Source: Clostridia bacterium (GTDB taxonomy: Bacteria; Bacillota; Clostridia; Christensenellales; Aristaeellaceae). From it: a stretch of DNA of 64,000 nucleotides. Made by a program: the position numbers and the translations under genes. Positions 1 through 64,000 of this stretch are shown in pieces. How positions within the stretch are numbered: position 1 is the stretch's first letter; each line of letters opens with the position of its first letter. The DNA lies in contig JAFSOC010000014.1 of assembly GCA_017447185.1 (NCBI GenBank), positions 62,001 through 126,000 on the forward strand, given 5' to 3'. A model generated the notes under the pieces. That model saw only the letters and a list, made by a program, of their open reading frames with translations, was not told the origin of the DNA and did not search any database.

Positions 1-469
1 TTCGCTCCGACGTCATGTCCTCCGGATCTTCCGGATCCGCCATGGTGTGCACCCGGTCCGCCTGCATCCCGTTCGGGAACCAGACAGCCGTTTTTTCCGG
101 ATCGTAAGCCGCGGTGATCCGGATATTGCGGATCTCCTCCGGAAGATCCTCCGGCCTGATTTCCTGGTCTGCCTGCGGTTTTGCCGCGGCAGCCGGCGCA
201 ACCGCTGCGGCCACGGGTTTGCTGTCCGCACCCGGGGTAACCATCCTGCTGGAAAGAATGCAGCAGGTGGCGATCAGCATGGTTTCGCAGTGTTCCGGCA
301 GCGGCTGGTATTCATATTTTTCATGGATGAATGCGAGCACCCGGTGTTCCAGTTCCTTTGCCGCTTCCGTATCGCCCATCAGCAGGACGCACTGCTGCCG
401 GATCACGTCTCCGTAAGCAGCGTGAAATTCTTGCAAATCCTGCTCTGTCAGCAGGGTTCCTGTTGCCAT
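1..469 (-). CDS. Hypothetical protein, N-terminal 156 residues (3' end beyond window)
   Basis: A leftward reading frame opens at an ATG preceded by GGAGG and stays open to the window edge. The first 75 residues are helical and vaguely like a sigma-70 region 2 (aromatic and acidic positions, then a run ending MLIATCCILSSRM). An Ala/Pro-rich linker (about residues 83-100) follows, then an acidic segment. It begins 35 bases after the TetR gene stop, so the two are probably co-transcribed. I do not recognise the family; the sigma-like resemblance is only an impression. A regulator-adjacent accessory protein is possible, but no function is assigned. Confidence 0.6.
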   Translation of the reverse strand, partial: MATGTLLTEQDLQEFHAAYGDVIRQQCVLLMGDTEAAKELEHRVLAFIHEKYEYQPLPEHCETMLIATCCILSSRMVTPGADSKPVAAAVAPAAAAKPQADQEIRPEDLPEEIRNIRITAAYDPEKTAVWFPNGMQADRVHTMADPEDPEDMTSER

Positions 470-504
470 ATTCCCGGCCTCCTTTTTCCTATGCTCCCCT
501 GTCT

Positions 505-1152
505 TCACAGCTCACAAAACCGGTGAAGCAGCAGCTCTTTCTGGAATTCCAGTTCTTTTTCGTCATCCGACTCCGGGTTGAAATAAACCAGTCCGACCGC
601 ATAGCGGGTCACCGCCGCCAGCATCAGGTGGACCAGTGTGGAGAACATAACGCCTTCCGAAATTCCCTTCCGCAGCGTCCCGTCCTTCTGTCCTTTCTCA
701 TAGATCCGGACAAACCTCTCCTCCAGGGCGCCGATCACCCTGGTGTAGGGCTGGGTCTTCTCCGCGGGGATCTGTTCGCTCTGGAGATACACATTGAAGA
801 ACTGGTTGAACCGCAGCAGGTCCTTGTGGTTCCGGTACAGGTCCAGGAACGCTTCCAGGAACATGTTCAGATTCTCCGCCGCAGTGATTCCCCGCTGCTC
901 GAAAACGTCCATCCTGCCCATCTGCTCCGTAAGGTAATTCTTCCAGGCCCACGTGGCGATGGCCAGCACCAGTTCCTGCTTGGTGCTGTAATACCGGTAA
1001 AGGGATGCGATTCCGATGCCGGCGGCTTTTGCCACATCCGTCATGGTCACACTTGCAATCCCCCTCCTGGCAAAGACCGCAAACCCTTCTTCGAGAATCC
1101 GCTGGTTTTTGGCGGCCATCTCGATGGCGTCCTTTTCCTGATTTCTGCCCAT
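505..1152 (-). CDS. TetR/AcrR family transcriptional regulator
   Basis: A 215-residue one-component repressor. The N-terminal helix-turn-helix is clear: residues about 12-55 read ILEEGFAVFARRGIASVTM, then DVAKAAGIGIASLYRYY, the family signature. The remaining 150 residues are the variable ligand-binding and dimerisation region and show no recognisable effector specificity. Family size is normal (about 190-220). A consensus promoter and a 19-base perfect palindrome lie between it and the divergent-side spacer, suggesting autorepression. The only gene clearly downstream in the same direction is the unrecognised frame that leaves the window, so that is the likeliest co-regulated target. Confidence 0.9.
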   Translation of the reverse strand: MGRNQEKDAIEMAAKNQRILEEGFAVFARRGIASVTMTDVAKAAGIGIASLYRYYSTKQELVLAIATWAWKNYLTEQMGRMDVFEQRGITAAENLNMFLEAFLDLYRNHKDLLRFNQFFNVYLQSEQIPAEKTQPYTRVIGALEERFVRIYEKGQKDGTLRKGISEGVMFSTLVHLMLAAVTRYAVGLVYFNPESDDEKELEFQKELLLHRFCEL

Positions 1153-1180
1153 TTCTCTTTCTATGCCCCCTTCGGCAACA

Positions 1181-1199
1181 GTAATAGATCATCTATTAC
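1181..1199. promoter_or_regulatory. Palindromic operator, probable TetR autoregulatory site
   Basis: GTAATAGATCATCTATTAC is a perfect inverted repeat around a central C. It sits about 25-45 bases downstream of the TetR -10 element and 29 bases before the start codon. A second inverted repeat, ATAAG-CGC-CTTAT (1201-1213), and a partial copy, AATAGATGCTCTAT (1234-1247), follow within 50 bases. Size and position fit a TetR-family operator. Binding is inferred. Confidence 0.55.
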
Positions 1200-1223
1200 G
1201 ATAAGCGCCTTATCACGGTGGGC

Positions 1224-1252
1224 ATCCTATCATAATAGATGCTCTATGTCAA
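1224..1252 (-). promoter_or_regulatory. Sigma-A promoter of the TetR gene
   Basis: On the minus strand TTGACA (1252-1247) and TAGGAT (1229-1224) are separated by 17 bases. The partial palindrome AATAGATGCTCTAT lies inside the spacer. Confidence 0.65.
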
Positions 1253-1360
1253 TAGAAAAATCATCCGAAAGCATTGAATTTCCTCATTTTTTGCGTCCTT
1301 TTACGGCTTTCCGGATGATTCTTGTTGTTTTTTTTCTGTTTTTCGAAGAAAAGGCCCTGT

Positions 1361-1384
1361 AAAACCGCCGGAAACGGGGGTTTT
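1361..1384 (-). terminator. Possible terminator after msrC
   Basis: AAAACC (1361-1366) pairs with GGTTTT (1379-1384) around a GC-rich loop. On the minus strand the stem ends in TTTT. It overlaps the msrC stop codon, and the stem is short. Confidence 0.35.
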
Positions 1385-1856
1385 ATTCCCAGCTGATCTT
1401 TGCTTCCATGAGCCGCACCAGGCCTTCCAGGCCGGCAGCATCCTCCGCGGAAAACCGGCCCTTTACCGGACTGTCGATATCCAGCACTGCCCGCACTTTT
1501 CCGCCGCAGTGAATCGGAATCACGATCTCGGAAGCGGAGGCGCTGTCACAGGCAATATGCCCCGGAAAAGCGTGTACATCCGGCACCAGCTGCGTCCGGT
1601 CCTGCTGCACGGCGGTGCCGCACACCCCTTTCCCGACGGGAATATGAATGCAGGCCGGCTTTCCCTGGAAGGGACCCACCACCAGCCGGCCCTCCCGCAG
1701 CAGGTAAAATCCCGCCCAGTTCAGGTCCTCCATGGAAGAGGCAATCAGGGCCGACAGATTGCTCATCGCTGCCGTGTACCACGGTTCTGTATTCAGGATC
1801 CCTTCCGCCTGCTGCCTGAGCAGTGCATAATCTGTTGTACGGTTCCTGTTCTGCAT
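1383..1856 (-). CDS. msrC: Free methionine-(R)-sulfoxide reductase (GAF-domain fRMsr)
   Basis: Reduces free L-methionine-(R)-sulfoxide to methionine in the cytosol. The 157-residue protein is a single GAF domain with the family's hallmarks: NWAGFYLL, then three cysteine blocks (ACIHIPVG, GVCGTAV, HIACDSAS) matching the catalytic and resolving cysteines, then SEIVIPI and LDIDSP. I chose the ATG at 1856 because GGGGAAG precedes it at good spacing; upstream in-frame starts add 22 residues absent from the family. It has its own promoter just upstream and ends at a weak hairpin, so it is probably monocistronic. Confidence 0.92.
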   Translation of the reverse strand: MQNRNRTTDYALLRQQAEGILNTEPWYTAAMSNLSALIASSMEDLNWAGFYLLREGRLVVGPFQGKPACIHIPVGKGVCGTAVQQDRTQLVPDVHAFPGHIACDSASASEIVIPIHCGGKVRAVLDIDSPVKGRFSAEDAAGLEGLVRLMEAKISWE

Positions 1857-1893
1857 GGTTCTTCCCCCTGACTCCATCCGTTTACTGCCTGCG

Positions 1894-1922
1894 ATTATAA
1901 AGCAGACTGCAGGCCGGCGCAA
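1894..1922 (-). promoter_or_regulatory. Sigma-A promoter of msrC
   Basis: Minus-strand TTGCGC (1922-1917), a 17-base spacer, and a perfect TATAAT (1899-1894). Confidence 0.6.
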
Positions 1923-1941
1923 GCATCCCCGAAAGATGTAC

Positions 1942-1972
1942 TTGACTTAAAGTCAGCTTTAACCTTTATGAT
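1942..1972 (+). promoter_or_regulatory. MerR-type promoter/operator with 19-bp spacer
   Basis: TTGACT (1942-1947) and TATGAT (1967-1972) are 19 bases apart, 2 more than usual. The spacer region carries the dyad CTTAAAG-N4-CTTTAAC (1946-1963). A long spacer with a dyad between the two elements is the hallmark of promoters activated by MerR-family regulators. The dyad resembles the CTTAAAG-N4-CTTTAAG site I recall for Bacillus AdhR, which activates an aldehyde/alcohol dehydrogenase gene. No MerR gene is in this window. Confidence 0.65.
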
Positions 1973-2002
1973 GGTACCAGAAAAAGATCGGAGGAATTAA
2001 AT

Positions 2003-3181
2003 ATGTACGGATTCAATTACTATACCCCTACAAAAGTCGTATTCGGTAAGGAAACGGAGCTGAAGGTTGCGGAACTGATCCGCGAATTCGGCGGAAAGAA
2101 GGTCCTGATCCATTACGGCGGCGGAAGCGTCATCCGGTCCGGCCTGCTGAAGCGGGTCACCGATACGCTGGACGCGGCCGGCATCCCCTATGTGACCCTG
2201 GGCGGCGCAGTTCCGAATCCCCACCTGGGCCTCGTGTATGAAGGCATCGAACTGTGCAAAAAGGAAAAGGTTGATTTCCTGCTGGCCGTCGGCGGCGGAA
2301 GCGCCATCGACTCCGCCAAGGCCATCGGCTACGGCGTCACCAATGAAGGCGACGTATGGGATTTCTATGATTACAAGCGCCAGGCAACCGCCTGCCTGCC
2401 CATCGGCGTCATCCTGACCATCGCCGCCACCGGCAGCGAAATGAGCGACTCCTCCGTCATCACGAAGGAGGAAGGCCTGGTAAAGCGGGGCTACAGCAGC
2501 GATTACTGCCGGCCGAAGTTCGCCATCATGAATCCGGAACTCACCATGACCCTTCCGGATTACCAGACCGCCTGCGGCTGCACCGATATCATGATGCACA
2601 CCATGGAGCGCTACTTCACCAACGGCGGCAATATGGAAATCACCGACGCACTGGCGGAAGGCCTGCTGCGTACCGTTATGGTCAACGCGGAAATCCTTGT
2701 TAAGGATCCGAAAAACTATGACGCCCGCGCAGAAGTCATGTGGGCCGGCAGCCTGGCGCACAACGGCCTCACCGGCTGCGGGAACGACGGCGGCGACTGG
2801 ATGACCCACAAGCTGGAGCATGAACTGGGCGGCCTGTATGACGTGGCGCACGGCGCCGGCCTGGCTGCCATCTGGGGAAGCTGGGCCCGGTATGTATACA
2901 AAAACTGCCTGCCCCGGTTCAAACGTTTCGCTGTGAATGTCATGGGCGTGGAGCCCTCCGGCTCTGATGAGGAAATCGCGCTGAAGGGCATTGAGGCGCT
3001 GGAGGATTTCTACCGCCGGATCCATATGCCCACCAACCTGCGGGAGCTGGGTGTGAACGCGACGGAAGAGGATCTTGTCACCATGGCGCACAAGTGCGCA
3101 GTCGGCGTCGGCGGCGAAATGGGTTCCGCCCGGGTGCTGAACGAGGCGGATATGCTGGCCATCTACAAAGCCAGCGTCTGA
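2003..3181 (+). CDS. Iron-containing alcohol dehydrogenase (butanol/aldehyde type)
   Basis: An NAD(P)H-dependent group III alcohol dehydrogenase that probably reduces aldehydes to alcohols. The 392-residue length matches the BdhA/YqhD branch. The N-terminus MYGFNYYTPTKVVFG is typical, the nucleotide-binding GGGSAIDSAKAI lies near residue 97, and metal-ligand histidines occur in MMHTMERYF and around MTHKLEHELG and DVAHGAGLA. ATG follows GGAGGAATTAAAT. It is driven by a MerR-type promoter and ends at a strong terminator, so it is a single-gene unit. Induction by toxic aldehydes is inferred from the promoter architecture. The true substrate cannot be read from sequence. Confidence 0.9.
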   Translation: MYGFNYYTPTKVVFGKETELKVAELIREFGGKKVLIHYGGGSVIRSGLLKRVTDTLDAAGIPYVTLGGAVPNPHLGLVYEGIELCKKEKVDFLLAVGGGSAIDSAKAIGYGVTNEGDVWDFYDYKRQATACLPIGVILTIAATGSEMSDSSVITKEEGLVKRGYSSDYCRPKFAIMNPELTMTLPDYQTACGCTDIMMHTMERYFTNGGNMEITDALAEGLLRTVMVNAEILVKDPKNYDARAEVMWAGSLAHNGLTGCGNDGGDWMTHKLEHELGGLYDVAHGAGLAAIWGSWARYVYKNCLPRFKRFAVNVMGVEPSGSDEEIALKGIEALEDFYRRIHMPTNLRELGVNATEEDLVTMAHKCAVGVGGEMGSARVLNEADMLAIYKASV

Positions 3182-3191
3182 GGCAATGCAA

Positions 3192-3227
3192 AAAGGAAGG
3201 ACCGGCTGACAAGCCGGTCCTTCCTTT
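3192..3227. terminator. Bidirectional intrinsic terminator
   Basis: A 16-bp perfect stem (3192-3207 with 3212-3227) and a GACA loop, flanked by A and T tracts. It lies between the convergent alcohol dehydrogenase and diguanylate cyclase genes and can serve both. Confidence 0.85.
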
Positions 3228-3237
3228 ATTCCATCTG

Positions 3238-4314
3238 TCAGACAACCACCCGGTTGCGCCCGGATTCCTTGCCCATGTAGAGCTTTTCGTCCGCAGAATT
3301 CAGCAGGTCTTCCAGCGGGGAGGCAAAGTCATTTTCCTCCACACCGATGGTAATGGTGATATTGAATTCCTTTCCTTCATGCTCCAGCTTCATTTTCTCC
3401 ACCGCGAAGCACAGGTCGTTCATGACCATGCTGGATTCATCCAGGTTCATACCGGGCATGAAGAAGCAGAATTCCTCCCCGCCCCAGCGGCATACGCTGT
3501 ACCGCCCCATGGAATGCTCGGTGAACAGTTCCGTCAGCCGCACCAGCGTGTAGTCGCCGGTATTGTGCCCGTAGGTATCGTTCACCTTCTTGAAGAAATC
3601 GATATCGGCAATCGCAATGCTGAAAGGCTGGTCACCGGATTCCTTATAAAACTTTTCGATCTGTTCGATCATGGAACGGCGGTTCGGCAGCCCGGTCAGC
3701 GGATCCGTACCGGCTTCCTTGTACAACGCCTGGTTCTTCAGCCGCAGCTGCCGCTCCGTATCCTGGATGCTGGTGCTGAAGATGATGCACATGGCCGCCA
3801 GGTTCAGGAAGAAGGACACGGTATTCACGGTCTGGTAAGCCGTGCCGGCCTCGGTATTCATCGGATACAGGGCCGGATTCTGCTGGGACATACTGAACAA
3901 CAGTACACGGACCGCCAGGATGAACAGGAACCAAAGCAGCTTATACAGCGGCCGGTCATAAATATTGAAGAAGACCAGCACGATCACCAGGGTCAGGAAA
4001 TGCTGGACGCCGCTGCTCCAGCCGAAATAGTATACATTCCACCAGATCCAGGCGATGCTGGTGGCCGCGTACAGGAACAGGTTGGCACGGACACCGTGCT
4101 TCATGGTCATCCAGTAGCTGACACCCTCCACCGCCAGAAACACCAGCGGAGCCCATTCCCACCGCTGTGCGAGCAGCGGGTACAGGAAAAAGCACAACAG
4201 AAAGTAGACCGCCAGCAGGACTTCGCTGGTGATCAGCGCCCGGCGGTAATAATGGGGAATATCCCTGCCCGCCCTTGGGACTTTCTGGTGAAGATAATCA
4301 AGAAAAAACCTCAT
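3238..4314 (-). CDS. Membrane-bound diguanylate cyclase (GGDEF domain)
   Basis: Predicted to make cyclic di-GMP from two GTP at the membrane. The N-terminal half (about residues 25-185) has roughly six hydrophobic helices and no recognisable extracellular sensor domain. The C-terminal GGDEF domain starts around residue 200: DPLTGLPNRR, then DIDFFKKVNDTYGH, then the active-site signature WGGEEF. The signature is intact, so activity is expected; I do not see the usual RxxD inhibitory site before it. It has its own promoter and shares a terminator with the convergent dehydrogenase gene. The stimulus is unknown. Confidence 0.88.
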   Translation of the reverse strand: MRFFLDYLHQKVPRAGRDIPHYYRRALITSEVLLAVYFLLCFFLYPLLAQRWEWAPLVFLAVEGVSYWMTMKHGVRANLFLYAATSIAWIWWNVYYFGWSSGVQHFLTLVIVLVFFNIYDRPLYKLLWFLFILAVRVLLFSMSQQNPALYPMNTEAGTAYQTVNTVSFFLNLAAMCIIFSTSIQDTERQLRLKNQALYKEAGTDPLTGLPNRRSMIEQIEKFYKESGDQPFSIAIADIDFFKKVNDTYGHNTGDYTLVRLTELFTEHSMGRYSVCRWGGEEFCFFMPGMNLDESSMVMNDLCFAVEKMKLEHEGKEFNITITIGVEENDFASPLEDLLNSADEKLYMGKESGRNRVVV

Positions 4315-4355
4315 AAACCCAGTTGTGCCTCATTTGTTTTTATATCTTCCCCTGT

Positions 4356-4384
4356 ATTATGCATCATCCGCAGAATTATTGCAA
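4356..4384 (-). promoter_or_regulatory. Sigma-A promoter of the diguanylate cyclase gene
   Basis: Minus-strand TTGCAA (4384-4379), a 17-base spacer, and CATAAT (4361-4356). Confidence 0.5.
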
Positions 4385-4401
4385 GCTGAAAAAGGAATCT
4401 G

Positions 4402-4430
4402 TTTTCATTTTTCCCGGCCCATGATAGAAT
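4402..4430 (+). promoter_or_regulatory. Sigma-A promoter of the YitT-family gene
   Basis: TTTTCA (4402-4407), a 17-base spacer, and TAGAAT (4425-4430), 42 bases before the chosen ATG. Confidence 0.5.
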
Positions 4431-4471
4431 AGGAAACCGTAAATGAGATTTTGCTGAAGGAAGCGGAAAGC

Positions 4472-5335
4472 ATGACACAGAAGACGAAAAAAAACGTTGC
4501 CCGGGAGTGGCTTCTGATTACAGCCGGCGTCCTGGTGCTGACAGCCGGTGTCTATTTCTTCAAATTCCCGAATCATTTTTCCACCGGCGGCGTGACCGGT
4601 ATCGCGATTGTGCTCGGCCACTATATTCCAGGCATGACCCCCGGCCGGTTTGTCACCATCATCAATATTCTCCTGCTGCTGGTCGGCTTCGCGGTCTTCG
4701 GCAAATCCTTCGGCATCCGTACCGCCTACGCTTCCCTGCTGATGTCCGGCACGCTGGACCTGCTGGAGATCCTGGTGCCCCTCGAAGCGCCGCTGACTTC
4801 CCAGCCCCTGGTGGAGCTGATGTTTGCCGTCGGCCTTCCGGCGGTCGGCTCGGCGATCCTCTTCAACCTGGATGCTTCCTCCGGTGGAACGGACATCATC
4901 GCCATGATCCTGCGGAAGTATACATCCCTGAATATCGGCGTGGCGCTTCTGTGCAGCGATATCATTATCACCGTCTCCGCCTGCTTCGCTTTCGGTATGG
5001 AAACCGGGCTGCTTTCGGTGCTCGGGCTGATCGTCAAATCCATGTTTATGGATGTAGTCATGGATAACCTGATGATCAAGAAATGCTTCCAGATCATCAC
5101 CTCCGTCCCGGAACCGATTGAGGATTTCATCACCGGAACGCTGCACCGCGGCGCCACCCAGCTGCACGGCGAGGGCGTTTATTCCCACGAGGGCAAGACG
5201 GTGCTCCTGACCGTCGTTTCCCGGCACGAGGCGGTGCTTCTCCGGAACTTCATCAAAAAGAACGATCCTTCCGCCTTCCTGATCATCACGTCCAGTACGG
5301 AAATCATCGGAAACGGATTCCGCGGAGTCACCTGA
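4472..5335 (+). CDS. YitT family membrane protein (DUF161 + DUF2179)
   Basis: A 287-residue integral membrane protein of unknown molecular function. Five to six hydrophobic segments fill residues 13-190 and contain FPNHFSTGGVTGIAIVLG and LDASSGGTDIIAMIL, the paired glycine motifs of the YitT family. The last 80 residues form the soluble DUF2179 domain (GVYSHEGKTVLLTVVSR, FIIxSS-like end). I chose ATG 4472 over an upstream TTG because GAAGGAAG precedes it. Some relatives are proposed transporters, but no substrate can be assigned here. It is a single-gene unit ended by a terminator overlapping its stop. Confidence 0.88.
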   Translation: MTQKTKKNVAREWLLITAGVLVLTAGVYFFKFPNHFSTGGVTGIAIVLGHYIPGMTPGRFVTIINILLLLVGFAVFGKSFGIRTAYASLLMSGTLDLLEILVPLEAPLTSQPLVELMFAVGLPAVGSAILFNLDASSGGTDIIAMILRKYTSLNIGVALLCSDIIITVSACFAFGMETGLLSVLGLIVKSMFMDVVMDNLMIKKCFQIITSVPEPIEDFITGTLHRGATQLHGEGVYSHEGKTVLLTVVSRHEAVLLRNFIKKNDPSAFLIITSSTEIIGNGFRGVT

Positions 5336-5352
5336 CCCCGCGGTTCTTTTTT
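5320..5352 (+). terminator. Terminator of the YitT-family gene
   Basis: CCGCGG (5320-5325) pairs with CCGCGG (5338-5343), followed by TTCTTTTTT. The hairpin includes the stop codon. Confidence 0.65.
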
Positions 5353-5375
5353 CTTCCAGTTCCTGGCAGAATCGG

Positions 5376-5404
5376 TTGTGTGCACCTGGTCCCGATGTTA
5401 TAAT
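5376..5404 (+). promoter_or_regulatory. Sigma-A promoter of the isomerase/oxidase operon
   Basis: TTGTGT (5376-5381), a 17-base spacer, and a perfect TATAAT (5399-5404). Confidence 0.6.
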
Positions 5405-5449
5405 CAAAGGCAGAAAGAGAAAAAATGCAGACGGAAGGAGTTGTTCGCC

Positions 5450-6292
5450 ATGCGTCTGGGCGGAACAGTCGCCGGCATTTGGTCCTCCCCCGCGGAATGG
5501 GAAAAACTTCTCATCAGTTCCCGTTTCCGGGCCATCACCGCACCCTTTACCTGCCATACACCCCGGAAGGAAATTGAGGAATACTGCGAAATCTGCAAAC
5601 GCAACGATGTGCTGATTGCAGAAATCGGCGTATGGAAAAACATCTTTGATCCGGATCCGGCGGCGGCCAAAGCCGCGCTGGAATACGCCAAGGGGCAGCT
5701 GGCCCTGGCGGACGAACTTGGCATTCCCTGCTGCGTAAACATTGCGGGAACGTCCGGATCTGCCGGGTGGGACGCGGCGGATCCCTCCAATTTCACAGAG
5801 GAAACCTATGCGCGGGTCGTCGCAAGCATCCGGGAGATCCTGGATTCCGTCCGACCGAAAACCGCCTGTTACTGTCTGGAGCCCATGCCCTGGATGATTC
5901 CCGACAGCCCGGAATCCTGCCTGCAGCTGATCCGGGATGTGGACCGGCCCCGCTGCGCAGTGCATATGGATTTCGTCAACATGATCAACTGCCCCCGCCG
6001 GTACCTGGCGGCAGAAGAGTTCATTGAAGACTGCTTTGCCCAGCTGGGACCGCTGACGAAAAGCACCCATATCAAGGACAGCCGGATGGATCCCATGGCC
6101 CTGACCACAATGCTCACAGAATGCTCTCCCGGCGAAGGCCGCCTGGATTTCCGCAAGGTGCTGCACATCCTGGACAAGTATCTTCCGGCGGATGCGCCGG
6201 TCCTGCTGGAGCATATGACCACGTTTGAAGAATACGCGAAAGCCTATGACTATCTGAAAGCCATCGCCGACGCGGAAGGGCTTACAGTGTAA
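5450..6292 (+). CDS. Sugar phosphate isomerase/epimerase (xylose-isomerase-like TIM barrel)
   Basis: A 280-residue protein of the AP-endonuclease-2/xylose-isomerase-like barrel superfamily, which contains epimerases and isomerases for sugars and polyols. Metal-ligand-like acids appear in order along the barrel: AEIGVWKN, CLEPMPW, AVHMDFVNM, THIKDS, and a final LLEHM. I chose the ATG at 5450 because GGAAGGAG precedes it and the upstream extension is non-homologous. It is followed after 14 bases by an FMN-dependent hydroxy-acid dehydrogenase-like gene, suggesting successive steps on one sugar-acid or polyol substrate. The substrate is unknown. Confidence 0.8.
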   Translation: MRLGGTVAGIWSSPAEWEKLLISSRFRAITAPFTCHTPRKEIEEYCEICKRNDVLIAEIGVWKNIFDPDPAAAKAALEYAKGQLALADELGIPCCVNIAGTSGSAGWDAADPSNFTEETYARVVASIREILDSVRPKTACYCLEPMPWMIPDSPESCLQLIRDVDRPRCAVHMDFVNMINCPRRYLAAEEFIEDCFAQLGPLTKSTHIKDSRMDPMALTTMLTECSPGEGRLDFRKVLHILDKYLPADAPVLLEHMTTFEEYAKAYDYLKAIADAEGLTV

Positions 6293-6306
6293 CGGAGGAA
6301 AAAGAA

Positions 6307-7191
6307 ATGGCGGATATCTGCAATTCCAACCGGATTTCCCGGGAATACCTGGACTCCCTGCTCATTGAAACGAGATACATGGATTCGGCCACACCGGATA
6401 TCTCCTTTGAACTGTACGGGATCAAAGCCGCGTCCCCGATCATGACGGCTGCGCTGTCCCATCTGGATCACTTCATGTTCCCCGGTGCCGCCGATGCGCT
6501 GGCAAAAGGTGCGAAGGACGCCGGCGCGGTTCTCTGGTACGGCATGGCCGAGGAAGAAGAAATTGAACGGCTGGTTGGCTTCGGTGCGCCGGTGATCGAG
6601 ATCATCAAGCCCTATGCCGACCGGGACCTGATCTACCGGAAAATGGAGCACGCCCGGAAACTGGGCCTGCCGGCCGTGGGCATCGACATTGACCACCCCT
6701 TTGCGGGCGACGGTTCGCCGGATTATGTGGACGGGGTGGAAATGGCGCCGCTGCGGACCGCGGAGCTGGAGGAAATCACCCGGAACATCCCGCTGCCGGT
6801 CATCATCAAAGGCGTGCTGAGCTGCCGGGATGCCGAGCGCTGCCTCAGTGCCGGCGCGCAGGGACTCGTGGTTTCCCATCATAACAACCGGATCGAATAC
6901 GCCCTCCCGCCGCTGGCCATCCTGCCGGAAATCACCTCCCTGGCCGGAAAGAATGTACCGGTCTTTGTCGACTGTGAAATCCGCACCGGCATGGATGCCT
7001 TCAAAGCCCTGTGCCTGGGCGCCACAGGTGTCTGCATCGGCCGCCCGCTGATGACCGCCATCAAGGAGGACCGGGAAAACGGTGTGAAGAATTACCTGCT
7101 GAAGGCAAACGACGAACTGAAAAAAGCCATGGCGTACACCGGATGCACCTCCCTGAAGAAGATGGATCCGACGGTCATCCATCGGCTTTAA
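6307..7191 (+). CDS. FMN-dependent alpha-hydroxy-acid dehydrogenase family protein (divergent)
   Basis: A TIM-barrel flavoprotein related to lactate/glycolate oxidases. The later family blocks can be placed: VIIKGVLSCRDAERCLSAGAQGLVVS contains the FMN-phosphate-contacting Lys, then SHHNNR where the family normally has SNHGGR, then VDCEIRTGMDAFKALCLGA for DGGIRxGxD, and CIGRPLM. At 294 residues it is about 50 short of the family, mainly at the N-terminus. The altered SHHNNR block, which holds the catalytic His in relatives, suggests a changed substrate or reaction. It follows the sugar isomerase gene in a two-gene operon with a good RBS (GGAGGAAAAAGAA). Confidence 0.78.
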   Translation: MADICNSNRISREYLDSLLIETRYMDSATPDISFELYGIKAASPIMTAALSHLDHFMFPGAADALAKGAKDAGAVLWYGMAEEEEIERLVGFGAPVIEIIKPYADRDLIYRKMEHARKLGLPAVGIDIDHPFAGDGSPDYVDGVEMAPLRTAELEEITRNIPLPVIIKGVLSCRDAERCLSAGAQGLVVSHHNNRIEYALPPLAILPEITSLAGKNVPVFVDCEIRTGMDAFKALCLGATGVCIGRPLMTAIKEDRENGVKNYLLKANDELKKAMAYTGCTSLKKMDPTVIHRL

Positions 7192-7208
7192 TTGCATCTC
7201 CTGTTTAT

Positions 7209-8537
7209 TTACCTGCAGATTTCTGCCAGCGTCTGGTCTCCTTCCCGGAGAACAGACGCTTTTGTTTCGCCCTCCCGGATTCTCCGGCCTTCTTCCCTGT
7301 CCAGCACCGTCCAGCGATGCTGCTTTTGCTCATAGGGCAGCGCTTCCGGCGCGTAAATCCGGTCCTCGTCCGCCCGGATATCCGCTTCCGCCCGGTCCGC
7401 CGGCATATCCCACCACTCTTCCGGGGCACATGTCAGCCCCAGGTCCCGGATCTGCCGGCAGGTCTCCCTGACACTTTCCCGGAAGTCTTCCCAGGACAGG
7501 GGTCCCGGATGGGCTTTCAGCCCTGCCGCCGCCAGCCGCGGGAACAGCAGGAAGCCCGCCCGCTCCAGGTTAGTTACCCGTTCCGTCCACAACGGACATT
7601 CAATCCCCAGCAGTCTGGATTCATACCCGGCTGCCCATTCCGGAATCCGCGGATACTGCCAGATCTTCCGGACATCGATCCGCCCGTAGGGATAATCAAA
7701 ATAATAAGCTTTCGTCTCCGAGCAGATCACGCGCCCGCCGTTTTCCATAAAGCGGCGGATTTTGTCTTCTCCGTCCATCCACTGCTGCACGATGAAATAA
7801 TCCGGAAGCATACCGCCGTTCAGCACATCGTTCCATACGATGGTTTCCTTCCCCTTTGCCGCCAGGTAAGCGCCGATCCGCAGTACCAGGTCCCGCTGCA
7901 GCTCCTCCTCGCTGCGCAGTCCCGCCTCCCGCATCCGCTTCTGGCAGTCCGGGCATCTCCGCCAGTGCAGTTTCAGGGCCTCATCCCCGCCGATATGCAC
8001 CATCCGGCTGGGAAACAGCTCCGTCACCTCATCCAGGATGTCCTCCATAAACCGGAGGGTGCTTTCCTTCCCGGCGCAGATCAGATTCGGAAAAATCCCG
8101 CCGGAAACCTCCACCGCGTAGGTCCAGGGGCCCGCGTCCGGCAGCTCTGACTCCCTGCGGCAGCCGGCCTCCGGATAAGCCGCCAGCAGCGCGCTGGCGT
8201 GGCCGGGCAGTTCGATCTCCGGAATAATCTCCATTCCGTTTTCCGCCGCGAAAGATACAATCTCCCGGATATCCTCCCGGGTATAGTATCCGCTGTTGTT
8301 TTCCGTCCCGGAAACGCCGCCGAAAAAGGTCCGGCCCCGGACGGACCCGATCTCTGTCAGCCGCGGATATTTCCGGATCTCCACCCGCCAGCCCTGGTCA
8401 TCCGTCAGGTGCCAGTGCATCACATTCATTCCGCAGAGCCGGGCCGCGGCAATCAGTTTCCGCACATCCGCCGGTTTCATGAAATGACGCACGGAATCCA
8501 GCATGAATCCGCGGTAACTGAACATCTGATTCTGCAT
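7209..8537 (-). CDS. Beta-N-acetylhexosaminidase-like glycoside hydrolase, family GH20
   Basis: Predicted to remove terminal N-acetyl-hexosamine by substrate-assisted catalysis. The catalytic barrel starts at once with YRGFMLDSVRHFM and shows MHWHLTDDQGWR, EIIPEIELPGHA, then HIGGDEA, whose Asp-Glu pair is the catalytic signature, and later a WNDV block and an LLGIECPLWTE block typical of GH20. The usual N-terminal GH20b domain and any signal peptide are absent, so this 442-residue enzyme is probably cytosolic and acts on imported oligosaccharides. It starts 12 bases after the uridine kinase stop, so the two may be co-transcribed. Confidence 0.88.
   Translation of the reverse strand: MQNQMFSYRGFMLDSVRHFMKPADVRKLIAAARLCGMNVMHWHLTDDQGWRVEIRKYPRLTEIGSVRGRTFFGGVSGTENNSGYYTREDIREIVSFAAENGMEIIPEIELPGHASALLAAYPEAGCRRESELPDAGPWTYAVEVSGGIFPNLICAGKESTLRFMEDILDEVTELFPSRMVHIGGDEALKLHWRRCPDCQKRMREAGLRSEEELQRDLVLRIGAYLAAKGKETIVWNDVLNGGMLPDYFIVQQWMDGEDKIRRFMENGGRVICSETKAYYFDYPYGRIDVRKIWQYPRIPEWAAGYESRLLGIECPLWTERVTNLERAGFLLFPRLAAAGLKAHPGPLSWEDFRESVRETCRQIRDLGLTCAPEEWWDMPADRAEADIRADEDRIYAPEALPYEQKQHRWTVLDREEGRRIREGETKASVLREGDQTLAEICR
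7228..7263 (+). terminator. Terminator inside the end of the convergent GH20 gene
   Basis: AGCGTCTG (7228-7235) pairs with CAGACGCT (7253-7260), followed by TTTT. It would stop the rightward isomerase/oxidase transcript and lies within the 3' coding end of the leftward GH20 gene. Confidence 0.6.
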
Positions 8538-8548
8538 CTTCCTGTTCC

Positions 8549-9166
8549 TTACTGATTCTGCAGCAGCAGAATAATCTTGCTTTTGATCAGGTCGAAGGCG
8601 ACATCGTTCATGCCGCTGTTGATCACGATATCCGCCATGGCCCGGGTGGGTTCCACATACAGGTAATGCATGGGTTTCACGGTGGTCAGGTACTGCCTGG
8701 CGATGCCTTCCACGTCCCGTCCGCGTTCCTTCACATCCCGGATCACCCGGCGGAGAATCCGCTCGTCCGCGTCCGCTTCTACGTACACCTTGATGTCCAG
8801 CAGATTCCGCAGTTCCTCATTGTGAAGCACGATAATCCCCTCCACAAGGATCACATCCGCCGGGCGGATCACGACCGTTTCCGAGGAGCGGTTATGCACG
8901 GTATAGTCGTATACCGGGCACTCGACTTCCTGCCCGTCCCGCAGCGCCTGGATATGCCGGATCAGCAGGTCCGTCTCAAAGGCGTCCGGATGATCGTAAT
9001 TGATTTTCTTCCGTTCTTCAAAGGGCAGGTCGTCCCTGCGCCGGTAATAGTTGTCGTAATAGACCACCGAAACCTTATCGCCGAATGTTTCCTTCAGCCG
9101 GTTGGTAAAGGTGGATTTTCCGGAGCCGGTGCCACCGGCGATTCCGATAAAGACAGGTTTCCTCAC
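8549..9166 (-). CDS. udk: Uridine kinase
   Basis: Phosphorylates uridine or cytidine to UMP or CMP in pyrimidine salvage. The P-loop GGTGSGKST lies at the N-terminus, followed by YYDNYYRRRDDLPFEER, the DHPDAFET block, CPVYDYTVHNRS, and VILVEGIIVL, all uridine-kinase signatures. I prefer the GTG start at 9166, which has GGAGG eight bases upstream and gives the usual 205-residue length. An ATG at 9205 with AAGGA is an alternative that adds 13 residues. The only close downstream neighbour is the GH20 gene. Confidence 0.92.
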   Translation of the reverse strand: MRKPVFIGIAGGTGSGKSTFTNRLKETFGDKVSVVYYDNYYRRRDDLPFEERKKINYDHPDAFETDLLIRHIQALRDGQEVECPVYDYTVHNRSSETVVIRPADVILVEGIIVLHNEELRNLLDIKVYVEADADERILRRVIRDVKERGRDVEGIARQYLTTVKPMHYLYVEPTRAMADIVINSGMNDVAFDLIKSKIILLLQNQ

Positions 9167-9244
9167 AGCGCCTTCCTCCCCTCTCTTTCTGTCAGCATAA
9201 TCCATATTTCCTTTCTTTGCAAGGCCTGAATCCAATTCACCTGC

Positions 9245-9273
9245 TTGTGTTTTCCTCCCCGCTGGTGTACTAT
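9245..9273 (+). promoter_or_regulatory. Sigma-A promoter of the small membrane protein gene
   Basis: TTGTGT (9245-9250), a 17-base spacer, and TACTAT (9268-9273). Confidence 0.45.
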
Positions 9274-9327
9274 ATCTTGTTGTCAGAGAAAACAACCGGA
9301 AATACGTCAGAAAGGAAAGAGGCGGCA

Positions 9328-9804
9328 ATGAACCAAACAGAAGCACCGAAAGCGCATCCGATCCTGGGCATCGTGCTGGGCCTGCTGGGGATTGCCGCCG
9401 CCTTGGCTCTTTGCCTCTTCACCGGCATGATCGGCGGCATGATCGCCGGCGCGCTGGGTTTTTCCGCTTTCCTGCTCGGCGTATCCGCCCGGCGAAGCAA
9501 CAAAGGTTCCGGCGCCATCGCCGCCGGAGCACTGGCCATCGGGCTGGCCGTGCTGCTCACCGTCGGCTCCGTGAACACCTTCACGGAAATCCACCAGGAA
9601 GCTGCAAACTACGCGGAAGAGGCCCCGCTGTTTGTCAAATCCCTCAGCAAGCCCTATTTCGGCATCGTCGGAATGTACTTCAACATGCCGAAGGATGAGG
9701 GCACCCTCCAGGAACTGGTGGATCAGTTCCACCTGATCGAAGAGCGGCTCCAGGCCGCCCGGGACGCAAAAAGAGCGACACCGACCCCGGAAGCCGCCCA
9801 ATAA
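9328..9804 (+). CDS. Small membrane protein of unknown function
   Basis: A 158-residue protein with three hydrophobic segments: about residues 10-28, 30-50 (Gly-rich, GMIGGMIAGALGFSAFLLG) and 60-80. They are joined by a short basic loop (SARRSNKGSG) and followed by a soluble helical tail ending in an Ala/Pro-rich stretch. The ATG at 9328 has GAAAGGAAAGAGG upstream. It is monocistronic, between its own promoter and a strong terminator. I do not recognise a family. The Gly/Ala-rich pattern resembles DUF4190-like small membrane proteins, but I do not assign it. Confidence 0.65.
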   Translation: MNQTEAPKAHPILGIVLGLLGIAAALALCLFTGMIGGMIAGALGFSAFLLGVSARRSNKGSGAIAAGALAIGLAVLLTVGSVNTFTEIHQEAANYAEEAPLFVKSLSKPYFGIVGMYFNMPKDEGTLQELVDQFHLIEERLQAARDAKRATPTPEAAQ

Positions 9805-9817
9805 TCCGGAAGCACTG

Positions 9818-9847
9818 AAAAACCTCCTGCAGCAGCAGGAGGTTTTT
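9818..9847. terminator. Bidirectional intrinsic terminator
   Basis: AAAAACCTCCTGC (9818-9830) pairs perfectly with 9835-9847 around an AGCA loop, leaving a T tract on either strand. It ends the small membrane protein gene and the Trp/ECF operon, which converge here. Confidence 0.85.
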
Positions 9848-9859
9848 GATTGGTTGATC

Positions 9860-10612
9860 TTATTTCAGCAGGATGGCGCCGGCCAGCAGAAGCGCACAGA
9901 ACAGGACCGCTCCCAGGTCCACCGCGGTAAAAGGATACTTCTTGTATCCGGAGGTGCGGGTCCGCAGCCGGAAGCCGCGTACCTCCGCCGCCGCCGCGGT
10001 CTGGTCCGTCCGCCGGACGGAAGAGATCAGCAGCGGGGCGCACAGGGGAAGGATCATCGAGAATTTTTTTAGCCCCCGCGCTTTGTCAAACGCCACGCCG
10101 CGCGCGGTCTGCGCTTCCATGATCCCGGCCATTTCCTCCAGGAACTGGGGCACAAAGCGGATCGCAGTGGACAGGGTGAATGCGTACTGATACGGCACAT
10201 GCAGCACCTGCACCAGGGAATTGGTCAGGTCTGTCACCCGGGTCACCGCCAGCACCAGCGCCAGCGGCATGCAGACCACCACCAGCCGGATCACGACCCG
10301 GGCGGCTGTCAGCAGGCCTTCATCCGTGATGATCCAGAGCACCGGCGTGCCGTTTCGCACCAGCAGGATCTGAAGTACAAACAGGAAGATGGCAATCTTC
10401 AGCAGGCCTTTGAAAATCGTCCAGGTTTTCCCCGCCACGCCGGCAATGATGCCGATCAGCAGGTCCACAACCAGGAGTCCCGCCAGGTAGAAAAGGTTCC
10501 CGGAGAGAAAGGCCGCGACGCAGATCACGATCGTCAGGAGAATCTTGGTCACAGGATTCATGCGGTGGATGACGGAATTGCCCGGCACATACTGGAACAG
10601 ATTAGTTTTCAT
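9860..10612 (-). CDS. ecfT: ECF transporter transmembrane subunit EcfT
   Basis: The scaffold membrane subunit of an energy-coupling-factor importer, linking the two ATPases to a substrate-binding S component. The 250-residue protein has several hydrophobic helices and the two cytoplasmic coupling motifs, AQTARGVAF and AAEVRGFRL (Ala/Val-Arg-Gly). I chose the ATG at 10612, inside the end of ecfA2, because GGAGGGAAAC precedes it; the 11-base overlap suggests translational coupling. It is the last gene of the T-box-controlled operon and probably energises the TrpP-like S component four genes upstream. Confidence 0.9.
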   Translation of the reverse strand: MKTNLFQYVPGNSVIHRMNPVTKILLTIVICVAAFLSGNLFYLAGLLVVDLLIGIIAGVAGKTWTIFKGLLKIAIFLFVLQILLVRNGTPVLWIITDEGLLTAARVVIRLVVVCMPLALVLAVTRVTDLTNSLVQVLHVPYQYAFTLSTAIRFVPQFLEEMAGIMEAQTARGVAFDKARGLKKFSMILPLCAPLLISSVRRTDQTAAAAEVRGFRLRTRTSGYKKYPFTAVDLGAVLFCALLLAGAILLK

Positions 10613-11435
10613 GCCGTTTCCCTCCTTCCCCGCGGCGGGCGAGCACGGCTTCCGCCATGGCGTCCGGCGTATCCGCCTGTTCAAACCCTTCACCCAGGCG
10701 CAGGGAAAGGCCGATCATCTGGGGCGGCAGAATCGAGGCTTTTTCCATAAGCTCTGCATCCCGGAAGATTTCCCGCACCGGGCCGTCCGCCAGCAGCTTT
10801 CCGCCGGCCATCACCAGCGCGCGCTGCGCGTAATCCAGCACGACTTCCATGTCATGGCACACCATGACCACCGTCACCTGCTGCTCCCGGTTCATCCGGC
10901 GGATCCGGTCCATGATGTGGCAGCATTCCAGGTAATCCAGGCCGGTGGTTGGCTCATCCAGGATCAGCACCTCCGGCTCCACCGCAAGAATGGACGCCAG
11001 CGCAACCCGCTGCCGCTGTCCGCGGCTGAGGGAGAACGGTTCTTCGTCCCCGGAAAATCCGAAATCCTTCAGCACTTCCTCGCACCGGGCATTCAGCGCT
11101 TCCTCGCTTTCATCCCCGCGGACTGTTTTCAGGCCGAAAAGGATTTCCTCCCGGACCGTGTTCTTGCAGATCTGCCGGTCGGGATTCTGGAACAGGAAAC
11201 CGACCCGGCGCGCCCGTTCGCTGACCGGACTGGTCGCCGTATCCGCCCCGTGAATCAGGACCTTGCCCTGGGTCGGCCTGATCAGGCCGTCGATCAGGCG
11301 GACCGTGGTGGTCTTCCCGGCGCCGTTGGCGCCCAGGATCGCCACAAAATCACCCTTCTCAATATGGAAGCTGACATCCTGTACCGTCGGACCCTGGTCG
11401 GAATAGGAGAAACTGACATGTTCCGCCTGAATCAT
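10602..11435 (-). CDS. ecfA2: ECF transporter ATPase EcfA2
   Basis: One of two cytosolic ATPases of the ECF importer. The 277 residues contain Walker A GANGAGKTT (near residue 37), Q-loop FLFQNPDRQI, ABC signature LSRGQRQR, Walker B VLILDEPTTGLD, and the switch His in MVCHD. FQNPD(R/D)Q is the form typical of ECF and cobalt-type ATPases. The gene overlaps both neighbours (4 bases with ecfA1, 11 with ecfT), a tight operon arrangement that favours equal subunit production. Confidence 0.92.
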   Translation of the reverse strand: MIQAEHVSFSYSDQGPTVQDVSFHIEKGDFVAILGANGAGKTTTVRLIDGLIRPTQGKVLIHGADTATSPVSERARRVGFLFQNPDRQICKNTVREEILFGLKTVRGDESEEALNARCEEVLKDFGFSGDEEPFSLSRGQRQRVALASILAVEPEVLILDEPTTGLDYLECCHIMDRIRRMNREQQVTVVMVCHDMEVVLDYAQRALVMAGGKLLADGPVREIFRDAELMEKASILPPQMIGLSLRLGEGFEQADTPDAMAEAVLARRGEGGKRHEN

Positions 11436-12271
11436 GGGATCAGCCTCCTTACCATTGCCTCGGCTTCATCGAGGTTAATGCACGCGGGCTGCTTTTCACC
11501 GGTCTTCTCGCTGAGGATGCTGCTCAGTGTCGTGACCCGGGGACAGTTGACACCCAGCGCCTGCAGCTCATCGGAATGGGCCAGTACTTCCCGGGTTTCG
11601 CCCTGGAAAATCACCCTGCCCCCGTTGAGCACGGCAAGCTGCCGTGCGAATTCGCACAGCAGCATGATTTTCTGTTCAATGAGAATTACGGTAATGCCCT
11701 GTTCCTCATTCAGTTCCTTCAGGAGGGAGAACACCTGGCGGCTGCTGCGGGGATCCAGTTCGCCCGTGGGTTCGTCCAGCACGAGGATCCGGGGCTTGAG
11801 CGCGAGGATGGACGCGATCGCCACCTTCTGGCGCTGTCCGCCGGACAGGGAGCCGATGGTCCGGTCCCGCAGGTCTGCGATCCCGACTTTCTCCAGTGCG
11901 TCCTCCACGCGCCCGGGTATCTCCTCCCGAGGCACGCCGAAATTCTCCAGTCCGTAGAGCATTTCATCCTCCACCATGGGGGAGATGATCTGGCTGTCCA
12001 CATCCTGGAACACCATGCCCACCAGCTGGGAAATTTCATCCAGGGAAGTCTCCACCGTGTCCAGTCCGTTCACGGTGACGCTGCCGTAATAGTCTCCCGA
12101 ATAGTGGTGTGGAATCATCCCGCTGATGGCCCGGGCCAGGGTGGTTTTGCCCGCCCCGGCCGGACCGATGACCCCCAGGAATCCGCCATCCGGAACCGTC
12201 AGACAGACCTCCTGCAGGGCGGGCTGTTTCTCGCCCTTGTAGGTAAAGGAAAGATCCTGAAAAACAATCAT
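11432..12271 (-). CDS. ecfA1: ECF transporter ATPase EcfA1
   Basis: The partner ATPase of the ECF module. It begins MIVFQDLSFTYKG with a GAAGGAG site upstream; a longer in-frame start is less likely. Walker A is GPAGAGKTT, the Q-loop is MVFQDVDSQI, the signature LSGGQRQK and Walker B ILVLDEPTGELD. The switch residue region reads LIEQK where many ABC proteins have a His, which occurs in some EcfA1-like subunits; the canonical site would then be supplied by EcfA2. Substrate specificity comes from the S component, inferred as TrpP immediately upstream. Confidence 0.9.
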   Translation of the reverse strand: MIVFQDLSFTYKGEKQPALQEVCLTVPDGGFLGVIGPAGAGKTTLARAISGMIPHHYSGDYYGSVTVNGLDTVETSLDEISQLVGMVFQDVDSQIISPMVEDEMLYGLENFGVPREEIPGRVEDALEKVGIADLRDRTIGSLSGGQRQKVAIASILALKPRILVLDEPTGELDPRSSRQVFSLLKELNEEQGITVILIEQKIMLLCEFARQLAVLNGGRVIFQGETREVLAHSDELQALGVNCPRVTTLSSILSEKTGEKQPACINLDEAEAMVRRLIP

Positions 12272-12327
12272 GGGAACAAAGCTCCTTCTGCCTCTGTAAT
12301 CTAACAACTAATAACTAAAAACTAAAT

Positions 12328-12867
12328 TCACCGGTTCAGCACTTTCTTCAGCGGCAGGTAGAGCAGCTGCACGATCACGCTGCCGATGGCAGCGGTGCCC
12401 AGCACGATCGGGATATAGGCCACCAGGCTGGAGGCACTCGCGCCCATGAACAGCAGCAGACAGATCACGAAACTGCCGCCGGAAATCACCGTGGAAACAA
12501 AGGTGGCCAGCAGGGGGTTCAGGTCCAGCTTCTTGAACTTGAAGGGGATCTTCATCATGAAGAACATGGCCACGGCGCCCAGCAGCTCAGAGATGAAATT
12601 CAGCCACGGGGTTCCCGGCAGGAACTGGCAGATGGCGCCGGCCAGGATACCGATGATCGCACATCCGACCAGGTTCGGCCGGACCAGCAGGATCGCCAGG
12701 CAATAGGAAGCAATGATGAAATTCGGCTTCATGCCAAAAAAGTTTACCACACTGCCGACAAACAGCTTCAGCACGGTGCCGGCGGCCAGCAGTACGGCCA
12801 CAATAATCAGATCCTGAATGGAAAATCCTTTTGTTTCTTCTGCTTTGACAACTCTCTTCTCTGCCAT
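12328..12867 (-). CDS. trpP: TrpP-like tryptophan transporter / ECF S component
   Basis: A 179-residue integral membrane protein with about five hydrophobic helices and the block MKPNFIIASYCLAILLVRP that I associate with the Firmicute TrpP tryptophan-uptake family. It is encoded directly before a complete ecfA1-ecfA2-ecfT set and after trpB and pheA, in an operon behind a tryptophan-specific T-box. Together these point to the substrate-binding S component of a tryptophan importer. Whether TrpP proteins work alone or with an ECF module is less settled; here the gene order supports the latter. Confidence 0.75.
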   Translation of the reverse strand: MAEKRVVKAEETKGFSIQDLIIVAVLLAAGTVLKLFVGSVVNFFGMKPNFIIASYCLAILLVRPNLVGCAIIGILAGAICQFLPGTPWLNFISELLGAVAMFFMMKIPFKFKKLDLNPLLATFVSTVISGGSFVICLLLFMGASASSLVAYIPIVLGTAAIGSVIVQLLYLPLKKVLNR

Positions 12868-12900
12868 GGGAGTGTACCACCTTTCAATAATCTTTATGAT

Positions 12901-14043
12901 TTATGCGAGTTCTGAGTAGCTGCCCAAATAGGAGAACTGTTCGAGCGTGACATCCAGTTCCTCCATCAGGCGGATAAATGCCGGGGAATAAACGGATGCT
13001 TCAAGGTCAAAATAGAACATGAATTCGAAATCCCTGCCCGGCATCGGCCGGCTTTCCAGCTTGGTCAGGTTGATGCCCTGGGCATAGAACCGGCCCAGCA
13101 GCTGGTACAGGGAACCGGGGCGGTTGGGCAGTACCAGCATCAGGCTGGTGTGATCCGCGCCGGGATAAATTTCAGGCTGCTTCGCGATACAGATAAACCG
13201 GGTATGGTTGTTGCTGTTGTTCTGGATATCTGTCGCCAGGATATTCAGCCCGTACAGCGGCGCGCAGGCCGCGGAGGAAATCGCCGCCACATCCTTCCGG
13301 CCGCTTTCAGCAACCATCTGCGCCGCGGCTGCAGTGTTCCGGCAGACATTGACCTGCCAGCCGCTGTGGGCTTCCAGGTACCGGGAGCACTGCTGGATCG
13401 CCTGCTCGTGGGAATAAACTTCCTTGATATCCTCCAGGCGCACACCGGGCGGGGCGATCAGGGTATGGTCAATCTTCACCCGGACGGAGCGGACAATGTG
13501 GAAATTACGGCTGATCATCTGGTCGTACACGCTGTTCACGGAACCCGCCAGGCTGTTTTCAATCGGCAGGATCCCGTAACGGCACAGGCCTTTTTCGATT
13601 GCGCTGAAGACGCTTTCGAAATCCCGGCAGTACAGGATGGAAGGCGCGGAAAAGATCTTCTCGCAGGCTTTCTGGGAATAGGCGCCTTCCACGCCCTGGC
13701 AGGCCACAACGGCCTTCGGCGGAAACAGCTGCGGCGTTTCCTGCAGCGCGGTGCGGATCCGGGCTCCGAGCTCGCTTTCCTTCCGGCCGTCCAGCAGCTG
13801 GCCCGTCCGGCTCTGGGACATCAGGAACCCGAACAGGGCGCGAACGCCGTTTTCGTTTTCCTCCCCCACCATTTCGCCGACCCGGTTCAGCAGGTTTCTT
13901 TCCCGCTCCGTATCCAGCACCGGCAGGTTGTGTTCCCGTTTGTAGCGGCCGATTTCCCTTGTGATCTCCATCCGTTCCCCATAGAGCCGGACCAGTTCAC
14001 TGTCCACCTGATCGATCTTTGCGCGATAATCCTGAATATCCAT
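12901..14043 (-). CDS. pheA: Bifunctional chorismate mutase/prephenate dehydratase (P-protein)
   Basis: Converts chorismate to prephenate and then phenylpyruvate, the committed route to phenylalanine. The N-terminal 85 residues form an AroQ chorismate mutase (YRAKIDQVDSELVRLYGERM, IGRYKREHNLPVLDTERE). Prephenate dehydratase follows from about residue 105 (VACQGVEGAYS, GILPIENSLAGSV, NNHTRFICI), and a C-terminal ACT domain from about 300 (NRPGSLYQLL, NLTKLESRP), the phenylalanine-binding motif for feedback inhibition. At 380 residues it is a normal full-length fusion. It is unusual to find it inside a Trp T-box operon. Confidence 0.95.
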   Translation of the reverse strand: MDIQDYRAKIDQVDSELVRLYGERMEITREIGRYKREHNLPVLDTERERNLLNRVGEMVGEENENGVRALFGFLMSQSRTGQLLDGRKESELGARIRTALQETPQLFPPKAVVACQGVEGAYSQKACEKIFSAPSILYCRDFESVFSAIEKGLCRYGILPIENSLAGSVNSVYDQMISRNFHIVRSVRVKIDHTLIAPPGVRLEDIKEVYSHEQAIQQCSRYLEAHSGWQVNVCRNTAAAAQMVAESGRKDVAAISSAACAPLYGLNILATDIQNNSNNHTRFICIAKQPEIYPGADHTSLMLVLPNRPGSLYQLLGRFYAQGINLTKLESRPMPGRDFEFMFYFDLEASVYSPAFIRLMEELDVTLEQFSYLGSYSELA

Positions 14044-14075
14044 AGATTCCTCCGGTTAATAACCTGCTTTTCCGT

Positions 14076-15446
14076 TTACACTTTCGGGAGCCGCGCGCGG
14101 AACTGCTTCAGTTCCTCGTCCGTCGGCACATAATCGTCCATCTGTCCGTCGTGGTATTTCTGGTAAGCCACCAGGTCGAAATATCCGGTGCCGGTCAGGC
14201 CGAAGAGGATCGTCTTCTCCTCGCCGGTTTCCTTGCACTTTATGGCTTCGTCAATTGCGGCACAGATGGCGTGGCTGCTCTCCGGCGCCGGCAGGATGCC
14301 TTCCGTGCGAGCGAAGGTTTCCGCCGCGTCAAACACCCGGGTCTGCGGGACGGAAACCGCTTCCATCATGCCGTCATCGTACAGCTGGGACAGGATCGGG
14401 CTCATGCCGTGGTAGCGAAGTCCGCCGGCGTGGTTCGGCGCGGGAATGAAGTCGGAACCCAGGGTGTACATCTTCGCCAGGGGGCAGACCATTCCGGTGT
14501 CGGCAAAGTCGTAGGCATAAACGCCGCGGGTCAGGCTGGGGCAGGAGGCGGGTTCCACCGCCACAATGCGGTAATCCGCTTCCCCGCGCAGCTTCTCGCC
14601 CATGAAGGGAGCGATCAGGCCGCCCAGGTTGCTGCCGCCGCCGGCACATCCGATAATCACATCCGGCTTGATGCCGTACTTATCCATGGCAATCTTCGTT
14701 TCCACACCGATCACGGACTGATGGAGCAGCACCTGGTTCAGCACGCTGCCAAGCACGTAGCGGTAACCTTCTGTTCCGACGGCGACTTCCACCGCTTCGG
14801 AGATCGCGCAGCCCAGGGAACCGGTGGTTCCGGGATGCTCCGCAAGGATCTTCTGGCCGATCTGCGTCGTCATGGAGGGGGAAGGCGTCACATCCGCGCC
14901 GTACACCCGCATGACCTCCCGGCGGAAGGGCTTCTGTTCGTAGGAAACTTTCACCATGAAGACCTTGCAGTCGAGATCGAAGTACGCGCAGGCCATGGAC
15001 AGTGCCGTGCCCCACTGGCCGGCTCCCGTTTCCGTGGTAACACCCTTCAGGCCCTGCTTCTTGGCGTAGTAGGCCTGGGCAATCGCGGAATTCAGCTTGT
15101 GGCTTCCGCTGGTGTTATTGCCTTCAAACTTGTAGTAAATCTTCGCGGGGGTGTTCAGCTTCTTTTCCAGGCAGTAAGCCCGGACCAGGGGCGAAGGACG
15201 ATACATCTTGTAGAAATCCAGGATCTCCTGGGGCACCGGGTATTCCCGTGTGTCGTTGTCCAGTTCCTGTTTCACCAGGTCCTCGCAGAACACGCCGCCC
15301 AGTTCCTCCGCGGTCATGGGCTTTCCGGTTCCCGGATTCAGCAGGGGCGCGGGCTTGTTCTTCATGTCAGCCCGCAGGTTGTACCAGTACTTCGGCATCT
15401 CACTTTCGTTCAGATAGATTTTGTAGGGGATTTCTTTGTTCGCCAT
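14076..15446 (-). CDS. trpB: Tryptophan synthase beta chain, TrpB2 type
   Basis: Condenses indole with serine to give tryptophan, using PLP. The 456-residue length and N-terminus (IPYKIYLNESEMPKYWYNLRADM in part) identify the longer TrpB2 group rather than classical TrpB1. The PLP lysine is in GNNTSGSHKLNSAIAQAYY, and the glycine-rich phosphate loop is CAGGGSNLGG. No trpA lies beside it, which is common for TrpB2 and suggests indole salvage or use of free indole. ATG 15446 has GAAAGGAG upstream. It is the first gene after a Trp T-box, so tryptophan shortage should switch on the whole downstream operon. Confidence 0.93.
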   Translation of the reverse strand: MANKEIPYKIYLNESEMPKYWYNLRADMKNKPAPLLNPGTGKPMTAEELGGVFCEDLVKQELDNDTREYPVPQEILDFYKMYRPSPLVRAYCLEKKLNTPAKIYYKFEGNNTSGSHKLNSAIAQAYYAKKQGLKGVTTETGAGQWGTALSMACAYFDLDCKVFMVKVSYEQKPFRREVMRVYGADVTPSPSMTTQIGQKILAEHPGTTGSLGCAISEAVEVAVGTEGYRYVLGSVLNQVLLHQSVIGVETKIAMDKYGIKPDVIIGCAGGGSNLGGLIAPFMGEKLRGEADYRIVAVEPASCPSLTRGVYAYDFADTGMVCPLAKMYTLGSDFIPAPNHAGGLRYHGMSPILSQLYDDGMMEAVSVPQTRVFDAAETFARTEGILPAPESSHAICAAIDEAIKCKETGEEKTILFGLTGTGYFDLVAYQKYHDGQMDDYVPTDEELKQFRARLPKV

Positions 15447-15474
15447 ATGTACGGCTCCTTTCTCTGCGGGACAG

Positions 15475-15745
15475 AAAAAACCTGTCCCAGTTTTTTTGCT
15501 GGGACAGGTCTGAAATATCATACCTGCGGTGCCACCCGGCTTGGCGCTTTTGGCGCCCTCTCTCTGCGTACGTTATCATACGCGGACCTTTGATCACGGA
15601 GGGTCATCTCCGTCTCGCATACTCGGAAACCTTTCTGCTTGCCCTCAGAAGTCCATTCCTTATTCCGATCCCTGCCGCCTTCCCACCCCCGGCGGCTCTC
15701 TGTGAAGGATTCCCGGAAAAGTACTCACTCTTCCTCAACGGTTTA
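15475..15745 (-). promoter_or_regulatory. Tryptophan-specific T-box leader
   Basis: The leader RNA runs leftward from about 15745 to 15475. The invariant T-box GGGTGGCACCGCAGG is at 15537-15523. It precedes a terminator made by CCTGTCCCAG (15508-15499) and CTGGGACAGG (15490-15481) plus TTTTTT. Stem I features include AGAGAGCC and a GGGTGGGAAGGCGGC-like distal segment. The specifier is probably TGG followed by A (15655-15653), a tryptophan codon. Uncharged tRNA-Trp should stabilise the antiterminator and allow transcription of trpB and the genes after it. Confidence 0.9.
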
Positions 15746-15749
15746 CCGC

Positions 15750-15778
15750 ATGATAGCATAACTTTTTTTACAATGCAA
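15750..15778 (-). promoter_or_regulatory. Sigma-A promoter of the Trp T-box operon
   Basis: Minus-strand TTGCAT (15778-15773), a 17-base A-rich spacer, and TATCAT (15755-15750), just upstream of the T-box leader. Confidence 0.65.
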
Positions 15779-15827
15779 CAGGGTAATTCCTCAAAAATTG
15801 TTCTTGTATTGTTTTTTGCCTGATTCC

Positions 15828-15856
15828 TTGTCCGGCAGTACGGTTGGCTGTATAAT
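15828..15856 (+). promoter_or_regulatory. Sigma-A promoter of the thioesterase gene
   Basis: TTGTCC (15828-15833), a 17-base spacer, and a perfect TATAAT (15851-15856). Confidence 0.65.
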
Positions 15857-15901
15857 AGCCGCAAGTTTTACCGGCGGCCGCCGGGACCGGGAGGAATGAA
15901 G

Positions 15902-16300
15902 ATGGCAATGTTTCAGACGATAGAGGAAGCCCGCGCGTTTTTTGACGGAGACCGTTATGCCATGGAAAACGGCATCCGCCTGGAGGAATACCTGCCGGAC
16001 GGTTCCGTCTGTACGATGGAACTGACAGCGCATCACCACAACGCGGAAGGCGGCGTCATGGGCGGCGCCATCCTGACGCTGATCGACTTCGCCTTCGCCA
16101 CCGCCGCCTGCAATGTACACCGGCCCACCGTTGCCCAGCAGATCAGCATGAACTTCCTGAGTGCATCCCGGGGCCATCTGCTGACCGCCAGGGCCGCCTG
16201 CCGCAAGGACGGGAAAACCAGCTGTGTTTACCAGGTGGATATAACAGACGACCTGGGCCGTGATATCGCCCAGGCCGTCGTAACCGGCTTTAAGCTTTAA
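15902..16300 (+). CDS. PaaI-type hotdog-fold thioesterase
   Basis: A small acyl-CoA thioesterase of the PaaI/YbgC hotdog fold, 132 residues. The active-site block [21 protein letters not shown] matches the family HNxxGxxHGG...D pattern, with Met-Gly-Gly in place of His-Gly-Gly; [11 protein letters not shown] and [19 protein letters not shown] follow as the later strands. I chose the second Met (15902) because GGGAGG is seven bases upstream; the first ATG at 15896 is too close. It overlaps the convergent pyrG stop by four bases. The physiological acyl-CoA is unknown. Confidence 0.82.
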
Positions 16301-17895
16301 AATGCAAGCGCCGCTTTCACAAAACCGCTGAACAGCGGATGCGCCTTATTGGGCCGGCTCTTGAATTCCGGATGGAACTGCACGCCGACATAGAAGGCTT
16401 CCCCGGGAATCTCCACCGTCTCAATCAGCCGTCCGTCCGGCGACTGGCCGGACAGGCATAATCCTGCCTTCTCCAGCGTTTCGCGATATTCATTCGCAAA
16501 CTCATACCGGTGGCGGTGACGTTCGCTGATCTCCGCCTTTCCGTAGCAGCCGGCAATCACGGTTCCCTCTTTCAGCATGCAGGGATATTTCCCGAGCCGC
16601 AGGGTGCCGCCCTTGTCGATTTCATCATTCTGTCCGGGCATATAATGGATCACCTGGTGCGGACTGTTCTCATCAAATTCATGGGAATTTGCTCCGGCAA
16701 GGCCTGCCGCGTTGCGCGCAAACTCAATGACGGCAATCTGCATTCCCAGGCAGATGCCGAAATACGGCACATGATGTTCGCGGGCATACTTTGCCGCCAG
16801 CACCATGCCCTCAATGCCGCGACTGCCGAATCCGCCCGGCACGATGATGCCCTGTATCCGGGACAGGACCGCCTCTGTGTTTGCCTCCGTCAGGGTTTCG
16901 GAATCGATCCAGGTAATCTCCACCTTCGTATCCAGTGCGTAGCCGGCATGGCGCAGCGCCTCTGCCACGGACAGGTAGGCATCGTGCAGCTGCACATATT
17001 TCCCTACCAGGCCGATTTTCACAGTGTTGTTCTGGTGCTTCACGCGCTCCACCATTTCCCGCCACTCGGTCAGGTCCGGTTCGGGCGTCTGCAGTCCCAG
17101 CTCCCGGCAGACGATCCGGGAAAGATTGGATTCCTCCAGCATCAGCGGCGCCGCGTAGAGGATCGGCAGCGTCACGTTCTCAATCACGCAGTCCTCCTTC
17201 ACGTTGCAGAAATGCGCAATCTTGCTGAAGATCGATTCATCCGTAATCTTCTCATCTGTCCGCAGCACAATTATATTCGGGGTAATCCCCATGCCCTGCA
17301 TTTCCTTCACAGAATGCTGCGTGGGCTTGGATTTGTGTTCGCCGCTGGCCTTCAGGTAGGGCACCAGGCACACATGCACATACAGCGCGTTTTCCCGGCC
17401 CACCTCCAGGCCCACCTGCCGGATTGCTTCGATGAAGGGCTGGCTTTCGATATCGCCGATGGTGCCGCCGATCTCGGTGATAACCACATCCGCGTCGGTC
17501 TTTTCGCCCACCCGGTAAATGAAGCGCTTGATCTCATCGGTCACATGCGGAATGATCTGTACCGTGGACCCGAGATAGCCGCCCTGCCGCTCCTTTTGCA
17601 GGACGTTGGAGAACACCTTGCCGGTGGTCAGGTTGGAATACTTGTTCAGGTCCTCATCAATGAACCTCTCATAATGCCCCAGGTCCAGATCGGTCTCCGC
17701 GCCGTCCTCGGTCACGTAAACCTCCCCGTGCTGATAGGGACTCATGGTCCCCGGATCCACATTGATATAGGGGTCCAGCTTCTGCGCGGCCACCTTCAGG
17801 CCCCGGGCCTTCAGCAGGCGCCCGAGCGAAGCTGCGGTGATTCCCTTTCCCAGTCCGGACACAACGCCCCCGGTCACAAAAATGTACTTCGTCAT
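16297..17895 (-). CDS. pyrG: CTP synthase
   Basis: Aminates UTP to CTP with glutamine as nitrogen donor. The 532-residue protein is full length: the synthetase domain opens [19 protein letters not shown] with its P-loop, then [27 protein letters not shown]. The class I glutamine amidotransferase domain contains [10 protein letters not shown] (nucleophile Cys) and QFHPEF (His-Glu). A GGAGGAG site precedes the ATG. It lies 94 bases after purB in the same direction, so purA-purB-pyrG may be partly co-transcribed. The short leader carries a hairpin described separately. Confidence 0.97.
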
Positions 17896-17931
17896 GTGCT
17901 TTCTCCTCCTCTTTTGGCATCAACAAAGAAG

Positions 17932-17953
17932 AACAGGGCGCCCTTGTCCTGTT
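17932..17953 (-). promoter_or_regulatory. Hairpin in the pyrG leader, possible attenuator
   Basis: AACAGG (17932-17937) and CCTGTT (17948-17953) form a stem. On the minus strand a pyrimidine-rich CTTCTTTG follows, then the pyrG RBS. In Bacillus pyrG is controlled by a leader terminator sensitive to CTP. The stem here is short and no clear promoter was found, so this is tentative. Confidence 0.25.
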
Positions 17954-17989
17954 TCCATCGAAACAAAATATGAAATTGAAGCTTAAGGG

Positions 17990-19405
17990 TTACAGATTGA
18001 TCTCAGCCGTTGTCTCCCGAATGCCTTCCAGGAGCGGACGTACTTTTTCAACAAAACGGGTAACCTGCTCCGCGCAGCGCCCGGTGTAAAGTTTGGGATC
18101 CAGCACGGCTTCCATTTCCTCCCGGGTAAGGCCGAACTGTTTTTCCGCCGCCAGCCGGGCCAGCAGGTCGCATTCCCGGCCTTCCTTCATCTCCGCGGTC
18201 GCTTCCATGGAGCACCGGCGGATGATCTCGTGCAGGTCCTGGCGGTTGCCGCCGCGCTTCACCGCTTCCATCAGCAGGTTTTCCGTCGCCAGGAAGGGCA
18301 GGTATTCGCGGATGGTCTTGTCAACGATCTTCTCATTCACATGCAGGCCGTCGGTCACATTCTGGGTCAGCCGCAGGATCGCGTCGGCGCACAGGAATCC
18401 TTCCGGAATGGAAATCCGGCGGTTGGCCGAATCGTCCAGCGTGCGCTCCAGCCACTGCACCGAGGCCGTCAGCGGCGCGTTCAGCGCATCCGCCATCAGG
18501 TAGCGGGACAGGGAGCAGATCCGCTCGCAGCGCATGGGATTCCGCTTGTAGGCCATGGCGGAAGATCCGATCTGGTTCTTCTCAAAGGGTTCCTCCACCT
18601 GGCGGTCATGCTGCAGCAGGCGGATATCGTTCGCCATCCGGCAGGCACTTTGGGCAATGGAGGACAACGCGTTCAGGATGCGGCTGTCCGTCTTGCGCGG
18701 ATAGGTCTGGCCGCTGACATCAAAGCACTCGTCAAAGCCGAAGCTTGCTGCCAGAGCCCGGTTCATATCGTCAATCTTGCCGCCGTCCCCGTCGAACAGA
18801 TCCATGAAGCTGGCTTCCGTTCCCGTGGTACCGCGGCATCCGAGGAATTTGATATTCTCCAGCGCGAAATCCACTTCCCGCAGGTCGGTCAGGAAATCCT
18901 GCATCCACAGGGTGGCGCGCTTGCCGATGGTCACCGGCTGCGCCGGCTGGTAATGGGTATAGCCCAGGGTGGGCGTCGCCTTATATTTCTCCGCAAACCG
19001 GGAAAGATGCGCCAGAACGGAAAGGATCTCTCCCCGCAGGTACTGCAGCGCATCCCGGTACAGCACCAGGTCCGCGTTGTCCGTCACGTAGCAGCTGGTC
19101 GCTCCCAGGTGGATGATGCCCGCCGCGGAAGGCGCTGCCTTGCCGTAGGCGTACACGTGCGCCATGACGTCGTGCCGCACTTCCTTTTCCCGCTGCCGTA
19201 CGCATTCATAGTCGATATCCGTGATATGCGCTTCGAGTTCTTTTACCTGCTCTTCCGTGATCGGGAGTCCGAGCCGGTGTTCTTCCCGGGCCAGGGCGAC
19301 CCAGAGTTTCCGCCAGGTCTGGTACCGGGTGTCGGCGGAAAACAGGTTCAGCATATAGTCAGAAGCATAACGGGAAGCCAGCGGGGATTCGTAACGGTCT
19401 GCCAT
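17990..19405 (-). CDS. purB: Adenylosuccinate lyase
   Basis: Catalyses two fumarate-releasing steps in purine synthesis: SAICAR to AICAR, and adenylosuccinate to AMP. It has the fumarase/aspartase superfamily signature GSSAMAYKRNPM near residue 280, plus TLGYTHYQPAQPVTIGKRA and GCRGTTGTEASFM, which carry active-site His/Thr/Ser residues. The length is 471 residues. I chose the ATG at 19405 (after GGAGGAAAAG) instead of an upstream extension. It follows purA by 19 bases, so the two AMP-branch enzymes are encoded together. Confidence 0.96.
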   Translation of the reverse strand: MADRYESPLASRYASDYMLNLFSADTRYQTWRKLWVALAREEHRLGLPITEEQVKELEAHITDIDYECVRQREKEVRHDVMAHVYAYGKAAPSAAGIIHLGATSCYVTDNADLVLYRDALQYLRGEILSVLAHLSRFAEKYKATPTLGYTHYQPAQPVTIGKRATLWMQDFLTDLREVDFALENIKFLGCRGTTGTEASFMDLFDGDGGKIDDMNRALAASFGFDECFDVSGQTYPRKTDSRILNALSSIAQSACRMANDIRLLQHDRQVEEPFEKNQIGSSAMAYKRNPMRCERICSLSRYLMADALNAPLTASVQWLERTLDDSANRRISIPEGFLCADAILRLTQNVTDGLHVNEKIVDKTIREYLPFLATENLLMEAVKRGGNRQDLHEIIRRCSMEATAEMKEGRECDLLARLAAEKQFGLTREEMEAVLDPKLYTGRCAEQVTRFVEKVRPLLEGIRETTAEINL

Positions 19406-19424
19406 CTTTCTTTTCCTCCGGTCC

Positions 19425-20699
19425 TTAACGTTCGATGATACTGTCGCGTTCCGCACCGACGGAAACATAGGTTATCGGGCAGCCGATCGCGTCTTCAATC
19501 ATGCATACATAATCCCGTGCCGCCTGGGGCAAGTCTTCCCAGCGGCGGATGCCTGAAATATCGCATCCCCAGCCGGGTACTGTCTGAATCACAGGCTCCG
19601 CCCGGTCCAGATCCGTCGGGAACGGGAATTCGTCTGTCTCCTCCCCGTCCAGCCGGTAGCGGACGCAGACCGGAATTTCTTTCATGGAACTGAGCACATC
19701 CAGCTTGGTCAGGGCAATCTTTGTGGCGGCCTGGACTTCCACGCCGTAGCGGGTCGCCACCAGGTCAATGGGGCCGACCCGGCGGGGCCGTCCGGTCTTT
19801 GCGCCGTATTCCTTCCCCGCTTCCCGGAGTTTGTCCGCCTCTTCCCCGAACATTTCGCAGACGAAGGGGCCCTCGCCCACGCAGGTGGAATAGGCCTTCA
19901 CCACGCCGATCACATCCGTCAGCCGCAGGGACGGCAGACCGGAACCGATCGGGGCATACGCCGCCGTGGTATTGGAGGATGTGGTGTAGGGATAAATACC
20001 GTAATCCAGGTCCCGCAGGGCGCCGAGCTGTGCTTCCATCAGCATGCTCTTGCCCTGTTTCCTTGCGGTCTTCAGCAATGCGCCCGTATCGCACACAAAG
20101 GGCATGATCGGCTCGCAGAAATCGTGGATCCACTGCTCCAGGCGTTCCATCGTATAGGGTTCGCTGCCGTATACGCCGGTCAGCGTCAGGTTCTTCCACT
20201 CCAGCAGTTCCTTCAGGTGCGCCCGGAAATGTTCCGGATTCGCCATTTCACCGGCCAGGACCGTCTTCTTCTGGTACTTGTCGGAATAGAAAGGCGCGAT
20301 ACCCTGCTTGGTGGATCCGTACTGTTTATCCGCAAGGCGCTTTTCCTCCAGCGCGTCCAGGTCCCTGTGCCACGGCAGGAGCAGGGACGCCCGGTTGCTG
20401 ATCTTCAGGTTGTCCGGCGTCAGGCTGATGCCCTTGGCCCGCACCTCCTCAATTTCCTTCCACAGGTTTTCAGGATCCAGCGCCACGCCGTTCCCCAGGA
20501 TATTGATTACGCCGTCATGGAAGATGCCGGAAGGCAGCAGATGCAGCGCGAAGGTTCCCCGGTCGTTGATCACGGTATGCCCGGCGTTCCCGCCGCCCTG
20601 GTAACGGATCACGTAATCGTACGATGCCGTCAGCAGGTCGACAATTCTGCCCTTTCCTTCGTCTCCCCAGTTGATTCCAACAATTGCGCAGGTCTTCAT
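19425..20699 (-). CDS. purA: Adenylosuccinate synthetase
   Basis: Joins IMP and aspartate using GTP in the first step toward AMP. The 424 residues include VGINWGDEGKGRIVDLL (P-loop with catalytic Asp; NWGDEGKG instead of the more usual QWGDEGKG), YQGGGNAGHT with the catalytic His, and STKQGIAPFYSDK and TKLDVLSS near the GTP site. It has its own promoter overlapping the end of dapL and starts a purA-purB unit. Confidence 0.97.
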   Translation of the reverse strand: MKTCAIVGINWGDEGKGRIVDLLTASYDYVIRYQGGGNAGHTVINDRGTFALHLLPSGIFHDGVINILGNGVALDPENLWKEIEEVRAKGISLTPDNLKISNRASLLLPWHRDLDALEEKRLADKQYGSTKQGIAPFYSDKYQKKTVLAGEMANPEHFRAHLKELLEWKNLTLTGVYGSEPYTMERLEQWIHDFCEPIMPFVCDTGALLKTARKQGKSMLMEAQLGALRDLDYGIYPYTTSSNTTAAYAPIGSGLPSLRLTDVIGVVKAYSTCVGEGPFVCEMFGEEADKLREAGKEYGAKTGRPRRVGPIDLVATRYGVEVQAATKIALTKLDVLSSMKEIPVCVRYRLDGEETDEFPFPTDLDRAEPVIQTVPGWGCDISGIRRWEDLPQAARDYVCMIEDAIGCPITYVSVGAERDSIIER

Positions 20700-20754
20700 A
20701 CAACTCTCCTTCGTGCCGCGGCGCGGCAGCCGGCCGGAAAAATCACAACGAGTT

Positions 20755-20783
20755 ATTATACACCATTTTGGACCTGCGTTCCA
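20755..20783 (-). promoter_or_regulatory. Sigma-A promoter of purA
   Basis: Minus-strand TGGAAC (20783-20778), a 17-base spacer, and a perfect TATAAT (20760-20755), directly after the dapL stop. The 5' leader contains a GC-rich stem near 20720. Confidence 0.5.
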
Positions 20784-21971
20784 CTATTTCCTGAGTAATA
20801 ATTCCTGCAGCCGTTCCGCCGCAATTTCCGTATCCTTCGCGTCCCCGAAGGAGGAAAGCCGGAAGAATCCTTCCCCGCAGGCGCCGAAGCCTTCGCCCGG
20901 CGTTCCGATGATCTGGATTTCGTTCAGCAGCCGGTCAAAGAAATCCCAGCTCTTCACGCCTTCCGGGCAGGCCATCCAGATGTAAGGCGCATTTTTCCCG
21001 CCCCAGTAGCGGATCCCCGCCTTGTCCAATGCCGCCATCAGCACCCGGGCATTCCGCTTGTAGTACTGGATGTTTTCCCGGATCTGCCGCAGGCCCTCGT
21101 CCGTAAACACGGCGATGCCGCCCTTCTGCAGGATGTAGGAAATGCCGTTGGTTTTTGTGGTCCGGTTCCGGACCCACATGGCATTCAGGTTCATGCCGTC
21201 CCGCTCCAGGGCCTTCGGAATCACCGTGTATCCCAGCCGGGTTCCGGTGAAGCCCGCCGTCTTGGACAGGGAGCAGATTTCGATGGCGCAGGTTTCCGCG
21301 CCGGGAATCTCAAAAATGCTGTGGGGCAGGTCTCCCTCAATGAAGGCCTCATACGCCGCGTCAAAGAGGATCACAGCCCCGCGGCTGTTGGCAAAATCCA
21401 CCCATTGCTGCAGCTGTTCCCGGCTGTAGACCGCGCCGGTGGGATTGTTCGGGGAGCAGAGGTACAAAAGGTCCGCCTGCGTATCCTTCCCCGGCAGCGG
21501 CAGGAAGTCGTTGTCCGGGCCGGCAGTCAGGAAGGAAACCTTCCGACCCGCCATGATGCTGGCATCCACATAGGCCGGATAGGCCGGCTGGGTCACCAGC
21601 GCATCGGCGGATTTGTCAAACAGGTCCAGGATATCCCCCAGCTCGTCACTGGCCCCGCTGGAAACGAAAACCTCCTCCGGATCCAGCTGCACACCCCGGC
21701 AGGCATAGTACCCGGCCACCGCCTTCCGGTATTCCGGGATGCCGCACTCCGGCACATAGCCATGGAAGGTTTCCGCCCTGGACTGGTCTTCCACCGCATC
21801 GTGCATGGCCTGGATCGCCGCGTCACACAATGGGCGGGAGACATCCCCGATACCCAGGCGGTACAGGGGAAGATCCGGATGTGCTTTCCGGTATGCCTCT
21901 ACCTTCTTTGAAATCCCGAAGAACAGATAGGAATCCTTCAGATTCCGGTAATTCACATTGGGTTTCAGCAT
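20784..21971 (-). CDS. dapL: LL-diaminopimelate aminotransferase
   Basis: Converts tetrahydrodipicolinate to LL-diaminopimelate in one step for lysine and peptidoglycan. This 395-residue class I/II PLP aminotransferase shows the DapL-specific start (NYRNLKDSYLFFGISKKV), LYRLGIGDVSRPL, CSPNNPTGAVYSREQL, and the PLP lysine in SLSKTAGFTGTRLGY. I chose ATG 21971 after AGAGGGGAAA. It begins 34 bases after the glmS stop in the same direction, placing two cell-wall precursor genes together. Confidence 0.94.
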   Translation of the reverse strand: MLKPNVNYRNLKDSYLFFGISKKVEAYRKAHPDLPLYRLGIGDVSRPLCDAAIQAMHDAVEDQSRAETFHGYVPECGIPEYRKAVAGYYACRGVQLDPEEVFVSSGASDELGDILDLFDKSADALVTQPAYPAYVDASIMAGRKVSFLTAGPDNDFLPLPGKDTQADLLYLCSPNNPTGAVYSREQLQQWVDFANSRGAVILFDAAYEAFIEGDLPHSIFEIPGAETCAIEICSLSKTAGFTGTRLGYTVIPKALERDGMNLNAMWVRNRTTKTNGISYILQKGGIAVFTDEGLRQIRENIQYYKRNARVLMAALDKAGIRYWGGKNAPYIWMACPEGVKSWDFFDRLLNEIQIIGTPGEGFGACGEGFFRLSSFGDAKDTEIAAERLQELLLRK

Positions 21972-22005
21972 ACGATTTCCCCTCTTTCCGATTTGTTTCA
22001 GCTCA

Positions 22006-23874
22006 TTATTCCACAGTAACGCTCTTCGCCAGGTTCCTGGGCTTGTCCACATCCAGTCCGCGGTTCACGCTGGTGTAGTATCCCAGCAGCTGCAGCGGCA
22101 CCACCGCCAGGGACGCCATGAAATGCTCGTCCGTCTTGGGAATATATACCGTGAAGTTCACGGAATCCTCCACGGAGAAATTCCCGTTGGTGGTGATTCC
22201 CATCAGGAATGCCCCGCGGGATTTGCACTCCATCATATTGGAAACCGTTTTCTCGTACAGCGACTGCTGCGTCAGCACGCCGATCACCAGCGTATTGTTC
22301 TCGATCAGGCTGATGGTGCCGTGCTTCAGTTCGCCCGCGGCATACGCTTCCGAATGGATGTAGCTGATTTCCTTCATCTTCAGGCTGCCTTCCAGGCTGA
22401 TGGCATAATCCAGCCCGCGGCCGATAAAGAAGATATCGTGGGTATTTGCCATCTTGGAAGAGAACCACTGCAGCCGTTCCTTCTCATCCAAAATTCGTGT
22501 GATTTTGTCCGGAATCAGAGCCAGCTCCTCCAGCAGGCTGCCCGCTTCCTCCTCCGTCATCTTTTCCCTCACGCAGGCCAGGTGGATCGCCAGCACATCC
22601 GCCGCGATCAGCTGGGCACTGTAGGCCTTGGTGGTGGCGACGGCAATTTCCGGCCCGGCCAGCGTATACAGCACATGGTCCGCTTCCCGGGCAATGGTGG
22701 AACCGATCACGTTCACAATCGCCAGCGTGATCGCGCCGCGTTCCTTCGCCACCCGCAGCGCCGCCAGGCTGTCCGCCGTTTCACCGGACTGGGAGATGAT
22801 AATCACCAGCGTATTCTCGTTGGTGGGAATGTTCCGGTAGCGGAATTCGGAGGCCAGCTCCACCCGCACGGGAATGCCGGCCAGGTCCTCGATCACATAC
22901 TGGGCAGCCATGCCCACATGCCATGCGGATCCGCAGGCCACGATGTCGATCTGCTCAATGGAACGGATGGTTTCCTCCGTCAGCCCAGTTTCCGACAGGT
23001 TGATCTTCCCGTCCTTCACCATGCTGTTCAGCGTATCCCGCACCGCGCCGGGCTGCTCATGGATTTCCTTGAGCATGAAATGCTCAAATCCGCCCTTTTC
23101 CGCCGCCGCCGCATCCCAGGTGATCTCCGTCAGGGGCATGGTGACTTCGTCGCCGTTCAGGTCGTAGAATGCAACCTTCCCCGGGGATACCCGGGCAACC
23201 TGCAGGTTGTCGATGTAATACACCTGGCGCGTATACTTCAGGATCGCCGGCACATCCGACGCCAAATAGGATTCGCCGTCCTCCACGCCGATGATCAGCG
23301 GGGAATCCTTCCGGGCGGCAAAGATTTCATCCGGGAAATCCTTGAACATCAGGGCCAGGGCATAGCTGCCGCGGATACGCACCATCGTGCGCGTAATGGC
23401 GTCCACCGGCCCGATCTTGTACTTCTTGTAATAATAATCCACCAGCTTCACAGCCACTTCCGTGTCCGTATCGCTGTAGAAGGCATAGCCGTGCCGCAGC
23501 AGTTTTTCCTTCAGCTCCGTATAGTTTTCAATGATGCCGTTATGCACGCCCACCACGTCCGACTCCACGGCGCCGCTGCCCGATCCGGAACAGTTGCCGC
23601 TGACATGCGGATGCGCGTTGACGATGCTGGGATCCCCGTGGGTGGCCCACCGGGTATGCCCGATACCGCAGCAGCCGGCCAGCGCCCGACCCTGGTCCGT
23701 CTTGTCCGCCAGATGGTGCAGCTTTCCGGTGGCCTTGACCACCTCCGCCAGCGCCGTTCCGTTGCGCACCGCCAGTCCGGCAGAGTCATAGCCCCTGTAT
23801 TCCAGCCGGGAAAGGCTGTCCAGCAGAATGGGAGCCGCCTGCCGGCGCCCGGTAAATCCAACAATTCCGCACAT
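22006..23874 (-). CDS. glmS: Glutamine-fructose-6-phosphate aminotransferase (isomerizing)
   Basis: Makes glucosamine-6-phosphate for peptidoglycan. At 622 residues it has the class II glutamine amidotransferase domain with nucleophile Cys2 (MCGIVGFTGRR), GHTRWATHG and HNGIIENY, followed by two SIS sugar-isomerase domains (CGSAWHVG, ISQSGETADSLAALR; later FIGRGLDYAISLEGSLKMKEISY) and the conserved end KSVTVE. ATG 23874 has GGAGG upstream. The 190-base leader does not contain a recognisable glmS ribozyme, so control probably differs from the Bacillus type. Confidence 0.97.
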   Translation of the reverse strand: MCGIVGFTGRRQAAPILLDSLSRLEYRGYDSAGLAVRNGTALAEVVKATGKLHHLADKTDQGRALAGCCGIGHTRWATHGDPSIVNAHPHVSGNCSGSGSGAVESDVVGVHNGIIENYTELKEKLLRHGYAFYSDTDTEVAVKLVDYYYKKYKIGPVDAITRTMVRIRGSYALALMFKDFPDEIFAARKDSPLIIGVEDGESYLASDVPAILKYTRQVYYIDNLQVARVSPGKVAFYDLNGDEVTMPLTEITWDAAAAEKGGFEHFMLKEIHEQPGAVRDTLNSMVKDGKINLSETGLTEETIRSIEQIDIVACGSAWHVGMAAQYVIEDLAGIPVRVELASEFRYRNIPTNENTLVIIISQSGETADSLAALRVAKERGAITLAIVNVIGSTIAREADHVLYTLAGPEIAVATTKAYSAQLIAADVLAIHLACVREKMTEEEAGSLLEELALIPDKITRILDEKERLQWFSSKMANTHDIFFIGRGLDYAISLEGSLKMKEISYIHSEAYAAGELKHGTISLIENNTLVIGVLTQQSLYEKTVSNMMECKSRGAFLMGITTNGNFSVEDSVNFTVYIPKTDEHFMASLAVVPLQLLGYYTSVNRGLDVDKPRNLAKSVTVE

Positions 23875-23956
23875 ATTGCAAATCCTCCGATAGTTGACCA
23901 AATTAAAAACAGGTGAATGAACCGCAAAACGCGGCCCCATTGCCCGTTCCTCGGGG

Positions 23957-23986
23957 ATTTTATCATTTCAGGCTTATCAATGTCAA
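23957..23986 (-). promoter_or_regulatory. Sigma-A promoter of glmS
   Basis: Minus-strand TTGACA (23986-23981), an 18-base spacer, and TAAAAT (23962-23957). Confidence 0.55.
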
Positions 23987-24024
23987 TACATTATAATACA
24001 TTAATACAATTCGAGGACATACGA

Positions 24025-24050
24025 AACCGGGCGCTGTGAAGCGCCCGGTT
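24025..24050 (-). terminator. Terminator-like hairpin after amt
   Basis: An 11-bp perfect stem, AACCGGGCGCT with AGCGCCCGGTT, and a four-base loop, 17 bases after the amt stop. The T tract after it is short (TTTCG), so termination strength is uncertain. Confidence 0.55.
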
Positions 24051-24066
24051 CCGGGAGTCATATCAA

Positions 24067-25782
24067 TCAGTCGGACTGGAGTGCGTCGTAACCTTCCTCG
24101 CCCGTCCGGACGCGGATCACGTTCTCCACATCCGTCACGAAGATCTTGCCGTCGCCAATGTGGCCGGTATGCAGCACGCTCCGTGCCGTATCGATCACCT
24201 CGCGCACCGGCACCTTGCTTACCACGATATCCACCTGCACCTTCGGCAGCAGCGTTACCTCCACAGGGGTGCCGCGGTAATACTCCGGCTTGCCCTTCTG
24301 TGCGCCGTAACCCATGACGTTCGTAACCGTCATGCCTGTGATGCCGATCCGGTTCATCGCCGTCTTCAGGCTTTCCAGGCTGGCCGGGCGGCAGATGATC
24401 TGCACCCTGGTGTAAACCGGTTCGTCCGGAGCCTTCTCCTTCGCCTTCCGCGGCGCAGCAGGTTCCGCGGTATCCGCTGCCACAGCTGTTGCCGCGGCCG
24501 CCGGTGCTTCCCCGTCTTCGGGCATTTCTTCCGGCAGCATCGCAATGCCGGCATAAGCGGTGGGCAGGCCATGTTCAGAGCGGTCCAGACCCATGATCTC
24601 GTCCGCTTTGTCCGCCCGCAGGCCAATGGTCTTCTTGATCAGGAAGAACACGATCGTGATCACCACAGCCGTCCAGCCGATGGTGGCCAGCACACCCAGG
24701 CTCTGCACGCCCAGGAATTTGAATCCGCCGCCGTAGAACACGCCCTTCATGGTGGAACGTCCGGTAGCGAAGAAGCCGGTCAGGATGGTTCCCAGCGCGC
24801 CGCACACGCCGTGTACGGAGATCGCGCCGACCGGGTCGTCAATCTTCACAACCTTGTCAAAGAAGCTGACCGACACCACAACCGCGAGGCCGCAGACGAT
24901 ACCAATGATTGCTGCGCCAAAGGGGTTCACGGCGTCGCACCCGGCGGTGATGCCCACCAGGCCGGCCAGCGCCGCGTTGAAGGTCATGGACACATCCGGC
25001 TTGCCGTACCGCATCCAGGTGAAGCCCATGCAGACCAGTGTGGCCAGTGCCGCGGCCAGGTTCGTGTTAAAGAACACCAGGCTGGCGGAATCGATCAGTT
25101 CGTCGCTGTCCATGCCCACGGTGGAGGCGCCATTGAATCCGAACCAGCAGAACCAGAGGATGAACACGCCCAGGGCGGCGATGCTCAGGTTGTGGCCCAG
25201 GATCGCCCGGGGTTTTCCGTCCTTGCCGTACTTGCCGACGCGCGGTCCGAGCATCTTTGCGCCGACCAGTGCGCACACACCGCCGACCATGTGGACCGCC
25301 GTGGATCCGGCAAAATCATGGAATCCCATTTCCGCCAGGAAGCCGCCGCCCCAGATCCAGTGGCCGCTCACCGGGTAGATAAACAGGGAGATCGCAGCCG
25401 AGTAGATGCAGTAGGCGGAGAATTTCGTCCGCTCGGCCATGGCGCCGGAAACGATGGTCGCCGAAGTCGCGCAGAAGACTGTCTGGAAAACCGCGAAAGC
25501 CCACAGCGGAACACCCGCCGGCAGCACCGCATCATATTCCTTCATGATGAAGGGATCAATCCATCCGAAAACCGCTGTGCCCGTTCCGAACATCAGGCCG
25601 AAACCGATCAGCCAGTACAGCGGAGTTCCGATGCAGAAGTCCATCAGGTTCTTCATCAGGATGTTGCCCGTATTCTTGGCCCGGGTAAATCCGGCTTCAC
25701 ACATTGCGAAGCCCGCCTGCATAAAGAAGACCAGCGCTGCGCCCAGCAGCACCCAGATTGTGTTTGCGGGAGAGTACGTCAT
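24067..25782 (-). CDS. amt: Ammonium transporter fused to a PII signalling domain (Amt-GlnK)
   Basis: The first 415 or so residues are a complete Amt/Rh ammonium channel with 11 helices: FMQAGFAMCEAGFTRAKN, VFQTVFCATSATIVSGAMAERTKF, the conserved His pair in STAVHMVGG and ISVHGVCGALG. An Ala/Pro/Glu-rich linker (about 420-460) joins it to a C-terminal PII domain: YTRVQIICRPASLESLKTAM, a T-loop with EYYRGTPVEV (the second Tyr aligning with the uridylylated Tyr51), the B-loop TGHIGDGKIFV, and VIRVRTGEEGYDAL. Normally GlnK is separate and plugs Amt when nitrogen is plentiful; here the regulator is tethered. ATG 25782 after GGAAG is preferred to an upstream GTG. The gene has its own promoter and leader terminator. 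Confidence 0.95.
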   Translation of the reverse strand: MTYSPANTIWVLLGAALVFFMQAGFAMCEAGFTRAKNTGNILMKNLMDFCIGTPLYWLIGFGLMFGTGTAVFGWIDPFIMKEYDAVLPAGVPLWAFAVFQTVFCATSATIVSGAMAERTKFSAYCIYSAAISLFIYPVSGHWIWGGGFLAEMGFHDFAGSTAVHMVGGVCALVGAKMLGPRVGKYGKDGKPRAILGHNLSIAALGVFILWFCWFGFNGASTVGMDSDELIDSASLVFFNTNLAAALATLVCMGFTWMRYGKPDVSMTFNAALAGLVGITAGCDAVNPFGAAIIGIVCGLAVVVSVSFFDKVVKIDDPVGAISVHGVCGALGTILTGFFATGRSTMKGVFYGGGFKFLGVQSLGVLATIGWTAVVITIVFFLIKKTIGLRADKADEIMGLDRSEHGLPTAYAGIAMLPEEMPEDGEAPAAAATAVAADTAEPAAPRKAKEKAPDEPVYTRVQIICRPASLESLKTAMNRIGITGMTVTNVMGYGAQKGKPEYYRGTPVEVTLLPKVQVDIVVSKVPVREVIDTARSVLHTGHIGDGKIFVTDVENVIRVRTGEEGYDALQSD

Positions 25783-25815
25783 GTTTCTCACTTCCGTTTC
25801 CGCGTATTATCCAAC

Positions 25816-25854
25816 AAAAAAAGGCGCCGGGTGCATCTCGCACACCCTTGCGCC
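25816..25854 (-). terminator. Leader terminator/attenuator upstream of amt
   Basis: On the minus strand GGCGC (25854-25850) pairs with the GCGCC end of the 3' arm, enclosing a GGGTG...CACCC stem, and is followed by seven Ts (25822-25816). It lies between the amt promoter and RBS, about 10-15 nt after the predicted transcript start. The alternative hairpin CGCA-AGGGTG-TGCG (25852-25839) uses part of the 5' arm and would prevent termination. Confidence 0.7.
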
Positions 25855-25870
25855 TTGCTGGATTGATGGG

Positions 25871-25899
25871 ATTGTATACTGTATTCAATCCCCTGTCAA
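25871..25899 (-). promoter_or_regulatory. Sigma-A promoter of amt
   Basis: Minus-strand TTGACA (25899-25894), a 17-base spacer, and TACAAT (25876-25871). Confidence 0.75.
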
Positions 25900-25931
25900 G
25901 GGGGAAAACATCCGAAAAACAATCGGATTTT

Positions 25932-26657
25932 TTACGCCTTATCACCCATCTGTTTTTCCAGGCGTCCCATGATTTCCTGGTAAGCGTCTTCCACGCCGCC
26001 CAGATCCCGGCGGAAGCGGTCCTTGTCCAGCTTCTCCCCAGTCTTGCTGTCCCACAGGCGGCAGGTATCCGGGCTGATTTCGTCCGCCAGGACGATCTTC
26101 CCGTCGGAAAGGCGGCCGAATTCCAGCTTGAAGTCCACCAGTGTGACGCCGCAGGACTTCCAGAATTCCTTCAGCGCTTCATTGACCTTGAAGGAGTATT
26201 CCTTGATGGTGTCAATTTCCCCGCGGGTCGCCAGTTTCAGCGCCAGCGCGTGGTATTCATTGATCAGCGGATCGCCCAGTTCATCGTTCTTATACGAGAA
26301 CTCGATGGTCGGCGCGTCGAAAACGATGCCTTCCTCGACCCCGTAATGCTTCGCGAAGGATCCGGCCGAAATATTGCGGATAATCACTTCCAGCGGTACA
26401 ATCTGCACTTTCCGCACCAGGGTATCCCGTTCGCTGAGCTCTTCCACAAAGTGCGTGGGAACGCCCTTTGTCTCCAGCATCCGCATCAGGGCATTGCTCA
26501 TCCGGTTATTGATGACGCCCTTTCCCTGGATGGTTCCCTTTTTGAGGCCGTTGAATGCCGTCGCGTCGTCCTTGTAGGAAACGATCAGCAGTTCCGGATC
26601 CTCTGTTGCGAAGACTTTCTTGGCTTTGCCTTCGTAAAGCTGTTCACCCTTGTTCAT
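25932..26657 (-). CDS. purC: Phosphoribosylaminoimidazole-succinocarboxamide synthase
   Basis: Joins CAIR and aspartate with ATP to give SAICAR in purine synthesis. The 241-residue protein opens with LYEGKAKKVFAT, the ATP-binding signature, then SYKDDATAFNGLKKG, then EVIIRNISAGSFAKHYG, LVDFKLEFGR and ADEISPDTCRLWD, the family signatures. It starts 20 bases after gltD with GGAAGGGG-type spacing, so it is probably the last gene of the glnA-gltBD operon. That ties a purine step to nitrogen status. Confidence 0.96.
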   Translation of the reverse strand: MNKGEQLYEGKAKKVFATEDPELLIVSYKDDATAFNGLKKGTIQGKGVINNRMSNALMRMLETKGVPTHFVEELSERDTLVRKVQIVPLEVIIRNISAGSFAKHYGVEEGIVFDAPTIEFSYKNDELGDPLINEYHALALKLATRGEIDTIKEYSFKVNEALKEFWKSCGVTLVDFKLEFGRLSDGKIVLADEISPDTCRLWDSKTGEKLDKDRFRRDLGGVEDAYQEIMGRLEKQMGDKA

Positions 26658-26677
26658 GGTAAATCATCCCCTTCCGG

Positions 26678-28090
26678 TTAATGATGATTCGACACGAAAA
26701 GGTGAATCTCCTGCGCGGCAGCCCGGCCATCCGCCAAAGCCCGTACCACAAGGCTCTGGCCCGTGCGCATGTCGCCGGCGCTGAAAAATTTTCCGCTCAG
26801 GTGATGGGAAAGGTTTTCCGGCAGCAGCCTTCCCCGGCCGTCCGCGGACAGGCCGAAGAGCTGCAGCGTCTTTTCCTCGCAGCCGACAAAGCCGGCGGCG
26901 ATCAGCATCAGCTCACACTTCAGTGTCTGCTCCGAACCCGGCACCGGCTCCATCTTTCCTTCCGGCGTCCTGTGCAGCCGGACAGTTTCCACCGCCGTAA
27001 TCCGGTTCTTCTCATCCGTAAGGATCGACTTGACCGTTGTCTCATAGATCCGTGGGTCGCTTCCCTGCACCGCCTGTGCTTCCTGCTGGCCGTAATCAGT
27101 CCGCAGCGTCCGGGGCCATTCCGGCCAGGGATTCCCGGCGGTCCGGCTTTCCGGCGGCGCCGGCATCATTTCCAGCTGGGCGACAGAAGCGCAGCCCTGT
27201 CGCAGCACGGTGCCCACGCAGTCATTGCCGGTATCCCCGCCGCCGACCACCAGCACATGCTTCCCTTTCGCCAGGCAGGAATCTTCCCCGTTCAGCAGTT
27301 TTTTTGTTGTTTCCGTCAGGAAATCCACCGCGAAGCGGACGCCTTCCGCGTCCATATGCTCCACATTCAGGGACCGGGGCTTCCGGGATCCGCCGCACAG
27401 CACGACAGCGTCAAATTCCTTCAGTTCCTCCGGGTCCGCTTCCCGGTTCAAAAGAAAGGTCACGCCTTCCGCTTCCATCAGCCGGATCCGCCGCTCCACG
27501 ATTTCCTTGGGCAGTTTCATATTCGGAATGCCGTACATCAGCAGTCCGCCGGGTTTTTCCGCCCGCTCAATCACGGTTACCCGGTGTCCCATCCGGTTCA
27601 GCAGGTCTGCTGCCGCCAGGCCCGAAGGGCCGCTGCCGACCACAGCAATATGCTTTCCGGTCCGCTCCGCGGGCAGCCGCGGGCGCATCCAGCCCTGTTC
27701 AAATCCTTTTTCAATCAGATACAGCTCGTTGTCCCGGTTCGTGACCCCGTCATCCGCCAGGTTGCAGGCTTTTTCGCACAGCGCAGGGCAGATCCTTCCC
27801 GTGAATTCCGGGAAAGGCGCTGTTTCCAGCAGGCGTTCCAGCGCTTCCTTTTCCAGTCCGTTGCACAACAGGTCGTTCCATTCCGGAATCAGGTTGTGCA
27901 GCGGGCATCCGAAGGAGGACTGACAGAAGGGCACGCCGCAGTTCATGCAGCGGGAGGCCTGGCAGGTCCGCTCCTCCGCCGGCTGCTGGATATGCAGGTC
28001 CTCATAGTCCGTAAGGCGTTCCTTCACGTCCCGGAACGGATTTTCTTTCCGGGCGTATTCCAGGAAACCGGTTGCTTTTCCCATATTCAC
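26678..28090 (-). CDS. gltD: Glutamate synthase small subunit (NADPH, FAD)
   Basis: Passes electrons from NAD(P)H through FAD and iron-sulfur clusters to the large subunit for glutamate synthesis. N-terminal cysteines (CQASRCMNCGVPFCQSSFGCPLHNLIPEWNDL, split here) ligate two 4Fe-4S clusters. The FAD-binding GSGPSGLAAADLL lies near residue 150, the NADPH-binding GGGDTGNDC near 287, and AAGFVGCE near the C-terminus. At 470 residues it is normal for the family. A GTG at 28090 overlaps the gltB stop (GTGA); an ATG six bases later is equally possible. The overlap implies coupled translation of the two subunits. Confidence 0.95.
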   Translation of the reverse strand: MNMGKATGFLEYARKENPFRDVKERLTDYEDLHIQQPAEERTCQASRCMNCGVPFCQSSFGCPLHNLIPEWNDLLCNGLEKEALERLLETAPFPEFTGRICPALCEKACNLADDGVTNRDNELYLIEKGFEQGWMRPRLPAERTGKHIAVVGSGPSGLAAADLLNRMGHRVTVIERAEKPGGLLMYGIPNMKLPKEIVERRIRLMEAEGVTFLLNREADPEELKEFDAVVLCGGSRKPRSLNVEHMDAEGVRFAVDFLTETTKKLLNGEDSCLAKGKHVLVVGGGDTGNDCVGTVLRQGCASVAQLEMMPAPPESRTAGNPWPEWPRTLRTDYGQQEAQAVQGSDPRIYETTVKSILTDEKNRITAVETVRLHRTPEGKMEPVPGSEQTLKCELMLIAAGFVGCEEKTLQLFGLSADGRGRLLPENLSHHLSGKFFSAGDMRTGQSLVVRALADGRAAAQEIHLFVSNHH

Positions 28091-31000
28091 GCCCCCTTAT
28101 TCTGCAGGTACGCCAGGTATTCGTCGGAAATGACGGCCCTGAATTTCGGCAGGTACTGCGCAAAGGCAGCCAGGATTTCCCCGGCCTTTTTCGAGCCGGT
28201 TGCCTTTGCGTGCATGGTCAGCAGCCTCTCCAGGTCCGCCGCCTCTTCCGGCCGGACCGGATACATGCGCACATGACCCGTGTTCAGGTGATCCTTCAGC
28301 GTATCGTTTTCATCCAGTACCCATGCGATGCCGCCGCTCATACCGGCGGCGAAGTTGTCGCCCACCGGACCCAGCACGGCCACCCGTCCGCCTGTCATGT
28401 ATTCGCAGCCGTGGTCACCCACGCCCTCTGCCACAGCCCACGCGCCGGAGTTCCGCACCGCGAAGCGTTCGCCCGCCATGCCGGCCACAAAGGCGTATCC
28501 GCCGGTGGCGCCATACAGGGCTACGTTTCCAATCAGGGTATCCTCCTGCCGCCAGATGCTGTCCGCCGGCGGGCAGACCGCCAGCGTTCCGCCGGATAGT
28601 CCCTTGCCCAGGTAGTCATTGGCCACGCCGTAGAGGGTGATCGCCTGTCCCGCGGGCAGGAACGCACCGAAGGACTGGCCGCCGCATCCCAGGGCCTGGA
28701 TATTCTTTTCTCCACGGAGCATTGTGCCAAAGGCACGGTCCGTGGTCATCAGATGCACATGGTTCTGGAACAGGCGCGCGTCCGTCCGTTCCGCCAGGCG
28801 GAAGTCATGCTTCGCTTCCGGCCGGAAATGCGTGTTCCGGGCAAAGCCGGTCAGGTCGCTCAGGTCCAAGGCGGCGTCCGGTTTCACCTTCAGCAGGTCG
28901 CTGCGGCCCACCAGTTCGCCCACCGTGCGGGCACCCAGCTTCGCCATGATCTCCCGCAGCTGCTGCGCGATAAAGATCATGAAGCGTTCCACATATTCCG
29001 GTTTCCCGGCAAACTTTTTCCGCAGTTCAGGATTCTGTGTGGCAATGCCAAAGGGGCAGGTGCCCAGGTGGCATACCCGCATCATCCGGCAGCCCATGGT
29101 GACCAGCGGCGCCGTGGCAAAGCCGAACTCTTCCGCGCCCAGCAGCAGGGCCACCGCCACATCGTGTCCCGTCATCAGTTTTCCGTCTGTTTCCAGCGTC
29201 ACTGTCTGGCGCAGCCGGTTACGGCACAGCACCTGGTGAGCCTCCGCCAGGCCGATTTCCCAGGGTAGTCCCGCATGATGCACGCTGCTCAGCGGTACCG
29301 CGCCGGTTCCGCCTTCCCCGCCGGAGATCAGGATGCCGCCGGCGCCGGCTTTCGCCACGCCGCTGGCAATCGTTCCCACGCCGCTGGAAGAAACCAGCTT
29401 GACCGTAATCTTCGCCTGTTCATTGGCGCACTGCAGGTCATAGATCAGTTCCGCCAGATCCTCGATGGAATAGATATCGTGATGCGGCGGCGGTGAAATC
29501 AGGGAAATTCCGGGGGTCGAGCAGCGCGTTTTCGCGACGCTTTCCGTCACCTTCGCACCTGGCAGGTGTCCGCCTTCACCGGGCTTGGCGCCCTGCGCCA
29601 TCTTGATCTGGATTTCCTTCGCGGACAGCAGGTATTCCCGGGTCACTCCGAAGCGGCCGGAAGCCACTTGCTTGATGGCCGAGTTCAGGTCCGTGCCGAA
29701 GCGCTCCGGCAGTTCCCCGCCCTCGCCGCTGTTCGATCTTCCGCCCAGGTGGTTCATAGCCCGTGCCATGCATTCATGCGCTTCCTGGGAGATGGAGCCG
29801 TAGCTCATCGCGCCTGTACGGAAACGCTTCACAATCGCTTCCACCGGTTCCACTTCGGAAAGCGGTATCTCCCGGCAGGCTTCATACCGGAAATCCAGCA
29901 TGGAGCGGATAGTCCGGGGACCTTCCTTCTCGATGCCGGCAGCATATTTGTCAAACAGTTCCCGGCTGTCCGTCCATACAGCCTCCTGCAGCAGGTGGAT
30001 AGTCTCCGGGGAGTACAGGTGTTCCTCCGCCTGCGGACCTGTCCGCAGCCGATGTACACCCACGGCCGGCAGTCCCCTGCCTTCCGTCCTGCAGAAAGCT
30101 TCCCCGTGATGGAAACGGATGTCCGCTTCCACCCGGTTCAGGTCGGTTCCTCCCAGGGCACAGGGGGTATTGGTGAAATACTTTTCCACGAAAGGCCGAT
30201 CCAGGCCTACCGCTTCAAACAGCTGCGCACTCTGGTATGCCTGCAGGGTGGAGACACCCATCTTGGAGGCAATCTTCAGCACACCGGCGGTCAGCGCCCT
30301 GTCATAACGGGCCAGAGCCTCTTCGGGTTTCAGGCTCACGGCGCCTTCCCGGCACAATTCGCGCACCCAGGCATGGGCCAGGTACGGATTGACGGCCCGC
30401 GCGCCGAAAGCCACCAGCAATGCAAGCTGGTGCACGTCCCGGGGTTCCCCGCTTTCCAGCACCACGGAAACCGCCGTCCGCTTCTTGATCCGGATCAGAT
30501 GCTGCTCCAGCGCGGAAACCGCCAGCAGCGACGGAATGGCCAGATGATCCGCGTCCACGCCCCGGTCGGACAGGATCAGCACATTGACCCGATCCCGGCA
30601 GGCCCGGTCGCAGGCTGCGAACAGGTCCGCCAGCGCGTCCCGCAGGGTTCCGTCCTTCGGGTACAGCAGGGATACCGTCCGGACCTTGAAGGAGGGATGA
30701 TCCAGGTTCCGGATCCGCCGGAATTCCTCTTCCGCCAGCACCGGCGTGGGCAGTTCCAGCACCGTGCAGTTTTCGGGATCGTGGGAAAGCAGGTTCCCGT
30801 CATCTCCGATATACACGGAGCAGTCCGTCTTGATTTCTTCCCGCAGCGCGTCAATCGGCGGGTTGGTCACCTGGGCAAAGCGCTGCTTGAAGTAGTCAAA
30901 CAGGGAGGGATGCGTTTTGGACAGGGCCGCCAACGGCTCGTCCGCGCCCATGGACACGATCGGTTCTGTTCCGTTCTCCGCCATCGGCCGCAGGATATCC

Positions 31001-32415
31001 TGCACATCTTCCCATGTATAATGAAAGGCTTTGGCCAGCTGTTTCAGCCGGTCTTCATCCACGGTCTCCGTTTCTTCCGGAGCACCCGGCAGGTCCCCTA
31101 GCCGGATCAGGTTCTGCATCCATTCCGTATAGGGGAACGCATGGGCATAGCGGGTTTTCACCTCGCTGCTTTCGGACAGCCGTCCGGTCTCCAGGTCCGC
31201 CTCCAGCACATCGCCGGATTTCAGCTTCCACCGGCGGATAATATGCGCGTTTTCCTCGAACAGGACGCCGGCTTCCGACGAAAGAATCAGCCGGTGATCG
31301 TCCGTCAGCGCGCAGCGCAGCGGCCGCAATCCGTTCCGGTCCAGGGAAGCGCAGATCTTCTCCCCATCCGTATAGAGCACCGCCGCCGGCCCGTCCCAAG
31401 GTTCCATCATCGTAGCATAATAACGGTACAGATCCCGCCAGGGCGTCTCCCGCTCCCGGATCCCCTGCCAGGGTTCCGGCATCAGGATCATGCCGGCCAG
31501 GGACAGCGGAATGCCGTTCATCGTCAGGAACTCCAGCGTGTTGTCCAGCATCTGGCTGTCGCTGCCACCTTCCGCCACCACCGGAAGCACCCGCTGCATC
31601 TCCTCGCCCATCACGGCAGAGCGCATGGTTTCCTCCCGGGCCTTCATCCGGTCGTGGTTGCCGCGGATCGTATTGATTTCCCCGTTGTGAAGCAGCATCC
31701 GCTGGGGATGTGCCTTGCTCCAGGAGGGGAAAGTATTGGTGGAGAAACGGGAATGGACCATGGCCATCCGGCTCACATACCGCGCGTCCTGCAGGTCGTC
31801 ATAGAAGGACCGCAGCTGGTTTACCAGCATCATGCCCTTATAAACAATCGTACGGCAGGAAAGCGAACAGATATAGGTATCCGTATCCTGCTTTTCAAAA
31901 ACGCGGCGCAGCACATACAGCCGCCGGTCAAAATCCTGGCCGGCGCTGACATTCCCGGGACGGCGCAGGAAACACTGGCGGATCCGCGGCATCGTGCTGC
32001 GGGCGCCGGCGCCCAGCTGCGCCGGATGGCAGGGAACATTCCGCCATCCCAGGATTTCGATCCGCTCGGAGGCAGCCAGCTGTTCGAAAATCCGGCAGGT
32101 GTTTTCGGCGCTGACTTCATCTTCCGGCAAAAAAAACATCCCCACGCCGTAGTCTCCCGGCCGGCCAAGCTGGATTCCTTCCTCCAGGGCCCAGGCGGAA
32201 AAAAGGCTGTGGGGCAGTTCTGTCAGTATTCCGACCCCGTCGCCGGTCGTGCCAAGCGCGTCGCTCCCGGCCCGGTGGGCCAGGCGCTCCACAATGGAAA
32301 GCGCCTGGTCGACCGTCCGGTGTGTGGCGCGGCCGTTCAGGTCCGCAACCGCACCGACGCCGCAGTTTTCATGTTCCAGTTCCTCATGATAAAGGGGATA
32401 TCTGCGGTCCTGCAT
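28087..32415 (-). CDS. gltB: Glutamate synthase large subunit
   Basis: Makes two glutamates from glutamine and 2-oxoglutarate. The 1442-residue enzyme has a class II amidotransferase domain whose nucleophile Cys is in HENCGVGAVADL near residue 18, so a short propeptide must be removed. Central and FMN-binding barrel domains follow: RFRTGAMSYGSISQEAH, LPGAKV, SGGEGGTGA, and the 3Fe-4S cysteine set CRMMRVCHLGTC. A C-terminal beta-helix (GxxxG-rich, GATGGYAFVAGMAGERFAVRNSG in part) closes the protein. It starts three bases after the ANTAR gene stop and overlaps gltD, so the three are one transcript. Confidence 0.96.
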   Translation of the reverse strand: MQDRRYPLYHEELEHENCGVGAVADLNGRATHRTVDQALSIVERLAHRAGSDALGTTGDGVGILTELPHSLFSAWALEEGIQLGRPGDYGVGMFFLPEDEVSAENTCRIFEQLAASERIEILGWRNVPCHPAQLGAGARSTMPRIRQCFLRRPGNVSAGQDFDRRLYVLRRVFEKQDTDTYICSLSCRTIVYKGMMLVNQLRSFYDDLQDARYVSRMAMVHSRFSTNTFPSWSKAHPQRMLLHNGEINTIRGNHDRMKAREETMRSAVMGEEMQRVLPVVAEGGSDSQMLDNTLEFLTMNGIPLSLAGMILMPEPWQGIRERETPWRDLYRYYATMMEPWDGPAAVLYTDGEKICASLDRNGLRPLRCALTDDHRLILSSEAGVLFEENAHIIRRWKLKSGDVLEADLETGRLSESSEVKTRYAHAFPYTEWMQNLIRLGDLPGAPEETETVDEDRLKQLAKAFHYTWEDVQDILRPMAENGTEPIVSMGADEPLAALSKTHPSLFDYFKQRFAQVTNPPIDALREEIKTDCSVYIGDDGNLLSHDPENCTVLELPTPVLAEEEFRRIRNLDHPSFKVRTVSLLYPKDGTLRDALADLFAACDRACRDRVNVLILSDRGVDADHLAIPSLLAVSALEQHLIRIKKRTAVSVVLESGEPRDVHQLALLVAFGARAVNPYLAHAWVRELCREGAVSLKPEEALARYDRALTAGVLKIASKMGVSTLQAYQSAQLFEAVGLDRPFVEKYFTNTPCALGGTDLNRVEADIRFHHGEAFCRTEGRGLPAVGVHRLRTGPQAEEHLYSPETIHLLQEAVWTDSRELFDKYAAGIEKEGPRTIRSMLDFRYEACREIPLSEVEPVEAIVKRFRTGAMSYGSISQEAHECMARAMNHLGGRSNSGEGGELPERFGTDLNSAIKQVASGRFGVTREYLLSAKEIQIKMAQGAKPGEGGHLPGAKVTESVAKTRCSTPGISLISPPPHHDIYSIEDLAELIYDLQCANEQAKITVKLVSSSGVGTIASGVAKAGAGGILISGGEGGTGAVPLSSVHHAGLPWEIGLAEAHQVLCRNRLRQTVTLETDGKLMTGHDVAVALLLGAEEFGFATAPLVTMGCRMMRVCHLGTCPFGIATQNPELRKKFAGKPEYVERFMIFIAQQLREIMAKLGARTVGELVGRSDLLKVKPDAALDLSDLTGFARNTHFRPEAKHDFRLAERTDARLFQNHVHLMTTDRAFGTMLRGEKNIQALGCGGQSFGAFLPAGQAITLYGVANDYLGKGLSGGTLAVCPPADSIWRQEDTLIGNVALYGATGGYAFVAGMAGERFAVRNSGAWAVAEGVGDHGCEYMTGGRVAVLGPVGDNFAAGMSGGIAWVLDENDTLKDHLNTGHVRMYPVRPEEAADLERLLTMHAKATGSKKAGEILAAFAQYLPKFRAVISDEYLAYLQNKGA

Positions 32416-32418
32416 TTT

Positions 32419-32955
32419 TCATCCCTGCTTTTTACTGTTTTGTTGCACAATCCTGGCAGCATAATCCGCCATCTTCGTACTGTGATCCATGGCCTGCTTC
32501 TGCAGCAGGTGATGCGCCTCCGGTTCTGTAATATGCAGCTGTTTCATCAGGATTTCCTTTGCCTGCTCCACAATCTGCCTTTCCGCTCCCATCCGTTTCG
32601 GCATTTTCATCCGGTGCAGCTGGTTCAGCATTTCCAGCGCGCCGAGAATCGCCTGTCCGCTCGTAGGCAGCGCCAGCCGGAAAATCTCGGAGGATTCGCA
32701 GCTCTCGAGAACTGCCGGCCTGGCAATCAGCAGGATCTGCACCCTGTCTCCGTAATCCCATACCAGATCATCCGGACTGCAGTCCGGCAGCTGGCCCAGG
32801 AAAATGACAATACTGTCTTCACTTTCCGTGAGGGCACGCCGCAGGCTGCTTCCGGAGGAACAGCACCGGTACACGGAAGAACCGGAGGAGGCCAGCAGCC
32901 TGGTCATCTGATCCCGGTTCGTTTCCGAAGCGCCGGCAATGATCATTCGAGCCAC
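32419..32955 (-). CDS. ANTAR-domain RNA-binding regulator with degenerate receiver
   Basis: A predicted transcription antiterminator. Residues 1-115 resemble a CheY-like receiver, but the position expected to carry the phosphoacceptor Asp reads SIVIFLGQLPD, with Gly where Asp belongs, so it is probably not phosphorylated. The C-terminal ANTAR domain is clear: ERQIVEQAKEILMKQL, HITEPEAHHLLQKQAM, DYAARIV, the three-helix RNA-binding fold that recognises hairpin loops in leader RNAs. The gene lies between glnA and gltB on the same transcript. A role in sensing nitrogen and antiterminating the glnA, asnB and amt leaders is inferred from context. Confidence 0.88.
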   Translation of the reverse strand: MARMIIAGASETNRDQMTRLLASSGSSVYRCCSSGSSLRRALTESEDSIVIFLGQLPDCSPDDLVWDYGDRVQILLIARPAVLESCESSEIFRLALPTSGQAILGALEMLNQLHRMKMPKRMGAERQIVEQAKEILMKQLHITEPEAHHLLQKQAMDHSTKMADYAARIVQQNSKKQG

Positions 32956-32997
32956 TCGTCTTCCTCCTCTCCGTTACAGATTTGGACGCAATCCGGA

Positions 32998-34329
32998 TTA
33001 ATACATCACAATGTAGCGATCAATCTCCCAGCTGCTCACATGGGTGCGGTACGCATCCCATTCCTTTTCCTTGCCTTCCACATACTGGCCCATGACATGC
33101 TCACCCAGCGCGGCGCAGATCACGTCGTCCGCCTTCAGGCAGTCCACAGCTTCCTTCAGTGTGCCGGGCAGGGAACGGATGCCCTTGGCTTCGCGGGTCA
33201 CCGCGTCCATCGCGAAGATGTTCTCGGTGATTTCTTCCGGAGGCGTGAGGCCCTTCTTAATGCCATCCAGACCGGCAGCCAGGCAGACCGCCATGTTCAG
33301 GTACGGGTTGCAGCTGGGATCCGGGCAGCGCAGTTCAACGCGCGTTCCCATACCGCGGGATGCGGGAATACGGATGAGCGCAGAACGGTTGCTGGCACTC
33401 CAGGCCAGGTAGCAGGGCGCTTCATAGCCGGGAACCAGGCGCTTGTAGCTGTTTACCAGCGGGTTGGTTATCGCCGCCATGCCGCGAATGTGCTCCAGGA
33501 TGCCGGCGATGAAGGAATAGGCTTCCTTGCTCAGTCCGCGCTTGTCGGAAGGATCGGCAAACACATTCTTGCCGTCCTTGAACAGGCTCATATTGGTATG
33601 CATGCCGCTGCCGTTGATTCCGAAAACGGGCTTGGGCATGAAGGTCGCATGCAGGCCGTTCTTCTGGGCCAGCGTTTTCACTGCCAGTTTGAAGGTCATG
33701 ATGTTGTCCGCTGCCTTCAGCGCATCGGCATACTTGAAGTCGATCTCGTGCTGGCCGGCTGCCACTTCATGATGGCTGGCTTCAATTTCAAAGCCCATCT
33801 GCTCCAGTGCCAGGCAGATCTCACGCCGGGTGCTTTCGCCGTGATCCAGCGGTCCAAGGTCGAAGTATCCGGCTTCGTCCGAGGTCGCGGTGGTGGGCTT
33901 GCCCTCTTCATCCGTCTGGAAGAGGAAGAATTCCATTTCCGGACCGACGTTGAAGGAATATCCCATCTCCGCCGCTTCCGCCAGCACCTTCTTCAGCACG
34001 CCGCGGGGATCGCCGGCAAAGGGCGTTCCGTCCGGATTGTATACGTCGCAGATCAGCCGGGCGACTTTCCCGTGCTGCGGACGCCAGGGCAGAATCGTGA
34101 AGGTGTCCAGGTCGGGCCGCAGGTACTGGTCGCTCTCATTGATGCGGACGAAGCCCTCGATGGAACTGCCGTCGATCATGATCTCATTGTTGACCGCCTT
34201 TTCAATCTGGCTGGCAGTGATGGCCACATTCTTCAGCTGACCGAAAATATCGGTGAACTGCATGCGGATAAATTCCACATCACCTTCCCGGACCATGCGG
34301 ATGATATCTTCCTTCGTGAATCTGCTCAT
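32998..34329 (-). CDS. glnA: Glutamine synthetase type I-alpha
   Basis: Makes glutamine from glutamate, ammonia and ATP. The 443-residue length fits the GSI-alpha group of Firmicutes, which lacks the adenylylation site. Diagnostic blocks are [56 protein letters not shown] with metal and glutamate ligands, [18 protein letters not shown], and [13 protein letters not shown] follows GGAGG. It is the promoter-proximal gene of the glnA-ANTAR-gltB-gltD-purC operon and has a terminator-containing leader, so expression should depend on antitermination. Confidence 0.97.
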
Positions 34330-34349
34330 AACAACAACCTCCTCAAATC

Positions 34350-34392
34350 AAAAACAGGCAAGTTCAGCCATCGGATCATGGCTCCCTTGCCT
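34350..34392 (-). terminator. Leader terminator/attenuator upstream of glnA
   Basis: On the minus strand AGGCAAG (34392-34386) pairs with CTTGCCT (34362-34356), enclosing AGCCAT-GATCCG-ATGGCT, and is followed by GTTTTT. It lies between promoter and RBS. The alternative hairpin GGC-AAGGGA-GCC (34391-34380) overlaps the 5' arm and is incompatible with the terminator. Confidence 0.7.
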
Positions 34393-34403
34393 TGTATGCC
34401 GGG

Positions 34404-34432
34404 ATCATACCATCCCGGTTTTCGCCTGTCAA
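34404..34432 (-). promoter_or_regulatory. Sigma-A promoter of the glnA operon
   Basis: Minus-strand TTGACA (34432-34427), a 17-base spacer, and TATGAT (34409-34404). It is divergent from the asnB promoter about 65 bases away. Confidence 0.8.
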
Positions 34433-34496
34433 GCGTTTTGGACCGGCTGAAATTGTTTTCCCTTTGTTTTCCCCTTCCCGCTTTTCCGTGATCTCC

Positions 34497-34525
34497 TTGA
34501 CAAGCCTTTCCCGGGATGATACCAT
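34497..34525 (+). promoter_or_regulatory. Sigma-A promoter of asnB-guaA
   Basis: TTGACA (34497-34502), a 17-base spacer, and TACCAT (34520-34525). The spacer shares CCGGGATG with the glnA promoter spacer. Confidence 0.7.
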
Positions 34526-34538
34526 ACCTGCCATCAAG

Positions 34539-34574
34539 ACAAGGGAGTCCTGAAATGGGGCTTCCTGTTTTTTT
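34539..34574 (+). terminator. Leader terminator/attenuator upstream of asnB
   Basis: ACAAGGGAG (34539-34547) pairs with GCTTCCTGT (34560-34568), with one bulged A and a G-T pair, followed by seven Ts. Two structures compete with it: GAC-AAGGGA-GTC (34538-34549), and an 11-bp perfect stem CTGAAATGGGG (34550-34560) with CCCCATTTCAG (34582-34592) that reaches to within a few bases of the RBS. Confidence 0.65.
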
Positions 34575-34609
34575 GTTCCTTCCCCATTTCAGTTCAGGAG
34601 GCGATCCGT

Positions 34610-36190
34610 ATGTGTTCCATCTTCGGTCTGACCAGTTCCAGAGTTCCCCGGGATCTGATTGAAACCTGCTTCAACCGCACGATCTCGCGGGGACCGGACA
34701 TGAGCCGGCTGGAAGAGATCCCCGACGGGATTCTCGGTTTCCATCGCCTGGCCATCATGGGCCTGAATGAAAAGGGCATGCAGCCCTTCCATCTCGGGAA
34801 GGACGCGGTCGTCTGCAATGGTGAACTGTACGGTTTCCGTCCCCTGCGGGAGCGGCTCATGGAGACCTATGAGCTGCAGGGGGAATCCGACTGTGAAATT
34901 CTTCTTCCCCTGTATCATGAATACGGAGTGGAAATGTTCAAAACCCTGGACGCCGAGTTTGCCCTGATCCTCTATGACGGTGAGCAGAACAAAGTCATCG
35001 CCGCCCGGGATCCCATCGGTATCCGGCCTCTGTATTACGGCCGCCTGGAAGACGGAGAATGGGCCTTCGCCAGCGAACCGAAGAACCTGATGGGCCTGTG
35101 CGAAACCATCCTGCCCTTCCCGCCCGGCCATTACTGGGTCGACGGGAAATTCATCCCCTATGCCGATCCCTCCCATGTGGACCGGTTTATTATGGAAAAC
35201 GAGGACGTGGTCTGCAGGGAACTGAACCGCCTGCTGACCGAGGGCGTGAAAAAGCGGCTGGACGCGGATGCCCCCATCGGCTTCCTGCTCTCCGGCGGCC
35301 TGGATTCCTCCCTCGTGTGCGCCATCGCCCAGAAACTGCTCCCCCATCCGATCCGAACCTTCGCCATCGGCATGGATATTGACGCCATCGACCTGAAATA
35401 CGCCCGCATCGTCGCGGATTATATCGGTTCGGAGCATACTGAGGTCATCATCTCCGAAAAGGACGTGCTGGAGGCCCTGCCCACCGTCGTGGAGCTGCTG
35501 GGCACCTGGGATATCACAACCATCCGCGCCTCCATCGGCATGTATCTCGTCTGCAAATGGATCCATGAAAACACCGACGTACGCGTTCTGCTCACCGGCG
35601 AAATTTCCGACGAACTCTTCGGATATAAATACACGGACTTTGCCCCCTCTGCCGCCGCCTTCCAGGAAGAAGCGGAAAAGCGGATCCGGGAGCTGCATGT
35701 TTACGACGTGCTGCGGGCGGACCGCTGCATTTCCGTCAACTCCCTGGAAGCACGCGTGCCCTTCGGTGACCTGGCCTTCGTGCACCATGCCATGAAGATT
35801 GACCCGGAGCTGAAGATGAACAACCACAACATGGGCAAATACCTGATCCGCAAAGCCTTCGCGGAGGACAAAATCCTGCCGGATGAAATTCTCTGGCGGC
35901 AGAAGGCTGCTTTCTCCGACGCCGTGGGTCACTCCATGGTCAACGACCTGAAGGCCCTGGCGGAGAGAACCTATACCGACAAGGAATTTGAGGAAAAAGC
36001 AGCGAAATATGATTACTGCCCTCCCTTCACCAAGGAGAGCCTGCTGTACCGTGAACTGTTCGAACAGTATTATCCCGGCCAGGCCCGCATGATTCCGGAC
36101 TACTGGATGCCCAACAGAACCTGGCCCGGCTGCAATGTGGACGATCCTTCCGCCCGGGTGCTTTCGAACTACGGGGACAGCGGAAAATAA
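34610..36190 (+). CDS. asnB: Asparagine synthetase B (glutamine-hydrolysing)
   Basis: Makes asparagine from aspartate, ATP and glutamine. The class II amidotransferase domain starts with nucleophile Cys2 (MCSIFGLT) and shows GFHRLAIMG and VVCNGELYG. The synthetase domain contains the pyrophosphate loop [14 protein letters not shown] near residue 228, then [17 protein letters not shown] and EARVPFGD. Its 526 residues are within the family range. ATG follows CAGGAGG. It is followed 19 bases later by guaA, so two glutamine-using amidotransferases share one attenuated transcript divergent from glnA. Confidence 0.96.
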
Positions 36191-36209
36191 TCATTTTCAG
36201 GAGGCTCCA

Positions 36210-37754
36210 ATGGCGGACCATCAGAAAATACTGATCCTGGATTTCGGCGGCCAGTACACCCAGCTCATCGCCCGCCGGGTTCGTGAATGCCATGTCTATT
36301 CAGAAGTCGTTCCCTGGAACATTCCGCTCGGGGAGATCCTTTCCCGCGCGCCCCAGGGAATCATTCTTTCCGGCGGTCCTTCCACGGTCCGCGATCCGAA
36401 CGCGCCGATGATCGATCCTGCGCTGTATGACGCGGGAATTCCCATCCTCGGCATCTGCTACGGCATGCAGCTGACCGCGCACCTGCTGGGCGGCAGGGTG
36501 GAAAAAGCGAAGGAGCGGGAATACGGCCGGGTCACCGTCCGCATGAAGGAACAAGCCGGCCTGTTCGGCGGCATGAAGCCTGCGTCCAGCTGCTGGATGA
36601 GCCACACCTGGCAGGTCTGTGACTGTCCGGAAGGCTTTCGCGTTATCGCGGAAACGGACAACTGCGCCGTAGCCGCCATGGTGAATGACGCGAAAAAGAT
36701 CTGCTGCGTGCAGTTCCATCCGGAGGTCACCCATACCGAAGAAGGCACCATGCTGATCCGGAATTTCCTGTTCCGCTTCTGCGGCTGCACCGGCGACTGG
36801 ACCATGAACGCCTTCGCCGAAACCGCCATCCGCCAGATCAGGGAAACCGTCGGTGAAAACGGCACCGTTCTGCTGGCCCTCTCCGGCGGCGTGGATTCTT
36901 CCGTCGTCGCCGCCCTGATCTATAAAGCCATCGGCAGCCGGCTGACCTGCGTCTTCGTGGATCACGGCCTCCTGCGCAAAGGGGAAAGCGACCAGGTCTG
37001 CCACGTCTTCAGCCATCTCTTCCCGGTGCGCTTCATCCGTTCAGACGCTGCTGCCCGCTTCTTCGCGGATCTGCAGGGCGTAACCGATCCGGAGGAAAAG
37101 CGCCATATCATCGGCCGGGACTTCATTGAAGTCTTCCGGGACGAAGCAAAGTCCCTGGGGAAGATGGATTATTTCGCCCAGGGAACCATCTATCCGGACG
37201 TGATCGAGAGCGGCCAGGGCACCAATGCCGCGGTCATCAAGAGCCACCACAATGTGGGCGGCCTGCCGAAAGAGTTGGGCTTTACCGAGCTGATCGAACC
37301 CCTGCGCATGCTCTTTAAGGATGAAGTCCGCGCCCTGGGCGAAACCCTGGGCCTTCCCAGGGAACTGGTCTGGCGCCAGCCCTTCCCCGGCCCCGGCCTG
37401 GCCATCCGCATCATCGGCGAAGTCACGCCGGAAAAGGCGGAGATCGTCCGGGACAGCGATGCCATCTTTCGTGAGGAAATTGCCATCGCCGGCCTGGACC
37501 GCCATGTGAACCAGTATTTCACCGTCCTGACCGGCATCCAGAGCGTCGGCGTCATGGGCGACGAACGCACCTATGACTATACTGTCGCCCTCCGCGCCGT
37601 GACCACCGACGACTTTATGACTGCTGACTGGGCCCGGCTTCCATACGACCTGATTGCCCGCGTCTCCGCTCGCATCGTCAACGAAGTCGCCCACGTCAGC
37701 CGCGTCGTTTTCGATGTAACGAGTAAGCCTCCGGCGAGTATTGAATGGGAATGA
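36210..37754 (+). CDS. guaA: GMP synthase (glutamine-hydrolysing)
   Basis: Aminates XMP to GMP. The N-terminal class I amidotransferase domain shows [18 protein letters not shown], the nucleophile block [15 protein letters not shown], and [12 protein letters not shown]. The ATP-pyrophosphatase domain shows [16 protein letters not shown], and the dimerisation domain has [17 protein letters not shown] and the conserved end [10 protein letters not shown] chose ATG 36210 after CAGGAGG; length is 514 residues. The last 15 coding bases plus stop are part of a 19-bp direct repeat whose second copy lies 5 kb downstream, and no terminator follows the stop here, consistent with an insertion at the guaA 3' end. 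Confidence 0.97.
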
Positions 37755-37756
37755 TA
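37738..37756 (+). repeat. Left direct repeat (putative attL) in the guaA 3' end
   Basis: GTATTGAATGGGAATGATA, the last guaA codons and stop plus two bases. Identical to 42712-42730. Confidence 0.75.
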
Positions 37757-38021
37757 GCTTTTTGGTTTTACTTATCCCATATGTGCAGTGGCTTTCTTAT
37801 TTGTCTCATTTCCCGGATACTCTTCAGAGTATCATCAATAATGTTGCCACCAAGCCAATAAAAACGATGCCAAGCGGCGAAATGGAATGGGACTGATTAC
37901 AAAGAAACGTGAGGATACATCGCTGACAACAATCGCGTTTTCAGTCCTGGTGACTAACATTTTCGGTTCCTTCAAACTTGCAGTTGAGGAGTCGGAAACA
38001 GAATCTTCATGTATAAATCCA
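37757..38021. other. Left end of the island, no gene recognised
   Basis: No convincing gene. It holds a perfect palindrome GATACTCT-TC-AGAGTATC (37816-37833), an inverted TGTTGCCAC (37842-37850), and a degenerate third copy of the guaA-end repeat (37880-37898, 14 of 19 bases) preceded by codons reading PSGEMEWD then stop, like another GuaA C-terminus. A 66-codon frame at 37887-38087 has no RBS and is probably not a gene. Confidence 0.5.
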
Positions 38022-38050
38022 TTGTACGAAACTACAATAAATGGTATAGT
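38022..38050 (+). promoter_or_regulatory. Sigma-A promoter of the surface protein gene
   Basis: TTGTAC (38022-38027), a 17-base spacer, and TATAGT (38045-38050), 43 bases before the ATG. Confidence 0.55.
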
Positions 38051-38092
38051 TTGCTTGATTCATGCTGAAAAACCATTCCGGGAGTGAGTGCG

Positions 38093-41000
38093 ATGAAGAA
38101 ACGTTTCATCCTTTCTACAGGCCTGATCATCCTCATTGCCCTGCTGCTTTGTACGGTGGCAGCCGCGCAGGCGGAAACGCCTCAGCCGACCAAAACGGCG
38201 GCCCATTGGAAAAGCGAGGGCTACGTGGTGCTGTCGGACAGAGAGCTTCCTGAAAATTTTATTGTCCTGAGCAAGGACCTTACCTACCTGAAGGAAAAGA
38301 CGGCCGGGGGAGGGACGGTCGTCAACGGGAACAAGTTCGCCCTTTCCAACTACAATGTGGTACAGCCGCAAAACAGCACGGAAGGGCAGGATGCGTACTG
38401 CATCGAGGCCGGGGGGAAGCTCTATTTTGGCATGAGGGACGCTGATGCTTCCGACGAAAACACCCTGGTTCTGAAGCAGGATGAGATGGCCGCCGCGGAC
38501 GGCATCACCCCGCAGATCGCGATAGCCGCGGCCCCTTATACTTTGGGCGCGTGGATCGACTGGGATCCTCATTTTGATCTCGATGATGTGAAAATTAAGG
38601 ACATCCCGTTCGACTTCCATGGAGATGTCCATTTTTTCCTGGATCACTGGTCAGACTCCGCGGAAAATACCACACATCATACCATTCAGTGTTACTTTGA
38701 GCTGAATATGGACGATATGGGCTTCGCGACGGACACGGAAACAACCACCGATGATGCGCATGTCCCTATTTTCAGTTACCGCGGTATTAAAATCATTTAC
38801 ATCAGCATGAAGCTGGATCATTTCGAGGGCGACCTTGGCGTTGGCTTCAGCATCCATGACGGACTGAAAATCTATTTTGATACATGGGGCGTCGTTCCGA
38901 TCTCTGAGATCACTGCGGAAAGAGACGGCCCCCGCTATGACTCCCAGGTCAGCAACGCGGCATGCCACGGAGATGTCGAAATCGGCTTTGAGGCCGGGAT
39001 TGGGAGCAGTGTTGAACCGCTTGTCCAGAATCAATCCCTTACCATTGGTTTCGGCTATACAATTGAAGGCACTGATAATAAGGACCGTTTCGTTCCTGCG
39101 GACACAAAGGTGAAGTGGCATGCCTGTGATGAATGCTGGAATGAAGATGTTCGTGACAGGATTGGGCCGGTGAATGTGGTCTACGATCTGGTGGGCTTTG
39201 ATCCATGGACGTGGAGCTCAGATGATTATGAAACCGATCCGTGGTATTCCTGGTATTATTCCAAAACCTTTGACGATTACGGCAGCGGTGAGTGCCCGCA
39301 TTACAGTTACCGGCTGGACGCTACGGTTGTGAATCAGCACGACAACCCCATCCCCAACGTCAATGTATCCTGGAACGCCGGTTCTCATTATCAACCGCAG
39401 GCCAGCGGAACGACAGACAACATGGGGCATACGGTGATATACGTCCAGGCAGGAGAGGGCCGGGACATTACAGCAGAGGCAGTCAGCACCCTTGATCCTT
39501 CCCAGGTCATATCACAGAAGCTGACAATTACGAAAAAAAGTGATCGGGATGGAATACGCTTTGTGTTGGATATACCGGAGAAGCATGTATATTTCAAGAA
39601 CTCCCAAACCGGTGAGGCAACGACCTGGCCGGAGGATATTTCCTTCATGCCTTTCTTCTCGGAGAAAGTGCAGATTCCGGATACGGTTCCGGGACTTTCG
39701 GGCCGGGTGTTTACAGGGTGGAATACCAAAGAGGACGGCAGCGGGACTTCCTATGCCCCGGGCACGGGGCTTATCCTGTCGGATGACCTGACGCTCTGGG
39801 CCCAGTGGGAAATACCGGAAAACGAATGGTATGTGATCTACAACGCCAACGGCGGCACGAAGGCGCCCGGTCCCCAGATCGTTCCGAAAGGCCGGGATGC
39901 CGTACTGACCACGGAACTGCCCGAAGGCGGAAAGCTGATCTTCAAGGGCTGGACGCCGGATCCGCAAACACAGGATCCTGTATATCAGCCCGGGGATACG
40001 CTGAAATATGACAGCGGGAAGAATTACGTGGTACTTTACGCCCTGTGGAATCTGTCTCCCGTTCCCGAGCCGATCCATATCTCTTTCAACGCCAACGGCG
40101 TGCAGGACGCGGTCGTGCCCGCGGACATCTGGACTGAAATGGGCACTTGGCTGCAGCTTGAACCTGCTTACGCTCCCCTGGGCAGCCCTTTGGCTTTCCT
40201 CGGATGGAGCGAGGACCCGGGTGTGAAAGATCCGGAATATCAGGCAGGCCGGTCGTACTACTTCTACCGGGATACGCAGCTCTTTGCCATCTGGGATAAA
40301 CAGGACAGCGTGACGCTGACTTTCCTGGACTCGCTTCCGGACGCTTCCTCGGATATACCGAACCCGATCACGATCTATCCTTCCATATCCCCGTACGTTC
40401 ATATTCCGGACCAGATCCCGCAGAAATCCGGCAGGGTCTTCACCGGTTGGAACACAAAGAAGGATGGCAGCGGAACAGCCTATGCCCCCGGCTCTGTCAT
40501 GACCCTGCGGAAGAGCGCCGTACTCTGGGCCCAGTGGGAGATACCGGTCAACAGCTGGTATGTAATCTATGATGCCAACGGCGGAACGAAAGCGCCGGTC
40601 GGGCAGATCATCCCGCTTGGGAAAGACGCCGTGCTGACCACAGAACTGCCGGAAGCAGGGAAAATGATCTTTAAGGGCTGGACCCCGGACCCGCAGACCA
40701 TGAATCCTGTTTATCAGCCCGGGGATACGCTGAAGTATGACAGCGGGAAGAATTACGTGGTGCTTTACGCCCTGTGGAATCTGTCTCCTGTTCCCGAACC
40801 GATCCATATCTCTTTCGATGCCAACGGCCTGAAGGACGCGGCCGTGCCCGCGGATGTATGGTTTGAACAGGGCACCTGGCTGCTGCTTGAACCTGCTTTT
40901 GCGCCAGCGGGCAGCCCCATGGCTTTCCTCGGATGGAGCGAAGACTCTGGTGCGGTAGAACCGGAATTCCAGGCAGGCCAATCGTATTACTTCTATCGGG

Positions 41001-42142
41001 ATACGCAGCTCTTTGCTGTCTGGGGTAAGCTGGACAGTGTGACACTAACTTTCCTGGATTCGCTTCCGGACGCTGCTGCGGGCATACCGGACCCGATCAC
41101 AATCTATCCTTCCATATCCCCGTACGTTTGTATTCCGGACCGGATCCCGGAAAAAGACGGCCGAGTCTTCACAGGCTGGAATACAAAGCAGGATGGCAGC
41201 GGAACAGCCTATGCCCCCGGCTCTGTCATGACTCTGCGGAAAAACGCTGAGCTCTGGGCCCAGTGGAATGTATCGGGCAACAGCTGGTATGTTGTGTACA
41301 ACGCCAACGGTGGCACAAAAGCGCCTGGCACACAGATCATCCAGCAGGGTAAAGACGCTGTGCTGACCACGGAACTGCCTGAGAACGGCACCCTGGTCTT
41401 CAAAGGCTGGACGCCGAATCCACAAACGCAGGATCCTCTTTACCAGCCCGGAGATACGCTGAAGTATGACAGTGAAAAGAACGTGGTGGTGCTTTACGCC
41501 CTGTGGGATCTGTCACCGGCGGAGCGGTCGGTGCTCATCACCTTCAAGGCAAACGGAGGCCTGTCGGACACCGTACCGGGTCCGCTCTCAAGGCCGAAGT
41601 CGGTATGGTTCCTGCTGCCTGCAAGTGAGCCTGTCTGGGATGCGCAGCATCTTTTCCTGGGCTGGTCTGATGATCCTGAAGCCGCTGAGGCAAAATGGAA
41701 AGCCGGAGCTGCCGTGGTCTTTGATCAGGATACAACCCTGTACGCGGTCTGGAATGCCCAGTATAAGGTGATCAGCGGATCCGGTTCCGTCTGGGTCAAA
41801 AAGAGCACCGTAACGCAGCGGTTCATCGCCGACGGGGATATCCGGTATTTTGTTGAACTCCGGATTGACGGAAAGCGTTTCACGAAGGGCGTGGAAATCT
41901 CCTCCGGCAGTACGGTGGCGGATATCAAGCCCTGGGCGATGGAAACGCTGTCCGCAGGAATGCATAAGGTTACCTTTGTTTATGAGGACGGGGAAGCCTC
42001 CGCACCCTTTACCGTCAAAAAGGCGCTTCCGCCGACCGGTGATCGGTCCGCCCCTGCGCTGTGGCTGTTCTTGATTCTGTTTGGTCTTGCCGGTATAACC
42101 CTGGTGGGTGTTCTTGCACACTCAGCGAAAAAGAAACGGTAA
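38093..42142 (+). CDS. LPPTG-anchored surface protein with InlB B-type repeats
   Basis: A 1349-residue predicted cell-wall protein. The signal peptide is residues 1-27 (MKKRFILSTG, hydrophobic core, AQA cleavage). Residues about 30-395 are a novel-looking region rich in Asp, aromatic and His residues. A bacterial Ig-like domain follows (about 400-470; DATVVNQHDNPIPNVNVSW). Residues about 495-1220 contain three units of about 243 residues, each holding several InlB B/Flg_new modules (RVFTGWNTK, GSGTAYAPG, LWAQW, YNANGG). The C-terminus has LPPTGD, a hydrophobic helix and KKKR, a sortase substrate signal. ATG 38093 follows GGGAG. It probably acts in adhesion. No sortase is in the window. Confidence 0.9.
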   Translation: MKKRFILSTGLIILIALLLCTVAAAQAETPQPTKTAAHWKSEGYVVLSDRELPENFIVLSKDLTYLKEKTAGGGTVVNGNKFALSNYNVVQPQNSTEGQDAYCIEAGGKLYFGMRDADASDENTLVLKQDEMAAADGITPQIAIAAAPYTLGAWIDWDPHFDLDDVKIKDIPFDFHGDVHFFLDHWSDSAENTTHHTIQCYFELNMDDMGFATDTETTTDDAHVPIFSYRGIKIIYISMKLDHFEGDLGVGFSIHDGLKIYFDTWGVVPISEITAERDGPRYDSQVSNAACHGDVEIGFEAGIGSSVEPLVQNQSLTIGFGYTIEGTDNKDRFVPADTKVKWHACDECWNEDVRDRIGPVNVVYDLVGFDPWTWSSDDYETDPWYSWYYSKTFDDYGSGECPHYSYRLDATVVNQHDNPIPNVNVSWNAGSHYQPQASGTTDNMGHTVIYVQAGEGRDITAEAVSTLDPSQVISQKLTITKKSDRDGIRFVLDIPEKHVYFKNSQTGEATTWPEDISFMPFFSEKVQIPDTVPGLSGRVFTGWNTKEDGSGTSYAPGTGLILSDDLTLWAQWEIPENEWYVIYNANGGTKAPGPQIVPKGRDAVLTTELPEGGKLIFKGWTPDPQTQDPVYQPGDTLKYDSGKNYVVLYALWNLSPVPEPIHISFNANGVQDAVVPADIWTEMGTWLQLEPAYAPLGSPLAFLGWSEDPGVKDPEYQAGRSYYFYRDTQLFAIWDKQDSVTLTFLDSLPDASSDIPNPITIYPSISPYVHIPDQIPQKSGRVFTGWNTKKDGSGTAYAPGSVMTLRKSAVLWAQWEIPVNSWYVIYDANGGTKAPVGQIIPLGKDAVLTTELPEAGKMIFKGWTPDPQTMNPVYQPGDTLKYDSGKNYVVLYALWNLSPVPEPIHISFDANGLKDAAVPADVWFEQGTWLLLEPAFAPAGSPMAFLGWSEDSGAVEPEFQAGQSYYFYRDTQLFAVWGKLDSVTLTFLDSLPDAAAGIPDPITIYPSISPYVCIPDRIPEKDGRVFTGWNTKQDGSGTAYAPGSVMTLRKNAELWAQWNVSGNSWYVVYNANGGTKAPGTQIIQQGKDAVLTTELPENGTLVFKGWTPNPQTQDPLYQPGDTLKYDSEKNVVVLYALWDLSPAERSVLITFKANGGLSDTVPGPLSRPKSVWFLLPASEPVWDAQHLFLGWSDDPEAAEAKWKAGAAVVFDQDTTLYAVWNAQYKVISGSGSVWVKKSTVTQRFIADGDIRYFVELRIDGKRFTKGVEISSGSTVADIKPWAMETLSAGMHKVTFVYEDGEASAPFTVKKALPPTGDRSAPALWLFLILFGLAGITLVGVLAHSAKKKR
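39575..41761 (+). repeat. Three 729-bp tandem coding repeats
   Basis: Units at about 39575-40303, 40304-41032 and 41033-41761 encode the 243-residue modules of the surface protein. Landmarks recur at exactly 729 bases: GACAG(C/T)GTGAC at 40304 and 41033, and the RVFTGWNTK codons near 39705, 40434 and 41163. The second and third units are the most alike; the outer edges are diverged. Confidence 0.85.
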
Positions 42143-42147
42143 CCACG

Positions 42148-42264
42148 GAGAGAAAGAGAGACCGGAAGGAACAATACAGCATTCGGATCAATGATCAGTA
42201 CCGGATTTGCTTTCAGGTCGAAGACAACAACTTCTTTGATGTGGAGATTGTCGATTATCACTGA
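42148..42264 (+). pseudogene. Truncated HigB/RelE-type toxin, C-terminal fragment
   Basis: This frame encodes RDRKEQYSIRINDQYRICF followed by an acidic stretch and DVEIVDYH, the conserved C-terminal half of HigB-like mRNA interferases. The N-terminal half is missing: upstream the frame runs into the out-of-frame end of the surface protein gene, with no start codon or RBS. The fragment ends 9 bases before the antitoxin frame, the usual higB-higA order. It is a broken toxin gene, probably from a deletion joining it to the surface gene. Confidence 0.75.
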
Positions 42265-42273
42265 CAGAATTGT

Positions 42274-42594
42274 TTGGAAGGAGGAAACGTCATAAGCAAT
42301 CGCATTCCAACCCCTACGATGGGCGAAATCCTCACGGAAGAATTCATGATTCCGATGAATCTCACTGCCTATAAGCTTGCGCACAGTATTCATGTGCCGA
42401 CTTCCAGAATTCAGGATATTCTCCATAACAGGAGAAAGATCACTGCTGATACTTCCATCCGGTTGGGACGCTTTTTCGGTGTGTCTGACCGTTACTTCCT
42501 GGATATGCAGAATGATATCGAGATCCGGGAACTGATCGAAAAGCTGGATGGAGATATCACTACGATCAAACCTTACAGAGCTGCTGCCATGTAA
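42274..42594 (+). CDS. higA: HigA-family antitoxin (XRE helix-turn-helix), start codon uncertain
   Basis: A DNA-binding antitoxin of the HigA/VapI type: residues after NRIPTPTMGEILTEEFM, then LTAYKLAHSIHVPTSRIQDIL and the HTH, then SIRLGRFFGVSDRYFLDMQNDI, all family-typical. HigA proteins normally start MSNRIPTP; here the codon at that position (42292), perfectly placed 8 bases after GGAAGGAGG, is ATA rather than ATG. The listed start is a TTG at 42274 that overlaps the RBS, and the next ATG (42319) would lose eight conserved residues. With its toxin truncated, the antitoxin looks like a decaying orphan, though it may still be weakly translated. Confidence 0.7.
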   Translation: MEGGNVISNRIPTPTMGEILTEEFMIPMNLTAYKLAHSIHVPTSRIQDILHNRRKITADTSIRLGRFFGVSDRYFLDMQNDIEIRELIEKLDGDITTIKPYRAAAM

Positions 42595-42711
42595 GTGTGG
42601 CAACAATTTGGCAACAGAAAATCTGATAACCCATGCTTCATGGACAATCAGTGAAATCAGAATACCAGGAGATACAGAACATAATCAAAAATGTTTAAGA
42701 AGCAAGTGCCT

Positions 42712-42730
42712 GTATTGAATGGGAATGATA
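42712..42730 (+). repeat. Right direct repeat (putative attR)
   Basis: A perfect 19-base copy of 37738-37756 (guaA 3' end), here outside any gene and 4 bases before a strong terminator. The flanking bases differ on both sides. Confidence 0.75.
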
Positions 42731-42734
42731 TACA

Positions 42735-42775
42735 AAAACCCGGAACCGCTTTTCCAGCAACGTGTTCCGGGTTTT
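42735..42775 (+). terminator. Intrinsic terminator, probably the original guaA terminator
   Basis: AAAACCCGGAAC (42735-42746) pairs perfectly with GTTCCGGGTTTT (42764-42775): a 12-bp stem ending in Ts. It directly follows the right copy of the guaA 3'-end repeat. Confidence 0.8.
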
Positions 42776-42825
42776 CATTTTGCCTCGTGACTACTGCACA
42801 TATATTTTCCCGCGGCCGTGTTTAT

Positions 42826-42854
42826 TTGACCGTTGGCGATGATTGGGGTAAGAT
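42826..42854 (+). promoter_or_regulatory. Sigma-A promoter of the SGNH lipoprotein gene
   Basis: TTGACC (42826-42831), a 17-base spacer, and TAAGAT (42849-42854). Confidence 0.6.
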
Positions 42855-42907
42855 AGAACCGGAGTGAAAAAGAGAATTCTTATCAGGAAAGGCGGAGCGT
42901 TCTGGAT

Positions 42908-43984
42908 ATGAAGAAGATTTTTTTGTTGATTGCCTGTCTTTTTGTCCTTGTGTCCTGCTGCGGCGCCGCCGCGGAGGAAGCAGGAAAAGCCGGGGTGCTG
43001 GTTGCTTTAGGAGATTCCTATACTTCAGGAGAGGGACTCGAACCTTATTTCGGACAGGATGCCCCGATGGGAGAGAAGTGCAAAAACCCGGACTGGCTGG
43101 CGCACCGTTCTGAAGTATGCTGGCCCGGTATGTTGAAGCTTCCGGGAGTCGAGGGAACCCTGGCGGAGCACCGCGGAGAAAATTTCTTCTTTGCGGCGGC
43201 ATCCGGCGCTATGACTGTACACCTGTTTCAGCTGTCGGAAGAGGAAAAGGCTAACGGGCAGTCAGCGGAGTTTGAGAAGGTATACAACCGGGACGGCGTT
43301 TCCGGCGCTGAGATGCTTGCTCCGCAGCTGAGCATCTTTGACGAACTGGACGCCAAAGGCTTGAAAGCAGATTATGTAGTAATGACGATCGGCGGGAATG
43401 ATGTTGATTTCCAGGGAATTATCATGATGTCCCTCATGGGGCAGACCCGGCTGCTGGAAGGGGAGACAAACGTGGATAAAGGCATAACCCTGCTTGAACA
43501 GCAGTACGAAGCCAAACAGGTCCGGGAAAAAATCAAGCGTGTGTTTTATGATACAGCATCCCGCGCCGGAGAACAGGCTGTCCTCCTGGTTGTCGGATAT
43601 CCGTGTCCGCTGGTGGATGAAAATGCTTTGAGCTTCTTTTCAAAGGAAAGCGCAGCCATTATGAATGAGGCAAACCAATTCTTCTGTATGAACCTGATCC
43701 GTATTGTGGATGAATGCAGGACGGAAGGGATGAACATCTGCTATGTGGGTGTCAGCCATGTGTTTGACGGCCACGGTGCTTATTCGGAGGATCCGTATAT
43801 CAATCCGATTGTTCTGCTGGCTCAGAAACAGGATCTGGATTCCACAGCCCTGGCGGGGTCTGCGTCCCTGCATCCGAATCAAAAAGGAGCGGAAGCGTAT
43901 GCCCAGTGCGTACAGTATGCGATTGACCGGCTTGAAGCCGGCACCGAAAGATATATTTTCGATTACTTCACAAATGATGATTAA
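42908..43984 (+). CDS. Secreted SGNH/GDSL-family hydrolase, probable lipoprotein
   Basis: A predicted extracellular esterase or lipase. The signal peptide ends in a lipobox-like LVSC at residues 13-16, so lipid anchoring is likely. Block I is LVALGDSYTSGEG with the nucleophile Ser, block III is TIGGNDVDF, and block V is SASLHPNQKGAEAYA with the catalytic His. As in streptomycete SGNH lipases, no Asp stands three residues before the His. Length is 358 residues, with internal Cys residues that may pair outside the cell. It starts right after the guaA terminator and has its own promoter. Substrate unknown. Confidence 0.85.
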   Translation: MKKIFLLIACLFVLVSCCGAAAEEAGKAGVLVALGDSYTSGEGLEPYFGQDAPMGEKCKNPDWLAHRSEVCWPGMLKLPGVEGTLAEHRGENFFFAAASGAMTVHLFQLSEEEKANGQSAEFEKVYNRDGVSGAEMLAPQLSIFDELDAKGLKADYVVMTIGGNDVDFQGIIMMSLMGQTRLLEGETNVDKGITLLEQQYEAKQVREKIKRVFYDTASRAGEQAVLLVVGYPCPLVDENALSFFSKESAAIMNEANQFFCMNLIRIVDECRTEGMNICYVGVSHVFDGHGAYSEDPYINPIVLLAQKQDLDSTALAGSASLHPNQKGAEAYAQCVQYAIDRLEAGTERYIFDYFTNDD

Positions 43985-44195
43985 AATATGACGGGTGAAT
44001 CCTCAATTCCATGGCCAAACAAATACCCCCACACAAGGTCAATGTCATTAAGATAATGGTATTGATCAGAGGGCAAAGAGAACTGACTGCCAAGAAAAGG
44101 TGGTCAGTTTTCTTTATACTGAAAGCCATCAGCAAAAAAAGCATACGAAACAAGCAGATGCTTTCATCCGCGATGAAAATGTGTATAATACAGTT

Positions 44196-44324
44196 GTTAG
44201 GCTACTCTGTAGAGGAAGCTTACTGCTGACTGGAATTTGACTTTGCGAGGGTCTGATCTTCCAGGTCTGACAGGAAGGAGTTCACGACTGATGAGGAATT
44301 CCACATCAGGAGGGACTCCTTTTC
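44196..44324 (+). ncRNA. Possible small RNA
   Basis: TATAAT (44184-44189) stands about 7 bases before the proposed start; the -35 is poor. The RNA would end in a long hairpin: AAGGAGT (44275-44281) with ACTCCTT (44315-44321), enclosing CTGATG (44288-44293) with CATCAG (44304-44309), then TTTT. No open frame with an RBS lies inside. I do not match it to a known RNA family. Confidence 0.25.
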
Positions 44325-44474
44325 GTATGGAAAGGAAGAAACGGCATATATGAATAGCACGAGTATAATTCATCTGATATGAATGTAGGCGGACCAAATG
44401 GCGATCAAAAAAAGCCACACATTTTGCGGCTTGTGTCAATACCTAATTTGTTACGTTTTTCTAAACATTAGAAA

Positions 44475-44508
44475 AGCCGGAAACGTTGATTTTCCTTCGT
44501 TTCCGGCT
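44475..44508 (-). terminator. Terminator-like hairpin
   Basis: AGCCGGAAACG (44475-44485) pairs perfectly with CGTTTCCGGCT (44498-44508). On the minus strand it is followed by TTTTC, so it may end leftward transcription from the tocopherol-cyclase-like gene. Confidence 0.5.
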
Positions 44509-44563
44509 ACCCCGCTAAGTTAATTGTCTAAATGCCATTGGGGACGGTCCGTCCGCATAAATC

Positions 44564-44621
44564 CGGCAGAAGGTTCGCCGCGCGGCCATCGCGAACCGGA
44601 TCCCCGCCGGTAAGATTTTTT
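44564..44621 (+). repeat. Nested inverted repeat, REP-like
   Basis: CCGGC...GCCGG encloses GGTTCGC...GCGAACC and ends with ATTTTTTATT. The preceding GGGGACGGTCCG (near 44538) resembles wording I associate with REP elements near RAYT transposases. No transposase is present. It could instead be a plain terminator. Confidence 0.35.
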
Positions 44622-44794
44622 ATTATTCTACAGGAAAAAATAAAAACGGGCTACCCTTTATCGGGCAGCCGGTCAGCAGCGTTCCGCCGATGACGGAGGA
44701 AGCAATGGCGTTCATTCTCAAACTTTAGGGAGCGTTTTCCGCAGAGCGGAGTCGCGACTATAAAGCTTGTGGATAGTAAAGAATAACTTTGGGA

Positions 44795-45649
44795 TTACTC
44801 CGGATATTCGTACTCGAAGGAGGCTCTGTCGCTCGTCATGTCCAGCTGCACTTCTCCGTTTTTCTCCAGCTTATAGCCGGCAGTGCAGGATGCGCTTTCA
44901 TAAATGGTCCGCTTCATGGCTCCGGACACAGGCGCCCTGAGCGGATGCGCTTTTTTCCGGATCAGGGAAGCGGTCAGCGTAAGGCCGCCCTGGCGGACGG
45001 TGACGGTGCCGCCGCGGATGCTGACAGGCTTCGCGCCGAGATATGTAGCGATCCGGTACTGTTTCTCCCCGATCAGGACGATGCCGATGATCCCGGTGAA
45101 ATGAATCTTCCCGAGGGGAATGTCCGCAACGCTCAGGAACAGGGAGCCGTTTTCGAAGCAGCACTGGGTCCACGCGTACACGGAGGGGAAAGAGGATCCC
45201 CGGTCTCCCTCAATGTAGCCCAGCGCGTTCTCAAAGCACAGCGTTTCGCCGTTGATTTCCAGTTCTCCGTCCACGCGGTGGCGCATGCTGATGATCGTAT
45301 GCCTGCACTCCATGAACGGAACGAGCGCGAAGGGCCCCATGATGTCGTAAGGGATCGGCGTAAGGCCGGTGAAGCGCAGCGAGCCCCGGATCCGTGTGCC
45401 GCCGCTGTCAATATCGATCGTGATACCGTCCATCGTGAAAACGCTGCCGCCGATTTCCAGGTGCCTTCCGTTTTCGCGCGAACAGTATTCGCTGATCGGG
45501 TAAACGGCTTCCCAGGTGCTGTCGTCGGTGATCAGCTGCACGGAGCAGGTTTCCGACTCGCCGGAAATATGGCTTGCGGCAATCACCGCAAGCGTTTTTC
45601 GGTCTGTCTGTACTTTATAATACCAGCCATGAAAATATTCTTTTTTCAT
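44795..45649 (-). CDS. Tocopherol-cyclase-like domain protein
   Basis: A 284-residue beta-rich protein that begins MKKEYFHGWYYKVQ, the opening motif of the Tocopherol_cycl family, and continues with paired strands such as GPFALVPFMECRHTIISMRHRVDGELEINGE and GYIEGDRGSSFPSVYAWTQC, which match the family's conserved core. Bacterial members outside phototrophs have no established function, and tocopherol synthesis is not expected in this organism. No signal peptide or membrane segment is seen. It stands alone on the minus strand with a GAAAAAAGAAT-type spacer. A lipid- or isoprenoid-binding role is only a guess. Confidence 0.7.
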   Translation of the reverse strand: MKKEYFHGWYYKVQTDRKTLAVIAASHISGESETCSVQLITDDSTWEAVYPISEYCSRENGRHLEIGGSVFTMDGITIDIDSGGTRIRGSLRFTGLTPIPYDIMGPFALVPFMECRHTIISMRHRVDGELEINGETLCFENALGYIEGDRGSSFPSVYAWTQCCFENGSLFLSVADIPLGKIHFTGIIGIVLIGEKQYRIATYLGAKPVSIRGGTVTVRQGGLTLTASLIRKKAHPLRAPVSGAMKRTIYESASCTAGYKLEKNGEVQLDMTSDRASFEYEYPE

Positions 45650-45819
45650 GTTGCACTCCCGATACCGTGAAGATATCCCATGTATTTGTCTTCCTGTTTT
45701 TTCTTCAATTCCTTACCTTAGCAGTGTAAATCATACCCTATTTTGTTCATACACAAATCATTATACCTTATTTCTTCACCGGAGGAAATGCCGGGTTCAA
45801 TCAGCAGGCAACCATCCAT

Positions 45820-45848
45820 TTGATCGTTTTCCGTCCTTATGATAAGAT
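45820..45848 (+). promoter_or_regulatory. Sigma-A promoter of tam
   Basis: TTGATC (45820-45825), a 17-base spacer, and TAAGAT (45843-45848). Confidence 0.5.
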
Positions 45849-45910
45849 TTGAAAAACTCCCCGCATCTGCAGGAACCCGTGAATGGAATTGGAGTGAAGA
45901 GGTGATCCTT

Positions 45911-46681
45911 ATGCCGGACTGGAATCCTGTACAATACGAAAAATTCCTGAAAGACCGGACGCGGCCTGCCATCGACCTGGCAAACCGGCTGGACGTATCG
46001 TCCCCCGGGAGCATCCTTGATCTGGGCTGCGGTCCCGGCAACAGCACAAAGGTGCTGAAAGACAGATTCCCGGCCGCCAGGATCGTCGGTGCGGACAATT
46101 CCGCCGATATGCTGGCAAAAGCAAGGGAATTATATCCCGATATTGCGTTTATCAGCCTTGACGCCAACGGAGATCTGCACGAAGCCGGCGAAAAGTTTGA
46201 TATTGTATTCTCGAACGCCTGCATTCAATGGCTGCCGAATCACAGAGAGCTGCTGTCGAAATTAATGACCCTGCTGAACCCGGGCGGCATCCTTGCGGTT
46301 CAGATCCCCATGCAGCGTGAGCATCCTGTCCATCGCATCATTCACGAGCTTGCCGGAACAGCAAAGTGGAGCGACAAACTCAATCCGAGACAGTATAACA
46401 ATCTCACAGCAGAAGAATACTTTGACGTGCTGTCAGATCTTTCCGGTGATTTTGACATCTGGGAAACGACCTATTGCCACCGTATGCCGGGTTACGAAAG
46501 CATCATCGAATGGTATAAGGGCACAGGGTTGAGGCCGTATCTGGAGCAGCTTTCTGAAAGCGACGCTGACGGATTTATCAGTGACATTTACGCTGAATTA
46601 AAACACCGTTACCGGATTCAGAAAAACGGCGAAATCCTTTTCCGCTTTCCGAGACTGTTTTTTACGGTCCGGAAGAACTGA
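45911..46681 (+). CDS. tam: Trans-aconitate 2-methyltransferase family protein
   Basis: A 256-residue SAM-dependent methyltransferase that in relatives methylates trans-aconitate, an inhibitory by-product of aconitase. The start MPDWNPVQYEKFLKDRTRP is the family opening. SAM-binding motif I is ILDLGCGPGNSTKVL, then IVGADNSADML, FDIVFSNACIQWLPNH and LLNPGGILAVQIP. ATG 45911 follows GAGGTGATC, a near-perfect ribosome site; an upstream in-frame ATG at 45839 lacks one. It is monocistronic, with its own promoter and a terminator after the stop. Confidence 0.9.
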   Translation: MPDWNPVQYEKFLKDRTRPAIDLANRLDVSSPGSILDLGCGPGNSTKVLKDRFPAARIVGADNSADMLAKARELYPDIAFISLDANGDLHEAGEKFDIVFSNACIQWLPNHRELLSKLMTLLNPGGILAVQIPMQREHPVHRIIHELAGTAKWSDKLNPRQYNNLTAEEYFDVLSDLSGDFDIWETTYCHRMPGYESIIEWYKGTGLRPYLEQLSESDADGFISDIYAELKHRYRIQKNGEILFRFPRLFFTVRKN

Positions 46682-46703
46682 CAGGGTTTTTCATCATTCC
46701 GTC

Positions 46704-46746
46704 AACCCCTGAAATGCTTTGTTCTCAGAAAGCTTTCGGGGGTTTT
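46704..46746 (+). terminator. Terminator of tam
   Basis: AACCCCTGAAA (46704-46714) pairs with TTTCGGGGGTT (46734-46744), with one G-T pair, and is followed by TT. Confidence 0.6.
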
Positions 46747-46897
46747 CCTTGTGATCTGCTTTTTTACCCGACGGATAACTTAATGAAAACTCTTACTGTA
46801 AGTATAGAATAAACAATCTTATTGATACGAATAGTCTGTTCCCTTTCCGTCTTTGAACCGTTATAATCATTTACAGAAACGCAAAGGAGGCGGGCAG

Positions 46898-47980
46898 ATG
46901 AAGATGATGCTGGCAGAAAATATCCGCGCTTTCCGCAGGGAGCGGTCGCTGACCCAGGAGCAGCTTGCTGAAGCGCTGGGGGTGACCGCCGGCGCGGTGT
47001 ACAAATGGGAGGCGAAGCTGTCGGTTCCGGAGCTGGAACTGATTATCCAGATGGCCGACTTTTTCGACACCTCCGTGGACGTACTGCTCGGCTATGAAAT
47101 AAAGGACAACCGCCTGGAAGCAACCGTGAAGCGTTTGCAGGAATACCGCCGCAGCAAGGATTGGGACGGGCTTGCGGAAGCGGAAAAGGCACTCAAAAAA
47201 TATCCTCACTCCTTTCAGATCGTCTCTGAGAGCGCCGCGCTGTACCGCGCGTTTGGGTTCGACAGCGGGGACAAGGCCCTGTTTCACCGCGCGCTGGAGC
47301 TGCTGGAGCAGTCCCGCCTGCTGCTGGCGCAAAATGATGACCCGCAGATCAGTGAACAGACGATCTACGGAAGAATCGCACAAACGTATCTGGGGCTGGG
47401 CGAAGCAGACAAAGCGATAGAGCTCTGGAAAGCCCATAACGCAGATGGGGTGCACAGCCATGAGATCGGGAATACGCTGGCCCAGAACGATCGCATTGAG
47501 GAAGCGGTGCCGTTTCTGTCGGAAGCCCTTACGAAGCTCCTCTCCGATCTGGTCAGCATCGTTGTCGGCTATATGAACGTATACATAAAACGCGGTGACC
47601 ACGCTTCCGCCCAGGCAATCCTGAGCTGGGGAATCGGGATTCTGCAGGGGCTGCGGGAAGCAGACAAGCCGAACTACTTTGACAGAATCAACGCTGTTTT
47701 ACTCACTGCTCTTTCCGGATCGCAGTTTCTGTCGGGGAAAGGTGACGAGGCGCGCGATACCCTGACCAAAGCCAAAGCGCTCGCTGCATTTTTTGACGCC
47801 TCCCCCAGCTATGATGAAAGCGACATCCGGTTTATCACCCGCATCGAAGGCGCCAGCGCCCATGATACCATGGGAGCAACGGCAACAGATGCTGTCTGTA
47901 AAACGGTAAACCAATTTGACAATGCAGCGTTTTCCGCTCTATGGAAATCCCTTGCTGAACAGGAGGATCACCATGGGTAA
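46898..47980 (+). CDS. XRE-family regulator with TPR-like C-terminal domain
   Basis: A 360-residue cytosolic DNA-binding protein. The N-terminal HTH (residues 1-60) reads IRAFRRERSLTQEQLAEALGVTAGAVYKWEAKLSVPELELI, a lambda-repressor-like fold. The remaining 290 residues are helical repeats with TPR character (YGRIAQTYLGLGEADKAIELW and others) that may bind a peptide or small molecule. ATG 46898 follows GGAGGCGGGCAG. A perfect TATAAT (46862-46867) with a weak -35 (TTCCCT, 17-base spacing) lies upstream. Its end overlaps the ABC transporter start by eight bases, so it probably controls that transporter. Confidence 0.85.
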   Translation: MKMMLAENIRAFRRERSLTQEQLAEALGVTAGAVYKWEAKLSVPELELIIQMADFFDTSVDVLLGYEIKDNRLEATVKRLQEYRRSKDWDGLAEAEKALKKYPHSFQIVSESAALYRAFGFDSGDKALFHRALELLEQSRLLLAQNDDPQISEQTIYGRIAQTYLGLGEADKAIELWKAHNADGVHSHEIGNTLAQNDRIEEAVPFLSEALTKLLSDLVSIVVGYMNVYIKRGDHASAQAILSWGIGILQGLREADKPNYFDRINAVLLTALSGSQFLSGKGDEARDTLTKAKALAAFFDASPSYDESDIRFITRIEGASAHDTMGATATDAVCKTVNQFDNAAFSALWKSLAEQEDHHG

Positions 47981-49700
47981 AAAAGAACTCAAGGCCCTGC
48001 GGCAGCCTTTTCTCAAAGAACTGTTCCGAAACAACAAATTCAACCTGGCGATGACCGTCCTCGCAGCCCTGCTGGGCGCCGCGGCGGAACTGGTGATCTC
48101 GTGGCTTCTCAAGGAGGTCGCAGACCTGATCTCCGGCGAATGCCCCTATTCGTTCAGCACGCTTCTGATCATTTCGGCCGGCGCGTTCGTGCTGTTTGGA
48201 CTGGCCTGGCTCCTGGACCGGGTTTTCCTCTCTGAATTCCAGGCGAAGGCCATGAAGCAGTACCGGGAATACGTCTTTGGCAGGCTGATGGAAAAAGGAA
48301 TTCAGGCCTTCTCCGGCGAGAACAGCTCACTCTACATCTCCGCCCTGTCCAATGACGTGAATACGGTCGAAACGGAATTTATCGGGAAGCTGAAGAACAC
48401 AATCCAGGTCGGAATTGCCTTCGTCGGCGCGCTGGGCATGATGCTCTGGTGCAGCCCGCTGCTGACGCTGATCGCTATCGGTTTTTCCCTGCTGCCCATC
48501 ATCGTCTCTGTGGTGCTGGGGAACAAGGCGGCAAAGGCGGAAAAGAACGTTTCCGATCAGAAAGAGCACTATACCGGCATGCTGAAGGATGCGCTGACGG
48601 GCTTTTCTGTGATCAAAAGCTTTAAAGCGGAGAAAAGCATTGCCGCTCTGCACGATCAGAGCAACGGGAATGTGGCGGAGGCTACAAAGAAGCGGACAAA
48701 GGTCAACGTGCTGGTTGGCTACTCCTCCGGTATGTCGGGAGCCATCCTGCAGTTCGGCGTGTTCTTCGTAGCCGCCGCGCTGGCACTCTCCGGCAGGGGA
48801 ATCACGGCAGGTACCGCCATTGTATTTGTTCAGCTGCTGAACTACGTGCTGGGGCCCATCCAGGCCTTCCCGGCGTTCTATGCCGGCATGATGTCCGCTT
48901 ACAGCCTGATCGACAAGCTGGCCCTGGCCCTGAGCAAAAATATTCCCGAAGAGGGTGAAACCATCGCACCGCGTCTCACCGACGGGATCTCCGTCAGGGA
49001 TCTTGCATTCGCCTATGAGGAAGGAAAGCCTGTGCTGAGCGACGTGGATATGGAGCTCACCGCCGGCGGCTGCTATGCGCTGGTGGGCGGTTCCGGCAGC
49101 GGCAAGTCCACGATCCTGAACCTGCTGATGGCCTCCTCAAAAAACTATCAGGGAGAAATCCTTTACGACGGCCGGGAGCTCAAAGGCATCTCCTCCGGCT
49201 CGCTCTATGACCTTGTTTCCATTATCCAGCAGAGCGTTTTCGTCTTTAACAGCACAATCCGTAACAACATCACCATGTTTTCCGAATTTCCGGAGGAGGA
49301 AATCGATCGCGCTGTACGGCTGTCCGGGCTGAAAAAGCTCATCGACGAAAAAGGCGCGGACTATCTTTGCGGGGAAAACGGATCCGGCCTCTCCGGCGGC
49401 GAACGGCAGCGGATCTCCATCGCCCGGGCGCTGCTCCGCAAGACCCCGGTGCTCTTTGTGGATGAGGCGACCGCTTCCCTGGATGCCGAAACCTCCTTTG
49501 AAGTGCTGGACGCGATCCTGAAGCTGGACGGCTACACCCGCGTCATCGTCACCCACGACCTGGATGAGAACATCCTTCGCCGCTGCACCGGCCTGTTTGC
49601 GCTGAAAAACGGCGCGGTCGCGGAGCAGGGTACCTTCAGCGAGCTCATGGAGCAAAAAGGCTACTTCTACTCCCTCTACACCGTCTCCCAGGGAGAATAA
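47973..49700 (+). CDS. ABC transporter with fused membrane and ATPase domains (exporter type)
   Basis: A 575-residue half-transporter expected to work as a homodimer. Residues about 20-300 form the six-helix exporter membrane domain. The ATPase domain has Walker A LVGGSGSGKSTIL, Q-loop SIIQQSV, signature LSGGERQRISIARAL, Walker B PVLFVDEATASLD, and switch VTHDL. All catalytic motifs are intact. ATG 47973 follows AGGAGG inside the end of the XRE-TPR gene, so the pair is translationally coupled. The substrate is unknown; a drug or peptide would be typical for this architecture. Confidence 0.92.
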   Translation: MGKKELKALRQPFLKELFRNNKFNLAMTVLAALLGAAAELVISWLLKEVADLISGECPYSFSTLLIISAGAFVLFGLAWLLDRVFLSEFQAKAMKQYREYVFGRLMEKGIQAFSGENSSLYISALSNDVNTVETEFIGKLKNTIQVGIAFVGALGMMLWCSPLLTLIAIGFSLLPIIVSVVLGNKAAKAEKNVSDQKEHYTGMLKDALTGFSVIKSFKAEKSIAALHDQSNGNVAEATKKRTKVNVLVGYSSGMSGAILQFGVFFVAAALALSGRGITAGTAIVFVQLLNYVLGPIQAFPAFYAGMMSAYSLIDKLALALSKNIPEEGETIAPRLTDGISVRDLAFAYEEGKPVLSDVDMELTAGGCYALVGGSGSGKSTILNLLMASSKNYQGEILYDGRELKGISSGSLYDLVSIIQQSVFVFNSTIRNNITMFSEFPEEEIDRAVRLSGLKKLIDEKGADYLCGENGSGLSGGERQRISIARALLRKTPVLFVDEATASLDAETSFEVLDAILKLDGYTRVIVTHDLDENILRRCTGLFALKNGAVAEQGTFSELMEQKGYFYSLYTVSQGE

Positions 49701-49743
49701 TCCATTTCTGTCCATGCGGAAACACCGGTTCCTTTGATACGGG

Positions 49744-49772
49744 TTGTATCGTCCTGCATTCCTGTATATAAT
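49744..49772 (+). promoter_or_regulatory. Sigma-A promoter of the SGNH/GH51 pair
   Basis: TTGTAT (49744-49749), a 17-base spacer, and a perfect TATAAT (49767-49772). Confidence 0.65.
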
Positions 49773-49816
49773 CAGGGCGAAAGAGCAGAAACCGGTCTTC
49801 CAAAGGAGAAAAAAGC

Positions 49817-50368
49817 ATGAAACAGATTATTTTGCTGGGAGATTCCATCCGGATGCAGTATCAGCCGGTTGTCGGGGAAAAACTGGCTGATATCGCGGAG
49901 GTCTCCGGTCCGGATGAGAACTGCCGCTGGAGCGGCTATACCCTGAATTCCCTCCGGTTCTGGCTGCCCCAGCTGCCGTCCCCGGACCTGGTGCAGTGGA
50001 ACTGCGGCCTTTGGGATATGGGGGATGATTACCAGGAAGGGCGGCACTTCTATCCGCCGGACCTGTATGAGGAAACCTGCAGCCGGATCTGCCGGATCCT
50101 TCGCAAGGTTACGGGAAAGCCGGATCTTCCGATCGTCATCGCCACGACCACGCCGACGCTGCACGAAGATCATGAGGACATCCGGCAGTACAATGATATC
50201 CTGCGGAAAGTGGCCGCGGCGGAAAACGCGGCGGTCAACGACCTGTATTCAGTTGTTTCACCGAACAGGGCGGAGATGATCGGCGAGGATCATATCCACC
50301 TGACACCCTTTGGGATTGAAGCCGTGGCGGAGCAGACCGCCACGGTACTCCGTGCAGCACTCGGATAA
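49817..50368 (+). CDS. Cytosolic SGNH/GDSL hydrolase
   Basis: A 183-residue esterase-type hydrolase without a signal peptide. Block I is ILLGDSIRMQY with the nucleophile Ser, an Asn-Gly pair in VQWNCGLWDMGDD serves the oxyanion hole, and block V is GEDHIHLTPFGIEAV with the Asp-His pair. AAAGGAGAAAAAAGC precedes the ATG. It starts an apparent two-gene unit with a GH51 arabinofuranosidase 43 bases downstream. That suggests it removes acetyl or similar ester groups from hemicellulose-derived oligosaccharides. This role is inferred from context. Confidence 0.85.
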   Translation: MKQIILLGDSIRMQYQPVVGEKLADIAEVSGPDENCRWSGYTLNSLRFWLPQLPSPDLVQWNCGLWDMGDDYQEGRHFYPPDLYEETCSRICRILRKVTGKPDLPIVIATTTPTLHEDHEDIRQYNDILRKVAAAENAAVNDLYSVVSPNRAEMIGEDHIHLTPFGIEAVAEQTATVLRAALG

Positions 50369-50411
50369 ATATTCAAATCTGAATCGATAAAATTATACGG
50401 AGGATTGTATT

Positions 50412-52865
50412 GTGAGCAGACTCAGTATCCGCACCCATGAAAAGCGTTTCCCGGTGGCGCCTGATCTCTACGGCCTTTTCTTTGAGGATATCAGCCATGC
50501 CGGGGACGGCGGTCTCTATCCGGAAATGCTCCGCAACCGTTCCTTTGAGGATTCCCTGATGCCGGAAGGCTGTGTCTCCCATGACGGCGGAAAAACCTTT
50601 GTCTCGCCCACCGGATGGATTGATGAGTTCAACAACGGTGAGGGCATGAACCAGTGGGTAGCCGATAACCGTGTGCAGCCTACGCCGGTGCCCGCCTGGT
50701 ACTGCGAAGGAGCGGAGATGACGCTGGATTCCGGATGTGTCCTGAACGCGGCCCGAAAGGTATCCCTGCGGGTGGATTTCCGTGCCGGCGGATGCCTCCG
50801 CAACGTCGGATACTGCGGAATTGCGCAGGAGAAAGGAAAAGAATACCGTTTCTATACGTTTGCACGGACAGAGGAAGAGGTTCCCCTGTCCATCAGCATC
50901 CGGGAAAAGGAACGCATTCTTTCCGCCGCGGAAATAACCCTCCGCCCGGGAGACTGGACCCGGTATGACGCTGTACTCACGGCTGTAGCTTCCACGCGGA
51001 ACGCGGAGCTGTGCATCACCTGCCCGGTCAGCGCTTCCGTCCGCTTCGGCTTTACTTCCCTGATGCCGGCGGACACCTTTATGGGCCACGGACTCCGGAA
51101 GGATCTGATGGAAAAGCTTCGGAACATGAACCCCTCCTTCCTTCGATTCCCCGGAGGCTGCATCGTGGAAGGCTTTTCCATGGAAACTGTATGGTACTTC
51201 CGCAACACCGTGGGACCTGTATGGGAACGCCCGACCCATTGGCTGCTCTGGCATTACCGCACCACCAACGGACTGGGTTTCCATGAATACCTCCAGCTCT
51301 GTGAGGACCTCCACCTTGCGCCGCTGTATGTCTGCAACTGCGGCATGACTTGCCAGGGCCGGAATCCCCGGTTCTTCAATGACCGGGAGCAGGCAGAAAT
51401 GCTGGAGGATATCCTGGGCGCCCTGGAATATGCCCTCGGTCCCGCGGATTCCCGCTGGGGTGCTGTCCGGGCGGCCATGGGCCATGAAGCGCCTTTCCGC
51501 CTGGATTACCTGGAGATCGGAAACGAGAATTTCGGGCCGGAATATGAACGGCGCTTCGATCTCGTCCGGCAGGCCGTCCTGGCACGTTACCCGCACCTGA
51601 AGATCGTGGCCAACGACCGGGGGCGCACCCGGAAACTGGAAGCGGATATCGCGGACGATCACTTTTATAACATGCCGGAATTCTTTGCCGAGGAGATCAC
51701 GCGTTACGACAGCTACAGCCGGCAGGACACAGATGTGTTCGTCGGCGAATTCGCCGTAAACCAGACCTACGAAGGCCAGCTCCGGGCTGCCATTGCGGAG
51801 GCCATGTTCATGGTAGGCTTTGAAAGGAACCAGGACAAGGTCCGGCTTTCATCCTTTGCGCCGCTTTTCCAGCATATCCGCTACGGTTCCTGGTTCCCCA
51901 ACCTGATCATTTATGACAATGCCCGCAGTTTTGCCATTCCCTCCTACTACACCTGGCGTCTCTTCGGCGGAAACCGCGGTAAAAACGTGGTCGCTTCCGA
52001 TGAGGAAGTGCAGAAGGTTTTCTATGACCTGCACGGCCTGCCGGCGCTGTCCGGCGATGACGGCACCCGGTTCCGGAATCCTGTCTGGAACGGTACTTCC
52101 GTAACCCCATCCAGGGACATCCTTGCCAGAACGGAATCCGCTGATGACGGATCGATTGTCGTCCGCCGGAAGCCGGATAAGGATATGCCGGACTTTCCCT
52201 TCAAGGTCTATCCCCTGGTCACCCTGGGAGAAGACCTGGAATGCCGTCAGGGCACCTTTGAGGTGGATGCATTCTGCGAGGACGGAAAGGATATTGCCCT
52301 GGGCATCCTGGTCTCCCCGAAGCCCCTGTCCTATTATGACCGCACCAACCCCAACCCCGTCGATCCCTGGAGCATGCGCTTCCTGGAGGTTTCCCGCTGG
52401 ATCCTTTCCGATGGCAGCTCCTGGGTCGCCCGTGGCAGTTTCCCGACGGATCCGCTCTCGGAGCCCGTGAAGGTCTGTCTGGAGAAGAATGCCTGGAACC
52501 ACCTGAAATATACCGTATCCGGACATACTGTCACCCTGGAGGTCAACGGCAGTACAGTGGATACGGTCGAGCTTGCTTCCTATCCGGCCATGGGCACTAT
52601 CGTCACTGACAGCGAAGATACGGTTACGGTCAAGATCGTGAATTTCAGCGACCGCCCCGAACCGGTGGAACTGACACTGGACTGCGATGTGCAGCCCGAT
52701 TATTCAGTTGGTCTCCTGACAGGCAATGCTACGGATGAGAACAGCCTGGATGCGCCGGAAAACGTCCATGATGTGCTTCTGCAGGCCCATGGAGCTTCCC
52801 GTTCCTTTGTCTATGGCGCGCCTGCGCTGTCCGTCAGCATCCTTACGCTTAATAAAGTCATTTAA
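50412..52865 (+). CDS. Alpha-L-arabinofuranosidase, family GH51
   Basis: An 817-residue glycoside hydrolase that removes arabinofuranosyl side chains. The barrel contains SFLRFPGGCIVEGF, the acid/base block LDYLEIGNENFG (Glu after Asn), and the nucleophile block DTDVFVGEFAV. N-terminal residues LYGLFFEDISHAGDGGLYPEM are family-typical. Residues after about 600 form a beta-sandwich with a concanavalin-like insertion (FLEVSRWILSDGSS). GTG 50412 follows ACGGAGG. No signal peptide, so it acts on imported arabino-oligosaccharides. Its stop overlaps the convergent lipase gene by eight bases. GH51 is longer than the common 500-residue bacterial form. Confidence 0.9.
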   Translation: MSRLSIRTHEKRFPVAPDLYGLFFEDISHAGDGGLYPEMLRNRSFEDSLMPEGCVSHDGGKTFVSPTGWIDEFNNGEGMNQWVADNRVQPTPVPAWYCEGAEMTLDSGCVLNAARKVSLRVDFRAGGCLRNVGYCGIAQEKGKEYRFYTFARTEEEVPLSISIREKERILSAAEITLRPGDWTRYDAVLTAVASTRNAELCITCPVSASVRFGFTSLMPADTFMGHGLRKDLMEKLRNMNPSFLRFPGGCIVEGFSMETVWYFRNTVGPVWERPTHWLLWHYRTTNGLGFHEYLQLCEDLHLAPLYVCNCGMTCQGRNPRFFNDREQAEMLEDILGALEYALGPADSRWGAVRAAMGHEAPFRLDYLEIGNENFGPEYERRFDLVRQAVLARYPHLKIVANDRGRTRKLEADIADDHFYNMPEFFAEEITRYDSYSRQDTDVFVGEFAVNQTYEGQLRAAIAEAMFMVGFERNQDKVRLSSFAPLFQHIRYGSWFPNLIIYDNARSFAIPSYYTWRLFGGNRGKNVVASDEEVQKVFYDLHGLPALSGDDGTRFRNPVWNGTSVTPSRDILARTESADDGSIVVRRKPDKDMPDFPFKVYPLVTLGEDLECRQGTFEVDAFCEDGKDIALGILVSPKPLSYYDRTNPNPVDPWSMRFLEVSRWILSDGSSWVARGSFPTDPLSEPVKVCLEKNAWNHLKYTVSGHTVTLEVNGSTVDTVELASYPAMGTIVTDSEDTVTVKIVNFSDRPEPVELTLDCDVQPDYSVGLLTGNATDENSLDAPENVHDVLLQAHGASRSFVYGAPALSVSILTLNKVI

Positions 52866-53760
52866 GGAAGAAGTCCCGCAGATCCCGGTAAACCTTTTCT
52901 TTGTCCGTCTCATTCAGGATCTCATGGCGCATATGTTCGTATGTAATGACAGAGATATTCCGGAAGCCGGATTTTTCCAGGAGCGCGCGACTGTTTGCCC
53001 TGCCCTTTTCACCGCCGGTGCAGGGATCGTCCTTCCCGGCGATCAGCAGAACAGGCAGATCCGCGTTCACACTCCGGCAGGCATCGGGTTTGCCCATGCG
53101 ATTCAGCAGGCTGAACAGCGCGCAGTAGCTCCCGATCGTGAACCTGGCTCCGCAGAGGGGATCCTCGCTGTATTTCTGCACATTTTCTTCGTTATAGGAC
53201 AGCCAGTCCAGATCGGTTTTCCGGTCAGGGATGCTCTTTCCATAAGGCCCCAGGGCCAGTCCGTCCAGCAGCTTTGAATATGCCCGGCTTCCTTTGGAAA
53301 GGCGGGCCGCGTCTCCGAGCGCGACAGCGACGGGAGCGGCGGGATTCGGATTGACATAACCGCTGAGGGCAGCTTTGGCATAACGGAAGGAATCGGTCTG
53401 CAGAAGAACACGGGAGATAATGCTTCCCATGGAATGGCCGAAAAGGATGACAGGAAGGCCGGGATACCGTTCTGCAATCCAGTCAGCAATGACCTGCTGG
53501 TCCCGGATCAGCAGTTCGTCACCTTTCCTGTCTGCAATATGGGAAAGCACCGGCGCATCCTCCCCGTGGCCGCGCAGGTCGGCAACCGCCACGTGCAGTC
53601 CGCCGGCCGCCAGATACCTGGCAAAATCATAGTAGCGTTCCTTATGTTCCTCCATGCCGTGGACGATCTGGACAACGCCCGCGGCCTGTTCGCTTTCGCT
53701 TTCGAAAACGGACAGGGAAAGGGAATAGTTCTCCTCAGAGGAAAGCATGATTTTTTCCAT
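52858..53760 (-). CDS. Alpha/beta hydrolase, monoacylglycerol lipase/lysophospholipase type
   Basis: A 300-residue serine hydrolase of the PldB/monoglyceride-lipase group. Features in order: VVQIVHGMEEHKERY (oxyanion-hole HG), AVADLRGHGED, nucleophile elbow FGHSMGS near residue 102, an Asp in LIAGKDDPCTG, and the catalytic His in YEHMRHEILNE. ATG follows GGAGGCGGATTCC. There is no signal peptide. It is a single gene between convergent GH51 and a divergent spacer. The natural substrate is probably a lipid ester. Confidence 0.87.
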   Translation of the reverse strand: MEKIMLSSEENYSLSLSVFESESEQAAGVVQIVHGMEEHKERYYDFARYLAAGGLHVAVADLRGHGEDAPVLSHIADRKGDELLIRDQQVIADWIAERYPGLPVILFGHSMGSIISRVLLQTDSFRYAKAALSGYVNPNPAAPVAVALGDAARLSKGSRAYSKLLDGLALGPYGKSIPDRKTDLDWLSYNEENVQKYSEDPLCGARFTIGSYCALFSLLNRMGKPDACRSVNADLPVLLIAGKDDPCTGGEKGRANSRALLEKSGFRNISVITYEHMRHEILNETDKEKVYRDLRDFFLK

Positions 53761-53970
53761 GGAATCCGCCTCCTGTTTTTATCTGTTCGGTTGATGTTTC
53801 TTTTAAAAATTATAGAAGATGAAAAACTGGAAGTCAAGGAACCGGGGACTGTGAAGCATAATGAAAAAAAACGGTTTGTTCGCTTTCATTCCTCCATTGT
53901 GCATGTTAGAATAACAGCAGAACACACCCGACGATAAATCCATCAGAGGCAGAAAGCGAAGGGATTCCAT

Positions 53971-54609
53971 ATGAAATACCCCTGGATTGATGAATATCTC
54001 CTGTCCAAGCGCGGCGTCACGAAAGATCTGCAGGCGGAATGGAACTGGATCCGGTACCATATCGGCGGAAAAATGTTCGCAGCCATCCTGCTGGACAATG
54101 ACGACCGGCCCTGCTATATCAACCTGAAGCTGGAGCCGATGGAAGGCGAACTGATGCGGAAACAGTATCCCGACATCATTCCCGGATATTACAGCAACAA
54201 GCAGCACTGGAATTCCGTCATGCCGGACGGGGATATTCCTGATGACCTGCTGAGGCATTGGCTGGACCGCTCCTACTGTCTGGTGCTGAAGGATTTCAGC
54301 AAGGCAAAGCAGCGTGAAATCCTGGGGCTGTCCGTCTGCGGAACGGATTGTTCCGCCTGCCCCCTTCTCGGCAATCCCTGTACCGGCTGCAATGAAGCCT
54401 GCGGCAAAGTGTTTCATGCGCCGGAGGGAAAGCCCTGCCCCATTTATGCCTGCTGTGCCAACAGGCACCGTTTTGCCACCTGCGCTTCCTGCGGGGAGCT
54501 TCCCTGCGCTGTCTGGCAGGCGACCCGGGACCCGTCCATGACAGACGAACAGTTTGAGAAGAGTATCCGGGACCGCGCAAACCAGCTGAAGCATTCCGGA
54601 CTGACCTGA
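53971..54609 (+). CDS. MmcQ/YjbR-like domain fused to a cysteine-rich DUF3795 domain
   Basis: A 212-residue two-domain protein. Residues 1-110 match the MmcQ/YjbR fold (WNWIRYHIGGKMFAAILLDN, CYINLKLEPMEGELMRKQYPDIIPGYYSNKQHW split over the domain, DDLLRHWLDRSYCLVL). Residues 115-205 are a DUF3795-like cysteine module: CGTDCSACPLLGNPCTGCNEACG and CASCGELPC, with spacing suited to metal or Fe-S binding. AAGGGATTCCAT precedes the ATG. Neither domain has an established biochemical role. It is followed 30 bases later by a nitroreductase gene, perhaps an operon partner. Confidence 0.8.
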   Translation: MKYPWIDEYLLSKRGVTKDLQAEWNWIRYHIGGKMFAAILLDNDDRPCYINLKLEPMEGELMRKQYPDIIPGYYSNKQHWNSVMPDGDIPDDLLRHWLDRSYCLVLKDFSKAKQREILGLSVCGTDCSACPLLGNPCTGCNEACGKVFHAPEGKPCPIYACCANRHRFATCASCGELPCAVWQATRDPSMTDEQFEKSIRDRANQLKHSGLT

Positions 54610-54639
54610 ACATCACCCATCCTGAAGGAGGAATACACC

Positions 54640-55257
54640 ATGGAGTTTTATGATGCCGTCAACGGGAGGCGGAGTGTCCGGGATTTTACGGATGAAGCCA
54701 TACCGGAAGCAAAAATGAAAAGGATCATTGAGGCCGCATACAAAGCGCCCGCCAATGATCACTTCAGGGACTGGCATTTCATTGTCGTTACGGATCCGGA
54801 CATCAAACGGGACCTGCTGGGTGGCGTCCCGAAAAACCTGACCGAAAAGGATGTCGACCAAATGACATTTATTTCGGATCCGGTTCAGAAAGAGAGCTAC
54901 CGCGTCGCCGTTCCGAAGCAGTACAGGATGCTCTGTGATACGGCAGCCGTTATTGTTCCGCTGATGAAAAAGAAGGCGGACATTCTTCATCCCGCCAATC
55001 TTTCAGATCTGAACTGTTATGCTTCCGTCTGGTGCAGCATTGAAAACCTCTGGCTGGCAGCCGTTGCGGAAGGCTATGGCTGCAATCTGCGTATCCCGTG
55101 GGGTGAGGAAGAAGCTGTCGCGCAGAAAGTCCTTGGATTCCCGGACGGATATCTGATCCCCTGCTTTATCGGGATCGGCCGGCCGGCGCCGGATGCGGTC
55201 CTCACAAAGCAGATTGATCTCCATCTGGATGAACTGATCCACTGGGAAAAATTCTGA
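54640..55257 (+). CDS. Nitroreductase family protein
   Basis: An FMN-dependent oxidoreductase of the nitroreductase fold, 205 residues. The N-terminus MEFYDAVNGRRSVRDFTDEAI contains the FMN-phosphate-binding Arg-Arg-Ser, AAYKAPANDHFRDWHFIVV follows, and WCSIENLWLAAVAEGYGCNLRIPWG is the conserved helix and FMN-binding end. AAGGAGG precedes the ATG. It probably reduces quinone-like or nitro compounds with NAD(P)H; the physiological substrate is unknown. It may be co-transcribed with the cysteine-rich protein upstream, which could be an electron partner. Confidence 0.87.
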   Translation: MEFYDAVNGRRSVRDFTDEAIPEAKMKRIIEAAYKAPANDHFRDWHFIVVTDPDIKRDLLGGVPKNLTEKDVDQMTFISDPVQKESYRVAVPKQYRMLCDTAAVIVPLMKKKADILHPANLSDLNCYASVWCSIENLWLAAVAEGYGCNLRIPWGEEEAVAQKVLGFPDGYLIPCFIGIGRPAPDAVLTKQIDLHLDELIHWEKF

Positions 55258-55262
55258 GCCGG

Positions 55263-55784
55263 TTATCCCCTGTTTTCCCATTCTTCCCGGGTAATGGCAA
55301 AAGCGTAGGAAACGGTGTTCTTCGGATCGGGATATTCCTTCACTTTTTTCATCCCGTTGGCCATTGCGGTGCGCCAGGAGCCCTCGTTTGAATATTTCAT
55401 GTAGGAATATAGCACATCATACTTTGTATTGCGAAACGCCCAGTCCCGTACGGCCTGGGCCGCTTCTTTTGCATAGCCCCTCCGCCAGTACTTTTTATGG
55501 ATATGATAGCCGATCTCCGGAAGCATTTCCCCGTCGATATTCTGGATCGTGATGCCACAGTCGCCGATGAATTCGCCGGTTTCCTTCAGCACCACTGCCC
55601 AGAGGCCGAAACCGTATTTTTCATAATTCTCCAGGTTCCAGTCAATCCATCTTTTTGTCCGTTCCGCATCAAACGGTGCCGGATAATGCCGCATCGTCTC
55701 CGGATCGGACAGGATTTCGTACAGCGTGTCAAAGTCCTCCGGGGTATACTCCCTGAGCAGGAGCCTTTCTGTTTCCATCACCAT
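55263..55784 (-). CDS. GNAT family N-acetyltransferase (RimJ/RimL type)
   Basis: A 173-residue acetyltransferase. ETERLLLREYTPEDFDTLYEIL is the family opening, followed by GECGITIQNI-like GDCGITIQNID, EIGYHIHKKYWRRGYAKEAA (the acetyl-CoA-binding RRGYA loop), and NEGSWRTAMANGMKKV. I chose ATG 55784 after AGGAGAAAACAT; an earlier in-frame Met adds eight residues. The acceptor (protein N-terminus or small molecule) is unknown. It lies five bases from the convergent nitroreductase stop and after the histidine phosphatase gene on its own strand is not coupled to it. Confidence 0.88.
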   Translation of the reverse strand: MVMETERLLLREYTPEDFDTLYEILSDPETMRHYPAPFDAERTKRWIDWNLENYEKYGFGLWAVVLKETGEFIGDCGITIQNIDGEMLPEIGYHIHKKYWRRGYAKEAAQAVRDWAFRNTKYDVLYSYMKYSNEGSWRTAMANGMKKVKEYPDPKNTVSYAFAITREEWENRG

Positions 55785-55813
55785 ATGTTTTCTCCTGTCT
55801 GCCTGCACTCTCT

Positions 55814-57121
55814 TTAAGCCGCATCAGGCAGTGCGGAAAGGTCTTTCAGCGCGTCGAAATCATTGAGGGTACGTTCAAACAGGGCAAAGAAATCCGTTTC
55901 GGAAATCAGTCCATCCCCGTTCGTTTCGACGCCCTCAAAACTCAGCACATACTTCTGGGGCGGGTTTTCAAGGGTCAGCAGTTCGCTGCTGCGGATCTGT
56001 TCCGTGGTCGGATAAACCAGGCTCGCGCAGTACCACACCTTGCCTTCCTGATCCCGCAGGCGTTCGAACATCAGTTTTACACTGATCGGTGTCTTTGTTT
56101 CAATGCTGCCCGGCAGCTCACCCATGTTTACCCCCAGGGCGTTCAGCGTGCCGAGGACCGTGCAGTCGTGCGCGCAGAAAAAGGTAAACTTCCGCTGTTC
56201 ATTTTTCAGCTCTTTTTCCAGCTCCTGAATCAGCGGATGGGTTGTGCTCAGCGCCACCAGCCGGGCTCCGTGCTTCATCTCCAGGCAATAGGTCATAAAC
56301 CTGCCGATCGTAGCCCAGTCCTCCTGGGTCAGTTCGTGGCCGAAAGCGGCTTTTACCGCATCCGGCTCTTCATAGTACTGCAGGAGCAGCGCGTCCGCCA
56401 CCTGATAGGCTGCCTTAATCGCTCCGGTGATGTCAGGCTCTTTGCCTTCCTCCATCTTGTACCCGGATCCGTCTGTAAGCAGGTCTCCGTATTTACCGCT
56501 CTTATAAATCTCGCTGTCCTGCATATCGACCGTATCCATGATCAGCCGGATTACATCCCGGGTCTGTTCGGCAATACCCTCGAATCCCGCGTCTCCTCCG
56601 ATTGAAGCAACCTGCTCCGTCGCTTTCGCGATAAATTCATCGCTGCAGAAATGCAGAACCGGCTGCATGAAATCTACCGTTCCCTTATCGTCTCCGGGAT
56701 ACTCCACCTCGATGTTGGCCAGGGGGAACAGGCCGGCAGCAAAGTATCTGGCCGTCGCCCGGCAGCGCTGTTTGTTGCGGGCGTTGAAGCGTACTTCGCC
56801 TTCCGCCGGAACCGTGTTTTCCTCAAACAGTCCTTCCTGGGCCAGCCATTTCCTGAAGAACTGTCCAAAGCTGGCTTCCGCAACCCCGCCTTTCATGGTC
56901 AGCTCACTGGATATCGCTGACCAGTTGATCCAGGAATGGGGCGTCAGGTCGCTGGGAACAGAACCGTTGCTGGACAGCGGTGCGCGCAGGTTATGCCGGC
57001 TGAGGATCACCACCTGCTCCAGCGTATATTGTTTCGTTTCGGAGAGCTCACCCTCTGCAAAGCAGGCAGCGCTGCCCAGAATCATTACCAGTGCCAGGAT
57101 AATTGCCATGATCTTTTTCAT
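55814..57121 (-). CDS. Secreted histidine acid phosphatase with C-terminal EF-hand-like motif
   Basis: A 435-residue phosphatase with a signal peptide (residues 1-22, ending ACFAE). The catalytic motif near residue 41 is LSRHNLRAPL, the same form as enterobacterial glucose-1-phosphatase (Agp). The proton-donor motif is CAHDCTVLGTLNALG near 325. Substrates may be sugar phosphates or phytate-type compounds outside the cell. Unusually, residues 396-412 read ETNGDGLISETDFFALF, an EF-hand-like calcium loop not expected in Agp. ATG follows AAGGAAAACAGC. It is encoded alone. Confidence 0.87.
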   Translation of the reverse strand: MKKIMAIILALVMILGSAACFAEGELSETKQYTLEQVVILSRHNLRAPLSSNGSVPSDLTPHSWINWSAISSELTMKGGVAEASFGQFFRKWLAQEGLFEENTVPAEGEVRFNARNKQRCRATARYFAAGLFPLANIEVEYPGDDKGTVDFMQPVLHFCSDEFIAKATEQVASIGGDAGFEGIAEQTRDVIRLIMDTVDMQDSEIYKSGKYGDLLTDGSGYKMEEGKEPDITGAIKAAYQVADALLLQYYEEPDAVKAAFGHELTQEDWATIGRFMTYCLEMKHGARLVALSTTHPLIQELEKELKNEQRKFTFFCAHDCTVLGTLNALGVNMGELPGSIETKTPISVKLMFERLRDQEGKVWYCASLVYPTTEQIRSSELLTLENPPQKYVLSFEGVETNGDGLISETDFFALFERTLNDFDALKDLSALPDAA

Positions 57122-57222
57122 GCTGTTTTCCTTCTTTCCGAATTTACTGTTTTTCCCATTTTACCATATTTTTCCGGAATGTCCGGCTGAAATCTGTCTT
57201 CCCGCAGTCCGGACAGCCGGAC

Positions 57223-58824
57223 TTATCCGAACACCGGGATGGCACGCCCGGTTTTCTTCAATGCTTCCTCATCCAGCCGGTCGTCGCTGTAAATCAGTTT
57301 TCCGTTGATGAACACCTTTTCGATACCGAAGGATTTCTCCTGGTCCGGCACACCGTTTTTCAGCGCTTCCTCATCAAACACAGTCAGGTCGGCATAATAA
57401 CCTTCCTTCAGGTAACCCCTCTCCGGCAGCATATACCGGTCCGCAATCGCGCCTGTCATCCGGCGGATGGTGTTGGGCATCGTGTCTCCCGTCCCCCGCA
57501 GGGAATCCCGCAGGAACTTGGGATAGCAGTCATAGATGGCGGGATTCTGGACCCCGTGCTCCTCCACCCAGGCGTCCGTCATGTACAGGCAGTGCTCATT
57601 GTGTTCAAAGTCGGAAATAATCTCCGGTGTGGAATAGGGACCCATGTTAACCCGTCCGACAAAGTTGCTCTTTTCGCACAGCATCAGATAAGCGTTCATG
57701 TCGGAAAGCCCTTCTTCCTGCGCGATCTGATGCACCGTTTTGCCTTCGTATTTTTCCTCCCCCGGCCCGATATATGCGATCTGGATATCATTGAACCCGA
57801 ATCCCAGCAGTTTGCTCGTGGCTTTCACCAGTGCCGTCAGTTTCACCCTGGTAGCCGGGCTCCTCTTCTGCTGCAGCGTCATCCCTTGGTACCAGGCCGG
57901 CAGGATGACCGTGATAACCGATACACCCAGGCATTCGTTGTAAATGTCAAACATCACATCCACGCCTTCCGCCCGGAGCCGGTCAAAGATCCGCATCAGC
58001 TCATCCTTGTCCTTCAGGGTGGTCCTTCCCACAAAGATCGCGTGGGAATACTGCAACTTCAGGTTCGTACCCTTCGCAATTTCGACCAGTTCATCCACCG
58101 CCCGCAGCAGGTGGGAGCGGCCGAACAGCTGCGGATAAGCCATGGATACCTTCGATTCCGCACGCGGATGCACCGTCAGGGGTTTGTTGTATTTCACGCA
58201 CAGCGCCGCAACCTTCTTCAGTTCCTCCACTTCCGCGTACAGCCCGGGCTGGTACATCATGCCCAGCGAAAGTCCCGCCGCGCCCTGCTGAAGCGCCGTC
58301 TCCAGGATCTCCAGCATCCGTTTCTCCTCTTCCGGGGTCAGCGGCCTGTTCTCAACCCCTCCGGCAGCCGCCCGGGCGGAGCAGTGACCCGCCAGCATTG
58401 CCATATTGCAGGGCATGTTCCCGTCCACCGCGCGGAAGTATTCCTCCGCGGTGCCGTACTGTCCGGTTGTATCCCTGAAACTGAAGATTCCGCCACCCAG
58501 CCTGTCCGTATACGGATTGCCTTTTTCACAGCCGATCTCGGAAATTCCGCAGTTGCCGGTCACGAAGGTCGTAATCCCCTGCAGGATGAAAGGCCGGAAG
58601 TAAGGCAACGGCTCCTTCTTGATGGCAAACCAGTCATTGTGGGAATGACCGTCGATAAATCCGGATGAAACCGATTTCCCTTTCAGGTCGATGACCTGAT
58701 CCGCCGCCTCATCCATTCCTTCGGCGATCCGGACGATCCGGTCCTCCTCCGTCAGTATATCCGCCACATAAGGCTTCGCGCCTGTCCCATCATAGATCTT
58801 CGCGTTTTTCAGCAGTGTCTTCAT
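57223..58824 (-). CDS. N-acyl-D-amino-acid deacylase / D-aminoacylase-like amidohydrolase
   Basis: A 533-residue zinc-dependent amidohydrolase. It opens KNAKIYDGTGAKPYVADIL and has the metal-binding GFIDGHSHNDW near residue 60, GNCGISEIG, AGHCSARAAAGG, a QGAAGLSLGMMYQPG block, HPRAESKVS, and a C-terminal RYMLPERGYLKEGYYADLTVFD, all typical of the D-aminoacylase/dihydroorotase-like group. GGGAGGAGC precedes the ATG. It would release D-amino acids from N-acyl forms, perhaps from peptidoglycan. The HAD phosphatase gene upstream on the same strand ends 43 bases away. Confidence 0.88.
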   Translation of the reverse strand: MKTLLKNAKIYDGTGAKPYVADILTEEDRIVRIAEGMDEAADQVIDLKGKSVSSGFIDGHSHNDWFAIKKEPLPYFRPFILQGITTFVTGNCGISEIGCEKGNPYTDRLGGGIFSFRDTTGQYGTAEEYFRAVDGNMPCNMAMLAGHCSARAAAGGVENRPLTPEEEKRMLEILETALQQGAAGLSLGMMYQPGLYAEVEELKKVAALCVKYNKPLTVHPRAESKVSMAYPQLFGRSHLLRAVDELVEIAKGTNLKLQYSHAIFVGRTTLKDKDELMRIFDRLRAEGVDVMFDIYNECLGVSVITVILPAWYQGMTLQQKRSPATRVKLTALVKATSKLLGFGFNDIQIAYIGPGEEKYEGKTVHQIAQEEGLSDMNAYLMLCEKSNFVGRVNMGPYSTPEIISDFEHNEHCLYMTDAWVEEHGVQNPAIYDCYPKFLRDSLRGTGDTMPNTIRRMTGAIADRYMLPERGYLKEGYYADLTVFDEEALKNGVPDQEKSFGIEKVFINGKLIYSDDRLDEEALKKTGRAIPVFG

Positions 58825-58866
58825 TTGGATCGCGCTCCTCCCGTTTATTTCATCATGCCGTATGGA

Positions 58867-59499
58867 TTATTCTCCGGCCTGTTTCGCTGCGATTTCCCGG
58901 AGGTCATGTACAATCCGGTCTTCCCGGCCCGTTGCCGAAACGCAGGTATCCGGCTCAAGATAAAGCAGGGCCCGAACCCCGGCATCCTTCGCGCACAGCA
59001 CATCCAGCGTGCGGTCACCTACATACCAGGTTTTCTCCGGATCCAGGTTATATTTTCCAAGCAGATATCGGACCCCTTCCCCGGAAGGCTTTTTCGCCAA
59101 TCCGTATTCAGAGGTGACCACTTCCCGGAAGCAGTCCAGGATCTCCAGCCGTTTCAGGATCGGCACGGACGAGCTGCCCCTGTGGGTGTAGACAAAATGC
59201 TCCGCCCCGAGAACCTGCAATTCCTCCAGTGTTTCCTTCGCCCCGCTGATCAGCCGGATCCGGTCATCCAGCCGGTGTGTATACTGCCGGTACTGTTCAA
59301 ACAGTTCCCCGACCGGTTTCCCGCAGCGGCTGCTGATTTCCTGCATATAGGCTGTCACAGACCCCTGCTTCACCGCCTTCAGGACATGTCCGGACGGATC
59401 GTGGATGCCCTCATCCGCGGCCGTCAGGGCCGCGGCCTCCGTGATCACTTCATAGGAATCCAGCAGCGTTCCGTCCAGATCCCAGATATAGGCTGTCAT
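58867..59499 (-). CDS. HAD-family hydrolase, phosphoglycolate-phosphatase type
   Basis: A 210-residue HAD phosphatase. Motif I is IWDLDGTLLDS with both catalytic Asp residues, motif II is FVYTHRGSS, motif III a Lys in GLAKKPSGEG, and motif IV WYVGDRTLD. The small helical cap is typical of the Gph/PGMB subfamily. I chose ATG 59499 (after GGAGACAGGCAGGAA) since upstream residues are not homologous. The substrate is not predictable. Confidence 0.87.
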   Translation of the reverse strand: MTAYIWDLDGTLLDSYEVITEAAALTAADEGIHDPSGHVLKAVKQGSVTAYMQEISSRCGKPVGELFEQYRQYTHRLDDRIRLISGAKETLEELQVLGAEHFVYTHRGSSSVPILKRLEILDCFREVVTSEYGLAKKPSGEGVRYLLGKYNLDPEKTWYVGDRTLDVLCAKDAGVRALLYLEPDTCVSATGREDRIVHDLREIAAKQAGE

Positions 59500-59742
59500 T
59501 TCCTGCCTGTCTCCCTGTGTCGTTTCTTCCTCTGCGCGTTTTCCGCTTTCAGGGATCATTATTCTTCCCTGTCTGTTCTCTTCCCTTTTCTTCCTGCGGG
59601 AAAATCTTCCGGTCCATTATATGAAAAATCAGCTGCGTTGAAAAGATTCTGCCTGCTGTTCTGTTCGCCTTTTCTTCTTTGGGAATGAATGATAAAATCT
59701 TTTCAGAATCATTGCGGCCGGCTGCCGCTGAAGGAGGTTCCC

Positions 59743-60957
59743 ATGCTGACCATCACACCGGAACAGGCGCGGCAGTTTATCTTGCTGAAACAGGGGCTGC
59801 TGGGGGAACACCGTTTTGTCGGAAAAGGCGGCGCGTATCAGTATGTCCGCCAGGCCGGCTGCATCCAGTATGATCCGGTGGATGTCTGCGGCCGGAATGC
59901 CGAGCTGACACTGCAGTCCCGGGTGAAAGGCTTTACAAAGCAGATGCTGAACAATCTGCTCTACAGCGACCGTCTCCTGGTGGATTATTCGGACAAGGAA
60001 CTGTCCATCTGGCCCAGCGAGGACTGGCCGTATTTCGCTTCCTACCGGCAGCGGAGCCTGGAACAGGGCAGAACCTTTGCCGGCATTCCGGAACTGGAGG
60101 AGGAAGCCCTGCGCTATATCCGGGAAAACGGCCCTGTCAGCAGCGACACCCTTCCGATCGAAGGAACTGTCTTCTGGCATTCCTCCATGCACTGGAGTGG
60201 AAACTGGCACCGGGAATCCCCTGCTGCCCGTTCCGTGCTGGAGCAGCTCTATACGGACGGGACCCTCCTGATTCATCACAAATCCGGCACCCGCAAATTC
60301 TATGACCTGGCGGAGAAATACCTGCCTGCGGATCTGCTGGCCGCGCCGGATCCCAATCCGGACGCATCCGCGTTCCTTGCCTGGCGTGTTTGCCGCCGGA
60401 TCGGCGCTGTCGGCCTGCTCTGGAACCGCCCCTCCGACGCATGGCTCGGAATCCGGATGAATTCGGAGCAGCGGAATGAGGCTTTCCGCCGCCTGGAAAA
60501 GGAAGGCAGTATCCTCCCGGTACAGGCCGGCAGCCTGTCCTTCCCCCTGTATCTGCAAAGCGGGGATCTCCCGCTTCTGGAATCCGTTCTTTCCGGGCAG
60601 GTCCGGCTCAAACCCCGGCTGGAATTCCTTGCCCCGCTGGATCCCATGCTGTGGGACCGGAAGCTGATCGAAGCCATTTTCGGCTATCAGTATTCGTGGG
60701 AAATCTACACGCCGGTTTCCAAACGGAAATACGGGTATTATGTGCTCCCCATGCTGTATGGCGACCGCCTGATCGGGCGGATCGAGCCGAAGGCAGACCG
60801 GAAAACAAAAACGCTGACAGTTCAGAACATCTGGCTCGAACCAGGTGTCCGCCGGACAAAAAAGCTCTCCGCACAGATTGAAAAAGCGGTGCAGCGCCTT
60901 GCAAAATTCAACGGATGCACCGTTACGAATTCCGGATCAGTTCCCGCAGATCCCTGA
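59743..60957 (+). CDS. YcaQ/AlkX-type winged-helix DNA glycosylase
   Basis: A 404-residue protein of the HTH_42/YcaQ family, whose characterised members unhook DNA interstrand crosslinks and excise alkylated bases. It opens with LTITPEQARQFILLKQGL. The catalytic Gln-x-Asp/Gln motif is visible as AGCIQYDPVDVCGRN, then LWPSEDW-like ELSIWPSEDWPYFASY and RLEFLAPLDPMLWDRKL near the C-terminus, the family's conserved core. ATG 59743 follows AAGGAGG. Its end overlaps the convergent HAD gene by 35 bases. A crosslink-repair function is inferred from the family. Confidence 0.85.
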   Translation: MLTITPEQARQFILLKQGLLGEHRFVGKGGAYQYVRQAGCIQYDPVDVCGRNAELTLQSRVKGFTKQMLNNLLYSDRLLVDYSDKELSIWPSEDWPYFASYRQRSLEQGRTFAGIPELEEEALRYIRENGPVSSDTLPIEGTVFWHSSMHWSGNWHRESPAARSVLEQLYTDGTLLIHHKSGTRKFYDLAEKYLPADLLAAPDPNPDASAFLAWRVCRRIGAVGLLWNRPSDAWLGIRMNSEQRNEAFRRLEKEGSILPVQAGSLSFPLYLQSGDLPLLESVLSGQVRLKPRLEFLAPLDPMLWDRKLIEAIFGYQYSWEIYTPVSKRKYGYYVLPMLYGDRLIGRIEPKADRKTKTLTVQNIWLEPGVRRTKKLSAQIEKAVQRLAKFNGCTVTNSGSVPADP

Positions 60958-61624
60958 TTTTCAGGTAAGATGTCTCCACATCTGCCGGCGGATTGGCGGC
61001 AATCAGGATCGGGAAAATACCCAGGGCTGCCGCGCCGTCCAGGTTCGCCACACTGTCATCAATGAAAACCGTTTCCTCCGCGGAAACGCCGCTTTTTGCC
61101 AGCGCGTCAAGATACATCCGCGGATCCGGCTTGAACACGCCCACATAACAACTGAAGGTTGCAAAGGAGAAATACTTCGAAACACCGATATACTCCAGCT
61201 GGTGTTCAATACTGGGCCAGGTGTCGGAGATAATTCCGAGCCGGTGCGTCCTGCCCAGCGTTTCCAGCACTTCCTGAACACCCGGATACGGGATATAGTT
61301 TTCCATATTGCAGGCACGGTCGCAGGCAATCCGCCTGCACTGCTCTTTGGACAGTCCCAGATCCAGTTCGTCGGAGATCATGGAATAATACCGGTAAAAC
61401 TGTTCGATCTCCGCGTCTACGGTCGTCACCAGATGATTTCCTGACAGAAAGCTGAGCGCAGCGTTCCTGGCCCGGCTGATTTCTTCATTCCCGCGTTTCT
61501 TAAGCGTTTCCCCTGCTTCCGCCAGGAAACGGCTGGTGAACATCCAGTCCCCGGAAGCAGGCATATCCAGCGTATATCCCACATCGAAGAAAATGACTTT
61601 TTTATCCTGCAGCTGATGAATCAT
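60923..61624 (-). CDS. HAD-family hydrolase with DxG motif I
   Basis: A 233-residue HAD-superfamily protein. Motif I is FFDVGYTLDM, with Gly where the general acid Asp of phosphatases usually stands (also common in YjjG/HDHD3-like members). Motif II is ISDTWPS, motif III a Lys in GVFKPDPRMY, and motif IV VFIDDSVANLDGAAALG. The alpha-helical cap lies at about residues 25-110. It may be a phosphatase with altered chemistry or a haloacid-dehalogenase-like enzyme. It is convergent with the YcaQ-type gene, whose 3' end it overlaps. Confidence 0.85.
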   Translation of the reverse strand: MIHQLQDKKVIFFDVGYTLDMPASGDWMFTSRFLAEAGETLKKRGNEEISRARNAALSFLSGNHLVTTVDAEIEQFYRYYSMISDELDLGLSKEQCRRIACDRACNMENYIPYPGVQEVLETLGRTHRLGIISDTWPSIEHQLEYIGVSKYFSFATFSCYVGVFKPDPRMYLDALAKSGVSAEETVFIDDSVANLDGAAALGIFPILIAANPPADVETSYLKIRDLRELIRNS

Positions 61625-61770
61625 CTTAAAATATCCTCCGCTGTTTCTGCATCACTCTCATTTTCCGTGTCCTGCCGGCACGCACCTGCCGGAACAGTCT
61701 GATTGTCTGCTGCCATTCTACATCGGATCACCCCGCGGTACAATCATTTCATGCAGAAACGGGTTTTCTC

Positions 61771-61799
61771 TTCCCATAATCCGGTTTTTGCGGTATGAT
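61771..61799 (+). promoter_or_regulatory. Sigma-A promoter of the sensor-GGDEF gene
   Basis: TTCCCA (61771-61776), a 17-base spacer, and TATGAT (61794-61799). Confidence 0.4.
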
Positions 61800-61876
61800 A
61801 GAAAGACAGATAATAAAACACAAACGAACTGGCATATCCTTCAGCAGATTTATTGATAAAGGGGAATTATTCTGAT

Positions 61877-63769
61877 ATGAACAATAGCTATGATGGCCGG
61901 AAAGTCATAGCCGTTTGCGCATCATGGGAAGATGTGGAAAACCTGAATCTCATGCTGAACCGGCTGATCGAGGCAACGGAAGTACACGGGTTCCTCCCGA
62001 TGTTCGTGGCCTTTGACCGCAACGGAGTTGAAGCGCGGGGGGAAGAAAGCATCCGTGAATTCATGTGTGCTTTTGATATTCCGCATCTCGCCGGCTTCCT
62101 GCTGTTCGGGGAGATGATCCGGTCCGACACCATCAACCAGCATATCATTCAGCTTGCACAGGAAAAGAAACTGCCCGTCTTCATGCTGGAACGCGAGTAT
62201 GAAGGCTGCATCAACCTGGCTTTCTCCTATCTGGAAGGTTTTGAAAAGGTCGTCCGGCACCTGGTGAAAGAGCACAGCTGCTCGGATATCGTCATGGTTG
62301 CCGGAATCAAGGGCAATTCCTTCTCTGATGAACGGATCGACCTGTGTCGCCGGATCCTGGAGGAGCATGGCCATACCCTCCCCCAGGAAAAAGTCATCTA
62401 CGGTGAATACTGGGACGAACCGACTTACAAGGCACTGAACCAGTATTTCTCTTCCGGCGGCAACCTGCCGCAGGCCTTCCTTTGCGCCAACGACGCCATG
62501 GCCATCGCCGTGTGCATTTATCTGTCCGAGAGAAACATCCGTGTTCCGGAACAGGTCCGGGTCGCCGGATTTGACGGCATCCTGCCGGGAGAAAGCCATG
62601 TGCCCGCCATCACCACCGCGCGGCCGGACTTTGCCTATATGTTCGGCAAGATGCTGGAGAGGATCAAAGTCTGGTCCCCGGAGGACACGGGAAAAACGGA
62701 AAAATGGCCGATCCCCTTTGAGTTTATCCGCCGGGAATCCTGCGGATGCGAGCAGAGCAATGCCTTCCTCACCACGAAAAAAAGCGGAGAACTGAAGATC
62801 GACAATCTGCTGTATACACGCCACATCCGTGCGATGGGCAATTTCATCCGCAAAACCCTGAGCATGAATTCCCAGGCCAGGCTGTCTGAACAGCTGAATG
62901 CCCTTTTCTCCGGCTGGCCGAACCCGTTCTACTTTGCCGCCGTGCTCGATGAAAAAGACCGGGGCATCGCCAGGAGTGTGCTCCACAGCCGCCACGGCCT
63001 GTTCCTTCCAGGTTCCACCTTCCGCTGGAAGGAAACGCCCATCACCGACGAGGCATCTGTCCGGAATGACCCGAAGATCCGGATCCTGATGGTGCAGCTG
63101 CTGCAGAATGAGGAGGAAACCATGGGATATCTGGTTTCCGGCCTGCAGGCCTGGACACTGCGGGAACAGGACCGTTTCGAGGAGGAGGCCCTGTTCCTTT
63201 CCGCGGCTTTCAATGCCGTCCTCAGTAACCGGCGTCTGGCGGAAGCAAACAGGGCCATTCTCCGGATGGCGGAACACGATTACCTGACCGGGCTGTACAA
63301 CCGCCGGGGATTCCTGGGAGAGCTGGAGCGCAGGCTGCAGCAGCCGGAAGCCCAGGGCCAGACGCTGACACTCTTCTCCCTGGACATGGACGGGCTGAAA
63401 TCCGTCAACGATATCTACGGGCACTCCGAAGGAGACTATGCCATCCAGTGCCTGGCCAAAGCGCTGGAGCAGCTGTTCGGGGACAACGGCATCTGCGCCC
63501 GGTACGGCGGCGATGAATTCGCTTTCGCGATTCTGGGCGAAGCACTTTCGCCTTCCGACGTGGATGAAATCCGGACAAAGCTGGAAACAGCAGCCCGGAA
63601 AATCTGCGGCCCGAAGGAGTACCTGATTTCCGCCAGCCTCGGTTCGTCTTCCTGCCTGATCGACGGCCCTGTATCCCTGGACCAGATCCTGGCTGAATCG
63701 GACCGCGCGCTTTATTCGGACAAGCGTATCCGCAAAGCGAGGAAAGAAAACCATGAGAATAGCAAATAA
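61877..63769 (+). CDS. LacI-type sugar-sensor domain fused to GGDEF diguanylate cyclase
   Basis: A 630-residue cytosolic signalling protein. Residues 1-280 form a periplasmic-binding-protein-like ligand domain of the LacI type (GRKVIAVCASWEDVENL, AGFLLFGEMI, DIVMVAGIKGNSFSDERIDLCRRIL, AFLCANDAMAIAVCIYLSE, VRVAGFDGILPG), but with neither a helix-turn-helix nor a signal peptide. A GAF-like or coiled linker spans about 300-455, and the GGDEF domain follows: HDYLTGLYNRRGF, DMDGLKSVNDIYGHSEGDY and the intact YGGDEF. It probably makes cyclic di-GMP in response to an intracellular sugar-like ligand. ATG 61877 is preferred over an upstream TTG. Confidence 0.87.
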   Translation: MNNSYDGRKVIAVCASWEDVENLNLMLNRLIEATEVHGFLPMFVAFDRNGVEARGEESIREFMCAFDIPHLAGFLLFGEMIRSDTINQHIIQLAQEKKLPVFMLEREYEGCINLAFSYLEGFEKVVRHLVKEHSCSDIVMVAGIKGNSFSDERIDLCRRILEEHGHTLPQEKVIYGEYWDEPTYKALNQYFSSGGNLPQAFLCANDAMAIAVCIYLSERNIRVPEQVRVAGFDGILPGESHVPAITTARPDFAYMFGKMLERIKVWSPEDTGKTEKWPIPFEFIRRESCGCEQSNAFLTTKKSGELKIDNLLYTRHIRAMGNFIRKTLSMNSQARLSEQLNALFSGWPNPFYFAAVLDEKDRGIARSVLHSRHGLFLPGSTFRWKETPITDEASVRNDPKIRILMVQLLQNEEETMGYLVSGLQAWTLREQDRFEEEALFLSAAFNAVLSNRRLAEANRAILRMAEHDYLTGLYNRRGFLGELERRLQQPEAQGQTLTLFSLDMDGLKSVNDIYGHSEGDYAIQCLAKALEQLFGDNGICARYGGDEFAFAILGEALSPSDVDEIRTKLETAARKICGPKEYLISASLGSSSCLIDGPVSLDQILAESDRALYSDKRIRKARKENHENSK

Positions 63770-64000
63770 ACGGCTTGCCGTATTATTCCTCTGCCTGCTG
63801 TTTCTCCTGCAGGGAACTGTATCATCAGCGGAAGGCGCGGATCATCCGCCTTCTGCTTTCTTTCATCTTCCGGTCATTGAAGATGATTCCCGGAGTTCTT
63901 CCGGGCTGAAAGCAACCTGGAGCTGTGTATATTTCGGCAGTTATCCCTCCGCGGAAGTTGTAAACAGCGCGTGGGATTCTGTAGATGATTACGCCCTGCA
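63753..64000 (+). CDS. Secreted protein, N-terminal 82 residues (DUF6273-like start)
   Basis: The frame starts at an ATG after GAGGAAAGAAAACC, overlaps the sensor-GGDEF stop by 17 bases, and remains open to the window end. Residues 1-26 are a signal peptide (MRIANKRLAVLFLCLLFLL, then VSSAEG). The mature part contains CVYFGSYPSAEVVNSAWDSV; YFGSYP followed by an acidic position is the hallmark of the Firmicute extracellular domain DUF6273. The rest lies outside the window. The overlap suggests co-expression with the diguanylate cyclase. Confidence 0.75.
   Translation, partial: MRIANKRLAVLFLCLLFLLQGTVSSAEGADHPPSAFFHLPVIEDDSRSSSGLKATWSCVYFGSYPSAEVVNSAWDSVDDYAL

Follow-up and report, generated by a model that had tools for sequence, protein, structure and literature searches.

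How are the genes for ammonium and glutamine metabolism regulated in a Clostridia bacterium that encodes an ANTAR protein directly behind its glutamine synthetase gene? The locus lies in a stretch of 64,000 nucleotides (the window; contig JAFSOC010000014.1, positions 62,001 to 126,000, family Aristaeellaceae). A sequence-only reading had proposed that the glnA, asnB and amt leaders belong to an ANTAR antitermination regulon, each with a single small hairpin instead of the classical pair. Conservation, stem covariation and proximity to ANTAR genes in relatives support this proposal, and we give a probability of roughly 0.8 to the reading that the nitrogen-gene leaders of this genome form an ANTAR antitermination regulon that relies on one hexaloop close to the transcript end.

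Leaders of glnA, asnB and amt

The three hairpins are present where they had been described, and so is the order of consensus promoter followed by terminator (Table 1). The best three sigma-70-like sites between 25700 and 36300 are the promoters of the three leaders (11, 11 and 10 of 12 bases, spacing 17), and downstream of each lie a hairpin and a T-tract. The total number of such sites in this region, 5, was not above that in shuffled sequence (3.4, sd 2.2). A simple terminator scan scored only asnB of the three leaders, and its total of 5 was below the 9.1 of the shuffles.

Table 1. Features of the three loci, in window positions; MFE values were computed on the transcript piece.
Feature	Position	Strand	Details
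glnA promoter	34404..34432	-	TTGACA 34432-34427, spacer 17, TATGAT 34409-34404; predicted start ~34397
glnA single ANTAR-type hexaloop hairpin CA(A)GGC[AAGGGA]GCC(A)TG	34377..34394	-	loop 34388-34383; core GGC[AAGGGA]GCC 34391-34380
glnA leader intrinsic terminator	34350..34392	-	MFE -21.2 kcal/mol; mutually exclusive with hexaloop hairpin
glnA, glutamine synthetase	32998..34329	-	Pfam
ANTAR protein with pseudo-receiver domain	32419..32955	-	Pfam ANTAR 5.7e-18; model pLDDT 88.7
gltB and gltD	26678..32415	-	Pfam; gene order in relatives; probably in one operon with glnA and the ANTAR gene, downstream on the same strand
asnB promoter	34497..34525	+	TTGACA, spacer 17, TACCAT; predicted start ~34532-34533
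asnB hexaloop hairpin TCA(A)GAC[AAGGGA]GTC(C)TGA	34534..34553	+	loop 34541-34546; core GAC[AAGGGA]GTC 34538-34549
asnB leader terminator, overlaps hairpin	34536..34575	+	MFE -17.7 kcal/mol; terminator scan
asnB, asparagine synthetase	34610..36190	+	Pfam
amt promoter	25871..25899	-	TTGACA, spacer 17, TACAAT; predicted start ~25864
amt hexaloop hairpin, two registers	25839..25853	-	GCGC[AAGGGT]GTGC 25853-25840 or CGCA[AGGGTG]TGCG 25852-25839
amt leader terminator, overlaps hairpin	25814..25856	-	MFE -22.2 kcal/mol
amt, ammonium transporter with fused C-terminal P-II domain	24067..25782	-	Pfam; NCBIfam

The loop lies at +10 from the predicted start in glnA and asnB and at +16 in amt. The glnA and asnB stems had been taken to have only 3 bp, which is wrong – in both, pairing resumes beyond one mismatch (A.A in glnA, A.C in asnB). 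The amt hairpin exists, but the register first assigned to it, CGCA[AGGGTG]TGCG, competes with a second one. Among 21 distinct relatives, the first register keeps A1 and G4 in all 21 and 3 bp in 17, and the second, GCGC[AAGGGT]GTGC, keeps 3 bp in all 21 and A1 in 17 (lost in 4).

The bare octamer CAAGGGWG was rejected as evidence because it is no more common in this genome than its reversed control (144 vs 187), and GRCAAGGGNGYC has 18 matches vs 19 for its reversed control. Among the GRCAAGGGNGYC matches, only those at glnA, asnB and purF have a promoter and a terminator; the others were judged by eye to be coding or unrelated, one of them resembling RNase P RNA. The combination of a promoter, a GNC stem and a T-tract likewise returned glnA, asnB and purF (the last with a shorter promoter gap), with no match to the reversed pattern. 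The amt leader was found only by a looser stem pattern, with 6 matches in the genome, 3 of them these leaders, and 5 for the reversed control. Run over 150 relatives, this loose promoter pattern often gave similar forward and reversed counts, and so was used solely to find candidates. The window had no Rfam match at threshold, and a search of 8 loci returned only two matches, both sub-threshold and unrelated.

The candidate regulon is broader than first described, with purF as a member in this genome and gdhA, glmS, pyrG, glnN, a sodium:alanine-type symporter gene and an aminotransferase gene in relatives. The glmS gene of the window was rejected as a member; its leader has no hairpin. A T-box upstream of asnB in other genera, suggested by eye, had no Rfam match in three loci.

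Conservation, covariation and the missing first hairpin

The glnA leaders of relatives were gathered by gene homology and recognised by the loop patterns C[AG]AGG[GA]NG, or C[AG]AGGGNG with an upstream T[TG]GAC, so that loop positions 2-5 and the -35 element are conditioned for the majority; divergent rows were spotted visually at the promoter before extraction. In agreement with the A1/G4 loop that had been noted, 68 of the 69 glnA leaders recovered from named records have an A1/G4 hexaloop (65 identified by script and 3 visually); elsewhere in loop and stem the bases vary. All 71 distinct glnA hairpins have A1, A2 and G4, most having been found with a pattern fixing positions 2-5, and position 6 is free. 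Two leaders that carry the hexaloop (L259 and L268) were removed from this set by the filter. Among 16 divergent leaders, 5 contain a mismatch among the inner three pairs, and no hexaloop was seen at 4 (L269, L270, L271, L273) of the 20 loci that have divergent ANTARs.

The covariation test that the earlier reading had proposed was positive in the family, order and class sets, with three of five measures above all shuffles and two not; a stem of at least 3 bp is kept by covariation. In the 71 glnA hairpins, 85.7% of cells were paired vs 78.2% (sd 1.0) in shuffles, and the covariation score was 0.310 vs 0.188 (sd 0.016), with slid versions at or below 0.096. The order set of 27 had 86.4% paired vs 67.6% and a score of 0.589 vs 0.260, and the class set of 32 had 81.8% vs 63.8% and 0.572 vs 0.255. 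Selection for the order set (A3) used the loop, the promoter and a C-G pair closing the loop, and the class set (A4) was chosen in the same way with purines vs pyrimidines also specified at the next two pairs, so that only the outer pairs are free tests in either. A3 includes one probable chance site (L298, + strand), and G091, G119 and G129 belong to both sets. The two measures that were not above shuffles are the pairs changed on both sides and the number of pair types (98 and 74 of 500 in the glnA set, 379 and 392 in the order set, 283 and 330 in the class set); both are near their ceiling with six pairs, yet are the least inflated by kinship. Nitrogen genes of other families, both in the order and in the class, are likewise preceded by this design, there with different stems around [AAAGGC]. 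The hairpin is conserved upstream of nitrogen genes in relatives, adjoining or near ANTAR genes, the opposite of the lack of conservation that would have counted against the earlier reading.

The overlap with the terminator is nearly universal: in 126 of 127 distinct leaders the hexaloop hairpin is missing from the MFE fold, which takes up one or both of its arms. Both hairpin arms double as terminator arms in 108 of the 127 leaders of the window family, which would fit an element that serves only as a conserved terminator or as a DNA site, its hexaloop arising incidentally from the 5' arm. This explanation is also in line with a distinct conserved DNA repeat upstream of these promoters, but we consider it very unlikely. 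A terminator does not demand covariation flanking the loop, and this covariation is also seen where the left arm is outside the terminator, as in 22 of 29 order leaders, so that it does not come from the terminator there.

The purine-rich loop could instead be the ribosome-binding site of a leader peptide whose translation controls the terminator. AAGGG is Shine-Dalgarno-like, and 22 of 59 distinct glnA leaders have an ATG after it (49 have an ATG, GTG or TTG). Among amt leaders, though, only 1 of 21 has an ATG there, and among asnB leaders 4 of 12 (with any of the three start codons, 5 and 6). A leader peptide was rejected as not common to the leaders of the different genes, and this explanation is extremely improbable.

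The absence of a classical hairpin pair, as first described for the three leaders, extends to the family: none of 111 leaders has two hexaloops with a linker, and none of the predicted transcripts has a first hairpin. Of the 111 (preselected for T[TG]GAC upstream), 109 have a promoter that departs from consensus at no more than 2 of 12 bases, so that no room is left for a first hairpin in the predicted transcript. Nor do any of the 29 order and 33 class leaders have the pair, in sets that had been selected with a motif limiting the promoter distance. Downstream, a second hexaloop occurs in 16 of 102 leaders vs 12% in shuffles; counting any between the start and the T-tract gives 23 of 111 vs 14%, 17 of them being the other amt register. 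A first hairpin could lie in a longer transcript starting upstream, and in 24 of 122 leaders the preceding 70 bases do contain an A1/G4 hexaloop with a stem of 3 bp or more. This is close to the 15% in shuffles, however, and the commonest position is common to only 7. With near-consensus promoters leaving no room, a hidden classical motif is very improbable.

The ANTAR gene and its protein

The gene behind glnA, earlier read as encoding an ANTAR protein, matches Pfam PF03861 at 64.9 bits (cut-off 27.3) and is the sole ANTAR match in this genome (88.66% complete). It directly follows glnA in all 40 fetched relatives, where the neighbours include gltB (38), gltD (32) and asnB on the other strand (39), some contigs being cut. 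Of the family genomes, 29 of the 31 that have a close ANTAR ortholog carry the leader motif, vs 7 of the 89 others (Fisher 6e-19, uncorrected for kinship). The family genomes and the named records overlap, and their counts are not additive. Hexaloop leaders and the ANTAR gene are also jointly absent within genera. In the class, an ANTAR gene lies within 8 kb in 11 of 20 regions fetched around sites, and within 1.5 kb at none of 30 loci. In the order, 8 of 20 regions picked from leader-like matches have an ANTAR gene, which is no independent rate because 8 of the 20 were chosen for its known place.

There are exceptions to this association. G165 has a close ANTAR and no strict leader motif, and leader-like sites were found in G082, G162 and the incomplete G210, in which no ANTAR was found. 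The latter would fit a hairpin bound by another RNA-binding protein, or a protein-free attenuator, with the ANTAR gene a mere neighbour, as would the only partial conservation of the EutV contact residues. The conserved loop bases, though, are the published ANTAR signature, A1 and G4 (PMC3369931), and the ANTAR adjacency, the joint absence within genera and the nearby ANTAR genes in the class regions also argue against this explanation, which we regard as unlikely.

In a Foldseek search with the model of the window protein, the best PDB match was the EutV-RNA structure 6ww6. Over the whole chain the TM-score to EutV was ca. 0.5, with an rmsd of 12.5 A, indicating that the individual domains match EutV but are arranged differently. 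By alignment, with EutV numbering from PMC8934654, RNA contacts are partly kept: Gln replaces K143 and K147 in the window protein, and R168 corresponds to an invariant Gln and M172 to an invariant Met. The phospho-acceptor, EutV D54, aligns with residue 53, which is Leu in the window protein and Leu, Ile, Met, Ala, Gly or Trp, never Asp, in 23 aligned orthologs. The acidic pair of the receiver aligns with residues 8 and 9, which are likewise non-acidic. The signal is unlikely to be phosphorylation, since the receiver-like domain has no acceptor Asp. At E 0.01, NCBIfam has no family for this protein. Its ANTAR domain is matched by profile to those of AmiR (Pseudomonas aeruginosa) and NasR (Klebsiella); AmiR also works without phosphorylation.

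A possible mechanism and comparison with known systems

The three leaders would act as transcription attenuators. RNA polymerase is predicted to start ca. 1-3 bases (glnA, asnB) or 11 bases (amt) ahead of the hexaloop hairpin, which shares its bases with the 5' arm of the terminator; the RNA alone would fold into the terminator. Active ANTAR protein may grip the lone hexaloop via A1 and G4 as the RNA exits the polymerase, holding the weak hairpin closed, blocking the terminator and allowing the gene to be read. Sequence comparison shows the promoter, the hexaloop, the terminator and their overlap, as well as stem covariation, conserved A1 and G4, co-occurrence with the ANTAR gene and the lack of a first hairpin; that the protein binds these RNAs, that the result is read-through (activation) and the nature of the signal are what we infer beyond it. 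More tentatively, and at somewhat less than even odds, pseudo-receiver ANTAR proteins may provide class-wide, phosphorylation-independent nitrogen control in Clostridia, sensing glutamine or ammonium via a ligand or partner protein and acting on one 5'-terminal hexaloop. If so, the two-hairpin rule of ANTAR antitermination describes one branch only.

The closest known system is EutV/EutW of the eut genes of Enterococcus faecalis, likewise with an ANTAR protein, an A1/G4 hexaloop that excludes a terminator, and a nitrogen theme (PMC3369931, PMC8934654). It differs in needing two hexaloops, joined by a linker – both of them required in vivo – whereas the window leaders have one, near the transcript end, and in that EutV is switched by phosphorylation at Asp54 (PMC3369931, PMC8934654), the position of the Leu in the window protein. 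According to the 2022 EutV-RNA structure paper, the dimer makes contact with its hexaloops one at a time; how much a single hexaloop can matter is a question that the authors raise (PMC8934654). The AmiR and NasR leaders served as dual-hairpin seeds in PMC3369931, whose passages on such leaders describe no single-hairpin one. The cyanobacterial glnA and Downstream-peptide RNAs (PMC2864571) are described as riboswitch candidates of cyanobacteria, and neither Rfam family was matched at threshold here.

Collections of ANTAR-target RNAs (Ramesh 2012, PMC3369931; an actinobacterial survey, PMC8164766) share the gene theme of the window leaders, the targets in PMC3369931 including P-II, ammonium transporters, and glutamine and glutamate synthases. 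As these two sources describe them, the searches demanded two stem-loops, so the single-hairpin class would have been passed over. More than 100 distinct leaders (127) with one hexaloop, at core ammonium and glutamine genes of rumen and gut Clostridia, are many candidate natural cases for the question left by the EutV structure paper. If single hexaloops work, models that need a first hairpin to recruit the ANTAR protein must widen, and two-hairpin target searches have missed a large set of ANTAR targets.

Hexaloop leaders in the window

The host assembly is a draft of 2.9 Mb with 88.66% completeness. The sequence-only reading had proposed an ANTAR antitermination regulon with a single hairpin in the leaders of glnA, asnB and amt, and all three hairpins were found in place in the window sequence. 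Each has a six-base loop (hexaloop) with A at position 1 and G at position 4 (A1/G4), the signature of ANTAR targets. The promoters of these genes are the top three sigma-70-like sites of the region. With transcription assumed to start 7 bases past the -10 box, the loop is predicted to begin at +10 in glnA and asnB and at +16 in amt. The minimum-energy fold is the terminator in all three leaders, and the hexaloop hairpin by itself is weak (-4.8, -3.5 and -5.0 kcal/mol in glnA, asnB and amt).

Features of the nitrogen loci in the window
Feature	Position	Strand	Context
glnA	32998-34329	minus	ANTAR gene directly behind, then gltB, gltD
ANTAR protein gene	32419-32955	minus	between glnA and gltB
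gltB, gltD		minus	downstream of ANTAR gene
asnB	34610-36190		divergent from glnA
amt	24067-25782		P-II domain fused at C-terminus
AWACA repeat region	34433-34496		between glnA and asnB, upstream of -35 boxes
AWACA repeat region	25900-25921		amt, upstream of -35 box

The octamer CAAGGG(A/T)G alone is not rare in the genome. Within the genus, 37 of 45 genomes combine a -35 box, a G-N-C/G-N-C stem enclosing CAAGGGNG and a nearby T-run; the reversed-pattern control gave 9 of 45, both counted manually from tables. In the window's own genome, the strict promoter-stem-T-run combination occurs at glnA, asnB and, with a shorter gap, purF – a fourth gene with the leader, named by its sequence, with a glutamine amidotransferase domain in Pfam. 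The leader of glmS in the window has no such hairpin.

Conservation and covariation among relatives

Forty regions were fetched from relatives around the closest ANTAR orthologs. The ANTAR gene is directly 3' of glnA in all 40; gltB is present in 38 (absent from loci L075 and L080), gltD in 32, and asnB is on the opposite strand in 39, though its adjacency is not constant. A collection scan with ANTAR alignment (Clostridia metagenome genomes, many rumen or gut by title) gave 80 named loci, and the glnA upstream region was recovered for 69. An A1/G4 hexaloop was found in 68 of these 69 leaders by script and eye: the script matched 66, of which L251 was discounted as spurious, its match being coding-like, and L207, L250 (closing pair broken) and L254 (loop AAAGGG) were added by eye. 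Among 20 regions with divergent ANTARs (24–39% identity), 16 have the design upstream of glnA (in L256, upstream of the ANTAR gene). Eleven of them satisfy a rule of three continuous pairs; the other five (L258, L259, L260, L263, L267) were recognised by eye and have a mismatch within the inner three stem pairs. Loops in this set include AAAGGT, AAAGGC, AATGGG and AAGGAC; L269, L270, L271 and L273 have no hexaloop design.

In 71 distinct glnA hairpins A1, A2 and G4 are invariant, G3 and G5 are found in 66 and 69 respectively, and position 6 varies freely, with positions 2–5 partly fixed by the search pattern. Of the stem cells, 85.7% were paired, against 78.2% (sd 1.0) in shuffles, a value reached by none of 500, and the covariation score was 0.310 against 0.188, in a shuffle control that is inflated by kinship. 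Slid pairings gave 27–47% of cells and a score of at most 0.096, a control biased towards a structure that was derived from the sequences. Five of six pairs changed on both sides, matched by 98 of 500 shuffles, and there were 13 pair types, matched by 74 of 500. In the family, two purines mostly face each other at the fourth stem position from the loop (A.G, A.A, G.G), a mismatch that may hold the hairpin weaker than the terminator.

In a sample of 120 genomes of the family Aristaeellaceae, the strict leader was found in 29 of the 31 that have a close ANTAR (match below 1e-45), versus 7 of the 89 others; the reversed pattern was found in 6 of 120 (manual count). Of those seven, genomes G062 and G206 carry an ANTAR that is more distant, G175 and G177 have coding-like matches, G210 is an incomplete genome (68%), and G082 and G162 stand as exceptions. 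The close-ANTAR genomes missing the strict leader are G038, with a hexaloop and no run of four T, and G165. Genera with a close ANTAR include 14 members with no ANTAR match, 12 of which also lack the strict leader (manual tally; exceptions G210 and G175). In another genome (G017:C27:15161-15261 and 14990-15109), an ANTAR C-terminal fragment with a 45-residue open frame adjoins a second leader; a full ANTAR copy lies elsewhere in that genome.

A looser pattern matched 109 of 297 genomes of the order Christensenellales, versus 15 when reversed (manual count), many matches being coding-like; 20 leader-like sites were hand-picked from these and their regions fetched. In 17 of the 20, with protein starts read by eye, the site lies upstream of the type III glutamine synthetase gene glnN or of a split gene for glutamate synthase. 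Stems round the AAAGGC loop include ACAGC/GCTGT, AATGAGC/GTTCATT, AACGAAC/GTTCGTT and AAAGGC/GTCTTT. Across 27 distinct order hairpins pairing was 86.4% versus 67.6% and the score 0.589 versus 0.260 (slid, at most 0.212). The left hexaloop arm lies outside the predicted terminator in 22 of 29 order leaders, and its covariation with the right arm therefore supports the hexaloop hairpin itself.

In the class Clostridia, the strict AAAGGC pattern was found in 76 of 391 genomes, versus 5 of 391 reversed (manual count). At 21 of the 30 class loci retrieved, the gene behind the leader is amt, glnN, glutamate synthase, asnA, asnB or guaA, as named from protein starts, two being checked by Pfam. Of 20 regions spanning up to 19.5 kb around class sites, 11 have an ANTAR gene no more than 8 kb from a site. 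The 32 class hairpins gave 81.8% versus 63.8% pairing and a score of 0.572 versus 0.255 (slid, at most 0.151). Pair counts and pair-type counts were not above shuffles in the order or class set. The leaders, sought at nitrogen genes of relatives, were found in family, order and class, with a stem that covaries by pairing and score.

The -10 box and the loop are 14–16 bases apart in nearly all glnA leaders (57 of 59 distinct) and in all asnB leaders (12 of 12), and 21 bases apart in 16 of 21 amt leaders. An upstream A1/G4 hexaloop inside the predicted transcript was found in none of 111 leaders, which bears out one hairpin per leader; the 70 bases upstream hold one in 24 of 122 leaders, where shuffles give 15%. 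This result is valid for the family because the selection of its named glnA leaders was by gene; a limited-promoter-distance pattern was used to find the order and class sets, and single-hairpin frequency is not readable from them.

Putative regulon members and other upstream elements

Relatives also have the leader in front of gdhA, glmS, glnN, pyrG, purF, a sodium:alanine-type symporter gene and an aminotransferase gene (Pfam check on representatives), and amt copies elsewhere also carry it. The products of these genes mostly make, carry or use ammonium and glutamine. The fused P-II domain of the window Amt is a possible nitrogen sensor inside the same regulon. An unexpected gene with the hexaloop leader, at locus L275 (genome G004), encodes a PPDK N-terminal domain.

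A direct repeat, AWACA-N6-AWACA on either strand, lies upstream of the promoters in 47 of 68 distinct glnA regions, 10 of 10 for asnB and 7 of 20 for amt, with a shuffled rate of 0.1–0.2%. A nitrogen regulator that binds DNA probably recognises it; in part of the genus the repeat region is common to glnA and asnB. At loci L073-L078, L093, L095, L099 and L100, an asnB leader with GGTGGCACCACGGAG, T-box-like by eye, replaces the hexaloop; in L073, L100 and L231 such leaders matched no Rfam family when the curated threshold was applied. A short open frame (e.g. MPAYLACLANPED...) was seen by eye between the hexaloop terminator and asnB in L067, L069 and L071.

The ANTAR protein and known systems

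The predicted model of the window ANTAR protein (pLDDT 88.7, pTM 0.64) combines a receiver-like domain with a long helix and the further helices of the ANTAR end. Its top two PDB matches, with whole-chain TM-scores near 0.5, are EutV with RNA (6ww6) and alone (6wsh). Asp54, the phospho-acceptor of EutV, aligns to residue 53. None of the 23 orthologs has Asp there; they have Leu, Ile, Met, Ala, Gly or Trp, followed by an invariant Gly54. By eye, the acceptor place holds Asn in 7 of the 8 order proteins and 8 of the 11 class proteins inspected, and Asp in none. Because the Asp is missing at the acceptor place, phosphorylation is an improbable signal. Among the EutV RNA contacts (numbering per PMC8934654), M172 is kept and R168 is replaced by Gln; K143 and K147 are Gln in the window protein.

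Comparison of sequences supports the proposed ANTAR antitermination regulon for nitrogen genes. NitR, a glnA-linked regulator, has reportedly been studied in solvent-forming Clostridium. No description of single-hexaloop ANTAR antitermination was recognised in the open-licence literature that was searched. PMC8934654 narrows the minimal binding motif to a single hexaloop and calls for more work on single-hexaloop function. The leaders were tested for the two-hairpin feature of the dual-hairpin ANTAR RNA family and lack it, and are therefore not members of that family as defined; they probably work in a similar way.
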